From NCBI RefSeq assembly GCF_029167365.1, contig NZ_JARFNM010000001.1, positions 186,001 to 250,000 on the forward strand: a stretch of DNA of 64,000 nt, written 5' to 3'. Within the stretch, counting starts at the first letter, position 1. Every line of letters begins with the position of its first letter. A model generated the notes under the pieces. It was not told the origin of the DNA. It saw only the letters and a program-made list of their open reading frames with translations, and searched no databases. Source of the DNA: Amygdalobacter nucleatus. Lineage in GTDB: Bacteria; Bacillota; Clostridia; Saccharofermentanales; Fastidiosipilaceae. Positions 1 to 64,000 of the stretch are shown piece after piece. The translations under genes and the position numbers were made by a program.

Positions 1-17316: not shown

Positions 17317-17729
17317 GCATTTTATATAACATGAACGAAATTAGAGAGCAAGTACAGACAGCTTTTGGTGATACAGAAAATTACTTAGTTGTTATTAAAC
17401 ACAATAACTGGCAAAGCGACATAATTAAGCTGTTATTAGGTGGAGTTCTGTATCCGATGGATAGTAGCCGACAATTTGTTCTTTATTTTAGCCCGAAAGG
17501 CATTTATGAAAAAGAACTAGGTAATCCTTTGAGCAAGGAATTTGTTTTGCTACCGTGGCATGAAATTACAGACATTAGTATTAAGCCTTGGTACCTGCAC
17601 AAAGTCATTCGTTGTTTGCATCTAGGGAAACAGCTAGGCTATGAAGTGTTCTTTAGCGGCAGAATTAATCAGGATAATAAGCGTAATTTAGAGCAGTTGA
17701 TAGCGAATGATTGGCATCGAATCTGCTAA
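17313..17729 (+). CDS. Unknown protein coupled to the XRE regulator, possible PH-like domain
   Basis: The protein is 138 residues from the ATG at 17313, which overlaps the regulator stop by four bases and sits behind GGAGGGA. The sequence alternates beta-strand-like segments (NYLVVIKHNN, RQFVLYFSPKGIYEKE, FVLLPWHEITDISIKP, YEVFFSG) and ends in a helix (NKRNLEQLIANDW). This is the general pattern of bacterial PH-like domains. There is no signal peptide or clear membrane helix. The coupling suggests that it acts with, or is controlled by, the XRE protein. Function is unknown and the PH reading is tentative. Confidence 0.6.
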   Translation: MSILYNMNEIREQVQTAFGDTENYLVVIKHNNWQSDIIKLLLGGVLYPMDSSRQFVLYFSPKGIYEKELGNPLSKEFVLLPWHEITDISIKPWYLHKVIRCLHLGKQLGYEVFFSGRINQDNKRNLEQLIANDWHRIC

Positions 17730-17887
17730 GCTTGTTAGGATTCTGCCAAATTAGCAATTAGAATTGACTGAATTAGCCAACATTTTAATTTAACTTGGAC
17801 TGACATTTGCCGAGATTGATAAAATTTAGCTTTTTTCTTTTGAGAAAGTCGGCTATAATCAATATAAATTTGCTTATGTAAATTTGA

Positions 17888-19213
<1,326 letters not shown>

Positions 19214-19244
19214 TTATTAGTTAAAAAGTTTAGCTGTTAGAATT

Positions 19245-19285
19245 AGGGCTGATTGAGCTATTTAGTTCATGACAGCCCTTTTTAC
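19245..19285 (+). terminator. Intrinsic terminator of eno
   Basis: AGGGCTG pairs with CAGCCCT across a loop of about 21 bases with further partial pairing, followed by a TTTTT run. Confidence 0.75.
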
Positions 19286-19575
19286 GAATATATGACAATC
19301 CGTTTGCTTTTGCCATATTAGCACCCTAAAATACAGTTCAATAGCTAAGAAATACCCTGAAATTTAGGTCTGAACAATAGGCTGCAAAAGCAAAATTCAT
19401 TGCACACAAGTGCTTATTTTTATAGTTAAAAACACCAAAAAATAGTTTGAATCATTCCATAAAATGTTAAAATTCGCCCTAAATTGGGGAAGAACTGGAA
19501 AAATTTTCTGATTTTAGGTAAAATTGATTTTGTTAGGCCAAGCATGAAAAATGACAACAAAATATTATGTTGGCC

Positions 19576-19604
19576 TTGCAATAATTTTGTTGAACTGATA
19601 GAAT
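19576..19604 (+). promoter_or_regulatory. Promoter of the cell-wall hydrolase gene
   Basis: TTGCAA at 19576-19581 and TAGAAT at 19599-19604 are separated by exactly 17 bases. They lie about 110 bases upstream of the GTG start at 19718. The rest of the 504-base gap after eno is AT-rich and holds nothing else I can support. Confidence 0.7.
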
Positions 19605-19717
19605 GACCATTATTAAAGCAATGTTAAATTTGTAATGCGGTTGTAATTTAACTCTTAATTGCTTTCTAACACGAATTTATGTTCGCTTAATCTTGAGTTA
19701 AGTGGACAGGAGGCAAA

Positions 19718-20968
19718 GTGAAACAGAACAACTACGAGCACATCGCAATCTATGATGCCAACAGGAGTAATGTTGCTTCACAACGGTTGCAGGCTAAACA
19801 ACAACAGAACAAACAACATAAGCTGTTAACGTATAGCAGTGTTGTTGCTGTCAGTGCGCTTGCTTTATTAAGCTCAACGGTGCTTCTGCCTCTTTTTAAG
19901 CAGCAGAATTTAGACACAGAAGTACATGCTCTGAATGAGAATAATCAAGTTATTACCGAAACTGTTACTCAAGCCACTCAACCTAAGGTTGTTAGCAGCA
20001 AATTAGCAGATCAGAACAATTTATTCCAAAATTATGGCACAGAAGCAATGCATCGTTCCAATGATGAACAAGAGAGGGCTTTGCTTTATCTGTTACATAA
20101 GACATCTGAGGTAGAGGGGAAAGCTACGGAAGAAGTGCTCAAAGTTAAAGAACTTGAGTGGGATAACGATATAAAGACCGTAGTGAACAAGCCTGCAAAT
20201 ACTAAGCATAAATCAACTTCAAAGGCTAATAGTAAACAAGTTACGAACAAGACCAAAGCTACTAAGCAGACAGAGCCAACTGAAACTTACATACTGGAAG
20301 TAAAAACTAGCGAAGTTAAGCCAACAGCTACTAATTCAGTGGCTAAGCCTAAGTTAGCTCCAGTTAAACAACCCGTAGTGCATAGTACAGAACCAGCTGA
20401 TACTAAGTTTGTTAAAGCAACAAATGCTACAGAGTCAGTAGATGATTTTGCAAAAGACTTAACAGATAGAGAATTGATGTATTATATCGTTATGGCTGAG
20501 ACAGGTTATGCTGATACTGATTCAATTTCACTTGTAGCTCAAGTGATTGTCAATCGCACGCATGTTTTAGGTGAAAGCTTAAGATCAGTTTTGACTTCTC
20601 CTGATCAATTCTCATGCTATGAGAATGGTTCATACAAGCGCAATGCTCCAACAGCTCGCGTCAGACAGATTTGCGATGCAGCTTTAGCAGGTGCGCCAAT
20701 TGGTCAATATGTTTTGCCAAGAGATGTTATCTTCTATTGCACGGTAAATTATTACACCACGCGTCCGACATTCTTTGTTGGCTTGAAGCGCATCTTAAAG
20801 CATAATACGCAAGTGTTCTTCGCTCCATCTACATCTAGTTCACAAGCGATGGATAACTGGGAATTGCCAGCTGAAACGAAGGCAGAGGAAGAACTCCCCA
20901 AAATAGAGGATGATAAAGATCCAACAGTCATTCAAGCTAACTCAGAGTTAGAGAAGATACTAGAATAG
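19718..20968 (+). CDS. Membrane-anchored cell-wall hydrolase (SleB/CwlJ domain)
   Basis: The protein has 416 residues with a GTG start behind CAGGAGGCAAA. One membrane helix at about 37-60 is followed by a long Lys/Thr/Ser-rich, low-complexity linker to about residue 245. The C-terminal domain (about 250-365) matches the SleB/Hydrolase_2 fold: LMYYIVMAETGYADTDSISL with the catalytic Glu in the AET position, then VAQVIVNRT and FSCYENGSYK. Related enzymes are lytic transglycosylases or amidases that cut peptidoglycan. They open spore cortex in sporeformers but also occur in non-sporeformers, so this does not prove sporulation. The domain is outside the membrane and the tail is acidic. Confidence 0.85.
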   Translation: MKQNNYEHIAIYDANRSNVASQRLQAKQQQNKQHKLLTYSSVVAVSALALLSSTVLLPLFKQQNLDTEVHALNENNQVITETVTQATQPKVVSSKLADQNNLFQNYGTEAMHRSNDEQERALLYLLHKTSEVEGKATEEVLKVKELEWDNDIKTVVNKPANTKHKSTSKANSKQVTNKTKATKQTEPTETYILEVKTSEVKPTATNSVAKPKLAPVKQPVVHSTEPADTKFVKATNATESVDDFAKDLTDRELMYYIVMAETGYADTDSISLVAQVIVNRTHVLGESLRSVLTSPDQFSCYENGSYKRNAPTARVRQICDAALAGAPIGQYVLPRDVIFYCTVNYYTTRPTFFVGLKRILKHNTQVFFAPSTSSSQAMDNWELPAETKAEEELPKIEDDKDPTVIQANSELEKILE

Positions 20969-20996
20969 TTATTACAAAGTCTATATAGGCACATTG

Positions 20997-21035
20997 ACAA
21001 GGATGGTAATTAAATACCATCCTTGTTCATTTTTT
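20997..21035 (+). terminator. Intrinsic terminator
   Basis: ACAAGGATGGTA pairs perfectly with TACCATCCTTGT around an A/T loop, followed closely by TTTTTT. It ends the cell-wall hydrolase transcript. Confidence 0.92.
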
Positions 21036-21088
21036 GAGGTATACGGTTAGAGGAAGAGTGCCTATAATGTGGCAATAGAGGTACTCTT

Positions 21089-22489
21089 ATGAATGATATT
21101 AAACTAAAACTGGCAGAATTTAATAAAATAGCGCGCAATTATCTTTTGGTGGATTTAGATCAGGCTAAAGAGAATGCACAGGCTATTAAGTCCTATATAG
21201 GGCCAGAGACGAAATTGCTAGCTGTTGTCAAAGCAAATGCTTATGGCCATGGTGTATTGGAATGTGCAAGAGCTTTTATAGCAGGTGGCGCAGACTATCT
21301 AGGTGTAGCTGCTGCCGATGCTGCTTTGTATTTGCGTAAGTCAGGCATCACCGTGCCAATTTTGATGTTTTCAGATGCTGAACAGCTTAATTATCCAACA
21401 TTGGTTGCCAATGACATTGAGCCTGCTGTATATAGTGCTGTGGTTGGGCGTAAGCTGAGTCTAGCTGCTCAAGCTCAGCATAAACAAGCGCGTTACCACT
21501 TAGTTGCTGATACTGGTATGAGCCGTATTGGCTTCCCTAGTCGCTTAATGCTAAGTGCATTGAATGAGGCAGATTTAGCTAATTTGAATGTCTCAGCTGA
21601 TTTACAAGCAGCACTTGATTTGTGTCGTACACAGCTGAAAAAATTACGCTCAGCGGGCTATTTAATTGAAAATTTGTCTAGAGAGCTTCTGGAGGAAGCT
21701 AAGCAAGATTGGCAGACAGTAAGACAACTATTAGCTGATCCTAATTTAAGTTGTCAGGGTATTTTTTCCCACTTTGCCAAAGCTGATTGCCTAGGCGAGG
21801 CAGCTTCCAAACGGACAGAAGAACAGTATTTGCTTTTAAGCGCATTTGCAGCTTACCTCATAGCTTTAGGTTACAAGTTACCGTTAAGACATATAGCCAA
21901 CAGCGCCGCAACTGTGCGTTACCCTGAGTATTATCTTGACATGGTACGACCAGGCTCTGTTTTGTATGGGTTACCACCAGCTAACAGCCCAGCCAAATTG
22001 CCAATGCATGTTAAGCCAATTGCCAGATGGTTTGCAAAGATTGATAGAATCTTTGTATTAAGGGCTAACCAAGCTGTTAGTTATGGCGGCTTATGGCAAA
22101 GCGAGACAGATACGCTAGTTGGCGTATTGGCTGTTGGTTACGCAGATGGCTATCGTCGTAACTTGAGTAACAAAGCCTATGTTCTTTTACCTACTGGCGA
22201 AAAAGCAGAGGTGTTAGGTCGTGTCTGCATGGATTATTGCATGGTTAAATTACCTTGGTCATATGCTAAAAATTTGCGCCAGGATATTAGCCAGTTAGAG
22301 CCTGTTGAGATTATGGGCGATGGTAGCAATTTGGCATTGACGGCTGATAATTTAGCTGAATTAGCCGACTCTTTTAATTTGGAAGTTTGTTGCAGTGTAG
22401 CAGCGAGAGTTCTGAGAGTGTATTTGCAGGATGGCAAAGTCAAATCCAAACGCAGTTATTTGTTTGACACAAACAGTGGTGCATTCTAA
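21089..22489 (+). CDS. alr: Alanine racemase
   Basis: The protein has 466 residues, clearly longer than the usual 360-390. The pyridoxal-phosphate lysine is K48 in AVVKANAYGHG. The catalytic tyrosine region is AVSYGGLW and the C-terminal motif is GRVCMDYCMV. The enzyme makes D-alanine for peptidoglycan. The extra length comes mostly from an insertion of about 60-80 residues after MSRIGFP (about 155-215, including ADLQAALDLCRTQLKKLRSA), in the barrel part. It looks helical and charged. The ATG at 21089 follows GAGGT. Confidence 0.95.
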   Translation: MNDIKLKLAEFNKIARNYLLVDLDQAKENAQAIKSYIGPETKLLAVVKANAYGHGVLECARAFIAGGADYLGVAAADAALYLRKSGITVPILMFSDAEQLNYPTLVANDIEPAVYSAVVGRKLSLAAQAQHKQARYHLVADTGMSRIGFPSRLMLSALNEADLANLNVSADLQAALDLCRTQLKKLRSAGYLIENLSRELLEEAKQDWQTVRQLLADPNLSCQGIFSHFAKADCLGEAASKRTEEQYLLLSAFAAYLIALGYKLPLRHIANSAATVRYPEYYLDMVRPGSVLYGLPPANSPAKLPMHVKPIARWFAKIDRIFVLRANQAVSYGGLWQSETDTLVGVLAVGYADGYRRNLSNKAYVLLPTGEKAEVLGRVCMDYCMVKLPWSYAKNLRQDISQLEPVEIMGDGSNLALTADNLAELADSFNLEVCCSVAARVLRVYLQDGKVKSKRSYLFDTNSGAF

Positions 22490-22676
22490 CTAGTCAATGT
22501 GCTGAAATAAGTTGTACATGTTGCATAAGTTTTTAGTAAATAGTGCGGCTTAGCGAGCTCAAATTGCTTGATTACACAAAAAAAGGCGCATATTTTTGTT
22601 GCTTTCATAAATTGTTATCTTTTACCTTATAGGTTAAACTCTTAACAGTAAAGAGAAAAAATGCTTGGAGGCAGAT

Positions 22677-23798
22677 ATGGCAAAGGTTTCATTGAAGAAC
22701 GTCTATAAGCGCTATGAGGGCGGATTTGTAGCAGTCTCTGATTTTAATTTGGAGATTGATGATAAGGAATTTATCATTTTGGTTGGCCCTTCTGGTTGCG
22801 GTAAATCAACAACTTTGCGTATGATCGCTGGCTTGGAAGAGATTACAGATGGCGAGATTTACATTGGCGATAAGTTAGTTAATGATGTACCACCTAAAGA
22901 TCGTGATATTGCGATGGTTTTCCAGAACTATGCTTTGTATCCACACATGACAGTGTTCGATAATATGGCGTTCGGTTTGAAATTGCGTAAGATTCCTAAG
23001 GATGAAATTAAGCGCCGTGTCGAAGAGGCTGCTAAGATTTTGGAAATCAGCCACTTGTTAGAGCGTAAACCAAAGGCTTTGTCTGGTGGTCAACGTCAAC
23101 GTGTTGCTTTGGGCCGTGCTATCGTGCGTAACCCTAAAGTCTTCTTGATGGATGAGCCTTTGTCCAACTTGGATGCTAAATTACGTGTACAGATGCGTGT
23201 TGAGATTACTAAACTGCATCAGCGCTTAGCTACAACTATTATCTACGTTACTCACGACCAGACAGAAGCTATGACAATGGGTACACGTATTGTTGTTATG
23301 AAAGATGGCGTTGTCCAACAAGTTGATGACCCTACACAGATTTATCAACATCCAGTTAATACATTCGTTGCTGGCTTTATTGGTATGCCACCAATGAACT
23401 TCATTGATTCTGAGTTATCAGAAGATAATGGTCGCTTGTATGTTAAGTTCGCAGGTACGCGTTTAGCTTTGCCTAATGATAAATACAACATTGACAAAGT
23501 TCGTGCTTACATCGGTAAGCCAATCATGCTAGGCTTACGTCCTGAAACAATCAGCGATGCTAAGGAAGAGGTTGAGAAAGGCCGCGAGACACATTCTACT
23601 TTCGAGGCAAATGTTGACGTCTTGGAGCGTTTAGGTGCAGAGACTTATCTCTATGTTTCTGTTGACAATGAGAACTTGGTCGCACGTGTCGATCCAACTA
23701 CTTCTGCTACTAAGGTCAATGATCAGATTGAATTAGTGGTCAGCACCGACCGCGTTGTACTCTTTGATAAAGAGACAGAGAAGACAATTATTTCATAA
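22677..23798 (+). CDS. Sugar ABC importer ATPase (MsmK/UgpC/MalK type)
   Basis: The protein has 373 residues from the ATG at 22677, behind GGAGG at 22667-22671. Walker A is GPSGCGKST, the Q-loop is FQNYALYPHMTV, the signature is LSGGQRQR, Walker B is VFLMDEPLSNLD, and the switch His is in THDQTEAM. A C-terminal regulatory region of about 130 residues with OB/TOBE folds is present (GFIGMPPMNF, LGLRPETI). ATPases of this kind energise carbohydrate importers. It stands alone without permeases, as does streptococcal MsmK, which serves several importers. It may therefore power sugar systems encoded elsewhere (inference). Confidence 0.92.
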   Translation: MAKVSLKNVYKRYEGGFVAVSDFNLEIDDKEFIILVGPSGCGKSTTLRMIAGLEEITDGEIYIGDKLVNDVPPKDRDIAMVFQNYALYPHMTVFDNMAFGLKLRKIPKDEIKRRVEEAAKILEISHLLERKPKALSGGQRQRVALGRAIVRNPKVFLMDEPLSNLDAKLRVQMRVEITKLHQRLATTIIYVTHDQTEAMTMGTRIVVMKDGVVQQVDDPTQIYQHPVNTFVAGFIGMPPMNFIDSELSEDNGRLYVKFAGTRLALPNDKYNIDKVRAYIGKPIMLGLRPETISDAKEEVEKGRETHSTFEANVDVLERLGAETYLYVSVDNENLVARVDPTTSATKVNDQIELVVSTDRVVLFDKETEKTIIS

Positions 23799-23817
23799 TT
23801 AAATTGGCTTTTAAGAT

Positions 23818-23848
23818 TAGCCGTCTGCGTTTGCAGGCGGCTTTTTGC
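23818..23848 (+). terminator. Intrinsic terminator of the sugar ATPase gene
   Basis: AGCCGTCTGC pairs with GCAGGCGGCT (one G-U) around a GTTT loop, followed by TTTTTGC. Confidence 0.92.
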
Positions 23849-23982
23849 TTTATATGGACAGATTGAACGGAAAAACAGGTCCTTTTGTTGAAATTAGCTA
23901 AAAATAGTTTTATCTTGAGTTTCTTTTTGCTAGAATAAAGAGAGTATCATAACTTGCTTGAGAGTTAGCGGGAGGTATGGAC

Positions 23983-25125
23983 GTGGACATGGAATTAGAA
24001 GTTCTGGAAAAGTGTATTCAGGATATGCAAGTAATTTTAGATCGGATGGTAGCAATTGTTAGCCCTGATGGTAAGGTCATTGCTGCTACCAATGAGGAAG
24101 AAGTTGGACGTGTTTATCCTAACGTCGCAGTTTTCTTTGCTAGTGCTGATAAAATTGCTGTACAAGATGAAACAACAATGATGAAGTTACATATCAGTGG
24201 CCAGCCTAAATTTGCAATCGTGATTGATGGCACTGATAATCAGGCTCACACATACATTAGTTTAATTAACCGTTGGCTCTTAGCAGAATTGGAAGATGAG
24301 GTCCATGAAGCTGACTTCAACGCCTTCTTGAAAAATATTTTACTTGAGAATGAGTTGCCTGGTGATATTCCACTGAAAGCTCGTGATTTTAAGATTGCCT
24401 ATGCTGCTAAACGTTGCGCTTTCTTAGTTAGCATTGATGAGAATGAATGCCAGAATGTGATTGATATTTTACGCAGCTTATACCCGAATCGCCAGCAAGA
24501 TTTTATCCTGCCGATTGATCAAGAGAATATTGTCGTGCTCAAAGATTTACAGCGTGATCAAGATGGTAATTTCTCAGTTGATCTGTCGATTGATGAAGTT
24601 GCTGAGACCATTTTGAACACGTTGAAAGCTGAATTGATGACGTCCTTCCATATCGGTGTCGGTACTATGATTGAGACACTCAAAGATGTGGCAAAGTCCT
24701 ATCGTGAAGCTACGTTGGCCCTTGTAATAGGCCGTATCTTCTCACCTGAGAATGATATTATGAAATACGAGCAGTTAGGTTTAGGCCGCTTGATTTACCA
24801 GTTGTCACCAACTCTATGCAAGATGTTCTTGGATGAAGTTTTCCCTGACAATTCCTATTTCCAGTTGGACAATGAAACATTATTGACGATTGATAAGTTC
24901 TTTGAAAATAACTTGAACGGTTCTGAAACTTCCAGACAATTGTTCGTACACCGTAATACTTTAGTATATCGTTTGGACAAGGTTCAGAAACTGACGCGTT
25001 TGGATTTGCGTAAGTTCGATGATGCTGTTTTGTTCAAGCTGGCAAGTATGGTTCGCTTGTATTTAGAGTATCAGGAACGCCAAAATTTCGGTGATAAAGA
25101 TGATAAACGCTTAATGAGACGTTGA
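23983..25125 (+). CDS. CdaR/PucR-type sugar-diacid-like regulator
   Basis: The protein is about 380 residues. The start is likely GTG at 23983, six bases after GGGAGGT. An ATG at 23977 is only one base from that site and an ATG at 23989 is also possible. The N-terminal half resembles the diacid-sensing domain of CdaR (MVAIVSPDGKVIAATN, EEVGR). The C-terminal half has the PucR-type helix-turn-helix: FFENNLNGSETSRQLFVHRNTLVYRLDKV, then LDLRKFDDAVLFKLA. Members respond to small molecules and control catabolic genes. It is monocistronic, between the sugar ATPase and ftsE, and its targets cannot be read here. Confidence 0.88.
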   Translation: MDMELEVLEKCIQDMQVILDRMVAIVSPDGKVIAATNEEEVGRVYPNVAVFFASADKIAVQDETTMMKLHISGQPKFAIVIDGTDNQAHTYISLINRWLLAELEDEVHEADFNAFLKNILLENELPGDIPLKARDFKIAYAAKRCAFLVSIDENECQNVIDILRSLYPNRQQDFILPIDQENIVVLKDLQRDQDGNFSVDLSIDEVAETILNTLKAELMTSFHIGVGTMIETLKDVAKSYREATLALVIGRIFSPENDIMKYEQLGLGRLIYQLSPTLCKMFLDEVFPDNSYFQLDNETLLTIDKFFENNLNGSETSRQLFVHRNTLVYRLDKVQKLTRLDLRKFDDAVLFKLASMVRLYLEYQERQNFGDKDDKRLMRR

Positions 25126-25153
25126 GTTTGTGCGCATGTTTTTAAACCAAACT

Positions 25154-25182
25154 ATCCGGTCAAATTTGACCGGATTTTATTT
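25154..25182 (+). terminator. Intrinsic terminator of the CdaR-like gene
   Basis: The palindrome ATCCGGTCAAATTTGACCGGAT (arms ATCCGGTCAA and TTGACCGGAT) is followed by TTTATTTTA. Confidence 0.93.
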
Positions 25183-25329
25183 TAGTACCATAATTAAATT
25201 TTAATGCAGCGATAAAAATGAATGTTTTTAAATTGTTGTGCTTTTGTTTAACAAGCAACTTATATTTTTGCCACAATTTGCTTGTTATTTTAGTGAATAA
25301 TTATAGTTACGTGTAATAAGGAGGCGGCA

Positions 25330-26496
25330 ATGATTGAATTTGATCACGTCAGCATGGCTTATCAGCTGAGTGAAGAATTAGCGTTAAAGAATGTCAGCTT
25401 CAAAGTTGAGCGTGGTGAGTTTGTCTTTATTATTGGCTCAAGTGGTTCTGGTAAGTCGACAATTATTAAACTTTTGACATGCGAAGAAAGACCATTAAAG
25501 GGTGAGATAATTGTTAATGGCTTTAGTTTGAATACAATTAAGAAGAAGCAAATTCCGTATTTGCGCCGCAATATTGGCATGGTTTTCCAAGACTTCCGCT
25601 TGATTCCATCCAAAACGGTCTTTGAGAATGTTAGTTACGCAATGGAGATTGTCGGTGCTAGCCGCAAAGCTATCTTGCACCAAGTGCCGATGGTTTTGTC
25701 TATAGTTGGTTTGCGTAATCGTCAGTCAGCTTATCCGTATGAGCTATCTGGTGGTGAGCAGCAACGTGTAGCTATTGCTAGAGCAATGGTTAACCGCCCG
25801 ATGATGATTTTAGCCGATGAGCCAACTGGTAACTTGGACCCTGTCAACTCTGAAAGCATTATGGCTTTGTTAGCAGAGATTAATAAGAGCGGCACTACAG
25901 TTTTGGTCTGCAGTCATGATAAAGACTTGGTCAATCGTATGAAGAAACGTGTCATTATGATTGATGACGGTATGAAAATTCGTGACGATAGCGAAGGTAC
26001 TTTTTATGCCGAGCCTAATTATCTACAGGCAACTAGCGAACAAGTAGAGCCTTCAAGCAAAGAGCTTGATGAGAGCCAGCAAGTTGCTTCGAATAATTCT
26101 GAAGAAACAATGTCAACTGCTTCTTCACAAGCTGAAACGACTGAAGTTGCCGATACAACGACAGATACAGCTGCTTCTACAGCTAACAAAGAGCTTGGAG
26201 CTGAAACAGCATTGCCAGTTAGCACCAAGCTGAATGTGAGCCGTGTCTCTGAGCAAGCTGAGCCTACGCTGGAGCGCAAAACGGTTAATACGCAAGCTGG
26301 AACGAATATGCAGGCTAGGTCGTGGACAGAGGCGGTTCGAAATAGCCTCTACCATGAACAAGAGGCGGATGATAAGCTTTTTAGCAATGCCCAAACTGAA
26401 ATTGAACTGGATGGAACGAATACATCTGGTCAGAAACAGCAACGTAGCAATTTAAGCAGCGAACGCATAGAGCGCTGGGGGAAACGCCGCTTCTAA
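25330..26496 (+). CDS. ftsE: Cell-division ABC ATPase FtsE with long C-terminal extension
   Basis: Residues 1-228 are a complete FtsE ATPase: Walker [10 protein letters not shown] (36-44), [11 protein letters not shown], signature ELSGGEQQR, Walker [15 protein letters not shown] and switch His in VCSHD. FtsE normally ends there. Here about 160 more residues follow, rich in Ser/Thr/Glu/Gln and predicted to be disordered, ending with basic WGKRRF. FtsE with FtsX relays a signal across the membrane to a peptidoglycan hydrolase during division. FtsX and a PcsB-like M23 protein lie just downstream in the same operon, which strongly supports the role. The tail is unusual and may bind division proteins (inference). 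Confidence 0.95.
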
Positions 26497-26526
26497 ATTT
26501 AACAGTGGTCATGACTAGGAAGAATT

Positions 26527-27420
26527 ATGAAGATTAATACATTAGGTAACTTATTTAAAGAGAGTATTAAAAATAGTGTGCGACATCCGTTGGTAACAAT
26601 TGCGTCTATAACCACGGTGGCTTTGATGCTGTTGATTCTTGGCGTATTTACTATTTTTTCTATGAATATCACGCAAATTCTTGACCGCGCTGGCCAACAG
26701 CCAACAGTTGAGATTTATGCTGATTACGATATTACAGAACCGCAACTGCAAGCCATTTGGCAACGCCTACAAAGCTCAGAGAACGTCAAGAGCGCTGAGA
26801 TGCGTTCCCCAAAACAGAACTTGGAGATTTTTCGTGAAACGTTAGGTGACAAAGCTAGTGTCTTGGATCGCTTGAAAGCTGATCGTTTGCCTTATAGCTT
26901 TATAGTACAGCTGAAAGATCCATCTCTGTTGGATAATTTCCGGGTTGAAATTAGTTCACAGCAGGGTGTGCGTGATGTGCGCTATGCGGGCGAACTTTTG
27001 AATTTCTTTGCCAAGGCTCAAAACAGTGTGAACATTGCCTTTATCATTGCCTTTGTGGCTTTAGCATTGATCGCTATGTTCATTATTTCTAACATGGTGC
27101 GTGTGTCAGTGTTGGCGCGACGTGAGGAAGTTCAAATTATGAAATATATCGGCGCAACAACCTTGTACATACGCATTCCATACGTGTTTGAAGGCGCGCT
27201 TGTGGGCTGCATCGGTTCGTTTATAAGTAGCATCATGGTCTATTTCATTTATGCTAGTGTTTACCACAAATTGATGAACGGTGTTGATGTTAATTCATAT
27301 TATGCTTTGGTTGACGTAGCAGCTGCCTTTTGGCCATCAGCTTTAATTTGCCTTGTCTTTGGTGTGCTGATTGGTTCAATTGGTAGTGCTATTTCTGTCA
27401 GACGTTATGTCCAAGTCTAA
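26527..27420 (+). CDS. ftsX: Cell-division membrane protein FtsX
   Basis: The protein has 297 residues with the FtsX layout: a cytoplasmic start, one membrane helix (about 20-45), an extracellular domain of about 120 residues (AEMRSPKQNLEIFRETLGDK), then three membrane helices in residues 165-295 with REEVQIMKYIGATTLYIRIPYVFEG between. FtsX transmits ATP-driven movement of FtsE to an extracellular hydrolase. It starts 30 bases after ftsE and ends 11 bases before the M23 protein, the likely partner. Confidence 0.97.
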   Translation: MKINTLGNLFKESIKNSVRHPLVTIASITTVALMLLILGVFTIFSMNITQILDRAGQQPTVEIYADYDITEPQLQAIWQRLQSSENVKSAEMRSPKQNLEIFRETLGDKASVLDRLKADRLPYSFIVQLKDPSLLDNFRVEISSQQGVRDVRYAGELLNFFAKAQNSVNIAFIIAFVALALIAMFIISNMVRVSVLARREEVQIMKYIGATTLYIRIPYVFEGALVGCIGSFISSIMVYFIYASVYHKLMNGVDVNSYYALVDVAAAFWPSALICLVFGVLIGSIGSAISVRRYVQV

Positions 27421-27431
27421 AAGGAGCAAAA

Positions 27432-28760
27432 ATGAAGAAAATTACTCAAAAATTAGGTCGAAAGAGAGCTGGCTTTTTAGTAGCGCTTTTGGCTACGGCT
27501 TTATTAATGTGGCCGACAGTTCCACTGAAAGCTACTGATTCTTTAACTGCTAAAGAACAAGAAATTCGCCAGAACAAGCAGCAAGCTTTGCAAAATTTGC
27601 AGCAAGCTAAGATTAGAGCAAACAGTCAGGCGAGAGATTTCGAGTCACTCAAAAAAGAAGTTGATGAGTTAAGAGAAAAAGGTAAAGCAAGCGAGGGTGA
27701 GGTGGCTTACCTGCAAGGCACTTTTGACAAAGCTTTGCAGGAGCTTGAACAAGCCCAGTCTGTTTATGAGCATGCTGTAGCTGAGATGGAGCGCCAACAA
27801 AAATTATATGAAGATCGCTTGGTTGTCATCTTTGAAACAAGGAATGACAATAGCTGGTTGAACATTTTGATTAGCTCTAAGAACTTGCAGGCTTTCCATA
27901 CCCGTTATGAGTTAAGCCGCATCATTGCGGACAATGATAAACAAGCTTTAGACAGCTTGGAGTCAAGCATGGATTATGCTAAATTGAGCAAAGACAATGC
28001 CAAAAAGACGCAAGAACAAGCTGACAAATTGCTTAAAAATGCTAAGAAGCAATTGGAAAATTTACGCAATGATATTAGTATGAGCGAACAAAATTTGCTT
28101 GAACAGCAGAACAAATTGTCACAAGCCCAAGCTAATATTAAGAGCTTGGAAGCAAGCTCGGCTAACTACGATGCGCAACTCAAACAAATTGGTGAAGAAC
28201 GTAAGAGACAAGCAGCTGAACAGGCTAAACGCATAGCTGAGATGAAGCAGGGAGTAGGTAAAGGCTTTGTTAAACAGGTAAGCAATAGCAATTTCAAAAA
28301 TGCGCCAACCCCACAAGCTCCAGTGAATAATGCACCAACAAGAGCCACAGGTGGCTGGGCTTTCCCTAATGCTTATAGCAGCACAATCACTTGTCCATTT
28401 GGTTACGGCGACAATGTCCTGAGCAATTCCTATTTCCATCGTGGCGTTGACTTTCAAGCAGCCTTTGGCTCAAACGTAGTTGCAGCCAGCAGCGGTACAG
28501 TTACTAAAGCATATAACCCATATGAAGGCCAGAATACATCACCAGGTTCTTATGGCAACTACATTGTTATTGACCACGGCGGCGGAATTGTAACACTATA
28601 CGGCCATTTGAAAAATGTTATGGTTTCAGAAGGCCAACAGGTGCAAGCGGGCCAGCTAATTGGTTGCGCAGGTTCAACTGGTAACTCAACTGGACCTCAC
28701 TTGCATTTTGAAGTGCAGGTCAACGGCAACTTGGAAAATCCAATGGGTTACCTTGGCTGA
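27432..28760 (+). CDS. PcsB/EnvC-like coiled-coil M23 peptidase, FtsEX partner
   Basis: The protein has 442 residues. A signal peptide (about 1-34) is followed by a long coiled coil (about 38-280) rich in Gln/Lys/Glu. A linker (APTPQAPVNNAPTRATGGW) leads to a LytM/M23 domain (about 320-442). The zinc-binding residues are visible in HRGVDFQAAFG, in VTLYGHLKNV and in GPHLHFEV. M23 peptidases cut peptidoglycan cross-bridges. The coiled coil plus LytM layout immediately after ftsEX matches activators such as EnvC or hydrolases such as the Firmicutes FtsEX-linked M23 proteins. All zinc ligands appear present, so it is probably catalytic. Confidence 0.93.
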   Translation: MKKITQKLGRKRAGFLVALLATALLMWPTVPLKATDSLTAKEQEIRQNKQQALQNLQQAKIRANSQARDFESLKKEVDELREKGKASEGEVAYLQGTFDKALQELEQAQSVYEHAVAEMERQQKLYEDRLVVIFETRNDNSWLNILISSKNLQAFHTRYELSRIIADNDKQALDSLESSMDYAKLSKDNAKKTQEQADKLLKNAKKQLENLRNDISMSEQNLLEQQNKLSQAQANIKSLEASSANYDAQLKQIGEERKRQAAEQAKRIAEMKQGVGKGFVKQVSNSNFKNAPTPQAPVNNAPTRATGGWAFPNAYSSTITCPFGYGDNVLSNSYFHRGVDFQAAFGSNVVAASSGTVTKAYNPYEGQNTSPGSYGNYIVIDHGGGIVTLYGHLKNVMVSEGQQVQAGQLIGCAGSTGNSTGPHLHFEVQVNGNLENPMGYLG

Positions 28761-28781
28761 TAGCTGTTTTAGGAGTTTGGA

Positions 28782-29726
28782 ATGGGCGAGAGCAAATACC
28801 AATTTAATGATATTCGCGATAAAGAAGACATCCATCGCTTGGGTGATCATGTTCTGTATGCTGAGGCGTGGCAAGGCGAAATAAGGCTACTTGCAGTCGA
28901 TTTGACTGAGAGTATGCGCAAATTGCAAAAAATCCATGACTTGTCGCCCAGCGCAACAGAAGCGTTAGGTGAGTTAAGCTTAACTAGCTTACTTTTAGCT
29001 AGCGACTTGAAAGACGAATCAGCGTGGTTAGGTATGAGCTTGCAGACAGCTGGAGACTTAGGTCGTTTGCAAGTTGAATGTCAGCAGAATTTGCATTTTC
29101 GTGCCAAAACATCTAGCCCACATGCTAAAGTACATATCAACGCAAATAAGCAACTTGATATTAGTGAGAATTTAGGTGGAAGTGGCCGCTTGCAAGTTAT
29201 GCGTAGCTTTTCGCCGAGCTTGGCACCATTCATTAGTCAGGTTGAATTACAGCCAAGTGGACTCACGCAGACCTTAGCCTATTACTTAGCTAAAAGTGAG
29301 CAACGCCGTAGTTGCTTGATCTTGCAAATTGGGATGAACAAAGACGGCATCAGCTTTGCAATTGGGCTTTTACTTGAAGCTTTGCCACTTGCAACAGATA
29401 AAAGCATCGAGCGCTTAGAACAACGCGTGAATAATATGCCTACACTTAGCTGGTTTGTAGAGAATAAGTTCGATACAGCTCAAATTCTTGATATGCTGAT
29501 GATTGATGAGAACATCAAATATCTCAAGCGCCAAGCTGTCAAATTAGCGTGTAGTTGTAGCGCCCGAAAAATGCAGGCAGCATTGTGCAGTTTGCAAGCA
29601 GCTGATTGGCAGAGCTTACTCAAAGAAAAAGAACTTACAATGTCCTGCGACTATTGCAAACGTAGCTACACTTTTAAACAAGCTGAGTTAGAAAAGCTCT
29701 ATCAATCTACACATAAGCAGATTTAG
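28782..29726 (+). CDS. hslO: Redox-regulated chaperone Hsp33
   Basis: The protein has 314 residues. The N-terminal folding domain is typical (LGELSLTSLLLASDLKDESAWLGM). The C-terminal redox switch has the zinc-binding cysteines CSCS (in LACSCSARKM) and CDYC (in TMSCDYCKRSY). Oxidation releases zinc and turns Hsp33 into a holdase under oxidative stress. The ATG at 28782 follows AGGAG, 21 bases after the M23 gene, so it shares the ftsEX transcript. A terminator-like hairpin follows. Confidence 0.97.
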   Translation: MGESKYQFNDIRDKEDIHRLGDHVLYAEAWQGEIRLLAVDLTESMRKLQKIHDLSPSATEALGELSLTSLLLASDLKDESAWLGMSLQTAGDLGRLQVECQQNLHFRAKTSSPHAKVHINANKQLDISENLGGSGRLQVMRSFSPSLAPFISQVELQPSGLTQTLAYYLAKSEQRRSCLILQIGMNKDGISFAIGLLLEALPLATDKSIERLEQRVNNMPTLSWFVENKFDTAQILDMLMIDENIKYLKRQAVKLACSCSARKMQAALCSLQAADWQSLLKEKELTMSCDYCKRSYTFKQAELEKLYQSTHKQI

Positions 29727-29775
29727 GCGACGCAACACACGAATTTACAAAAAGTTTACTAATTAATTGCCAAAG

Positions 29776-29823
29776 AAGCCCTCATTTACCGAGCAAAAGC
29801 TTGTTGTGAATGGGGGCTTTGCG
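29776..29823 (+). terminator. Hairpin ending the ftsEX-hslO transcript
   Basis: AAGCCCTCATT pairs with AATGGGGGCTT around a loop of about 20 bases. The T tract is short (TTTG). It overlaps the promoter of the ribosomal operon (29801-29829). Confidence 0.55.
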
Positions 29824-29829
29824 TATAAT
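29801..29829 (+). promoter_or_regulatory. Promoter of the S10 ribosomal operon
   Basis: TTGTTG at 29801-29806 and TATAAT at 29824-29829 are separated by 17 bases. Transcription would begin near 29836, giving a leader of about 300 bases before rpsJ. Confidence 0.75.
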
Positions 29830-29835
29830 GTTAGG

Positions 29836-30142
29836 GTATGTTTAATACATATACAGATGAAACTCAAGATGGCTGAGCGAAATACTGCAACGACTCAGGG
29901 AACTTGAGTGGATGGAGTTAAGCTTCGAGCTTAACGACGAACTTTGTTCGAGTAGGGTAGAGCATTAACACAGACTTCTTGCTACAAATTTTGTTTGTAG
30001 CTCAGTTTAGAACTGATTGCTTGGTAGCGTAGAGAAGCGACTGTAACTAAACCCAGGCACGATGATGACTTGGGTTTTGTTATGAGTTAGGTTTAAACAC
30101 CCGGAACGAGTGAAGCAACGAAAGCAGCAAAGGAGAAAAGTT
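29836..30142 (+). ncRNA. Structured leader RNA of the S10 operon (possible attenuator)
   Basis: The leader folds into several hairpins visible by eye. An outer stem ACTCAAG 29862-29868 / CTTGAGT 29903-29909 encloses CTGAG 29873-29877 / CTCAG 29894-29898. Then come GTTAAGC 29917-29923 / GCTTAAC 29929-29935, CGAAC / GTTCG (29938-29950) and GCTACAAA 29981-29988 / TTTGTAGC 29994-30001. A last hairpin, AAACCCA 30049-30055 / TGGGTTT 30071-30077, ends in a T-rich stretch like a terminator. Ribosomal operons are commonly feedback-controlled by L4 or another r-protein at such leaders. The match to a known leader class is not proven. Confidence 0.6.
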
Positions 30143-30454
30143 ATGGCAAAAAATCAGAAGATCAGAATTCGTTTGAAGGCTTTTGATCATGAAATTCTTG
30201 ATTTGTCAGCAAAAAGAATTGTTGAAACAGTGGAGCGCACAGGCGCTAGTGTTTCTGGCCCAGTACCACTGCCAACACGCAAAGAGGTTGTTACAATCTT
30301 GCGTTCCCCATTCAAGCACAAAGACTCACGTGAACAATTTGAGTCACGTACACATAAGCGCTTGATCGACATTTTTGCACCAAGTCAGAAAACTGTTGAG
30401 GCATTGATGAGCTTGGATATGCCCGCAGGCGTTAACATTGAAATCAAGCTCTAA
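30143..30454 (+). CDS. rpsJ: Ribosomal protein S10
   Basis: The protein has 103 residues from the ATG at 30143 behind AAAGGAGAAA; an upstream in-frame start at 30110 lacks support. Conserved stretches are [39 protein letters not shown] and THKRLIDI. S10 sits in the 30S head and also serves antitermination with NusB. It is the first gene of the S10-spc-alpha superoperon and follows the structured leader. Confidence 0.98.
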
Positions 30455-30510
30455 TCGAGCTTTGGTCAAGTTCGGAAAATCCGAACCAATAACCATGGAG
30501 GTATAAATTA

Positions 30511-31155
30511 ATGAAAGCTTATATGCTTGGTAGAAAAGCTGGTATGACACAGCTTTTCGGAGAAGATGGCAAAGCTGTTCCAGTAACTGTTATTGAGTGC
30601 GGCCCAATTAAGGTTGTACAAAAGAAGAGCGTCGAAGTTGACGGTTACACAGCTGTTAAGTTTGGTTTTGGCGAAGCTAACGCTAACCAAGTTAACAAGC
30701 CAGACAAGGGCCAGTTCGCAAAGATCGATGCTGAACCTATGAAGTTACTCGCAGAGTGCGTTGTAGATTCAACAGATGATTATGAAATTGGTCAGGAAAT
30801 CAAAGTTTCAGATAGTTTGAACTTAGGCATGCTCGTTGATGTCAGCGGCTTGTCAAAAGGTAAGGGCTTCGCTGGTAACATTAAGCGCCACGGCCAAAAA
30901 GGCGGTAAAGAAGCTCACGGTTCTAAGTATCATCGTCGTGTCGGTTCTTTGGGTGCATCAGCTTATCCAGCTCGTGTTCGTAAAGGTAAGAAGATGCCTG
31001 GCCATATGGGTGCTCGCAATGTAACAGTTCAGAATTTGGAAGTTGTCTTAGTTGACGGCGAACGTAATATCTTGGCTGTTAAAGGTGCTGTTCCAGGTCC
31101 ACGTGGCGGCTGGCTAGAGATTCGTGCTGCTGTTAAGGCTGGCAAGCAGGAATAG
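30511..31155 (+). CDS. rplC: Ribosomal protein L3
   Basis: The protein has 214 residues, normal length. It opens with LGRKAGMTQLFGEDGKAVPVTVIE and includes the conserved loop KGKGFAGNIKRHGQKGGKEA and YPARVRKGKKMPGHMGARN, which reach toward the peptidyl-transferase centre. L3 binds 23S rRNA early in 50S assembly. It is second in the operon, with ATGGAGGT just upstream of the ATG. Confidence 0.98.
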   Translation: MKAYMLGRKAGMTQLFGEDGKAVPVTVIECGPIKVVQKKSVEVDGYTAVKFGFGEANANQVNKPDKGQFAKIDAEPMKLLAECVVDSTDDYEIGQEIKVSDSLNLGMLVDVSGLSKGKGFAGNIKRHGQKGGKEAHGSKYHRRVGSLGASAYPARVRKGKKMPGHMGARNVTVQNLEVVLVDGERNILAVKGAVPGPRGGWLEIRAAVKAGKQE

Positions 31156-31168
31156 GAGGAACTGGGAA

Positions 31169-31795
31169 ATGGCTAAATTAGATGTATACAATAAATTAGG
31201 TGAAGTAGTTGGCCAGATCGAATTAAGTGATGCGATTTTTGCCATTCAACCGAATGAAAGTGTTGTACACCAAGTTGTAAAACAACAATTGGCAAACAAG
31301 CGCCAAGGCACTAGTTCCACATTGACACGTAGCGAAGTTAGAGGCGGCGGCCGTAAGCCATGGCGTCAAAAGGGTACAGGTCGTGCTCGTCAAGGTTCTA
31401 TCAGAGCTGCACAATGGGTCGGCGGCGGTATCATTTTTGGACCTAAGCCACGTAATTATTCTTTCGCAGTGCCTAAGAAGCAACGCCGTTTAGCTTTGAA
31501 GAGCGTGTTCTCAAGCAAATTGGCAGCTGACAGCATTAAGGTTGTGGAAGATTTGAACTTGGAAGAAATCAAGACAAAGGCATTTGTGACTGTTTTACAA
31601 GCTTTGAAACTTGATAACAAGAGTATGTTGATTGTTGAAGCTGGCGAAAACAAGAATTTGCAATTGTCCGCTCGCAACTTGCCACAAGTAGCAACTTGCC
31701 GTGTCAATACATTGAATGTTTATGACATTTTGAGCAAGGACGTCTTAGTTTTGACTAAGGAAGCTGCCTTGAAGATTCAGGAGGTATATGCGTAA
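31169..31795 (+). CDS. rplD: Ribosomal protein L4
   Basis: The protein is 208 residues from the ATG at 31169 behind TAGGAGGA; an in-frame start at 31124 inside rplC is rejected. The long loop is recognisable: RSEVRGGGRKPWRQKGTGRARQ, then GGIIFGPKPR. L4 lines the peptide exit tunnel. In several bacteria it also represses its own operon through the leader RNA, which would fit the leader upstream. It overlaps rplW by one base. Confidence 0.98.
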   Translation: MAKLDVYNKLGEVVGQIELSDAIFAIQPNESVVHQVVKQQLANKRQGTSSTLTRSEVRGGGRKPWRQKGTGRARQGSIRAAQWVGGGIIFGPKPRNYSFAVPKKQRRLALKSVFSSKLAADSIKVVEDLNLEEIKTKAFVTVLQALKLDNKSMLIVEAGENKNLQLSARNLPQVATCRVNTLNVYDILSKDVLVLTKEAALKIQEVYA

Positions 31796-32151
31796 TGAAA
31801 ACTGCTCATGATGTAATTTTGAAGCCGATTATTACGGAACATTCCAGCAGCGAAATGGCTGTTGGCCGTTATACCTTCCAAGTAGCAGTTGATGCTAACA
31901 AGGTTGAAATTAAAGATGCTGTCGAGAAACTTTTCAATGTCCGCGTTTTAGACGTTTGCACAATGAACAAGCCAGGTAAAGCAAAGCGCGTTGGCGTACA
32001 CCAAGGTGTATCTGCTCAATGGAAGAAAGCAATTGTTAAGATTGACTTAGAACCAAAGGCAGCAGCTTACTTGACAAAGGGCGGTCAAAGCGTCGCGGTT
32101 GACAAGAAGTACAAGACAACAATTGAAGAATTCGGTTTTAATCAACAGTAA
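31795..32151 (+). CDS. rplW: Ribosomal protein L23
   Basis: The protein has 118 residues, somewhat longer than the ~95-100 typical. It shows LKPIITEHSSSEMAVGRYTFQVAVDANKVEIKDAVEKLF, the usual L23 core. L23 sits at the tunnel exit and docks trigger factor and SRP. The start overlaps the rplD stop (TAATG), implying translational coupling. A short charged C-terminal tail (KYKTTIEEFGFNQQ) accounts for the extra length. Confidence 0.96.
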   Translation: MKTAHDVILKPIITEHSSSEMAVGRYTFQVAVDANKVEIKDAVEKLFNVRVLDVCTMNKPGKAKRVGVHQGVSAQWKKAIVKIDLEPKAAAYLTKGGQSVAVDKKYKTTIEEFGFNQQ

Positions 32152-32176
32152 CCGTTAAGAACAGGAGTGTATTAAT

Positions 32177-33010
32177 ATGTCAGTAAAAAGTTTTAGACCT
32201 ACTTCTCCAGCTGTTCGTAATATGACGGTGGCTGATTTCTCAGGTCTGACTAAGAAAGCACCAGAGAAAGCTCTCTTGATTAGCAAGGGCAGCCAAGCTG
32301 GTCGCAATTCGTATGGTCGTATCACTGTCCGTCATCATGGCGGCGGTAACAAACAAAAAATCCGTCTCATCGATTGGAAACGCAATAAGGATACAATCCC
32401 AGCTAAGGTTGCTGCTTTGGAATATGATCCACGTAGAACAGCTCACATTGCGCTTTTGTATTACGCAGATGGTGCTAAGGCTTATATCTTGGCTCCAGAA
32501 GGATTGCATGTTGGCGATACAGTTGTTAGTGGCGTTGAGGCTGATATCAAAGCCGGTAACTGTTTACCACTTGAGAACATCCCAGTTGGTTCAATGATTC
32601 ACAATATTGAGATGAAACCAGGTAAAGGCGCTCAGCTCGTTCGTACGGCTGGTGCTGCTGCTCAACTCTTAGCTAAAGAAGAAAACGGCTTTGCAGTTTT
32701 GCGTTTACCTTCTGGTGAAATGCGTAAGATTTTATTGAGCTGCCGTGCAACAATTGGTGTTGTAAGCAACGCAGAACATGAGAATGTTAAAATCGGTAAA
32801 GCTGGTAAGACGCGCCACATGGGTCGTCGCCCATATGTACGTGGTGTTGTTATGAACCCTAACGATCACCCACATGGTGGTGGTGAAGGTAAGTCTCCAA
32901 TTGGTTTGCCATCCCCTGTTACACCTTGGGGTAAGCCAACATTGGGTTATAAGACACGTAAGCACAACAAGAAATCAGATCGCTTGATCGTAAAGCGTTG
33001 TAAAGACTAA
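32177..33010 (+). CDS. rplB: Ribosomal protein L2
   Basis: The protein has 277 residues, the canonical length. Core motifs are [21 protein letters not shown] and the C-terminal [21 protein letters not shown], which contains the conserved histidine near the peptidyl-transferase centre. L2 is needed for subunit association and peptidyl transfer. It lies 25 bases after rplW behind AGGAGTG. Confidence 0.99.
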
Positions 33011-33024
33011 GGGAGGCAATAGTA

Positions 33025-33306
33025 ATGAGTCGTTCGACAAAAAAAGGTTATTTCGTTGCTGAATCTTTGATGAAGAAAATTGTGGCAATGAATGCAGCCA
33101 ATGACAAAAAAGTAATCAAGACTTGGTCACGTACTTCGACTATCTTCCCAGAAATGGTCGGTCATACAATCGCTGTCCATGATGGTCGCAAGCATGTTCC
33201 AGTTTATATCACTGAAGAGATGGTTGGACATAAGTTAGGTGAATTTGCACCTACACGTACATATCGTGGCCATGCTGGTTCTGGATCTGAAAAGACAGCA
33301 CGTTAA
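33025..33306 (+). CDS. rpsS: Ribosomal protein S19
   Basis: The protein has 93 residues, normal length. It opens [11 protein letters not shown] and has the signature [32 protein letters not shown] and [13 protein letters not shown]19 is in the 30S head and contacts S13 and tRNA. It lies 14 bases after rplB. Confidence 0.98.
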
Positions 33307-33323
33307 GAGGAAGGAGAAAAATT

Positions 33324-33800
33324 GTGGAAAAGAAAGTTATGAGCAAGGAGTACATGCTCAACAATCGTGAACAAATTTTGAGTACAAGTTTTGCTCCTCA
33401 TACACGTTCCAGGAAACCCCAATTGCTGACCAAGAAAGAGCGCAAGGTCTTAGGCGTAGGCAAGGATCAGGGTATCGCAACAGCTAAGAGCGTCCGTATT
33501 TCTCCTAGCAAGGTCAACATTGTTTTGAAGTTGATCCGCAGAAAGTCCTTGAAAGAAGCATTGGCTATTTTGAAGTACACTCCAAAGGCAGCTTCTGAAG
33601 TCTTGCTCAAATTGTTAGAATCAGCTGCAGCAAACGCTGTCAATAACAATTCGTTGGATCGCGAAAAGCTCTATATTTATGAAGCTTATGCTAACCCAGG
33701 TGCTTTGATGAAGCGCTTCCAACCACGTTCTCGCGGTAGCGCTTTCAGTATTATGAAGCGTTCTAGCCACATCACAGTTGTACTGAAAGAGAAAGCATAA
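33324..33800 (+). CDS. rplV: Ribosomal protein L22 with N-terminal extension
   Basis: The protein has 158 residues against about 110-115 in most bacteria. The L22 core begins near residue 50 ([20 protein letters not shown]) and includes [12 protein letters not shown] and the tunnel-lining hairpin [21 protein letters not shown]. The first ~45 residues (GTG start at 33324 behind AAGGAGAAA, then a basic segment [19 protein letters not shown]) are extra. No better internal start with a ribosome binding site is apparent, so the extension seems real. It may reach over the 50S surface (inference). Confidence 0.95.
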
Positions 33801-33810
33801 GGAGGAAGCT

Positions 33811-34485
33811 ATGGGTCAGAAAGTTAATCCACATGGTATACGTGTTGGTGTAATCAAAGACTGGAGTACTAGATGGTATGCTGACAAAAAAGATTTCAGC
33901 AAGTACTTAGTCGAAGATAAAAAATTAAGAAGCTTTGTGAAGAAATATGCTTTCGCTAGTGGTGTTTCTCACATTGATATTGAGCGTAAAGGTAGCGACA
34001 AGACTATCATCACAATTTACACAGCTAAGCCAGGTATGGTCATTGGCCGTCAAGGCGCTGGCATTGAGCAATTGAAGAAAGACTTACAGAAGGAATTCAA
34101 GAAGAACTTCTTCGTCAACGTCAATGAAGTTAAGTCACCTGATACAGATGCTCAATTAGTAGCTGAGAATATTGCTAACCAACTTGAGAGACGTATTTCA
34201 TTCCGTCGTGCTATGAAGCAATGTATTTCCCGTGCTTTGAAGAATGGTGCTAAGGGTATCAAGACAAAGGTTAGCGGTCGTTTGGGCGGTGCTGATATTG
34301 CTCGTTCCGAACATTATCATGAAGGTTCCATTCCTCTGCAGACATTGCGTGCTGATATTGACTATGGCTTTGCAGAAGCTTTGACAACATATGGTCAAAT
34401 CGGTGTTAAGGTTTGGATCTACAAGGGTGAAGTTTTTGCTCGCAAAAATAACCAAACAAATGCTACAGAAGGAGGCAAAGCCTAA
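33811..34485 (+). CDS. rpsC: Ribosomal protein S3
   Basis: The protein has 224 residues. It opens [26 protein letters not shown], and the KH domain carries [20 protein letters not shown], followed by the C-terminal [23 protein letters not shown]3 lines the mRNA entry channel with S4 and S5. It lies 10 bases after rplV and overlaps rplP by one base (TAATG). Confidence 0.98.
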
Positions 34486-34910
34486 TGTTAATGCCAAAAA
34501 GAGTCAAATATAGACGCGTTCATCGCGGCCGTATGACAGGTAAAGCCTCACGCGGTAACACATTGGCTTACGGTGATTTCGGTATTCAGGCTACAGAGCC
34601 TTGCTGGATGAAAGGCAATCAAATCGAAGCTGCCCGTATTGCTATCAATCGTTACTTGAAGCGTGGTGGTAAGGTTTGGATCAAAGTTTTCCCTGATAAG
34701 CCAGTTACAAAGAAACCTGCTGAAGTCCGTATGGGTTCCGGTAAAGGTGCTCCTGAGTTCTGGGTAGCAGTTGTTAAACCAGGTCGTGTATTGTTCGAAG
34801 TGGCTGGTGCTCCTGAAGATCAAGCTCGTGAAGCTTTGCGCTTAGCCCAACATAAATTGCCTTGCAAGACGAAGATCATCGTTCGCAGCAAAGAGGAGGT
34901 TCAAGCGTAA
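34485..34910 (+). CDS. rplP: Ribosomal protein L16
   Basis: The protein has 141 residues and opens [19 protein letters not shown], the canonical start. [19 protein letters not shown] and [23 protein letters not shown] are typical. L16 helps position tRNA in the A site. It starts on the rpsC stop codon and its own stop overlaps rpmC, so the three genes are translationally coupled. Confidence 0.98.
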
Positions 34911-35110
34911 TGAAAATGAATACTCTTATTGAAAAGACAGATGTTGAGCTCAAAGAAGAATTAGTTGCCTTAAAGGAAGAGTTGTTCAAATTACGCTTCC
35001 AAGCTGCAACACATCAGCTCACCAATACTGCAAGATTACGCGAAGTAAAGCGTGATATTGCTCGGGTTAAGACTGTAATTCGTCAACGCGAATTGAAAGA
35101 ACAAGCATAA
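34910..35110 (+). CDS. rpmC: Ribosomal protein L29
   Basis: The protein is 66 residues from the ATG at 34910 overlapping the rplP stop, with GAGGAGG upstream inside rplP. The helix-hairpin shows [25 protein letters not shown] and [21 protein letters not shown]29 lies at the tunnel exit next to L23. A start in rplP is rejected because of the coupled TAATG junction. Confidence 0.97.
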
Positions 35111-35123
35111 GGAGGACTAAAGT

Positions 35124-35390
35124 ATGGAAAACACTATCGAGAGAAACTTACGTAAAGTCCGCACTGGCCTAGTTGTTTCAAACAAGATGGATAAAACTAT
35201 CGTGGTTGAGGTTGCCGACTTGGTCAAGCATCCACTTTACAAAAAGTACATTCGTAAAACTATTCGCCTCAAGGCACATGATGCCGAGAACAGCTGTAAC
35301 GAGGGCGACAGAGTCCAAGTTATGGAAACACGTCCTTTAAGTAAGGATAAGCGTTGGCGTTTAGTCAAAATCGTAGAAAGAGCTAAATAA
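35124..35390 (+). CDS. rpsQ: Ribosomal protein S17
   Basis: The protein has 88 residues, an OB-fold protein with the typical [36 protein letters not shown] and [22 protein letters not shown]. It binds 16S rRNA early in 30S assembly. It lies 13 bases after rpmC behind AAGGAGG. Confidence 0.98.
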
Positions 35391-35407
35391 GCTATCGGAG
35401 GTAAGAA

Positions 35408-35776
35408 ATGATTCAAGTCCAATCTTTGCTTCGTGCAGCTGATAACACTGGCGCCAGAGAATTAATGTGCATCAAGGTCTTAGGCGGTTCTTGGCGTAAA
35501 TTTGCCAACATCGGCGATGTAATCGTTTGCTCCGTACGCGAGGCTGCTCCAGGTGGTACAGTAACTAAAGGCCAAGTTGTTAAGGCCGTAATTGTTCGTA
35601 CTAAACGCGGTGTCAGACGTGCTGATGGTTCTTATATCAAATTTGACGAGAACGCAGCTGTTATTATCAAGGATGACAAAAACCCAGTCGGTACACGTAT
35701 CTTTGGACCGATTGCCCGTGAATTGAGAGATCACAATTTCATGCGTATTCTTTCATTAGCACCGGAAGTACTTTAG
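35408..35776 (+). CDS. rplN: Ribosomal protein L14
   Basis: The protein has 122 residues, the invariant length of the family. It opens [27 protein letters not shown] and includes [23 protein letters not shown] and [14 protein letters not shown]14 is at the subunit interface and is the docking site of the silencing factor RsfS. It starts the spc part of the cluster. Confidence 0.99.
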
Positions 35777-35784
35777 GAGGAAAC

Positions 35785-36123
35785 ATGGCACATATTCGAA
35801 TTAAAACAGGTGATACAGTTTACGTCCTAACAGGTAAGGATCGTGCGATGACCGGCAAAGTTCTGCGTGTTATTCCTGATAAGGAACAAGTTGTCGTCGA
35901 AGGCGTAAACATGGTCACGAAGCATCGTAAACCAGGCAACAACTATCAACAAGGTGAAATTGTGCATATGGAAGGACCTATCCATATCTCAAATGTCATG
36001 TTAGTTGATGAAAAAACAAAACAACCGACCAAAGTTTCAGTTAAGACACTTGAGAATGGTGATCGCGTACGTATCAGCAAACGTTCAGGTGAAGTAATTG
36101 ACACTTTGAGCAATAAGCGCTAA
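35785..36123 (+). CDS. rplX: Ribosomal protein L24
   Basis: The protein has 112 residues with an N-terminal KOW motif ([37 protein letters not shown] split over residues 5-42) and [31 protein letters not shown]24 starts 50S assembly and lies near the tunnel exit. It is 8 bases after rplN behind AGGAGG. Confidence 0.98.
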
Positions 36124-36137
36124 TGAAGGGGGTTCCA

Positions 36138-36686
36138 ATGGCTAGTAGATTAAAAGAACTATATCTTAAAGAAATTGCTCCAGCTATGCAGGAGAAATTT
36201 CAGTACAGCTCCGTTATGCAGATCCCTAAGTTAGAGAAGATCGTAATTAACGTCGGAGTAAACGAACGTGAAAACAGCAAGGGCTGTGAGAGTGCAGCTA
36301 ATGATTTGGCAACCATTACAGGCCAAAAAGCTATTATTACTAAGGCTAAGAAGTCAATCGCAAACTTCCATTTGCGTGAAGGCATGAATGTCGGTGCTAA
36401 AGTTACATTGCGTGGCGATAGAATGTACGAGTTCCTCGATCGTTTTATCAACTTGGCTATTCCACGTGTACGTGACTTCCGTGGCATGAATCCTAATTCC
36501 TTTGATGGTCGCGGTAACTATGCTGTCGGTATGAAAGAACAATTGATCTTCCCGGAAATTGATTACGATAAGATCGACAAGATCCGTGGTATGGATATCA
36601 TTTTTGTTACAACCGCAAATACTGATGAAGAAGCTCGTGAAATGTTGCGTCTCTTCGGTATGCCTTTCATTCGTCAGGAGGCTTAA
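36138..36686 (+). CDS. rplE: Ribosomal protein L5
   Basis: The protein is 182 residues from the ATG at 36138, which has AAGGGGG at a good distance. An ATG at 36123 overlaps that site and is less likely. It carries [31 protein letters not shown] and [19 protein letters not shown]5 binds 5S rRNA and contacts the P-site tRNA and S13. Confidence 0.98.
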
Positions 36687-36690
36687 TTAA

Positions 36691-36876
36691 ATGGCAAAGA
36701 AATCACAAATCATCAAATCGCAGAGAGAAGCTAAGTTCTCAACACGTAACCACAATCGCTGCTTACTCTGCGGCCGTCCACACGCTTTCATTCGTAAATA
36801 CGGCATTTGTCGTTTGTGCTTCCGGGTTTTAGCTTATAAAGGCGAAATTCCGGGTGTTAACAAAGCAAGTTGGTAA
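36691..36876 (+). CDS. rpsZ: Ribosomal protein S14, zinc-binding short form
   Basis: The protein has 61 residues, the zinc (C+) type. The cysteines CLLCGRP and CRLCFR form the CxxC...CxxC site. The C-terminal [10 protein letters not shown] is the conserved ending. Many bacteria keep a second, zinc-free S14 for zinc starvation; none is visible here. It lies four bases after rplE. Confidence 0.98.
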
Positions 36877-36894
36877 GAGAAAGGAAGAATAACA

Positions 36895-37290
36895 ATGGTA
36901 GTTACAGATAGTATTGCTGATATGCTCACTAGAATTCGTAACGCTTCATCAGCACATAAGGAAACTGTTGATGTTCCTGCTTCTCGTGTTAAGCAAGCAA
37001 TTGCCAACATTTTGCTCGATGAAGGCTACATCAAGAAAGTTGAATTGTTAAGCGAGGATGTGCAAGGCACTATCCGCTTGACACTTAAGTATCAAGACAA
37101 GTCCCCAGTCATTGCTGGTATCAAACGCATCAGCCGTCCAGGTTTGAAAGTTTATGCTAGCTGCGATCAGTTGCCACGTGTTTTGGGTGGTTTGGGTATT
37201 GCCATAGTTTCCACATCACAGGGAATCATGACAGCAACTCAAGCTCGGGCTAAGCACATCGGTGGCGAAGTAATGGCCTACGTCTGGTAA
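36895..37290 (+). CDS. rpsH: Ribosomal protein S8
   Basis: The protein has 131 residues. It opens with [26 protein letters not shown] and ends with the signature [27 protein letters not shown]8 binds the 16S central domain and in enterobacteria represses the spc operon by binding its mRNA. Whether that holds here is unknown. A 64-base gap precedes rplF. Confidence 0.98.
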
Positions 37291-37354
37291 TTAAAATAAT
37301 AACACTCTGAAAGGAAGCGCAAGCTTCGTAATTTTAAGGGTAGGAGGAAAGACA

Positions 37355-37894
37355 ATGTCCAGAATTGGTAAAAAACCAATCGTTATTCCACAAGGAGTAA
37401 CAGTTACAGTCCAAGAACATCTTGTCACAGTAAAAGGTGCCAAAGAATCTTTAACAGAAAAGGTTCATCCACTTATCAACGTTAAAGTTGAGAGTAATGA
37501 AATTTTAGTTAGCCGCACAGGTGACACAAAGGAAGAGCGTTCCTTACACGGTTTGACACGTGCTTTGATCCAGAACATGGTCATCGGTGTTACGCAAGGC
37601 TACACAAAGGAACTTGAAGTTAAGGGTACAGGTTATCGTGCTCAGTTATCTGGCAAAAAACTCGTGCTTAACTTAGGTTATTCACATCCTGTTGAGTTCG
37701 TTGCTCCAGCAGGCATCGCTATTCAAGTTGAAAATAACAAAATTACTATCAAGGGCGCAGATAAGCAACTGGTCGGTGAAGTTGCAGCTAACATTCGTGG
37801 CTTCCGTGTTCCTGATGCATACCATGGCAAGGGCGTTAAGTACCTTGGTGAAGTCTTGCATTTGAAGGAAGGCAAGACTGGTGCTAAGAAATAA
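37355..37894 (+). CDS. rplF: Ribosomal protein L6
   Basis: The protein has 179 residues, normal length. It opens [19 protein letters not shown] and has [13 protein letters not shown] and the C-terminal [28 protein letters not shown] (two parts). L6 lies near the GTPase-associated centre. The ATG follows TAGGAGGAAAGAC. Confidence 0.98.
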
Positions 37895-37913
37895 GTGAAG
37901 GGAGACAAGGATT

Positions 37914-38276
37914 ATGATTAATAAAACTTCTAGAGAAGTAATTCGTTTACGTAAGCATGCCAGAATCCGTAAAAAGATCAGTGGCACACCTGCGTGCCCT
38001 AGACTCTGCGTCTTCCGCAGCAACAAGCAAATTTACGCTCAACTCATTGATGATGTTAACGGTGTAACTATCTGTTCAGCAGGCAGCTTGGATAAGGAAT
38101 TGAAGCTGGAGAATGGCAGCAACGTTGAAGCTGCTAAGGCTGTAGGTACTAAGTTAGCTGAGCGTGCTTTGGCTAAGAACATTAAAGAAGTCGTCTTCGA
38201 CCGCGGTGGTTATGTATATCATGGCCGTGTAGAAGCATTAGCAGATGCTGCTCGTGCAGCTGGCTTAGAGTTCTAA
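37914..38276 (+). CDS. rplR: Ribosomal protein L18
   Basis: The protein has 120 residues with [35 protein letters not shown] and the ending [28 protein letters not shown] (in two parts). L18 binds 5S rRNA together with L5. It lies 19 bases after rplF behind AAGGGAGA. Confidence 0.98.
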
Positions 38277-38290
38277 GGGAGGAGCTTTGC

Positions 38291-38794
38291 ATGAATAAAA
38301 ATTACAATGATCCAAATGGTGTAGAACTCGAGGAACGTGTTATTCACATTGGTCGTGTTTCCAAAACAGTTAAGGGCGGTCGTAACTTCCGTTTCTCCGC
38401 TTTGGTTGTTGTTGGCGATCGTAACGGCAACGTTGGTGTTGGTAGCGGTAAGGCTCATGAAGTTCCAGATGCTATCCGCAAAGGTGTAGAGAGTGCTAAG
38501 CACAACATGATGACAGTGCCTCTACAAGGTACAACTTTGCCTCATGAGTACATCGGTAATTTCGGTGCAGCTAAGGTCTTGCTGAAGCCTGCTGTACAAG
38601 GTACTGGTGTTATCGCTGGTGGTGCTGTCCGTTCAATTCTTGAATTGGCTGGCGTCCAGGATGTTACAGCTAAGTGTTTAGGCACAAACAACCCTAACAA
38701 TGTTGTTAATGCCACAGTTGTTGCTTTGAAGGCTATGCGTTCTCCAGAACAAATTGCTAAGAAGCGCGACAAGGCTGTCAGCGATATTCTATAA
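38291..38794 (+). CDS. rpsE: Ribosomal protein S5
   Basis: The protein has 167 residues. Motifs are [60 protein letters not shown] and the C-terminal [18 protein letters not shown]5 is part of the decoding accuracy region and of the mRNA entry helicase site. The ATG follows AGGGAGGAGC. Confidence 0.99.
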
Positions 38795-38805
38795 GGAGGC
38801 TTAAA

Positions 38806-38985
38806 ATGGCAAAATTGAAGATTACTTTAACAAAGGGAATTAGTAATTCCTTGAAGAACCATCAATTAACAGTTCAAGCTTTGGGCCTAAGAAAAATTGG
38901 TCAGGTTGTCGAAAAAGAAGATAATGCTGCTGTCCGTGGCATGATCCAAACTGTTCGTCACTTGGTCAAGGTTGAAGAAGCATAA
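38806..38985 (+). CDS. rpmD: Ribosomal protein L30
   Basis: The protein is 59 residues, reading [11 protein letters not shown], then [19 protein letters not shown], and ending [14 protein letters not shown], which is the L30 pattern (leucine-rich, LGLRKI motif). The ATG at 38806 follows AAGGAGG at 38793-38799. It sits between rpsE and rplO, its usual place in the spc cluster. Confidence 0.97.
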
Positions 38986-38996
38986 GGGAGGCAAAC

Positions 38997-39446
38997 ATGA
39001 AATTAAATGATTTGAAGCCTTCAGTTGGCTCTAACAAAAAGGCCTATCGTAAGGGCCGTGGTATTGCTACTGGTAACGGCAAGACTGCTGGTCGTGGCCA
39101 AAAGGGTCAAATGGCTCGTTCTGGTGGCGGTACACGTTGGGGATTTGAAGGTGGTCAGACACCTATGTTCAGACGTATGTCAAAGCGTGGCTTTAACAAC
39201 TACAACTTTGTACCACAGAGCGTCGAAATTACAGTTGGCCGCTTAAATGCATTTGAAGAAGGTGCTGAAGTTACATTAGAATCAGTGCGTGAACTTGGCT
39301 TAGTTAAGTTTTCTAAGGCTGTGACAAATTTAGTTATCTTAGGTGGCGGCGAATTAACAAAGAAGTTGACTGTTAAGGCTAATCGTTTTACAGCAGCTGC
39401 TAAGGAAGCCATCCAGCAAGCTGGAGGCACAGCTACGGAGGTATAA
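38997..39446 (+). CDS. rplO: Ribosomal protein L15
   Basis: The protein has 149 residues. The N-terminal Gly/Lys-rich tail ([20 protein letters not shown] and [20 protein letters not shown]) threads into the 50S, and the globular part has [18 protein letters not shown]15 is a late assembly protein. It lies two bases before secY, with GGAGG for secY inside its 3' end. Confidence 0.98.
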
Positions 39447-39448
39447 TC

Positions 39449-40747
39449 ATGGGCGATATGTTATCCACATTGAAATCAGCATGGCGCAACGAGGATTTAC
39501 ACAAGCGTCTGCTTTTTACAATGTTCATGATTGTGCTGTTTAGAGTCGGCGGTTCAATACCTGTTCCAGGTATTGACCGCGTGGCATTTACAAATATCAT
39601 CAACCGTTTTGGTACGCTCGGTAGCATGATGGATTTGATCTCAGGTGGTGCGTTGACCTCTGTTTCTATCTTCGCTATGGGTATTCAACCTTACATCAAC
39701 AGTTCGATCATCATCCAATTGTTGACAGTTGCTATCCCTGCTTTGGAGCGTATGAGCCAAGAGGGTGAAGCTGGTCGTAAGAAGATTCAGAACATCGTTC
39801 GTATCTTCACCGTTGTACTCGGTTTGTTCCAATCCTTCGCTTTCTGGTATGCAACTAATAGTGCAACAGTAAGCACATTGCCTAAATGGTTGACATGCTT
39901 GGTTGTTGTCGGCACATTTACTGCTGGTACAGCCGTTGTAATGTGGATCGGTGAATTGATCAACATGAAGGGTATCGGTAACGGTATTTCCATCTTGATC
40001 TTTGCTGGTATCATTGCTCGTTTGCCACATATGCTATTGTCCGGTGCTGCTTATTTCAACATCTGGTTGGAACAATCAAACATCATTTTAGCTGTACTCT
40101 ATGTGCTGGTAATCATTGTAGTAGCTTTGGCTTTACTTGCTTTGATTACATATATTAATATCGCTGAACGTCGTATTCCGGTACAATATGCTAAGCGCGT
40201 TATTGGTCGTAAGATGATGGGTGGCCAAAGTACTTATTTGCCTATCCGTGTCAACCAATCAAGCGTTATGCCAGTTATCTTCGCAATGTCGATTATTCAG
40301 ATTCCATCATTGATTAGCTCCTTTGCTTTCATCAATTCAGATGGTCCGATTGTATCTTGGTTCCGTAACTTAGATAGTAATCCGATTCAATACGTCTTCC
40401 ATGTCTTGTTGATCATAGGCTTTACATTCTTCTATTCTTCGATTCAATACAATCCAACTGAAATTTCGAACAACTTGCAGAAGAATGGCGGCTTTATTCC
40501 AGGTATTCGTCCAGGCCGTCCAACTACTGAATTCATTCGTAATAGTGCGAATCGTTTGAACTGGTTCGAAGGTGTGTTCCTGTCATTCGTAACTATCTTC
40601 CCAATGTTCATCGGTGCTGTTACAAAGACAAATGGTTTGTGGTTTGGTGGTACAGCCATCATCATTATCGTTGGTGTCTGTATGGATACGATTACTCAGA
40701 TTCAATCGCAAATGTCTTCACGTAAACTTAAGACTTTCTTAGATTAA
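39449..40747 (+). CDS. secY: Protein translocase channel SecY
   Basis: The protein has 432 residues with ten membrane helices. Signature stretches are FRVGGSIPVPGIDR, FAMGIQPYINSSIIIQLL, MSQEGEAGRKKIQ, and GIRPGRPTTEFI in the C5 loop region. SecY forms the channel through which SecA or ribosomes push proteins. The start is ATG at 39449, two bases after rplO. A hairpin follows before adk. Confidence 0.99.
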   Translation: MGDMLSTLKSAWRNEDLHKRLLFTMFMIVLFRVGGSIPVPGIDRVAFTNIINRFGTLGSMMDLISGGALTSVSIFAMGIQPYINSSIIIQLLTVAIPALERMSQEGEAGRKKIQNIVRIFTVVLGLFQSFAFWYATNSATVSTLPKWLTCLVVVGTFTAGTAVVMWIGELINMKGIGNGISILIFAGIIARLPHMLLSGAAYFNIWLEQSNIILAVLYVLVIIVVALALLALITYINIAERRIPVQYAKRVIGRKMMGGQSTYLPIRVNQSSVMPVIFAMSIIQIPSLISSFAFINSDGPIVSWFRNLDSNPIQYVFHVLLIIGFTFFYSSIQYNPTEISNNLQKNGGFIPGIRPGRPTTEFIRNSANRLNWFEGVFLSFVTIFPMFIGAVTKTNGLWFGGTAIIIIVGVCMDTITQIQSQMSSRKLKTFLD

Positions 40748-40768
40748 GTTGAGCGTGAACGTAATTAC

Positions 40769-40799
40769 AAAAGCAGAGTTACGGCTCTGCTTTTCTTTT
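40769..40799 (+). terminator. Hairpin with T-tract between secY and adk
   Basis: AAAAGCAGAG pairs with CTCTGCTTTT around a TTACGG loop, followed by CTTTTA. It could end or partly attenuate transcription before adk. The ribosome binding site of adk lies only a few bases downstream. Confidence 0.8.
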
Positions 40800-40812
40800 A
40801 CCGGAGGTATGT

Positions 40813-41463
40813 ATGAACGTTATATTATTAGGAGCGCCAGGTTCAGGCAAAGGTACAATGGCAGAAATTTTAGTGAAAGAGAAGCACTTGGTGCATATTG
40901 CAACGGGTGATATTTTTCGCTTTAACATCAAGCAACAGACTGAGCTAGGCAAAGAAGCCAAAAGTTACATTGATCAAGGCTTGTTAGTTCCTGATGCTGT
41001 CACAATTAAGATGGTTAAGGATCGTTTGCAAAAAGACGATGTAAAACAAGGCTTTTTACTTGACGGTTTCCCACGCAGCTTGAGTCAGGCTGAGGCTTTG
41101 ACGAAGATGCTTTCTGAGTTAGACTTGAAATTAGATTTTGTTTTGGCTATTGACGTACCTGAGGAGCAAATTGTCGAACGCTTAGCTGGTCGACGTGTTT
41201 GCCTAGATTGCGGCGCAAGCTATCATATAGTGTCCAAACAACCTAAGGATGCAGGTGTATGTGATAATTGCCATGGAGCTGTTGTGCAACGTGAGGATGA
41301 TAAGGCAGAAACAGTTTTGAAACGTTTGCATACTTATCATGAGCAGACACAACCTTTATTGGCATATTACGAACCATTAAATCTATTAAGACATTTAGAT
41401 AATAGTGGCGACTATCAATCTAGTTATACAGCCTTACGTGAGATTTTGGCTGACTTTGATTAG
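40813..41463 (+). CDS. adk: Adenylate kinase
   Basis: The protein has 216 residues. The P-loop is GAPGSGKGT near residue 7, followed by LVHIATGDIFR and LLDGFPRSLSQAEAL. The lid domain has four cysteines (CLDCGASYH and CDNCHGAVV), so it is the zinc-binding type common in Gram-positives. It balances AMP, ADP and ATP. The ATG follows CGGAGG. Confidence 0.99.
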   Translation: MNVILLGAPGSGKGTMAEILVKEKHLVHIATGDIFRFNIKQQTELGKEAKSYIDQGLLVPDAVTIKMVKDRLQKDDVKQGFLLDGFPRSLSQAEALTKMLSELDLKLDFVLAIDVPEEQIVERLAGRRVCLDCGASYHIVSKQPKDAGVCDNCHGAVVQREDDKAETVLKRLHTYHEQTQPLLAYYEPLNLLRHLDNSGDYQSSYTALREILADFD

Positions 41464-41485
41464 CTAGAGAAACTAGAGGCAAAGA

Positions 41486-42292
41486 ATGAGTGTTATCTTA
41501 AAAACAAAGCAAGAAATGCAGAAAATTTGGGAAGCAGGTCAAATCATTGTACAAATATTTGAAGCTGTACCAAGTTTTATTAAGCCCGGTTTAAGTACGA
41601 AAGATATAGCTGATTTTGCAGAACGTATCATTCGTCAAGCTGGCGGTATTCCAACTTGCTTAGGTTACGGTGAGCCGCCTTTCCCAGGTGCAATTTGCGT
41701 ATCTGTTAATGAGGAAGTTGTGCATGGCATTCCTCATCCGATGCATATTGTTGAGAATGGTGACATTGTCACTTTGGATATTGTTGTTACACTCGATGGC
41801 TATTGTGCTGATGCAGCTAGAACTTATGCTGTTGGTGAAATTAGTCAAGCTGATCGCAAACTGATGGAAACAACTGAAGCTAGTTTCTTTGCTGGCCTGA
41901 AAGAAGTTCAGATTGGCAAACGCTTAGGCGATTTGGGCCATGCGGTGCAGCAGGTAGCTGAGAAAGCTGGTTATGGCGTAGTTGAGGAATTGTGCGGACA
42001 TGGTATCGGACGTGATATGCATGAAGATCCGAACGTCCTTAATTATGGTCGACCAGGCCGTGGCCTTCGGTTTGCAGAAGGTATGGTCTTGTGCTGCGAA
42101 CCGATGTTTACAGCCGGTAGCCGGTATATCGAAGTGCTTGATGACGACTGGACAATTGTTACAGCTGATGGCAAGAATGCTGCTCATTATGAGAACACAT
42201 TCGTAATTACAGATGATGGCGTCTTTGTTTTAACAATGACAGAGAGCGAACTGAAAAAGTACAAGTTGCCTAGATGGCCACAGGTAAAGTAA
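41486..42292 (+). CDS. map: Methionine aminopeptidase, type I
   Basis: The protein has 268 residues. Metal-binding residues are seen in NGDIVTLDIVVTLDGYCADAART (two Asp), CGHGIGRDMHEDP (His), CCEPMFT (Glu) and HYENTFVI (Glu); the substrate His is in VVHGIPH. It removes the initiator methionine from new proteins. The secY-adk-map order is typical of Firmicutes. Confidence 0.99.
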   Translation: MSVILKTKQEMQKIWEAGQIIVQIFEAVPSFIKPGLSTKDIADFAERIIRQAGGIPTCLGYGEPPFPGAICVSVNEEVVHGIPHPMHIVENGDIVTLDIVVTLDGYCADAARTYAVGEISQADRKLMETTEASFFAGLKEVQIGKRLGDLGHAVQQVAEKAGYGVVEELCGHGIGRDMHEDPNVLNYGRPGRGLRFAEGMVLCCEPMFTAGSRYIEVLDDDWTIVTADGKNAAHYENTFVITDDGVFVLTMTESELKKYKLPRWPQVK

Positions 42293-42295
42293 TTT

Positions 42296-43045
42296 ATGGT
42301 TGAAGCTCTGACAAAATTAAGTCCACAGGCAAAGACAGAACAGCAAGAAGGACAGGCTTGGCGTCAATTTGTAGCATGTTTGCAATCCAATGATACTAAA
42401 GTCATAACTAAAGCTTGGCATGATCTTTTGATCACAATGAGCTGTAATGAGTTTAAGCGAGAGTTAGCAACATTTTTCAAAGAAGCAGACATTGAACCAC
42501 TAAGCTTAGAGAGAGCTAATAACGAGCTTGATTGCTTTTGTGTAGCTACAGTTGGCAGTGATAGAGGCTATTTGTTTTGGCAGTTACCTGAATTTAATTT
42601 GCCAGCAAGTTCTTTGGCTAGTTGGCTAGGAGCATATGCTGAGCGTCAGAAGAAAGTTGCAAAGGGCCGTAAACAGAAAGTAAAGCGTCAAGCAAAGGCT
42701 GAAACAGGCGTATGGTTGTATCGCTACAAAACAAATGTCTATGCCAAACGTGCTTGTAAAAATCCACGCCACTTACTGACTGTGCGTAGCTTATTAGAGC
42801 TTTTACGTACAAAGCTGAGAGCTAAGATGGCTAAAGAGGCGCAAGCAACAGAAGCACTTTTAGCGCTTTTGGATGAGCAGACAGAATTACTTAAGAATAG
42901 TTTGACAATGGCGATGTTAGACTTTGAAAAGCAGCTTAAGGCTAGCTCAAGTTTAGAACACTCAGTTCAGCAATTGAGACAGGCTGATTTGGTCTTTGTT
43001 AAACTGATTAAATTGTATTTGTTAGCACTGAAATTCGGTGCCTAA
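42296..43045 (+). CDS. Unknown protein between map and infA
   Basis: The protein has 249 residues and starts three bases after the map stop, so it is part of the ribosomal operon. The position is where many Firmicutes carry a short KOW-domain RNA-binding protein of the L14e type, but no KOW motif is obvious here. It has a basic central stretch (KKVAKGRKQKVKRQAKAE), a Cys pair (DCFCVATVG) and a helical C-terminal half rich in Leu/Ala/Lys that may form a coiled coil. No signal peptide is present. The ribosome binding site is weak (AGTAATTT), so coupling to map is likely. I do not recognise the family. A role in translation is guilt by association only. Confidence 0.75.
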   Translation: MVEALTKLSPQAKTEQQEGQAWRQFVACLQSNDTKVITKAWHDLLITMSCNEFKRELATFFKEADIEPLSLERANNELDCFCVATVGSDRGYLFWQLPEFNLPASSLASWLGAYAERQKKVAKGRKQKVKRQAKAETGVWLYRYKTNVYAKRACKNPRHLLTVRSLLELLRTKLRAKMAKEAQATEALLALLDEQTELLKNSLTMAMLDFEKQLKASSSLEHSVQQLRQADLVFVKLIKLYLLALKFGA

Positions 43046-43066
43046 GATAACAAAAAAGGAGAATTT

Positions 43067-43285
43067 ATGTCAAAATCGGATGTAATTGAAGTTGAGGGCG
43101 TTGTCGAGGAAGTTCTCCCTAACGCTGAATTCAAAGTGAAATTGCCAAATGAGCATATCGTGTTGGCACACATTTCAGGCCGTTTACGTCAAAACTACAT
43201 CAAAATCCTAAAAGGTGATAAGGTCAAATTGGAATTATCACCATACGATTTGGATCGTGGTCGTATCACATGGCGTGATAAATAG
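43067..43285 (+). CDS. infA: Translation initiation factor IF-1
   Basis: The protein has 72 residues, the canonical length. It is an OB-fold: [20 protein letters not shown], then [21 protein letters not shown] and the ending [15 protein letters not shown]-1 occupies the 30S A site during initiation. The ATG follows AAGGAGAA. Confidence 0.99.
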
Positions 43286-43356
43286 TTTCTCAAACCTAAA
43301 AAGTAAACAATTTGTAAAGTAAATGGTGAGCAAAGTGCAAAAGCAGGGCACTTTAC

Positions 43357-43384
43357 TTGCAATGATGTTTTTTTCTGCTAAAAT
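43357..43384 (+). promoter_or_regulatory. Internal promoter before rpmJ-rpsM-rpsK-rpoA-rplQ
   Basis: TTGCAA at 43357-43362 and TAAAAT at 43379-43384 are 16 bases apart, with a TG one base before the -10 box (extended -10). Just upstream, AAAGTGC and GCACTTT form a hairpin that may end the infA transcript. Together these define a separate alpha-operon transcript. Confidence 0.65.
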
Positions 43385-43444
43385 GTTAAAGCATATGTCA
43401 AAAAAGCTTTAATAGCGATTTTGGCTGCGATGGAGGTGACTCAA

Positions 43445-43558
43445 ATGAAAGTAAGACCATCAGTAAAACCTATGTGTGAAAAGTGCAAGATTATTCGCCG
43501 TCATGGCCGCGTAATGGTTATCTGCAGTGATCCAAAGCACAAGCAACGTCAAGGTTGA
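43445..43558 (+). CDS. rpmJ: Ribosomal protein L36, zinc-binding form
   Basis: The protein has 37 residues, opening [20 protein letters not shown] and ending [11 protein letters not shown]. The CxxC...C...H zinc ligands mark the C+ type. The ATG at 43445 follows GGAGGTGAC. L36 is the last of the small 50S proteins and its place between infA and rpsM is standard. Confidence 0.98.
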
Positions 43559-43560
43559 TT

Positions 43561-43586
43561 AAGGGCCTAGAGCGCCCTTTATTTGC
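43561..43586 (+). terminator. Small hairpin between rpmJ and rpsM
   Basis: AAGGGC pairs with GCCCTT around CTAGAGC, followed by TATTT. The T tract is short. It may be an attenuator or a transcript end, but rpsM has no other clear promoter, so read-through is expected. Confidence 0.5.
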
Positions 43587-43658
43587 ATTAATGGATGAGC
43601 GCGGCTGAATGAAGCTCATCTTCTATATAGATACAATTTTAACTCGGAGGTAAAAGGA

Positions 43659-44027
43659 ATGGCTCGTATAGCAGGTGTTGATCTGCCAAACGAAAAGCGC
43701 GTTGAGATTGCTTTGACATATATCTATGGCATTGGCTTGACAAGCTCAAAGGAAATTTTAGCTAAATGTGAAATTGATCCTGATACGCGCATGAAAGATC
43801 TTGGCGAAGCTGAGATTTCAAAGATTCGTGATGTTTTAGAAAATGAATATAAAGTAGAAGGTGACTTGCGCCGCGAAGTGGCGATGAATATTAAGCGCCT
43901 CACTGATATCGGTTGCTACCGTGGTCGCCGTCATCGTGCTGGTTTGCCAGTACGTGGCCAAAGAACCAAGACAAATGCTCGTACTCGTAAGGGTAAGGCA
44001 CATGCAATTGCAGGTAAACGTAAGTAG
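43659..44027 (+). CDS. rpsM: Ribosomal protein S13
   Basis: The protein has 122 residues. [34 protein letters not shown] and the C-terminal [20 protein letters not shown] are diagnostic. S13 is in the 30S head and bridges to L5 and the P-site tRNA. Confidence 0.99.
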
Positions 44028-44043
44028 AAGGAGGTAATGGAAA

Positions 44044-44442
44044 ATGGCTAAAACTGCTGTCAAAACACGCCGTACAAAGCGTAAGGTAAAGAGAAGTATT
44101 GAACGTGGACAAGTGCATATTCATTCCTCATTCAACAACACAATCGTGTCTGTTTCAGATATGCAAGGTAACGTTGTTGCATGGTCTAGTGCAGGTGCAC
44201 AAGGTATGCATGGTTCACGTAAGTCAACCCCATTTGCTGCTCAGATGGCTTCTGAAGAAGCTGCTAAGGTCGCAAAAGACAATGGTATGAAGACTGTTGA
44301 AGTTTACATCAAGGGACCTGGTTCAGGTCGTGAATCAGCTATCCGTGCCTTAGCAACAGCTGGCTTGGAAGTTAGCATGATCAAAGATGTAACACCGATT
44401 CCTCATAATGGTTGTCGTCCACCTAAGAAACGTAGAGTTTAA
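44044..44442 (+). CDS. rpsK: Ribosomal protein S11
   Basis: The protein has 132 residues, with [38 protein letters not shown] and the C-terminal [19 protein letters not shown]11 lies in the platform near the Shine-Dalgarno helix. rpsD (S4), often next in Clostridia, is absent here, as it is in Bacillus-type clusters. Confidence 0.99.
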
Positions 44443-44496
44443 TTTTGCTTTAAGTTGACTTATACAAATACTACGTTTGGTGATGGGAGGAAATGA

Positions 44497-45459
44497 ATGT
44501 TGGATAATAATAGGCCCAAGATTGAAACTGTCGAATTGTCTGATGACAAGTCGTATGGTCGCTTTGTAATTGAACCTTTGGAACGTGGCTATGGTCAAAC
44601 ATTAGGCAATTCGTTGCGTCGTGTTTTGTTATCTTCCTTACCAGGATCAGCTGTTACTTCTTTACGTGTGGATAATGTCTTACATGAATTTTCAACGGTT
44701 AAAGGCGTTGTGCAGGACATGACAGAGATTATCTTGAACGTTAAGGGTATCCGTACAAGAATGCATGTCGATACACCTAAAACCATTTACTTAGCACGTG
44801 CTGAGGGCTTTAAGGGTGATGTGTATGCTGGTGATATTACAACTGATGAAGAAGTTGAGATTATGAATCCAGAACACTTGATTTGCACAATGAATGGTAG
44901 CGAGAGACTTTTCGCTGAATTCACAGTTGCAAACGGTACAGGTTACAATACAGCTGAACAAAATAAATGGGTTAATCAACCTATCGGTGTTATCGCTATC
45001 GACTCCATTTTCACACCTATTAAACGTGTGAAGTACGCTGTCGAGGATACACGTGTCGGCCAAGTTACAGATTTTGATCGCTTAACGATGGAAGTCTGGA
45101 CTGATGGCACAATTGAAGCAGATAAAGCTTTGGCTATGGCAGCCTCAATCTTGATTGAGCAACTCAGCTTGTTCAAAGATTTGACTGGTCAAGCTCCAGT
45201 GGCTGAAACAAGTACTGCTGCTCCAAGTGCCGAATACAATCAAGTATACGATACAGCTATTGAAGACTTGGACTTTAGTGTCAGAACCTATAACTGTTTG
45301 AAGCGTGCTAATATCAACACTTTGGGTGATTTGGCTGTGCGCAGCGAAGATGAAATGATGAAGGTTCGTAATTTGGGCAAGAAGTCCTTGGAAGAGGTTA
45401 TGCAAAAGCTGCAAGATTTAGGTTTTGCTCTCTTCAAAGGTGATTCACAGGCTGAATAA
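44497..45459 (+). CDS. rpoA: RNA polymerase alpha subunit
   Basis: The protein has 320 residues. The N-terminal dimer domain carries YGRFVIEPLERGYGQTLGNSL and RRVLLSSLPGSAVTSLRVD. After a linker (about 232-250, TSTAAPSAEYNQ), the C-terminal DNA-binding domain has DLDFSVRTYNCLKRANINTL and VRNLGKKSLEEVMQKL. Alpha nucleates polymerase assembly and reads UP elements. The ATG follows GGGAGG. Confidence 0.99.
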   Translation: MLDNNRPKIETVELSDDKSYGRFVIEPLERGYGQTLGNSLRRVLLSSLPGSAVTSLRVDNVLHEFSTVKGVVQDMTEIILNVKGIRTRMHVDTPKTIYLARAEGFKGDVYAGDITTDEEVEIMNPEHLICTMNGSERLFAEFTVANGTGYNTAEQNKWVNQPIGVIAIDSIFTPIKRVKYAVEDTRVGQVTDFDRLTMEVWTDGTIEADKALAMAASILIEQLSLFKDLTGQAPVAETSTAAPSAEYNQVYDTAIEDLDFSVRTYNCLKRANINTLGDLAVRSEDEMMKVRNLGKKSLEEVMQKLQDLGFALFKGDSQAE

Positions 45460-45481
45460 GCAAATTTAGGAGGAAAGTTAA

Positions 45482-46015
45482 ATGCCAGGTCATCGCAAAT
45501 TAGGTCGTCTAACTAGTCATCGTTTGGCGATGTTGAACGGGATTGTTACTCGTTTGCTAGTTGACGGTAAGGTTGAAACGACATATATGCGTGCTAAAGA
45601 AGCACAAAAGATTGCTGAAAAATTAATTACACTTGCTATCCCAGTACATGACAAATACACAACACGTGAGGTTGTTGCTTCTCGTGCTAAGTTAGATGGT
45701 AAGGGCAAGAAAGTTTTGGAGCGTAAAAAAGTTGAGCGTAACGGCAAGACAGTTGAGTATGATGTTGTTAGCCGTGAACTCACAACCAAGTCTGTCAAAG
45801 TTGATAGCCCAGCTCGCTTAGCTGCTCGTCGTCAAGCTATGTTACACATCACAGAGATGAAGGACAGCGAAGGCAAGAAGGTTTATCCTTTGAACATGTT
45901 GTTCGATACAATCGCTCCACGTTATGTGGATCGTAAAGGTGGCTACACACGTATCACTAAGTTAGGTGTACGTCGTGGTGATGCTGCTGAGATGGCTTTA
46001 GTTGAGCTCATCTAA
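45482..46015 (+). CDS. rplQ: Ribosomal protein L17 with internal insertion
   Basis: The protein has 177 residues, against about 115-125 in most bacteria. The usual N-terminus ([40 protein letters not shown]) and C-terminus ([19 protein letters not shown]) flank a Lys/Val-rich insertion of about 50 residues (about 60-110). L17 sits at the tunnel exit side of the 50S. It ends the superoperon and is followed by a terminator. Confidence 0.97.
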
Positions 46016-46050
46016 GATCGCAACATAGAAGATTTGTCTATTTTTAGTTA

Positions 46051-46085
46051 AAAGTCGTAGCTATCACAAGTTACGGCTTTTTTCT
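46051..46085 (+). terminator. Intrinsic terminator of the ribosomal superoperon
   Basis: AAAGTCGTAG pairs with the TTACGGCTTT region around a loop of about 10 bases (G-U pairs present), followed by TTTTTC. Confidence 0.85.
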
Positions 46086-46137
46086 ATGTTAAAATACAAA
46101 GTTAGTTATTGACATTAGCCGAAACGAGGAGTTTGTC

Positions 46138-48114
46138 TTGCAGGAGTTAAAAGCAAAATTGGAGCTTGTGCTTCAGGGAGAAGAAGTCTATTTCACCTAT
46201 GATGATTTGAGTGAGAAAGCAGGAGAGAGTCAGCCAGAGAGCCTGAACACAACTTGGGCTTTGCAGGCTGTTAATTGTGCTATCGAAAGAGGGACATATA
46301 CTGCAATTGTTGGGCCTAATGGCTCAGGCAAATCTACTTTAGCTCGGCATTTTAATGCGCTGCTTTTACCACAATTTGGGCGCGTGACTAGTTTCGGCAT
46401 TGATAGTAAGTCTGACACGGATTTGTTCGAGTTACGGCGCTTGGTGGGTATGGTTTTCCAAAACCCAGATAATCAGATAATTGGTACTACGGTTGAAGAA
46501 GATATGGCCTTTGGCCCGGAGAATTTGGCTATTCCACCAGCTGAGATTGTCGAGAGGATTAAGGCAGCTTTGAAGTTGTTGAAGATGGAGGCGCTAGCTA
46601 AGCAAGCGCCTAGTAATTTGTCAGGTGGCCAGAAGCAGAAATTAGCTGTTGGCAGTATTTTGGTCATGCAACCTAAGGCCTTGATTTTGGACGAAGCTAC
46701 AAGCATGCTAGATCCTGATATGCGCCGTGAATTATTAGCTTTTATTCGCAAATTAAGGCTAGAGCAGGGCTTAACGGTTGTGAATGTGACGCACCATTTA
46801 GACGAGTTACTTACAGCCGACAAGGTCATGGTTCTAGTCAAAGGCAATTTACAGCGGGTGTATCGGCCAATTGACTTATTCAATGATGATGAAATGCTAG
46901 ATAAGTTAGCATTACGCTTGCCAGGCAATGTGCTTTTGTTGAAGTGCTTGTTAGGCGTAGAGGGCGAGGCCAAGCTGAATTTGCCTGATTTTGAAGAGAC
47001 GACGATGGTGCAGGCGCTCACGGAGGCAGCTTCTAAATTGAAATTAGCTAATGTGCCTAAGTTAGAGGCGATGGCTTTCAACTTAGATAAGAAATCTAAC
47101 ACGTTATTAGCAAATTTGCAGGCAAAGTTAGTTAATTTGCAGACTGTGGCTAGTAACGAAGCTACGGAAGAGAATGTGAATCGGCCGCTTATTGAAGTGA
47201 AGCATCTGTCTTATCGCTACCCTAATGCAGATAACAAGACAGGCGATGTTCTGCATGATATTTCGTTCGATGTGAAAGCTGGCGAGATTTTGGCAATTGT
47301 GGGTCATTCTGGCTCTGGCAAATCGACGCTAATTATGCACTTAAATGCTTTACTCAAAAACGAGCCTGGGCAAGTTTTAGTGCATGGCTTAGATGCAGCA
47401 GACAAGGCCAATTTCTTAAAAATTAGGCGACATGTGGCGTTATTGTTTCAATATCCTGAGCATCAGCTGTTTGCTGAAACTGTTTACAAGGACATAGCTT
47501 ACGGGCCAACGAAACTTGGCTACAGTCAAGCTAAAGTCAAGGAGCTTGTCAAGTTAGCCACTGACATGCTGGGCTTTGATGAGTCTGTCTGGGAGAAGTC
47601 GCCATTTGAGCTATCTGGTGGCCAGATGCGCCGCGTGGCTTTGGCGGGGATTGTTGCCATGTGGCCAGATGTGTTTGTGCTGGATGAGCCAGCTGCTGGC
47701 TTAGATGACAAGGGCCGCAATGAGATTTTTAACTATATTCGTTTGTTGAAGAAGCTTGGCAAAACCATTATTGTCGTTTCCCATAATATGGAAGATGTGG
47801 CGGAGTTTGCAGACCGAGTGTTAATTATGAAGCAGGGCAAATTAGTTACGTTGACAACGCCTGATGAGATTTTCACTAAGAAAGAGTTCTTACAGGCAAA
47901 TTCTTTGGAGCAGCCTGCGTTGACAGCTGCTCTACAACAATTAAAGCTTAATTTGAACTGGCCAATTCAGACGTATGCGCCGACTTTGGCGAATGCTCTA
48001 AGAAATATTGCAAACAGTATCAAAGCGTTAAATTCAGCGTCTAATGAGCTAATGCCAGATTTAGAAGAACTAAAGGCAGATAGCGTAGAGAGTGAGGTTG
48101 AGGTATGCAAATAA
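46138..48114 (+). CDS. Fused EcfA1-EcfA2 ATPase of an ECF vitamin transporter
   Basis: The protein has 658 residues with two complete ABC ATPase domains, normally separate genes. The first (about 20-280) has Walker A GPNGSGKST, Q-loop VFQNPDNQIIG, signature LSGGQKQKL and Walker B LILDEATSMLD. The second (about 350-600) has GHSGSGKST, LFQYPEHQLFAETV, LSGGQMRRV and VFVLDEPAAGLD. These FQNPDNQ/FQYPEHQ motifs are typical of EcfA1 and EcfA2. A linker of about 80 residues joins them. The start is TTG at 46138 behind ACGAGGAG. With EcfT downstream it forms the energising module shared by several vitamin-specific S components, none of which is in this window. Confidence 0.95.
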   Translation: MQELKAKLELVLQGEEVYFTYDDLSEKAGESQPESLNTTWALQAVNCAIERGTYTAIVGPNGSGKSTLARHFNALLLPQFGRVTSFGIDSKSDTDLFELRRLVGMVFQNPDNQIIGTTVEEDMAFGPENLAIPPAEIVERIKAALKLLKMEALAKQAPSNLSGGQKQKLAVGSILVMQPKALILDEATSMLDPDMRRELLAFIRKLRLEQGLTVVNVTHHLDELLTADKVMVLVKGNLQRVYRPIDLFNDDEMLDKLALRLPGNVLLLKCLLGVEGEAKLNLPDFEETTMVQALTEAASKLKLANVPKLEAMAFNLDKKSNTLLANLQAKLVNLQTVASNEATEENVNRPLIEVKHLSYRYPNADNKTGDVLHDISFDVKAGEILAIVGHSGSGKSTLIMHLNALLKNEPGQVLVHGLDAADKANFLKIRRHVALLFQYPEHQLFAETVYKDIAYGPTKLGYSQAKVKELVKLATDMLGFDESVWEKSPFELSGGQMRRVALAGIVAMWPDVFVLDEPAAGLDDKGRNEIFNYIRLLKKLGKTIIVVSHNMEDVAEFADRVLIMKQGKLVTLTTPDEIFTKKEFLQANSLEQPALTAALQQLKLNLNWPIQTYAPTLANALRNIANSIKALNSASNELMPDLEELKADSVESEVEVCK

Positions 48115-48905
48115 GTCTTGGTCGCTATTATCAGGCAGATTCTATTTTGCATAGTTTCGATCCTCGCTTAAAGATCGTGACGTCATTTGCTTTGATGATT
48201 TTAATTTTTGCACTAAAAGCAGCGTGGGCGTTGACCGCCTATGGCGTGATTCTCTTAGCTTTGTGGCAATTATCTAAGTTGCCTTGGGCCTATTTCTTTA
48301 GCAGCTTGAAGCAAATTTTGTTCGTTTCCGTTCTGATCTTTCTCTTGAATTTGTTCATTGGGACGGGGCAGACTTTACTATTTGAATTTTATTTTGTGAA
48401 AATTTACGCTGAAAATCTGGCGCAAGCTTGCTTGATGCTGGCTCGAATTGTGTATTTGGTTTTGACTTCGACGCTCTTTTTGAGCTATACGACCTCGCCA
48501 CTTGTGATAGCGGCAGCTTTGGAGGATTTGTTTAAGCCACTTAAGAAGGTGAATTTCCCGGCGCACGAGATTGCCATGATGATGTCGATTGCCTTACGCT
48601 TCGTGCCAACGATTGCCGAGGAGATGGAAACTTTGCAAAAAGCGCAAATTGCGCGTGGCGCTGATTTCGACACAGGCAGTATCGTGAAGCGGGCCAAAGG
48701 GATGGTGGTTATTCTGGTGCCTCTGTTCGTGTCAGCGATTAACCGTGCTTTGGATTTGGCAACCAGTATGGAAGCTCGCTGCTATCATGGCGGAGAGAAT
48801 CGCACGCGCATGCAGCAGTTTAACTTGCAAGTGAGTGATTGGCTCTTTGCAGGTGGCATTGTGAGTTTGCTTGTCATTATGCTTGTTATGCAGGCATATA
48901 TTTAA
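48105..48905 (+). CDS. ecfT: ECF transporter transmembrane component EcfT
   Basis: The protein has 266 residues with about five membrane helices. The conserved coupling-helix motifs are present: AQIARGADFDTG and SMEARCYHGGENRTR, each with the Ala-Arg-Gly-type core that contacts an ATPase groove. EcfT links the ATPases to substrate-binding S components. It overlaps the fused ATPase gene by ten bases, so the subunits are coupled. Confidence 0.96.
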   Translation: MQISLGRYYQADSILHSFDPRLKIVTSFALMILIFALKAAWALTAYGVILLALWQLSKLPWAYFFSSLKQILFVSVLIFLLNLFIGTGQTLLFEFYFVKIYAENLAQACLMLARIVYLVLTSTLFLSYTTSPLVIAAALEDLFKPLKKVNFPAHEIAMMMSIALRFVPTIAEEMETLQKAQIARGADFDTGSIVKRAKGMVVILVPLFVSAINRALDLATSMEARCYHGGENRTRMQQFNLQVSDWLFAGGIVSLLVIMLVMQAYI

Positions 48906-48917
48906 TTGGAGATAATG

Positions 48918-49868
48918 ATGGCAGGTTCACAAGTTAATTGGGCTAAGTTAAATTCCCGTGATATAAGTAGTGAAATTAAGTTAGCGCCGTTTGCGTGTAC
49001 AGAAGCAAATAATGAGATCAAAGCGTTCTTGGCCAAGCAGACAGAGCCTGTATTCAATTGCAATTTCCGGGATTATGACAGGAAGCGCAATATTGCCTTG
49101 GTGCTACAGTATGAGGGGACTAATTTCTCTGGCTGGCAAAGGCAGACGAATGCGCCGTCTGTGCAGGCGGCATTGGAAGCATGTTTAACTAATATCTGTC
49201 AGGAAAATATCATTGTCTATGGCTGTTCCCGTACTGATGCTGGCGTGCATGCGAGGGCCTACGTGGCTTCTTTCTACACAAATTGCCAAATTCCGTCTGC
49301 GAATTTGCCACTTGCTTGTCGGAGCTATTTGCCTGAGGACATAAGTGTGTTAGCTGCCTATGAGATGCCGCATACTTTTAATGCTAGGTTTTCGACCTTA
49401 GCAAAGACTTATACTTATGATCTTGTTCTGAGTAAGGTGCAACCGGCTTTGTGTAGCCGAACAACTACGTTGTGCTATTATCCGCTTGATATAGCTCAAA
49501 TTCAGCAGGCGTGTGCATTAATTGTCGGTGAGCATGATTTCCGAGCTTTTTGTGGCGCCAAAGCTGAGGTTAATTCTTATGTTAGGCGCGTAATTTCACT
49601 TGATGCTTCTAAAGCTGATACTGGCTATCCAAGTTATCTACCAATTCTTAGGTTCAGAATTACGGGTGATGGCTTCTTGTATAACATGGTTCGAATTATT
49701 GCTGGCACGCTGATGGCAGTTGGGGCTAAGCAGCGTTCGTTAGAGGATGTTGAAAATGCCTTAATTACGGGCAATCGCAAGTTGGCTGGTATGACGTTGG
49801 CTGCCCGTGGCCTAACGCTGGAGCATGTTTACTATGCGAAAGAACTTCCTGATTTAGCTGTTAGGTGA
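48918..49868 (+). CDS. truA: tRNA pseudouridine synthase A
   Basis: The protein is 316 residues from the ATG at 48918 (six bases after TTGGAG); the ATG at 48915 is also possible. The core begins near residue 55 (RNIALVLQYEGTNFSGWQRQ). The catalytic Asp is in CSRTDAGVHARAYVA. ITGDGFLYNMVRIIAGTL is the C-terminal signature. TruA modifies U38-U40 in the anticodon arm. The first ~50 residues are an extra N-terminal stretch with no known motif. The ecfA-ecfT-truA order is common in Firmicutes. Confidence 0.96.
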   Translation: MAGSQVNWAKLNSRDISSEIKLAPFACTEANNEIKAFLAKQTEPVFNCNFRDYDRKRNIALVLQYEGTNFSGWQRQTNAPSVQAALEACLTNICQENIIVYGCSRTDAGVHARAYVASFYTNCQIPSANLPLACRSYLPEDISVLAAYEMPHTFNARFSTLAKTYTYDLVLSKVQPALCSRTTTLCYYPLDIAQIQQACALIVGEHDFRAFCGAKAEVNSYVRRVISLDASKADTGYPSYLPILRFRITGDGFLYNMVRIIAGTLMAVGAKQRSLEDVENALITGNRKLAGMTLAARGLTLEHVYYAKELPDLAVR

Positions 49869-50060
49869 TGTGAAGTGCTTGTGAACTTGGTGACCTTAAT
49901 GTGTGAGTATCAAGGGCCTGTGTGAATTACGTCAGCGAGCTAGTGAACTTAGGGTGAGCTTTACTGATTTTCCCTGATTAGCAAGCGAGCATTTGTTAAA
50001 GTAGCCTCAAAAGCTGAAGCTGCCATCAACGCTTTGGCTAACTATTAGGAGGAAAACACA

Positions 50061-51083
50061 ATGAAAAAGATTGTTACATTGGCATTAGCTGCTGTTATGA
50101 CTTTGGGTTTGACAGTATTGCCAAAGGCTGATTTCAAAGACGATATCAAGAAGTTGCAAGACCAAATTGATGCTATGCAAAGCAAGCACGATAAGGAAGA
50201 AGCTGTTAAGGAAGCAATTAAGAATAAAGAAACTCAAATTAAGGAAAAAGAAGTTGAATTAGCAACAGCTAAGGTAGAAGAACAAAAGGCTCAGAATGAA
50301 TATGACGCAGCTGCCGAAGGTGATAAAGCAGCTAAAAAAACAGCATTAGATCAGAAAAAAACAGATCGTGAAACAAAAGAAGATGAGCTTGCTGTTTTGA
50401 AGGCTGAATTAACTTTACTCAAGGCTAAGTTGAGCCCAGTTGTTGAAAAACCATCATATGATGAATACAAGCCAGGTTATGGTTATGTATATATGAAAGT
50501 AGCTGATGGTAAGGATGTTAGCGGTTTCGTAAAGGCTGGTGCTTACACAGTTAATTCTTTGATTAAGCACTTCGGCTTGGAGCATGTAGTACTTGCTGAC
50601 GATCAAGCTCAATTAGTAGAAGTTAAGGAACTCAAAGTTACAACAATTAAGGTAGCTGTAGTTCAACAATATCCTATTAAGGTTCGTGCTATCAGCGAAG
50701 ATGGTACAGAACTCGGCCAATATGAAGTTAATGCCGGTTTGTATGCAACACGTGGTTGGGTAACAGCTGAGAAGGTTGCTGCTAAGGCTTTGACATTCAA
50801 GAATGGTGTTGCTTTGGTAGACGATGTTGATGGTTACTGGGTATTAGCTGATGTAGAAGCTAACAAGACACCTCAATACTTCCATAAGACAACAGAAGGT
50901 GGTAACCGTGTTATCACAGCTGTTTATACAGTAGCTAAGCACAAGGTATGGACAGGTAAAGACGGCAAGACAACAACAAAACCAGGTCAAGTTGGTAAGA
51001 CAGGTGAAGTTGCAACAGTAGCAACAGGTATCGGTGCTTTGATGACATTGGCTGGTGTAGTAGTTGCTACAAAGCGTCACTAA
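50061..51083 (+). CDS. Cell-surface protein with coiled coil and sorting-signal-like C-terminus
   Basis: The protein has 340 residues. A signal peptide (about 1-23) is followed by a Lys/Glu/Ala coiled coil (about 27-130) and a beta-rich domain (about 140-300). The tail (about 300-340) has a Gly/Thr/Lys spacer, the motif QVGKTGE, a hydrophobic stretch (VATVATGIGALMTLAGVVVA) and the basic end TKRH. This is the layout of a sortase substrate, but the usual LPXTG is replaced by VGKTG. Codon use is that of a highly expressed gene. The ATG follows AGGAGG. It is monocistronic with a strong terminator. The binding partner is unknown. Confidence 0.8.
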   Translation: MKKIVTLALAAVMTLGLTVLPKADFKDDIKKLQDQIDAMQSKHDKEEAVKEAIKNKETQIKEKEVELATAKVEEQKAQNEYDAAAEGDKAAKKTALDQKKTDRETKEDELAVLKAELTLLKAKLSPVVEKPSYDEYKPGYGYVYMKVADGKDVSGFVKAGAYTVNSLIKHFGLEHVVLADDQAQLVEVKELKVTTIKVAVVQQYPIKVRAISEDGTELGQYEVNAGLYATRGWVTAEKVAAKALTFKNGVALVDDVDGYWVLADVEANKTPQYFHKTTEGGNRVITAVYTVAKHKVWTGKDGKTTTKPGQVGKTGEVATVATGIGALMTLAGVVVATKRH

Positions 51084-51156
51084 TCATTAGGTAGACCTAA
51101 GAGAAGTCACTGTACTTAGAACCAGTCGCTAAGGCGCGTTATAACCAAGTTGATGG

Positions 51157-51187
51157 AACCACAGGCCCGCAAGGGCTTGTGGTTTTT
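51157..51187 (+). terminator. Intrinsic terminator of the surface-protein gene
   Basis: AACCACAGGCCC pairs with GGGCTTGTGGTT (one G-U) around GCAA, followed by TTTTTG. Confidence 0.95.
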
Positions 51188-51291
51188 GTATATGTTTTAA
51201 TTGCAGGTATAGGGCTGATTTTGCGTGTAGGACAAATGGATAAAAATGCTGTAGAATCAAACATATAGATTTATATAGTAGGGGGGAATAA

Positions 51292-51535
51292 ATGGACGAG
51301 CTTCAATTTCAATATTTGGATAGTGAATGTGAGAAGCTGTTAAAAGAAATTTTAGCGAAGAACGAATCTAATGGTGAATATCAGAGATTAATTATGGATA
51401 ATGAAAAATACTTATGAGCTTGCCAAAAGATTTATCTGGAAGCATTGCTAAGAATGCTTTAGATTAGAATTATTATATGGAATTAATGAAACAAAAACGT
51501 ATATTAACGGTTTACCGTTTCCAGGTTGCGTCAAG
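51292..51535 (+). pseudogene. Decayed small gene, truncated at the IS256-type remnant
   Basis: The ATG at 51292 sits behind AGGGGGGAATAA. It opens 41 codons (MDELQFQYLDSECEKLLKEI, then GEYQRLIMDNEKYL) before a TGA at 51415. Reading on, ACQKIYLEAL continues in the same frame. After a frame change comes KNALD, a TAG, then NYYMELMKQKRILTVYRFQV. The pieces read like one protein of about 80 residues with two stops and one frameshift, and the last frame runs into the left inverted end of the IS remnant. The family is not named here. The original was probably cytoplasmic and helical. Confidence 0.6.
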
Positions 51536-51536
51536 A

Positions 51537-51858
51537 AAGTTGGTGTAAATTCCTTTCAGTTAATAAGCAATTAGGCATAACGTCACCTTGGCTTTTAACT
51601 TCTAATGTTGCTAACTGCTTCTTTTCTTTCGTATAACGCAGCCCCTATTTGTTCCTAAGCTTCGCTATTTAGAACTGCGTCTATAACCTTATTTAGTAAT
51701 TTTTTCATAGCTCTTCATGGTTTACTATGAATAGGGCTTTAAGTAATTCCGTTTCTAGTGCAATATTGATTTGAGCCATCTTGATCCTCCTGTTTGTTTA
51801 TTTACATTTTTATTATAACTGAAAGGGTCATCTTGGCTTTCCTTTTTTACACCAACTT
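51537..51858 (-). mobile_element. Gutted IS256-family insertion element
   Basis: Inverted ends AAGTTGGTGTAAA (51537-51549) and TTTACACCAACTT (51846-51858) flank about 295 bases. On the minus strand, AGGAGGATCAAG precedes an ATG at 51779. It reads MAQINIALETELLKALF and then, past stops and frame changes, VIDAVLNSEA and EQIGAALYERKEAV. These match the N-terminal part of IS256/Mutator-type transposases (the L-x-A-x-R-x-E-Q-x-G-A-x-x-Y-E-R region). Most of the transposase gene is deleted, so the element is not autonomous. No clear target duplication is seen. Confidence 0.75.
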
Positions 51859-51891
51859 AGATTACGCTATCCTGTGATATCCTTTCCATAT

Positions 51892-51943
51892 AGAGAGTAT
51901 CCTTTCTTTTGTATTTGCCAATTAAAAAGATAACATACTCTCT
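51892..51943. repeat. Inverted repeat upstream of the tRNA genes
   Basis: AGAGAGTAT (51892-51900) and ATACTCTCT (51935-51943) form a 9-bp perfect stem, extended imperfectly by TCTTTT / AAAAAGA. It lies between the IS remnant and the tRNA promoter, and its role is unknown. Confidence 0.5.
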
Positions 51944-52028
51944 TGGCCCGTTTAAGAAATTTGGCGGGAGATTTTTGTGATTTTCGCGTTTCATTGCGCG
52001 GGCATTTTATGTGATGTACGTTGAAAAT

Positions 52029-52057
52029 TTGACTTTACTTCAAAAGTTTTGTATAAT
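52029..52057 (+). promoter_or_regulatory. Promoter of the tRNA-Ser pair
   Basis: TTGACT at 52029-52034 and TATAAT at 52052-52057 are 17 bases apart, a near-consensus vegetative promoter about 26 bases before the first tRNA. Confidence 0.88.
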
Positions 52058-52082
52058 CTTAATGCTTATTCAATTTCGGCTT

Positions 52083-52167
52083 GGAGAGATGGTCGAGCGG
52101 TTGAAGGCACCGGTCTTGAAAACCGGCGTAGGGCAACCTATCGTGGGTTCGAATCCCACTCTCTCCG
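52083..52167 (+). tRNA. tRNA-Ser (UGA anticodon)
   Basis: The acceptor arm GGAGAGA pairs with TCTCTCC. The anticodon TGA lies at 52117-52119 in CTTGAAA between CCGGT/ACCGG arms. A long variable arm (CGTAGGGCAACCTATCG region) and GGTTCGAATCC T-arm mark a type II serine tRNA. No CCA is encoded. Confidence 0.95.
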
Positions 52168-52174
52168 TTCTTGT

Positions 52175-52263
52175 GGAGAAGTACCCAAGAGGCTGAAGGG
52201 GACGGTTTGCTAAATCGTTAGTGGGGGGTAACTCCAGCAAGGGTTCGAATCCCTTCTTCTCCG
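52175..52263 (+). tRNA. tRNA-Ser (GCU anticodon)
   Basis: The acceptor GGAGAAG pairs with CTTCTCC. The anticodon GCT lies at 52209-52211 in TTTGCTAAA. A long variable arm (TAGTGGGGGGTAACTCCAGC region) and T-arm GGGTTCGAATCCC are present. It lies eight bases after the first tRNA and is co-transcribed. No CCA is encoded. Confidence 0.95.
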
Positions 52264-52270
52264 TTTAATT

Positions 52271-52307
52271 AGACTCAAGGCAATTGCTCTGCTTTGAGTC
52301 TTTTTTT
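52271..52307 (+). terminator. Intrinsic terminator of the tRNA operon
   Basis: AGACTCAA pairs with TTGAGTCT around a loop of about 15 bases with GGC/GCT inner pairing, followed by seven Ts. Confidence 0.9.
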
Positions 52308-52322
52308 CTGAATTTAATACGG

Positions 52323-52385
52323 CAACACCAATGTAAGCACGAACGGCAGCACAAACATCAACACCAATCCAAACACGAACGACAA
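52323..52385. repeat. Imperfect 27-base direct repeat, A/C-rich
   Basis: Two copies beginning CAACACCAAT (52323 and 52359, period 36) share most of about 27 bases, including CACGAACG. The region is low in G/T balance and its open frame reads like repetitive KHERQ units. I read it as non-coding low-complexity DNA between the tRNA terminator and the nahK promoter. Confidence 0.5.
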
Positions 52386-52491
52386 CGTAAACAACAAACG
52401 CGAACTATGCAATTTTTAGTTGGCTTAACTACGCCTCTTAGCGAGTTTCCTTGCGTCCATGCCTTACACCCCGCTTTTATGCTTTAATATT

Positions 52492-52520
52492 TTGGCTAGC
52501 TTGCCATTTCACGCTATAAT
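52492..52520 (+). promoter_or_regulatory. Promoter of the nahK operon
   Basis: TTGGCT at 52492-52497 and TATAAT at 52515-52520 are separated by 17 bases, 28 bases before the predicted nahK start. Confidence 0.75.
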
Positions 52521-52548
52521 GGAGCAAACACGAAACGAGGTTATGTGT

Positions 52549-53703
52549 ATGAACGTGGATCTTAACAAGTTAGCTGATCGAGACAAGCTGGCTTACGCAA
52601 TTTTGGACGAATTTGAAGTACCTGGTGAACTTGTGAACTTTGTACCAGGCTATGGCAACGGACATATCAACGATACATATTTAGTTGAAACTGAATTAAA
52701 TGGCGCTAATACAAACTATATTTTCCAACGCATCAATCCAGTTGTTTTCCCTAAAGCCATCGAGGTTATGAACAATATCGCCTTGATTTTGCCTGTTCTA
52801 AAAGCCAAAGCCAAAGAACGAGGTCAGGATGTCAGTCGCACTACACTTACCTTGTTGCCTACCAGCCAAGCCAAGCTCTATTATGTCGATGCTGAGGGGG
52901 CTGTTTGGCGCATGTATGAGTTCATCAAGAACAGTATGTCCTATGAAGTTTTGGAAAGTGCTGAGCAATTTAAGACTGTAGGCGAGGCATTCGGTAGCTT
53001 CCAGACTGATTTGGCTAAATTCCCAGCTGAGCAATTAAGCGAAACTATAGTTAAGTTCCATGACACCCGTAACCGTTATATACAATTAGAACAAGCTTGT
53101 CAGAAAGATCCTAAACAGCGCTTACATGAACAAGAGGTACAAGCTTTGCTCAAACAAGCTGAAACATTCAAAGAAGAGGCAGCTTATTTGATGACTGAAC
53201 TTGAAAAGGGCAATTTGCCACTCAAAGTTACGCACAATGATACCAAATTGAACAATGTCTTGTTCGATCGTACGCGCAAAGAAGTTTTGTGCGTAGTTGA
53301 CCTGGATACAGTTATGCCGGGCCTAGTGGCATTTGATTTTGGTGATGCCATTCGAACAGGTGCTACCAGCGCGTTGGAAGATGAAAAAGACCTTAGCAAG
53401 GTTCATTTCCTACCTAAAATGTATTTCGCTTTCTTAGATGGCTTCTTGACTAGTTGTGCTAAGAGCCTAACAGAGGCAGAAGCTGTTTCCTTGGCGCATG
53501 GCGCTTTGATTTTGCCACTAGAAACAGGTGTGCGCTTCTTGACAGATTACTTAAATGGCGATATTTATTTCAAGACAGCTTACTTAGAACATAATTTAGT
53601 GCGTGCCAAGACGCAGTTCAAGCTTGTTAGTGAAATAGCTGATAGTTTACCAATGCTAATTTCAGAAACGAAAAAACGCTATCACGCTTATCGGGAGGAA
53701 TAA
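52549..53703 (+). CDS. nahK: N-acetylhexosamine 1-kinase (aminoglycoside-phosphotransferase fold)
   Basis: The protein is 384 residues from the ATG at 52549, eight bases after AACGAGG; upstream in-frame ATGs overlap the promoter. YGNGHINDTYLV is the N-terminal nucleotide loop. The catalytic region is KVTHNDTKLNNVLFD, followed by VVDLDTVMPGLVAFDFGDAIR, the kinase DxD-like segment. This spacing matches NahK of Bifidobacterium, which phosphorylates GlcNAc and GalNAc at C1 after phosphorolysis of lacto-N-biose or galacto-N-biose. The GH112 phosphorylase at 60484 provides exactly these sugars, supporting the call. Confidence 0.85.
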   Translation: MNVDLNKLADRDKLAYAILDEFEVPGELVNFVPGYGNGHINDTYLVETELNGANTNYIFQRINPVVFPKAIEVMNNIALILPVLKAKAKERGQDVSRTTLTLLPTSQAKLYYVDAEGAVWRMYEFIKNSMSYEVLESAEQFKTVGEAFGSFQTDLAKFPAEQLSETIVKFHDTRNRYIQLEQACQKDPKQRLHEQEVQALLKQAETFKEEAAYLMTELEKGNLPLKVTHNDTKLNNVLFDRTRKEVLCVVDLDTVMPGLVAFDFGDAIRTGATSALEDEKDLSKVHFLPKMYFAFLDGFLTSCAKSLTEAEAVSLAHGALILPLETGVRFLTDYLNGDIYFKTAYLEHNLVRAKTQFKLVSEIADSLPMLISETKKRYHAYREE

Positions 53704-54626
53704 TGGCTAAAATTTTAGATTTACAAAAAGCCTTAGAATTAGGTCGCGTTTCAGCTGGCTTAGTCTATGTGAACAGCATGCCGCAGGTCAGACAGGGCAA
53801 ACGCAATGACTTTATGGTCGGCAAGTTCGTGAATGGTTCAGACAGCGTTGAATTTAAAATTTGGGAAGAAAGAACTTTTAAGACTGTGCTCAACCATGGC
53901 GTTGGCATCTACGAAGTGGAAGTCGAAGGCTCTGAATTTAATGGCAGCTATTTGACTGTACGCAAGATCAATGTTTCGTCAGACAAAACTGTGAAGAGTA
54001 GCGACTTTTTGGCCGCTTTACCCAAAGAACTGATTGATAACTTGCAAGCTCGTGCTTACAAAGCTGCTCAGGCAGCTGGCGTGAGTGACAAGGCGATTAA
54101 ATTGCTAGATGAATTATTGAATGCGCCAGAATTAGACGGCAGATTCTTCGTTGAAGGCGCTGCTGTCAGCCATCACGATAACCAAGTGCGTGGCTTAGCG
54201 CATCACTCGTTCAAGATGTTGGAAATCTTAGCTACCATTTTGACGCAGCATCCTAATTTGCAAGCTCAGGCTGATTTGTTAGCCTTGGGCGTAACTTTGC
54301 ACGATGTAGGCAAAGTCTGGGAGTATGATGAACTTTCCATGTCTGAATACTGGTACAGTAACCATCGCGCCCGTGGCCTAGAGTACTTAGCGATGAAAAA
54401 AGACTTAATCATGGCGAACTATGATGAAAAGTTCTATCGTCAGATGCAGGCGATTATTATCGGCCACCATGGCGATTATGGCGATCGCCCTGAGACAGTA
54501 GCTTGTGCTATCGTACACTTCATTGACACGTTAGAGAGCCAAGTTACAGGCATGTTGGAAGATTTGAATCGCTCGGTGGATAATCGTATTTTTATCAAAG
54601 ATTGGGGCTATTTGGCAGGCTTTTAA
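53703..54626 (+). CDS. yhaM: YhaM-type 3'-5' exoribonuclease (OB fold + HD domain)
   Basis: The protein has 307 residues, close to YhaM (~310). The N-terminal OB-fold covers about 15-105 (RNDFMVGKFVNGSDSVEFKI). The HD domain covers about 150-290, with metal ligands in RGLAHHSFKMLEI, LGVTLHDVGKVWEYD and IIIGHHGDYGDRPE. YhaM degrades RNA and also single-stranded DNA. It overlaps the nahK stop by one base (TAATG), so both are coupled although they act in different processes. Confidence 0.88.
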   Translation: MAKILDLQKALELGRVSAGLVYVNSMPQVRQGKRNDFMVGKFVNGSDSVEFKIWEERTFKTVLNHGVGIYEVEVEGSEFNGSYLTVRKINVSSDKTVKSSDFLAALPKELIDNLQARAYKAAQAAGVSDKAIKLLDELLNAPELDGRFFVEGAAVSHHDNQVRGLAHHSFKMLEILATILTQHPNLQAQADLLALGVTLHDVGKVWEYDELSMSEYWYSNHRARGLEYLAMKKDLIMANYDEKFYRQMQAIIIGHHGDYGDRPETVACAIVHFIDTLESQVTGMLEDLNRSVDNRIFIKDWGYLAGF

Positions 54627-56200
54627 TGATGGAACAAAATTTTTATTTGCCGAACAAAGGCAGACGTCGTCTGCCTTTTAATTATCCAGGTACATGGCGT
54701 CAGCTTGTATTTTGCTTTATAGCCATTCATTTTATTACTTTATCGGCTTTCATGTGCGCCAGGGTGGCTGCTTTGAGTACCCCAACTTACGATATGGGCC
54801 TATTTGTGCAGATGTTTCATTACATGCGCAGAGTTGGACTAGCACTTACGACTTTGGAGCGTGACATGCTATTAAGCCATTTTAACGTGCATATGTCGCC
54901 CATTTACTACCTGTTTTTGCCCTTTTTCTGGATCTGGCCGACAGCTTATTGCTTACAGATTTTGCAGACAGCTACGGTTTTGTTAGCTCTAGTGCCGTTA
55001 AGCAAACTTTTGCAAAATGAGCTGAAATTAAGCGCTAATTGGCGCTACACAATATATCTTCTCTATGTTTATGCACCGGCTATCACAGGCTCCAATTTCT
55101 ATGACTTACATGAAAATTGCTTTTTGCCAGTTTGCTTATTTAGCTTGATTCTAGCTAATTGGCAGGGCAACAAACTCAAAGTAGCCTTGTTTACCTGCCT
55201 GACTTTGGCCATCAAAGAAGATGCCATGCTCTATGTTTGCTGCCTTGGGGTGTATTTTGCTTGCAAGTGTATAGCGAGTTATTATCAGCAGGCTAAGGAA
55301 GGAGCGAAAACTTGGTATGAACGAAGCCAAACGAGCGTGCGCTTATATTTTAAGCAGGATAAATTTTACTTTGTGTGGCAAGTTATAGTGCCGTTAGTTT
55401 ATTTCGCCTTGGTAGTCTATTACCTTAATCATGTGGGGCGCGGGGCGATGGTCAATCGCTTCGATAACTTGCTTTTACCAGGGCAAAAAGGCTTAATTGC
55501 GATTGCTTTTAATTTTATCTTACACCCTGTCTTTATTTTGAAGCAGATTTTTACGCCTGACAAATTGCGCTATTTGCTGACCATTCTCTTGGCCCTAGGC
55601 GGAATACCTTTATGGCAAAAGCACTGGTTTAATTATCTTTTATTTGGGCCACTTGTTGTGATGAACTTGCTGAGTAATTATTCGTTTCAGCATAGCTTAA
55701 TTTTTCAATATAACTATGGTTCAAGTGCTTTACTCATTTATTTGACAGCACTTAGTTTGGCCAACTGGCAGACCAAAATAACTAATTCTAGCAATAAAAA
55801 GCGCTTCCTAAAAACATTCACAAATAGCTTAATTGCTGTAGCCGTTTGCTGTGCCTTAATATTTACATCTGGCTTATTGCGTGAAATTAGCTATTCCTGG
55901 CGAAGCTATCACGAGAAACTAGATTATTACCAAAGCTTGCATGCAAAATTAGCCGCCATTCCTCGAAACAAAGTAGTTATTGCTGACACTTTCCTTACAA
56001 CAGACTTAGCCGATATAAGCGAGCTATATGACCTAGGCTATCATTGTGACAAAAAAGCAGATCGAAAGATTGATTTGGTCGTTGCTTTCCGAAATGGCAA
56101 ACAGACCAAGGAAATTGTCAACCAATACCGCCGTTTAGGCTATATTGAAAACAAATCATTGAGTAGCAAAGACCTTGTCGTTTTGCAGAAAAATGCTTGA
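54626..56200 (+). CDS. DUF2079 multipass membrane protein
   Basis: The protein is 524 residues from the ATG at 54626, overlapping the yhaM stop by one base. About 11-12 membrane helices lie in residues 20-430. The DUF2079 signatures are present: TYDMGLFVQMFHYMRR, LLSHFNVHMSPIYYLFLPFF and NFYDLHENCFLPVCLFSLIL. IKEDAMLYVCC follows. The family resembles GT-C glycosyltransferases, and members may move lipid-linked sugars, but none has a firm function known to me. The C-terminal ~90 residues are cytoplasmic or extracellular and soluble. Confidence 0.85.
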   Translation: MMEQNFYLPNKGRRRLPFNYPGTWRQLVFCFIAIHFITLSAFMCARVAALSTPTYDMGLFVQMFHYMRRVGLALTTLERDMLLSHFNVHMSPIYYLFLPFFWIWPTAYCLQILQTATVLLALVPLSKLLQNELKLSANWRYTIYLLYVYAPAITGSNFYDLHENCFLPVCLFSLILANWQGNKLKVALFTCLTLAIKEDAMLYVCCLGVYFACKCIASYYQQAKEGAKTWYERSQTSVRLYFKQDKFYFVWQVIVPLVYFALVVYYLNHVGRGAMVNRFDNLLLPGQKGLIAIAFNFILHPVFILKQIFTPDKLRYLLTILLALGGIPLWQKHWFNYLLFGPLVVMNLLSNYSFQHSLIFQYNYGSSALLIYLTALSLANWQTKITNSSNKKRFLKTFTNSLIAVAVCCALIFTSGLLREISYSWRSYHEKLDYYQSLHAKLAAIPRNKVVIADTFLTTDLADISELYDLGYHCDKKADRKIDLVVAFRNGKQTKEIVNQYRRLGYIENKSLSSKDLVVLQKNA

Positions 56201-56248
56201 TTTGGTCGAGAAGTTGGGCGAAAATATCGATAATTTATTGAAATATAA

Positions 56249-56275
56249 AATGACCATTCTCTTAGAATGGCCATT
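56249..56275. terminator. Hairpin between convergent genes
   Basis: AATGACCATTCT and AGAATGGCCATT form a near-perfect 12-bp stem with a CTT loop between the plus-strand DUF2079 gene and the minus-strand antitoxin. The T tracts are weak, so its strength as a terminator is uncertain. Confidence 0.5.
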
Positions 56276-56299
56276 TACATGTTGAATAGGTTTGCGTGG

Positions 56300-56368
56300 C
56301 TACCTGTATCGTTTGAACATACGCTTATAACTTTTCTTATAAGCATTAGTGAACTTGAGCTTGTACAT
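56300..56368 (-). pseudogene. Truncated YafQ/RelE-type toxin
   Basis: On the minus strand, an ATG overlaps the antitoxin stop (TGATG). It opens MYKLKFTNAYKKSYKRMFKR followed by YR and a TAG, 22 codons in total. The opening matches the N-terminus of YafQ toxins (MYKLKFTxxFKKDYKRxxKR), which are about 90 residues. The catalytic histidines and C-terminus are missing, and the downstream DNA shows no further match. The toxin is therefore dead and the neighbouring antitoxin is an orphan. Confidence 0.75.
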
Positions 56369-56643
56369 CAGTCAGACAACAGAGCTTGCTTTAGTTCTTC
56401 CACAGAAGTATAAGCGTGCGTGTCAGGATCCCTGGAAATTCTTCTGCCTTCTTCTATTGCAGCCAACGTTTCGGCATTAAACTTCGGTAGTTCTACATTA
56501 AAAGGTAAACCACCATGTAAAATGCACTGACGAAGGAAGATGTTCACAGCACTGGACATATCAATGCCTAGTTCGTTGAAGAGCGAAATTGCTTTTTGTT
56601 TGGTTCGGGAATCAATGCGAATTTGCGTAGGACTTTTAGCCAT
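56368..56643 (-). CDS. RelB/DinJ-family antitoxin
   Basis: The protein is 91 residues from the ATG at 56643 behind AAGGAGCTGATATT; a longer in-frame start at 56688 lacks a ribosome binding site. The N-terminal ribbon-helix-helix reads TQIRIDSRTKQKAISLFNEL, then GIDMSSAVNIFLRQ, typical of DinJ. The C-terminus, which normally wraps the toxin, is acidic (SVEELKQALLSD). DinJ represses its own operon. The partner toxin is truncated to 22 codons downstream. Confidence 0.9.
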   Translation of the reverse strand: MAKSPTQIRIDSRTKQKAISLFNELGIDMSSAVNIFLRQCILHGGLPFNVELPKFNAETLAAIEEGRRISRDPDTHAYTSVEELKQALLSD

Positions 56644-56962
56644 AATATCAGCTCCTTTCAAGATGATCCTGATACAAACGGTATACATGTCAAGCAGAAA
56701 ACGACTGATCCATTCTATTTATTCTGTTAGAGGTTTGGAGTAGGTTCAGAGTGAGCTAATAACAACTTAACTCGTAAAAGCGTATCTTCTCTACTTCATG
56801 CGCTCAAGCTATGGGTTATACTAGCTATACGAATTAAAAAGCACGCCATGCTATATATCAAAGTAGCACGTATGTGTCGTAACTTTTATATTAGTGTAGA
56901 TGCCAAGGATTAACTAGCTGGGTGCAGCGCTTAAGCTTAGAGAAGAATTATTTGAGGTCAAA
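56644..56962. other. Intergenic region
   Basis: This stretch lies between the antitoxin (minus strand) and the esterase remnant (plus strand). It presumably carries the antitoxin promoter. I see no open frame with coding character, no RNA gene and no convincing repeat. Confidence 0.4.
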
Positions 56963-57430
56963 ATGGAACTGATAGAAACAGAAATAGGCAAATTTTATTG
57001 TGACATTACTGGAAAATCGTCCGATAATCTGAATATATTATCCATACTGAGTATACCTTATGCGAAAGCCGAGCGCGAAGTCAGAAGTTTATGGCTATAG
57101 ACTGAATTATGCGCCCAATATAGATTATAGAAAACCAGGTGCCTATCATGGCGCTGAGTTAGTATACTTTTTGCTAACATGGACAAGTTGAATACAGCTA
57201 TAAGCGATGAGGATGAGAAGAACGTCAAAAATGTGCAAGCTGATTTTGTTGAGTTTATCAAAACGGGCAAAATAGCCAAATATGCAACTTATAATGCTAC
57301 TGGCAAGATCATTGAATATGGTAAGGAAATTAGCCAAATTGAGTTCCCCCACAAAGAGATAATCAAGGACGTTTTAAGCTCTGGTATTGCCGATAAAGTG
57401 AGAAATGAATACATAAATAATCGAAGATAG
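56963..57430 (+). pseudogene. Carboxylesterase type B remnant
   Basis: The ATG at 56963 opens a segment like the N-terminus of type B carboxylesterases (ETEIGKFYCDITGK, then LSIPYAKAER). After a frame change at about 57075 the text jumps to a C-terminal part of the same family (NYAPNIDYRKPGAYHGAELV). A second frame change at the TTTTT near 57170 restores the first frame, giving NMDKLNTAISDEDEKNVKNV and FVEFIKTGK, as in the final helical part. The catalytic middle (GESAG region, about 350 residues) is missing. It is a deletion pseudogene. Confidence 0.7.
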
Positions 57431-57493
57431 ATTGCCGCAAATGGGGAGAAAATAGTTTGTTAAAGGCGTTATCCGCTTAGTATTTTCTTTCAA

Positions 57494-57624
57494 TTATAGT
57501 CGACAAATAGCGAAAAAGTTGTGTTGCGCTTCGACTATAGCCGATAAAAATCAAGAAATTGCATATTGTTTCGATTATAATAGAAATGCATAGAGCGTAT
57601 ATAAAACTTATAGATTATAATCGA
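57494..57624. promoter_or_regulatory. Four TCGAYTATAR boxes upstream of the AAA ATPase
   Basis: TTATAGTCGA (57494-57503), TCGACTATAG (57531-57540), TCGATTATAA (57571-57580) and TTATAATCGA (57615-57624) are four copies of one 10-base motif in alternating orientation, with starts 37, 40 and 44 bases apart. The last one abuts the ribosome binding site GAAAGGAG of the ATPase. Such regular spacing suggests a cooperative operator, and the ATPase locus may regulate itself (inference). Confidence 0.6.
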
Positions 57625-57638
57625 AAGGAGATACAGTT

Positions 57639-58847
57639 ATGGCCTATATCTTGCGCAAAAAATATTTCAATCAAGTTTCCCCTTTCATTGGCAAACCAGT
57701 TGTGAAAGTGTTCACAGGTATGCGTAGAGTGGGTAAGTCCACCTTGCTGGAAATGATTCAGTCTGAATTACTGATAGAAATTCCTAAAACGAATATTATT
57801 CATGTCAATTTAGAATCTGGCCAATACTTATCTGTCCAAACTGATTTAGACTTACACCAATTAATCCAAGAGAGGACAAAGCAAGTCCAAGGGAAAATAT
57901 ATTTTTTCTTTGATGAAATTCAGTTAGTCACACACTGGGAACGCGTCATCAATGCCTTGAGAGTCGATTATGATTGCGACATCTACATCACTGGCTCCAA
58001 CGCAAGTTTGTTATCTAGCGACCTTGCCACCTTGCTGGCTGGACGTTACGTCAACTTTGAAATTCTGCCTTTTACTTTTAGCGAATTTGTCGAGCTGTAT
58101 CAAGTCTTGAATTTAAGCGTTCAAGAGCTGTTTCAATTGTATGTGAAGATAGGCGGTATGCCTTCACTTCATTATTTTAATGGGGAAGCAGAAGCGAGCT
58201 TCAAATATTTGAATGACATCTACAACACCGTTGTTGTTAAGGATGTGCTTGAATATAATGCGATTCGTGATGTCGATTTGTTTAACCGCATTTTGCTTTT
58301 TTGCTTGGAAAACATTGGTCAGACCTTTTCAGCCAATAGTTTGCGTAAATATTTTGCAAGTGAAGGGCGTAAAGTCTCAGTCGATACGATTCTAAATTAC
58401 TTAAGTTTTTGTCAGGAATCTTATCTTTTGAAAAAAGTGCCTCGTTATGATCGCATTGGCAAAAAGTTATTGTCAGTCGATGAAAGATACTATCTTACCG
58501 ACCACGGATTCAGACAGGCAGCTGGCTTTTCGAATTTTACTAATATCGAACATGTTTTAGAAAATATCGTCTATATCGAGCTTTTATCGCGTGGATTTCA
58601 AGTGCAAGTAGGGCGGGTGAATGAGAGAGAAATAGACTTCATTGCGACTAAACAGGGTAAAACTGAGTATTACCAAGTATCCTATTTGTTGGCTAGCGAA
58701 GAGACTCGTAAGCGAGAATTCGGCGTCTATAATGCTGTTAATGATAATTATCCTAAATATGTTTTGTCCATGGATCAGATTGATTTTTCACAAGCTGGAA
58801 TTATTCACAAATACTTGCCTACTTTTCTCTTGGAAGAGGGAGTATAG
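57639..58847 (+). CDS. AAA ATPase with DUF4143 domain
   Basis: The protein has 402 residues. The AAA_14 domain carries Walker A GMRRVGKST near residue 30, Walker B-like IYFFFDEIQLVTHWE and sensor-1 DIYITGSNASLLSS. The C-terminal DUF4143 region (about 200-380) has NALRVDYD-type helices, and SRGFQVQVGRVNEREIDFIATKQGKTEYYQVSY, a nuclease-like E-x-D-F/QxxY pattern. These stand-alone ATPases are common and often sporadic in anaerobes. Their role is unclear and defence or stress roles have been suggested. The ATG follows GAAAGGAG with repeated motifs upstream. Confidence 0.9.
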   Translation: MAYILRKKYFNQVSPFIGKPVVKVFTGMRRVGKSTLLEMIQSELLIEIPKTNIIHVNLESGQYLSVQTDLDLHQLIQERTKQVQGKIYFFFDEIQLVTHWERVINALRVDYDCDIYITGSNASLLSSDLATLLAGRYVNFEILPFTFSEFVELYQVLNLSVQELFQLYVKIGGMPSLHYFNGEAEASFKYLNDIYNTVVVKDVLEYNAIRDVDLFNRILLFCLENIGQTFSANSLRKYFASEGRKVSVDTILNYLSFCQESYLLKKVPRYDRIGKKLLSVDERYYLTDHGFRQAAGFSNFTNIEHVLENIVYIELLSRGFQVQVGRVNEREIDFIATKQGKTEYYQVSYLLASEETRKREFGVYNAVNDNYPKYVLSMDQIDFSQAGIIHKYLPTFLLEEGV

Positions 58848-58868
58848 GCGAGTTCCCGGATTTCCTAG

Positions 58869-59129
58869 GATTATACTTCTGAATATCAAGTAGGCTTAAC
58901 TGAATAACCAAAGGTATTGGAACTTTGGGATCCATTTGATGCTTTGGCTTTATTTCGAGTATATTTAGCTAATCGGTGGCACATATGCTGACACCAACAG
59001 GCTATAAAAAGACTGATAGAAACAATTCATGATCAATATTTACAAACATTTAGGTTCATCTTTGAAAAATTATGCGTTCATGACTTAGATATTTATGCTC
59101 GTTTTAACAATGGAAGATTTTTTCATTAA
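58869..59129 (+). pseudogene. Decayed C-terminal gene fragment (unknown family)
   Basis: One frame of 87 codons reads protein-like from DYTSEYQVGLTE, a TAA at 58905, PKVLELWDPFDALALFRVYL and ANRWHIC, a TGA at 58989, then HQQAIKRLIETIHDQYLQTF and FEKLCVHDLDIYARFNNGRF to a TAA at 59127-59129. Long stretches without other stops and a plausible residue mix suggest the end of a lost gene. I do not recognise the family. The rest of the gap up to 59313 holds nothing I can support. Confidence 0.45.
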
Positions 59130-59313
59130 ACCTTGATATTCAGCTTACATAGCCTAGTTTAATATTCTGATTCCCAGACTTTTCTCTACTTGCGTTTTTA
59201 GATTTTGCCAAATCGGACAAATTAATCGCCATTAAATGGTAAACAATTTTATCTACATGTGCTAGAATAACGCGCGGATCTTGTAGAAAGTTAGAGATTT
59301 GACAGATAGATAT

Positions 59314-60258
59314 ATGACAAATAATACAAAAACAAAAGGCATGCTCCTAGCAGCTTTTGGTGGCGGTTTATGGGGCTTTTCTGGCGTTATGGCGCAGCTG
59401 ATCTTAGATTACGGCATCAGTGCCGAATGGTTGGTCAGTTGCCGTATGATGCTCGGAGGATTGTGTATTTTAGTTTACAGTTGGCTTAAACATGATGATG
59501 TCTTGGCTGTTTTCCGAAACAAATTTGCCATCACACGTTTAGTTTGCTTTGCTTTCCTCGGTATGGGCTTTGTGCAGTACACATTCTTCAAGACGATTGA
59601 ATGTAGCACCGCTTCACTTGCCACCATTATTCAGTTTACAGCTCCAGTTATGTTGTATGTTTATGAATTGATTCGCGGTTATAAGCAGTTAAGATTGCTT
59701 GATTTAAGTTTAATCTTGGCTGCTATTTTTGGCGTCGTTCTGCTTGTAACAGATGGCCACTTTAGCCGTTTGAATGTCTCAAGTACCGCCTTGTTCTTCG
59801 GCTTAGCTTGCGCTCTTGGCGTAGTGCTTTACACCTTGTTGCCTCAACCTTTAATCGTGCGCTATGGCGCAGCACCAGTTGTCGGCTTTGGCATGCTAAT
59901 TGCAGGTGCGGCCTTTCAGTTCGTGAGCCCGCTGTATAGCTTGAACGTGCCTTTAGATGGCAAACTCTTTGCTTATTTGTTCGTGACTATTACCTTTGGT
60001 ACGGCTGTAGCTTTCTTAGCTTACTTGCAAAGTACGATGTACATACCCTCTAGCATGGCGAGCTTGTTTACCGCTTTAGAGCCACTTCTCGTATCTGTAT
60101 TTTCTATCTTTATTTTTGGCAAATGCTTTACCGTGGCAGAAATTACGGGCATTGTGATTATCATCGCTGCGATTTTGCTCTTCTCCAAAGTCAGCCAGGG
60201 CCAAAGCAAAGTAGCAACTTCAAATGCTGAACCAGCTAAAACGGCCTCAAAAGACTGA
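59314..60258 (+). CDS. EamA/DMT-family transporter
   Basis: The protein is 314 residues from the ATG at 59314; a TTG at 59299 is in frame but less likely. Ten membrane helices form two EamA repeats (about 10-145 and 155-295). Motifs are AAFGGGLWGFSGVMAQ, CSTASLATIIQFTAPVML and, in the second repeat, SSMASLFTALEPLLVSVFSI. DMT transporters export metabolites such as amino acids or nucleosides, and the substrate is not predictable. The C-terminal tail is Lys/Ser/Ala-rich. A strong terminator follows. Confidence 0.88.
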   Translation: MTNNTKTKGMLLAAFGGGLWGFSGVMAQLILDYGISAEWLVSCRMMLGGLCILVYSWLKHDDVLAVFRNKFAITRLVCFAFLGMGFVQYTFFKTIECSTASLATIIQFTAPVMLYVYELIRGYKQLRLLDLSLILAAIFGVVLLVTDGHFSRLNVSSTALFFGLACALGVVLYTLLPQPLIVRYGAAPVVGFGMLIAGAAFQFVSPLYSLNVPLDGKLFAYLFVTITFGTAVAFLAYLQSTMYIPSSMASLFTALEPLLVSVFSIFIFGKCFTVAEITGIVIIIAAILLFSKVSQGQSKVATSNAEPAKTASKD

Positions 60259-60342
60259 ACCGCTCCAAAAGTCTGAAACGGCCGCGACGGTTCCAGTGGC
60301 ACCAAACTAGCCCATCTATTTTTAGTTAGACAAGCAGTAGAG

Positions 60343-60389
60343 AACAGCTTTAGGTGATGCGTTGACAGCCAACCTAGAGCTGTTTTTTG
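60343..60389 (+). terminator. Intrinsic terminator after the EamA gene
   Basis: ACAGCTTTAGGT pairs with ACCTAGAGCTGT (one G-U) around a loop of about 15 bases, followed by TTTTTTG. Confidence 0.9.
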
Positions 60390-60483
60390 TTGAAAATAGA
60401 TTAAATTTGCCATAGAAATGCAGAGCAAATTTTGTTATATTAACAAAATACAGCCAATGGGGATTAGTGGAGGCAAGTTAAAG

Positions 60484-62643
60484 ATGCAGCAAAGAGGCTT
60501 AGTGACGATACCGACAGATTTAGACGCTGTCAAAGAAACTTTAGATGTATATAAGCGATTAGGCGCAGATGCAATTCGCGATTGTGATGGCACAGAATTT
60601 CCAGATGAATTGAAGAATATAGGCGCCAAAATTTATGCTACTTATTACACAACCCGTAAGGACAATCAATGGGCAAAAGCGAATTTAGACGAGCGTCAAC
60701 AGTGCTATATCGTGACGAAGTTTACTTTGGCAACCTCTAACGAGCTTAGTATTCCGCTTATGACAGGCTTAAGCCCTGATTTGTTAGAAGTTAATGACCA
60801 TGATGATATTAAACGCTGGTGGGAAGTTATCGACCGCTCAACTGGCGATTTAGTAGCAGCCGATAAATGGCAGTACGAGGCCAAAACCAAAAGCGTTATT
60901 ATCACAGATTGCAAGCTCTACCACGAATACAGCGTCAGCTTCTTAGCCTATCTCATTTGGGATCCAGTCCACATGTACAATGCCGTGGTCAACAGTTGGC
61001 AGAATGTTGAACATCAGATACCATTTGATGTTAGACAGCCTAAGACCCATGCTTTTACGTTGGAGCGTTTGCGTAATTACTTAGAGAAACACCCGTATGT
61101 ACAAGTTGTGCGCTTTACGACTTTCTTCCATCTTTTTACCCTAGTCTTTGATGAACTTAGACGGGAAAAATATGTTGATTGGTACGGCTATTCTTTCTCT
61201 GTTAGCCCTTATATTTTAGAGAAATTTGAGCAAAAAGTTGGCTACAAGTTCAGAGCCGAGTATATTGTCGATCAAGGTTACTACAACAACCAATATCGCG
61301 TGCCGTCCAAACAGTATCTTGATTTCATGGCTTTCCAAAGGGAAGAAGTAGCTGCTTTAATGAAAGAAATGACGGACATTGTGCATAGCTATGGCAAAGA
61401 AGCCATGATGTTCTTAGGCGACCATTTCATCGGTTGCGAGCCGTTTATGCCACAATTCCAGACAGCTGGTGTTGATGCAGTGGTTGGCAGTGTCGGCAAT
61501 GGTAGCACCTTGCGCTTAATTTCTGATATACCAGGCTTGAAGTACACAGAGGGCCGTTTCTTACCTTACTTTTTCCCAGATAGCTTCTATCTTGGCTCTG
61601 ACCCGGTCAAAGAGGCCAAAGTGAATTGGGTAACAGCTAGACGAGCTATCTTGCGTAAGCCAATTGACCGTATCGGCTACGGCGGCTATATCAAATTGGC
61701 TTATGAACATCCTGATTTCATTGATTATATTGCTGATGTTTGCGAAGAATTTCGTGAGCTTAGCGCCAATGTCAAAAACTGTACACCTTTCACGTTTAAG
61801 CGTGTGGCTGTGCTAAATAGCTGGGGCAAGATGCGAGCTTGGGGTTGTCACATGGTACATCATGCAATTTATCATGACAAAAACTATGGCTATGCCGGCG
61901 TGATCGAGGCTTTAGCTGGCGCGCCGTTTGACGTCAACTTCATCAGCTTTAACGATATTCTGGCAGATCCTAACTTGTTGAAATCAATCGACCTTGTAAT
62001 TAACGTGGGTGATGCTGATACAGCCCATACAGGTGGCAAAATCTGGGAAACACCAGAAATTGGGGCGATTTTGCGTGAGTTTGTCGCAAATGGTGGCGCT
62101 TTCATTGGCATAGGCGAACCAACAGCGCATCAGTACCAGGGCCGCTATTTCCAATTAGGTAGCGTCTTAGGTGTCGAGGAAGAAACGGGCTTAACTTTGA
62201 ACTATGACAAATATAATCAGACAGTTTTAAGTGAGCATTTTATCTTAGAAGATCAGCTAAAAGAGCTTGATTTTGGCCGTGGCAAGTTGGATATTTTTGC
62301 TTATCCTGATACCAAGATTTTGGCTATGCAAGCAAAATCTGTGCAGTTAGCAGTCAACGAATATGGTCATGGCCGTAGCGTGTATATAAGTAGCTTACCT
62401 TACAGCTTTGCGAACAATCGTCTATTGTACCGGGCAATTTTGTGGGCTTGTCAGGCCGAAAACGACTTACACAAATGGTTCAGCACGAATTACAATGTGG
62501 AAGTACATGCCTATGTTGAAAATGGCAAATATTGTGTCGTGAATAATACCTATGAGCCACAAAGCACAACTGTTTATCGGGGCGATGGCAGCAAGTTTGA
62601 GCTTGAATTAGCTGCTAATGAGATTAAGTGGTATAACCTTTAA
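60484..62643 (+). CDS. lnpA: 1,3-beta-galactosyl-N-acetylhexosamine phosphorylase (GH112)
   Basis: The protein is 719 residues from the ATG at 60484 behind GTGGAGG; an ATG at 60418 lacks such a site. It opens RGLVTIPTDLDAVKETLDVY, the family start. The catalytic region has MFLGDHFIGCEPF, whose Asp serves as acid in GH112. A glutamine-amidotransferase-like domain (about 430-660, GGAFIGIGEPTAHQYQGRYF) and a C-terminal beta domain follow. The enzyme splits lacto-N-biose or galacto-N-biose with phosphate into galactose 1-phosphate and GlcNAc or GalNAc. NahK is encoded at 52549. A galactosyl-rhamnose specificity seen in some GH112 members cannot be ruled out. Confidence 0.92.
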   Translation: MQQRGLVTIPTDLDAVKETLDVYKRLGADAIRDCDGTEFPDELKNIGAKIYATYYTTRKDNQWAKANLDERQQCYIVTKFTLATSNELSIPLMTGLSPDLLEVNDHDDIKRWWEVIDRSTGDLVAADKWQYEAKTKSVIITDCKLYHEYSVSFLAYLIWDPVHMYNAVVNSWQNVEHQIPFDVRQPKTHAFTLERLRNYLEKHPYVQVVRFTTFFHLFTLVFDELRREKYVDWYGYSFSVSPYILEKFEQKVGYKFRAEYIVDQGYYNNQYRVPSKQYLDFMAFQREEVAALMKEMTDIVHSYGKEAMMFLGDHFIGCEPFMPQFQTAGVDAVVGSVGNGSTLRLISDIPGLKYTEGRFLPYFFPDSFYLGSDPVKEAKVNWVTARRAILRKPIDRIGYGGYIKLAYEHPDFIDYIADVCEEFRELSANVKNCTPFTFKRVAVLNSWGKMRAWGCHMVHHAIYHDKNYGYAGVIEALAGAPFDVNFISFNDILADPNLLKSIDLVINVGDADTAHTGGKIWETPEIGAILREFVANGGAFIGIGEPTAHQYQGRYFQLGSVLGVEEETGLTLNYDKYNQTVLSEHFILEDQLKELDFGRGKLDIFAYPDTKILAMQAKSVQLAVNEYGHGRSVYISSLPYSFANNRLLYRAILWACQAENDLHKWFSTNYNVEVHAYVENGKYCVVNNTYEPQSTTVYRGDGSKFELELAANEIKWYNL

Positions 62644-62676
62644 CGCAATTTCTTAAGTAAATGGGGGGGAGCGCAT

Positions 62677-63468
62677 ATGGTCAGCTTTAACTTGACTCGG
62701 AATTTGGCAGGGCAAACAATTGTAATTACAGGCGCAAGCTCAGGCATTGGCAAGGAAGTGGCCTTGTTGTGTGCCCAAGCTGGCGCTAGGACGATCTTAC
62801 TTGGCCGAAATGTTGAGCGCCTAGAAGAAGTGGCTCATATGTGCGGCGAGAATAGTGAGTTCATTGTTGCAGACTTTGCCAAAAAAGCTGACGTTGATAG
62901 TGTGTTAGCTAGATTAGAACAAGAGACAGACATAGAAGCTCTGATTAACTGTGCAGGCTATGGCTTGATGCGCCCTTTCCTTGAATTAAGTGAAGTTGAA
63001 ATACAAACTATGTTTCAGGTTAATTTCTTTGCCACGCTTGCTTTGACACATACTGTAATTAGAAAGATGCTTCAACAGAACAAAGGGCATATCATCACAA
63101 TAGCTTCGCAAGATGCTAAATTGCCTACCCCAGAGGCAGCTAGCTATTCAGCTAGCAAGAGCGCTATTTTGTCGTACATGAATGTTTTGCGTTTGGAGCT
63201 ATATAAGACAGATATTCATATAACAACGGTGAATCCAGGGCCTGTTGCAACAGCGTTCTTCGAGCGCGCGGATAAATCAGGCGGTTATTTGCAACCGATT
63301 AAGCCTTTTCTTGTACAACCGATAGCCGTGGCTAGGAAAATTGTCAAAGCAATTGGCACTTCTAAGCGTGAGATTAATCTGCCATTCAGTTTGCAATTAG
63401 CAGACGCGGTGTATCATTTCTTCCCACATTTGGGCGATTATATTGTGGCTAAGTTGTTTAAAGGGTAA
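62677..63468 (+). CDS. Short-chain dehydrogenase/reductase
   Basis: The protein has 263 residues. The cofactor loop is ITGASSGIGKEVALL (TGxxxGIG), the structural motif is INCAGYG, and the catalytic residues are Ser in TIASQ and Tyr/Lys in YSASKSA. An Arg after the beta-2 strand (LLGRNVERLEE) favours NADP(H). The layout resembles the classical DltE/YqjQ-like SDR enzymes. The substrate is unknown. It follows lnpA by 33 bases, with its own GGGGGGAGC site, and is probably on the same transcript. Confidence 0.88.
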   Translation: MVSFNLTRNLAGQTIVITGASSGIGKEVALLCAQAGARTILLGRNVERLEEVAHMCGENSEFIVADFAKKADVDSVLARLEQETDIEALINCAGYGLMRPFLELSEVEIQTMFQVNFFATLALTHTVIRKMLQQNKGHIITIASQDAKLPTPEAASYSASKSAILSYMNVLRLELYKTDIHITTVNPGPVATAFFERADKSGGYLQPIKPFLVQPIAVARKIVKAIGTSKREINLPFSLQLADAVYHFFPHLGDYIVAKLFKG

Positions 63469-63476
63469 GTGAATTT

Positions 63477-63695
63477 ATGCGTAGTGAACAATTAGAGTTT
63501 GCGATATTTTGTATTGAAAGCGTGGCTGCTAAGTTAAAAGTAAATGCTGCTAAGGTATATGTTGCTTTAACCGAGCAGGCTGATATATTAAATACGTATA
63601 TAATTTCAGAATATGAGGTTTTACACACGCAATCTAAGGAGTATATAGTAGAAGATATAATAGACGTTATGCAGAAAAAGGGTGTTAAGTTATGA
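63477..63695 (+). CDS. DUF3791 small protein, partner of an ART-like toxin
   Basis: The protein has 72 residues. EFAIFCIESVAAKLKVNAAK, then VYVALTEQADILNTYIIS and a C-terminal IVEDIIDVMQKKG are typical of DUF3791. Members sit directly before DUF3990 genes and are taken to be their antitoxins. The TGA stop overlaps the next ATG (ATGA), which indicates coupling. It lies nine bases after the SDR gene. Confidence 0.8.
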   Translation: MRSEQLEFAIFCIESVAAKLKVNAAKVYVALTEQADILNTYIISEYEVLHTQSKEYIVEDIIDVMQKKGVKL

Positions 63696-64000
63696 TACTT
63701 TATCATGGCTCATTTGTTAAAGTCGAAAAGCCTGATTTGGAACATTCGAGGTCCAATCTTGATTTTGGTCGTGGCTTTTATACAACACCAATTTACGAGC
63801 AAGCTGAAAAGTGGAGTAGAAAGTTCAAGGCTCGTGGTGAGAAAGTCATTGTATTGTTATGAATTTAATGAACTTGCATATCACCAGTTGAATGTGTTGA
63901 ATTTTACAACGTATTCAGAAGCTTGGTTGAACTTTATTATCAATTGTCGCCAAGGAAAAAATACCACGAATTATGATTTGGTAATTGGTGGCGTTGCAAA
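63692..64000 (+). pseudogene. DUF3990 ADP-ribosyltransferase-like toxin, frameshifted and cut by the window end
   Basis: The ATG at 63692 opens MILYHGSFVKVEKPDLEHSR and DFGRGFYTTPIYEQAEKWSR, the DUF3990 N-terminus, with the H-G and G-x-G-F-Y-x-T motifs of the ART fold. After 56 codons it stops at TGA 63860. The +1 frame continues without loss as CYEFNELAYHQLNVLNFTTY, SEAWLNFIINCRQ and NYDLVIGGVA, the conserved C-terminal part, up to the window edge. A one-base change between 63851 and 63857 explains it. The toxin is thus probably inactive, unless this is a sequencing error. Confidence 0.7.

Follow-up and report, generated by a model that had tools for sequence, protein, structure and literature searches.

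Palindromic boxes in a 40-bp register upstream of DUF4143 ATPase genes of the PDLC04787 branch: a candidate private operator

Introduction

PDC-S01, a PADLOC candidate for single-gene phage defence, is described as an ATPase fused to a member of the PD-(D/E)-X-K superfamily; it is reported to rank fourth among the commonest defences in prokaryotes, and experimental validation is pending for most PDC candidates (PMC12988326). The published passages on it mention neither an operator nor autoregulation. Three further papers bear on the family: PDC-S01 is reported to be the individual defence locus met most often in rumen genomes (PMC13356809), RNA from a Thermus gene with AAA_14 and DUF4143 motifs rises 6.6-fold when a plasmid and Argonaute are both present (PMC4406477), and COG1373 is listed among the genes that gut bacteria share by transfer (PMC10782964). 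Among open-licence papers we found no description of operators of the kind reported here for DUF4143, COG1373 or PDC-S01 ATPases.

The ATPase considered here is encoded in a 64-kb stretch of Amygdalobacter nucleatus DNA (the window) and is a full-length match to the PADLOC model PDLC04787, making it a defence candidate by sequence. The closest solved structures to its predicted model are two archaeal AAA+/STAND-like proteins, SSO1545 (PDB 2fna; VIA-align Z 16.8, 3.9 Å over 269 residues) and PABY2304 (PDB 2qen; Z 16.7, 3.5 Å over 268 residues), at 17-18% identity and in alignments that stop near residue 297 and do not cover the tail. We know of no operator array for either protein.

Results

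The region upstream of the ATPase gene contains the following elements.

57490..57503, box 1, near-palindrome TCAATTATAGTCGA with one mismatch to TCGAYTATARTCGA; exact 10-mer at 57494-57503 on the minus strand
57531..57544, box 2, near-palindrome TCGACTATAGCCGA; centre 41 bp beyond that of box 1
57571..57584, box 3, near-palindrome TCGATTATAATAGA; centre 40 bp beyond that of box 2; TATAAT inside at 57576-57581
57611..57624, box 4, near-palindrome TAGATTATAATCGA; centre 40 bp beyond that of box 3; TATAAT inside at 57616-57621
57624..57630, plus strand, plausible ribosome binding site AAAGGAG, read from the sequence
57639..58847, plus strand, ATPase gene, 402 amino acids, AAA_14 and DUF4143, PADLOC PDC-S01 (PDLC04787), from profile matches

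The first-pass annotation had reported four TCGAYTATAR boxes within 131 bases, and four exact matches are indeed found between 57494 and 57624: at 57494-57503 (minus strand), 57531-57540 (plus), 57571-57580 (plus) and 57615-57624 (minus), with no other mismatch-free match in the 64-kb window. Each 10-mer belongs to a 14-bp near-palindrome (consensus TCGAYTATARTCGA, one mismatch per box), of which it forms the better half. The alternating orientation that had been described does not hold, since the 10-mers run minus, plus, plus, minus and the boxes are near-palindromes; the impression arose because only the better half of each palindrome had been read, and even that order is not alternating. 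A spacing near four helical turns was roughly correct: successive centres are separated by 41, 40 and 40 bp, which at 10.5 bp per turn makes about 3.8 turns. The last box does adjoin the ribosome binding site, ending on the first base of AAAGGAG (57624). The TATAAT of box 3 is a possible -10 hexamer; no good -35 was found upstream of the TATAAT in the window's boxes.

The motif is not equally common elsewhere in the genome (1.61 Mb), which has 11 exact 10-mers, four of them in the array, against 59 for a reversed control pattern. With the rate set by the other seven genomic copies, the Poisson probability of four 10-mers in 131 bp is 4e-15. When up to two mismatches to TCGATTATAATCGA were allowed, nine places were found in this genome, and a TCGA-type regulon is disfavoured there because three of the nine lie in this array.

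The window ATPase matches Pfam AAA_14 (PF13173) with 114.4 bits (cut-off 27, E 4.7e-33) and DUF4143 (PF13635) with 56.4 bits (cut-off 28.1, E 3.9e-15). PDLC04787 matches residues 2-400 of 402 over profile positions 9-409 of 412 (E 2.6e-148) and was the best PADLOC model for all eight sampled members of the window's subfamily, one of which, L133, comes from a clade without a clear operator. Two sampled DUF4143 proteins outside the subfamily were assigned to PDLC04790 and PDLC04786. Sequence searches of the window ATPase gave no match in the PDB at E<=1 and none in NCBIfam at E<=0.01. The gene is mobile, judged by where its relatives occur: 214 of 72,556 plasmid records match the ATPase at E<=1e-40, 170 of them from Acinetobacter, as do 15 of 50,697 phage records at E<=1e-20. 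The protein is 79% identical to one from Gardnerella (L034), a member of another phylum, and the nearest Mageeibacillus copy, in a metagenome-assembled genome (MAG), is 57% identical, a comparison that suggests recent transfer. A RelB-type antitoxin gene (PF04221, E 1.7e-13) is located near the ATPase gene at 56368-56688 on the minus strand.

A first set of relatives comprised 13 loci, the closest four and nine more distant. Three of the closest four carry the same boxes at 40-bp spacing: two boxes in Gardnerella (79% identity), three in a Spirochaetia MAG (59%) and two in Lactococcus hodotermopsidis (48%). The sequence of the fourth, L036 (57%), stops 45 bp upstream of the gene start, and L040 is likewise cut off. 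None of the other eight relatives of the 13, at 43% identity or less, has a TCGA-type array. Among named plasmids, three TCGA-type boxes spaced by 39-40 bp precede the Peptoclostridium acidaminophilum copy (40.6%) and a single one precedes the Ilyobacter polytropus copy (42.4%); the best upstream self-match falls at 39 or 40 bp in 5 of 12 named-plasmid loci. The check proposed with the first-pass annotation, whether the same boxes precede other DUF4143 ATPases, came out largely in its favour: the array recurs in three of the closest four, farther homologues frequently show a different palindrome at that same pitch, and the motif is uncommon elsewhere in the genome. Many homologues, on the other hand, have no array.

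The register was examined in 117 homologues, consisting of the 13-locus set plus genomes of the class and phylum, by comparing the last 200 bp upstream of each gene with itself (22-mers, at least 15 matches). Repeats occurred at an offset of 40 bp in 40 genes, at 39 in 10, at 41 in 6 and at 80 in 7, and every other offset from 25 to 120 was seen in 0-5 genes; dinucleotide shuffles of the same upstream sequences gave an expectation of 2.0 at offset 40. Set against 176 other genes (42 from the window and 134 from the fetched loci), counts at offsets 39/40/41/80 were 10/40/6/7 in 116 ATPase genes and 4/2/2/0 in the controls, whose highest count was 7, at offset 36. The enrichment at offset 40 (40/116 vs 2/176) has a Fisher p of 3e-16. 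When 35 protein clusters (60% identity) were weighted equally, offset 40 scored 14.2, 39 scored 3.2 and 41 scored 2.7, with a median of 0.4 and a maximum of 2.6 for offsets outside 39-41. Boxes chosen by palindromy alone (51/116 genes) gave the same pitch in both directions: similarity to upstream DNA is highest at 40 bp (10.14 of 22, followed by 8.2 at 41), as is similarity to downstream DNA (8.08 of 19, followed by 6.69 at 42). At the threshold of the self-comparison 76 of the 116 homologues have no 40-bp repeat, and in one clade, of about 15 genes, no clear operator is seen.

The upstream analysis took 90 of the 94 listed matches, leaving out G119, G239:C6, G185:C8 and G144:C80; also left out were L088 (no start codon) and L036 and L040 (less than 60 bp upstream), and nothing usable was obtained for L016 and L017. 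Gene starts of L049 and L039 were set late, by 18 and 105 bases, so their box-to-gene distances are off. Score cut-offs defined the genes entering the operator tests: 80/117 for the Mantel test, 63 for covariation and 51/116 for palindrome-only boxes.

In other DUF4143 subfamilies a repeat at 40 bp was found in one of 28 usable genes, at 33 in three and at 32 in two; 9 of the 37 loci in this test had no usable gene start or ATPase motif. Because of this low count we limit the claim to the window's subfamily: the operator pattern appears to hold for most clades of the PDLC04787 branch and not for PDC-S01 as a whole. Members of one other subfamily (L010, L204 and L205, of which L204 belongs to PDLC04786) have upstream repeats of their own at 32-33 bp instead of 40. 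In a third subfamily, L185 (PDLC04790), L187 and L190 have an inverted repeat like GGCTA...TAGCC that reaches from the -10 region as far as the ribosome binding site, and L198 has a repeated AGGCTAAAATA...TATTTTAGCCT upstream. The Methanobrevibacter homologue L039 (41% identity) has a different upstream repeat at 41 bp; the register may thus reach into the Archaea.

The box sequence, by comparison of upstream regions, shifts with the protein clade while the pitch stays constant. Idealised box types along the protein tree include TTTTTTCTNNNNTGAGAAAAAA, TTTTGCGGTTATAACCGCAAAA, TTTATCAGTTATAACTTATAAA, TTTTCAGTATACTGAAAA and, in the window, TTTCGATTATAATCGAAA; a TATA core is present in 28 of the 63 boxes. 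Mean operator similarity was 14.30 of 20 for 145 pairs from different genomes with at least 60% protein identity, 10.67 for 21 pairs of same-genome paralogues (30-53% identity) and 10.60 for 2806 different-genome pairs at 30-54% identity. Boxes of paralogues within one genome are therefore no more alike than those of unrelated pairs, and the box seems to track the protein and not the genome. A Mantel test of operator against protein gave rho 0.21, reached in 0 of 1000 permutations (80/117 genes). Among 49 pairs with at least 75% identity, 16.2 of 20 box positions match, compared with 12.0 and 12.7 in the adjacent spacers and 10.0 in DNA 60 and 100 bp upstream; since the box outlasts both, its likeness exceeds what shared descent of the whole region would give.

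Many genes of the subfamily have one to four palindromes, set in the 40-bp register, that overlie the promoter or lie immediately 5' of it, and most of the homologue boxes displayed abut a -35 hexamer on its upstream side. An earlier half-box test at the -10 had used boxes picked partly for their 40-bp repeat and was redone with palindrome-only boxes. With these, the best -10 hexamer begins 35-39 bp past the box centre in 29 of 51 genes, a count made without a shuffle control. Together with the 40-bp similarity to downstream DNA, this position indicates that the -10 hexamer tends to fill the next slot of the register. An RNA leader element was considered and is disfavoured by argument, as the box sits just 5' of a -35-like hexamer in most homologues displayed.

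In the one clade that was scanned genome-wide, hardly any operator site lies away from the ATPase gene. All 10 genomes of this TTTTTTCT clade have the 26-bp operator (up to three mismatches) at the ATPase; the only other site is a weak one in G275. Its reversed control gave three hits over the ten genomes, and a TTTTTTCT-type regulon is disfavoured across them. Elsewhere, privacy was judged by counting motifs in five genomes, that of the window and four more. With one mismatch allowed in the TCGA type, the two sites of the spirochaete genome both lie at the ATPase, the L036 genome has one site, Gardnerella has one of two sites at the ATPase and Lactococcus two of four.

Working in reverse, from box to gene, we scanned 391 genomes of the class for TCGA-type pairs and obtained hits in six (the reversed control gave eleven single hits), of which those in the window's genome and G206 lie at the ATPase and that in G083 is taken for chance. 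G702, of the same genus as G206, has two boxes at the same site, with flanks 91.3 and 92.4% identical, where 58 bp replace the 1284 bp that hold the gene and the proximal box in G206. G077 has three and G144 two perfect boxes, with no intact ATPase gene within the 15 kb read; about 4.5 kb from the G077 array there is a 45-residue match to the end of such an ATPase. Arrays of the TCGA type without an ATPase gene are as follows, in three genomes.

L262:7188-7282, TCGA-type array
L263:7218-7271, TCGA-type array
L264:6381-6433, TCGA-type array; at this site the relative L265 has the gene, which is absent here

Such solitary arrays may be what is left after loss of the gene, or targets in their own right. 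None of the 36 array loci from a scan of viral sequences matched any of the nine query ATPases, and most are taken for chance. Two viral contigs (L237:826-879 and L241:1615-1668) each have a TCGA-type pair, palindromic and with matches on both strands, but no ATPase, and share a similar exonuclease-like gene.

The AlphaFold2 model of the whole ATPase (pLDDT 87, pTM 0.88) and a second model of residues 206-402 (pLDDT 88) predict an ORC/STAND-like AAA+ module followed by a winged helix and a PD-(D/E)xK-like alpha/beta tail, with the last two placed as follows.

58254..58508, plus strand, predicted winged helix, codons 206-290; helices at 212-224, 232-241 and 248-260, low-confidence loop at 273-278
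58536..58844, plus strand, PD-(D/E)xK-like fold, codons 300-402, from models and alignment; lysine missing from its customary position (QVSY)

By structure comparison of the model, the AAA+ module is nearest to SSO1545 and PABY2304, followed by NLR, CED-4 and ORC/Cdc6 ATPases. In the winged-helix part pLDDT is mostly about 90, with a low value in the wing loop, and the first part of the 206-402 model matches winged helices of Fur, PerR, Zur, PadR-like and Zalpha proteins at a modest Z of about 7.5-8.7; this domain is presumed to be the DNA-binding part of the ATPase. The second half resembles the Can2, Cdn1, Card1, XisH and VRR_NUC nucleases with Z of about 8, near the level of common arrangements; taken together, the matches of both parts span a Z of about 7.5-8.8. 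The catalytic motif of PD-(D/E)xK enzymes consists of D, E/Q and K, with K normally two residues after E/Q. In the ATPase, D333 and Q346 are invariant in A3, and a lysine two residues past Q346 is absent from all six aligned sequences. Covariation between half-site bases and protein columns did not single out the winged helix: none of the top 20 columns fell in the recognition helix (0.9 expected; 63 sequences, 29 effective), and two of the top 20 fell in the whole winged helix (4.3 expected; 29 effective sequences).

Discussion

We propose that the boxes are a private operator of the ATPase gene, through which the ATPase cooperatively represses its own expression by means of its winged helix, and give this reading, drawn from sequence comparison and predicted structure, a probability of about 0.7. 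Several results count against it: covariation is not enriched in the winged helix, 76 of the 116 genes lack the 40-bp repeat, the clade of about 15 genes shows no clear operator although its member L133 matches PDLC04787, three genomes have arrays but no gene, and no good -35 precedes the TATAAT of the window's boxes. The first-pass annotation had left the choice between a dedicated regulator and self-binding by the ATPase; self-binding is favoured because the box follows the ATPase phylogeny, the boxes of paralogues in one genome differ, and a winged helix is predicted within the protein. A separate regulator, either the host's or carried along with the gene, could also bind the boxes and control the ATPase gene. 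Palindromes by promoters are typical of ordinary repressors, and no covariation of the winged helix with the operator was seen, both of which would suit such a protein. Yet every clade would need a regulator of its own that travels with the ATPase across phyla, and no constant neighbour was present in the annotated named-plasmid regions (11 of 12 regions). The unlike boxes at paralogues of one genome are also hard to reconcile with it, as are the divergent G062 paralogues L058 and L107, each of which has its own palindrome in a single intergenic region by palindrome score (for L107 the joint score chose another, weak box instead). We consider a separate regulator unlikely.

The boxes might alternatively be a target on which the ATPase acts for a purpose other than transcription: they could work as a partition-like site, mark where a mobile gene lands or leaves, or be the target of a nuclease. 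The ORC/STAND-like architecture with a PD-(D/E)xK-like tail, the occurrence of the gene on plasmids, and the solitary arrays in G077, G144 and G702, the last at the site where G206 has array plus gene, are all compatible with this idea. However, a register tied to the -10 in 29 of 51 genes and boxes that mostly abut a -35 among those displayed fit promoter control, and the usual nuclease lysine is not found at its customary position, so that a non-transcriptional target seems improbable to us. Hardly any weight is given to chance, that is, to AT-rich palindromes and repeated -10-like hexamers that have no function. The window's boxes do contain TATA, and boxes 3 and 4 TATAAT, but the 40-bp peak is absent from dinucleotide shuffles and from other genes, a TATA core is found in fewer than half of the boxes (28/63), and boxes are better conserved than spacers.

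Under autorepression by the ATPase, its winged helices, probably as a dimer, would bind each palindrome, and neighbouring bound units would cooperate at the 40-bp pitch. Occupancy of the slot over the -10 hexamer would shut the ATPase's own promoter, and the AAA+/STAND-like module, through its nucleotide state or a sensed cue, would set or release the array. A box just upstream of the -35 would suit an activator too; we favour repression on the ground that the -10 is itself part of the register. More tentatively, the PDLC04787 branch as a whole might consist of self-addressed AAA+ switches, in which each paralogue reads only its own box as an ATP-gated oligomer that extends from the -10 outward at 40-bp pitch and stays self-silenced until a cue remodels the ATPase; solitary arrays would then be scars of lost switches or further targets. 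We regard this wider scheme as possible and somewhat doubtful.

A clade-specific operator in a fixed 40-bp register would be a first molecular handle on PDC-S01, offering a defined DNA ligand for each paralogue and a reporter for the releasing cue. It predicts that paralogues sharing one cell do not cross-talk. If the proposal is true, a solitary mobile gene brings its own control into any host, which would explain how it stays regulated in new hosts.

Two kinds of known regulator invite comparison. The maltose-system regulation structure 8bob, which we take to be MalT, was the third-ranked Foldseek match to the ATPase model, with weak global similarity (TM 0.32). MalT is an ATP-dependent STAND regulator that acts on DNA sites and activates other genes, whereas the target of the window ATPase appears to be its own gene. 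Autorepressors of the Fur, PadR and Zur-like kinds likewise have palindromes near their own promoter and a similar winged-helix fold. Unlike these proteins, the window ATPase has its predicted winged helix inside an AAA+ ATPase with a nuclease-like tail, and across the clades of its subfamily the boxes differ in sequence but hold to a pitch of 40 bp.
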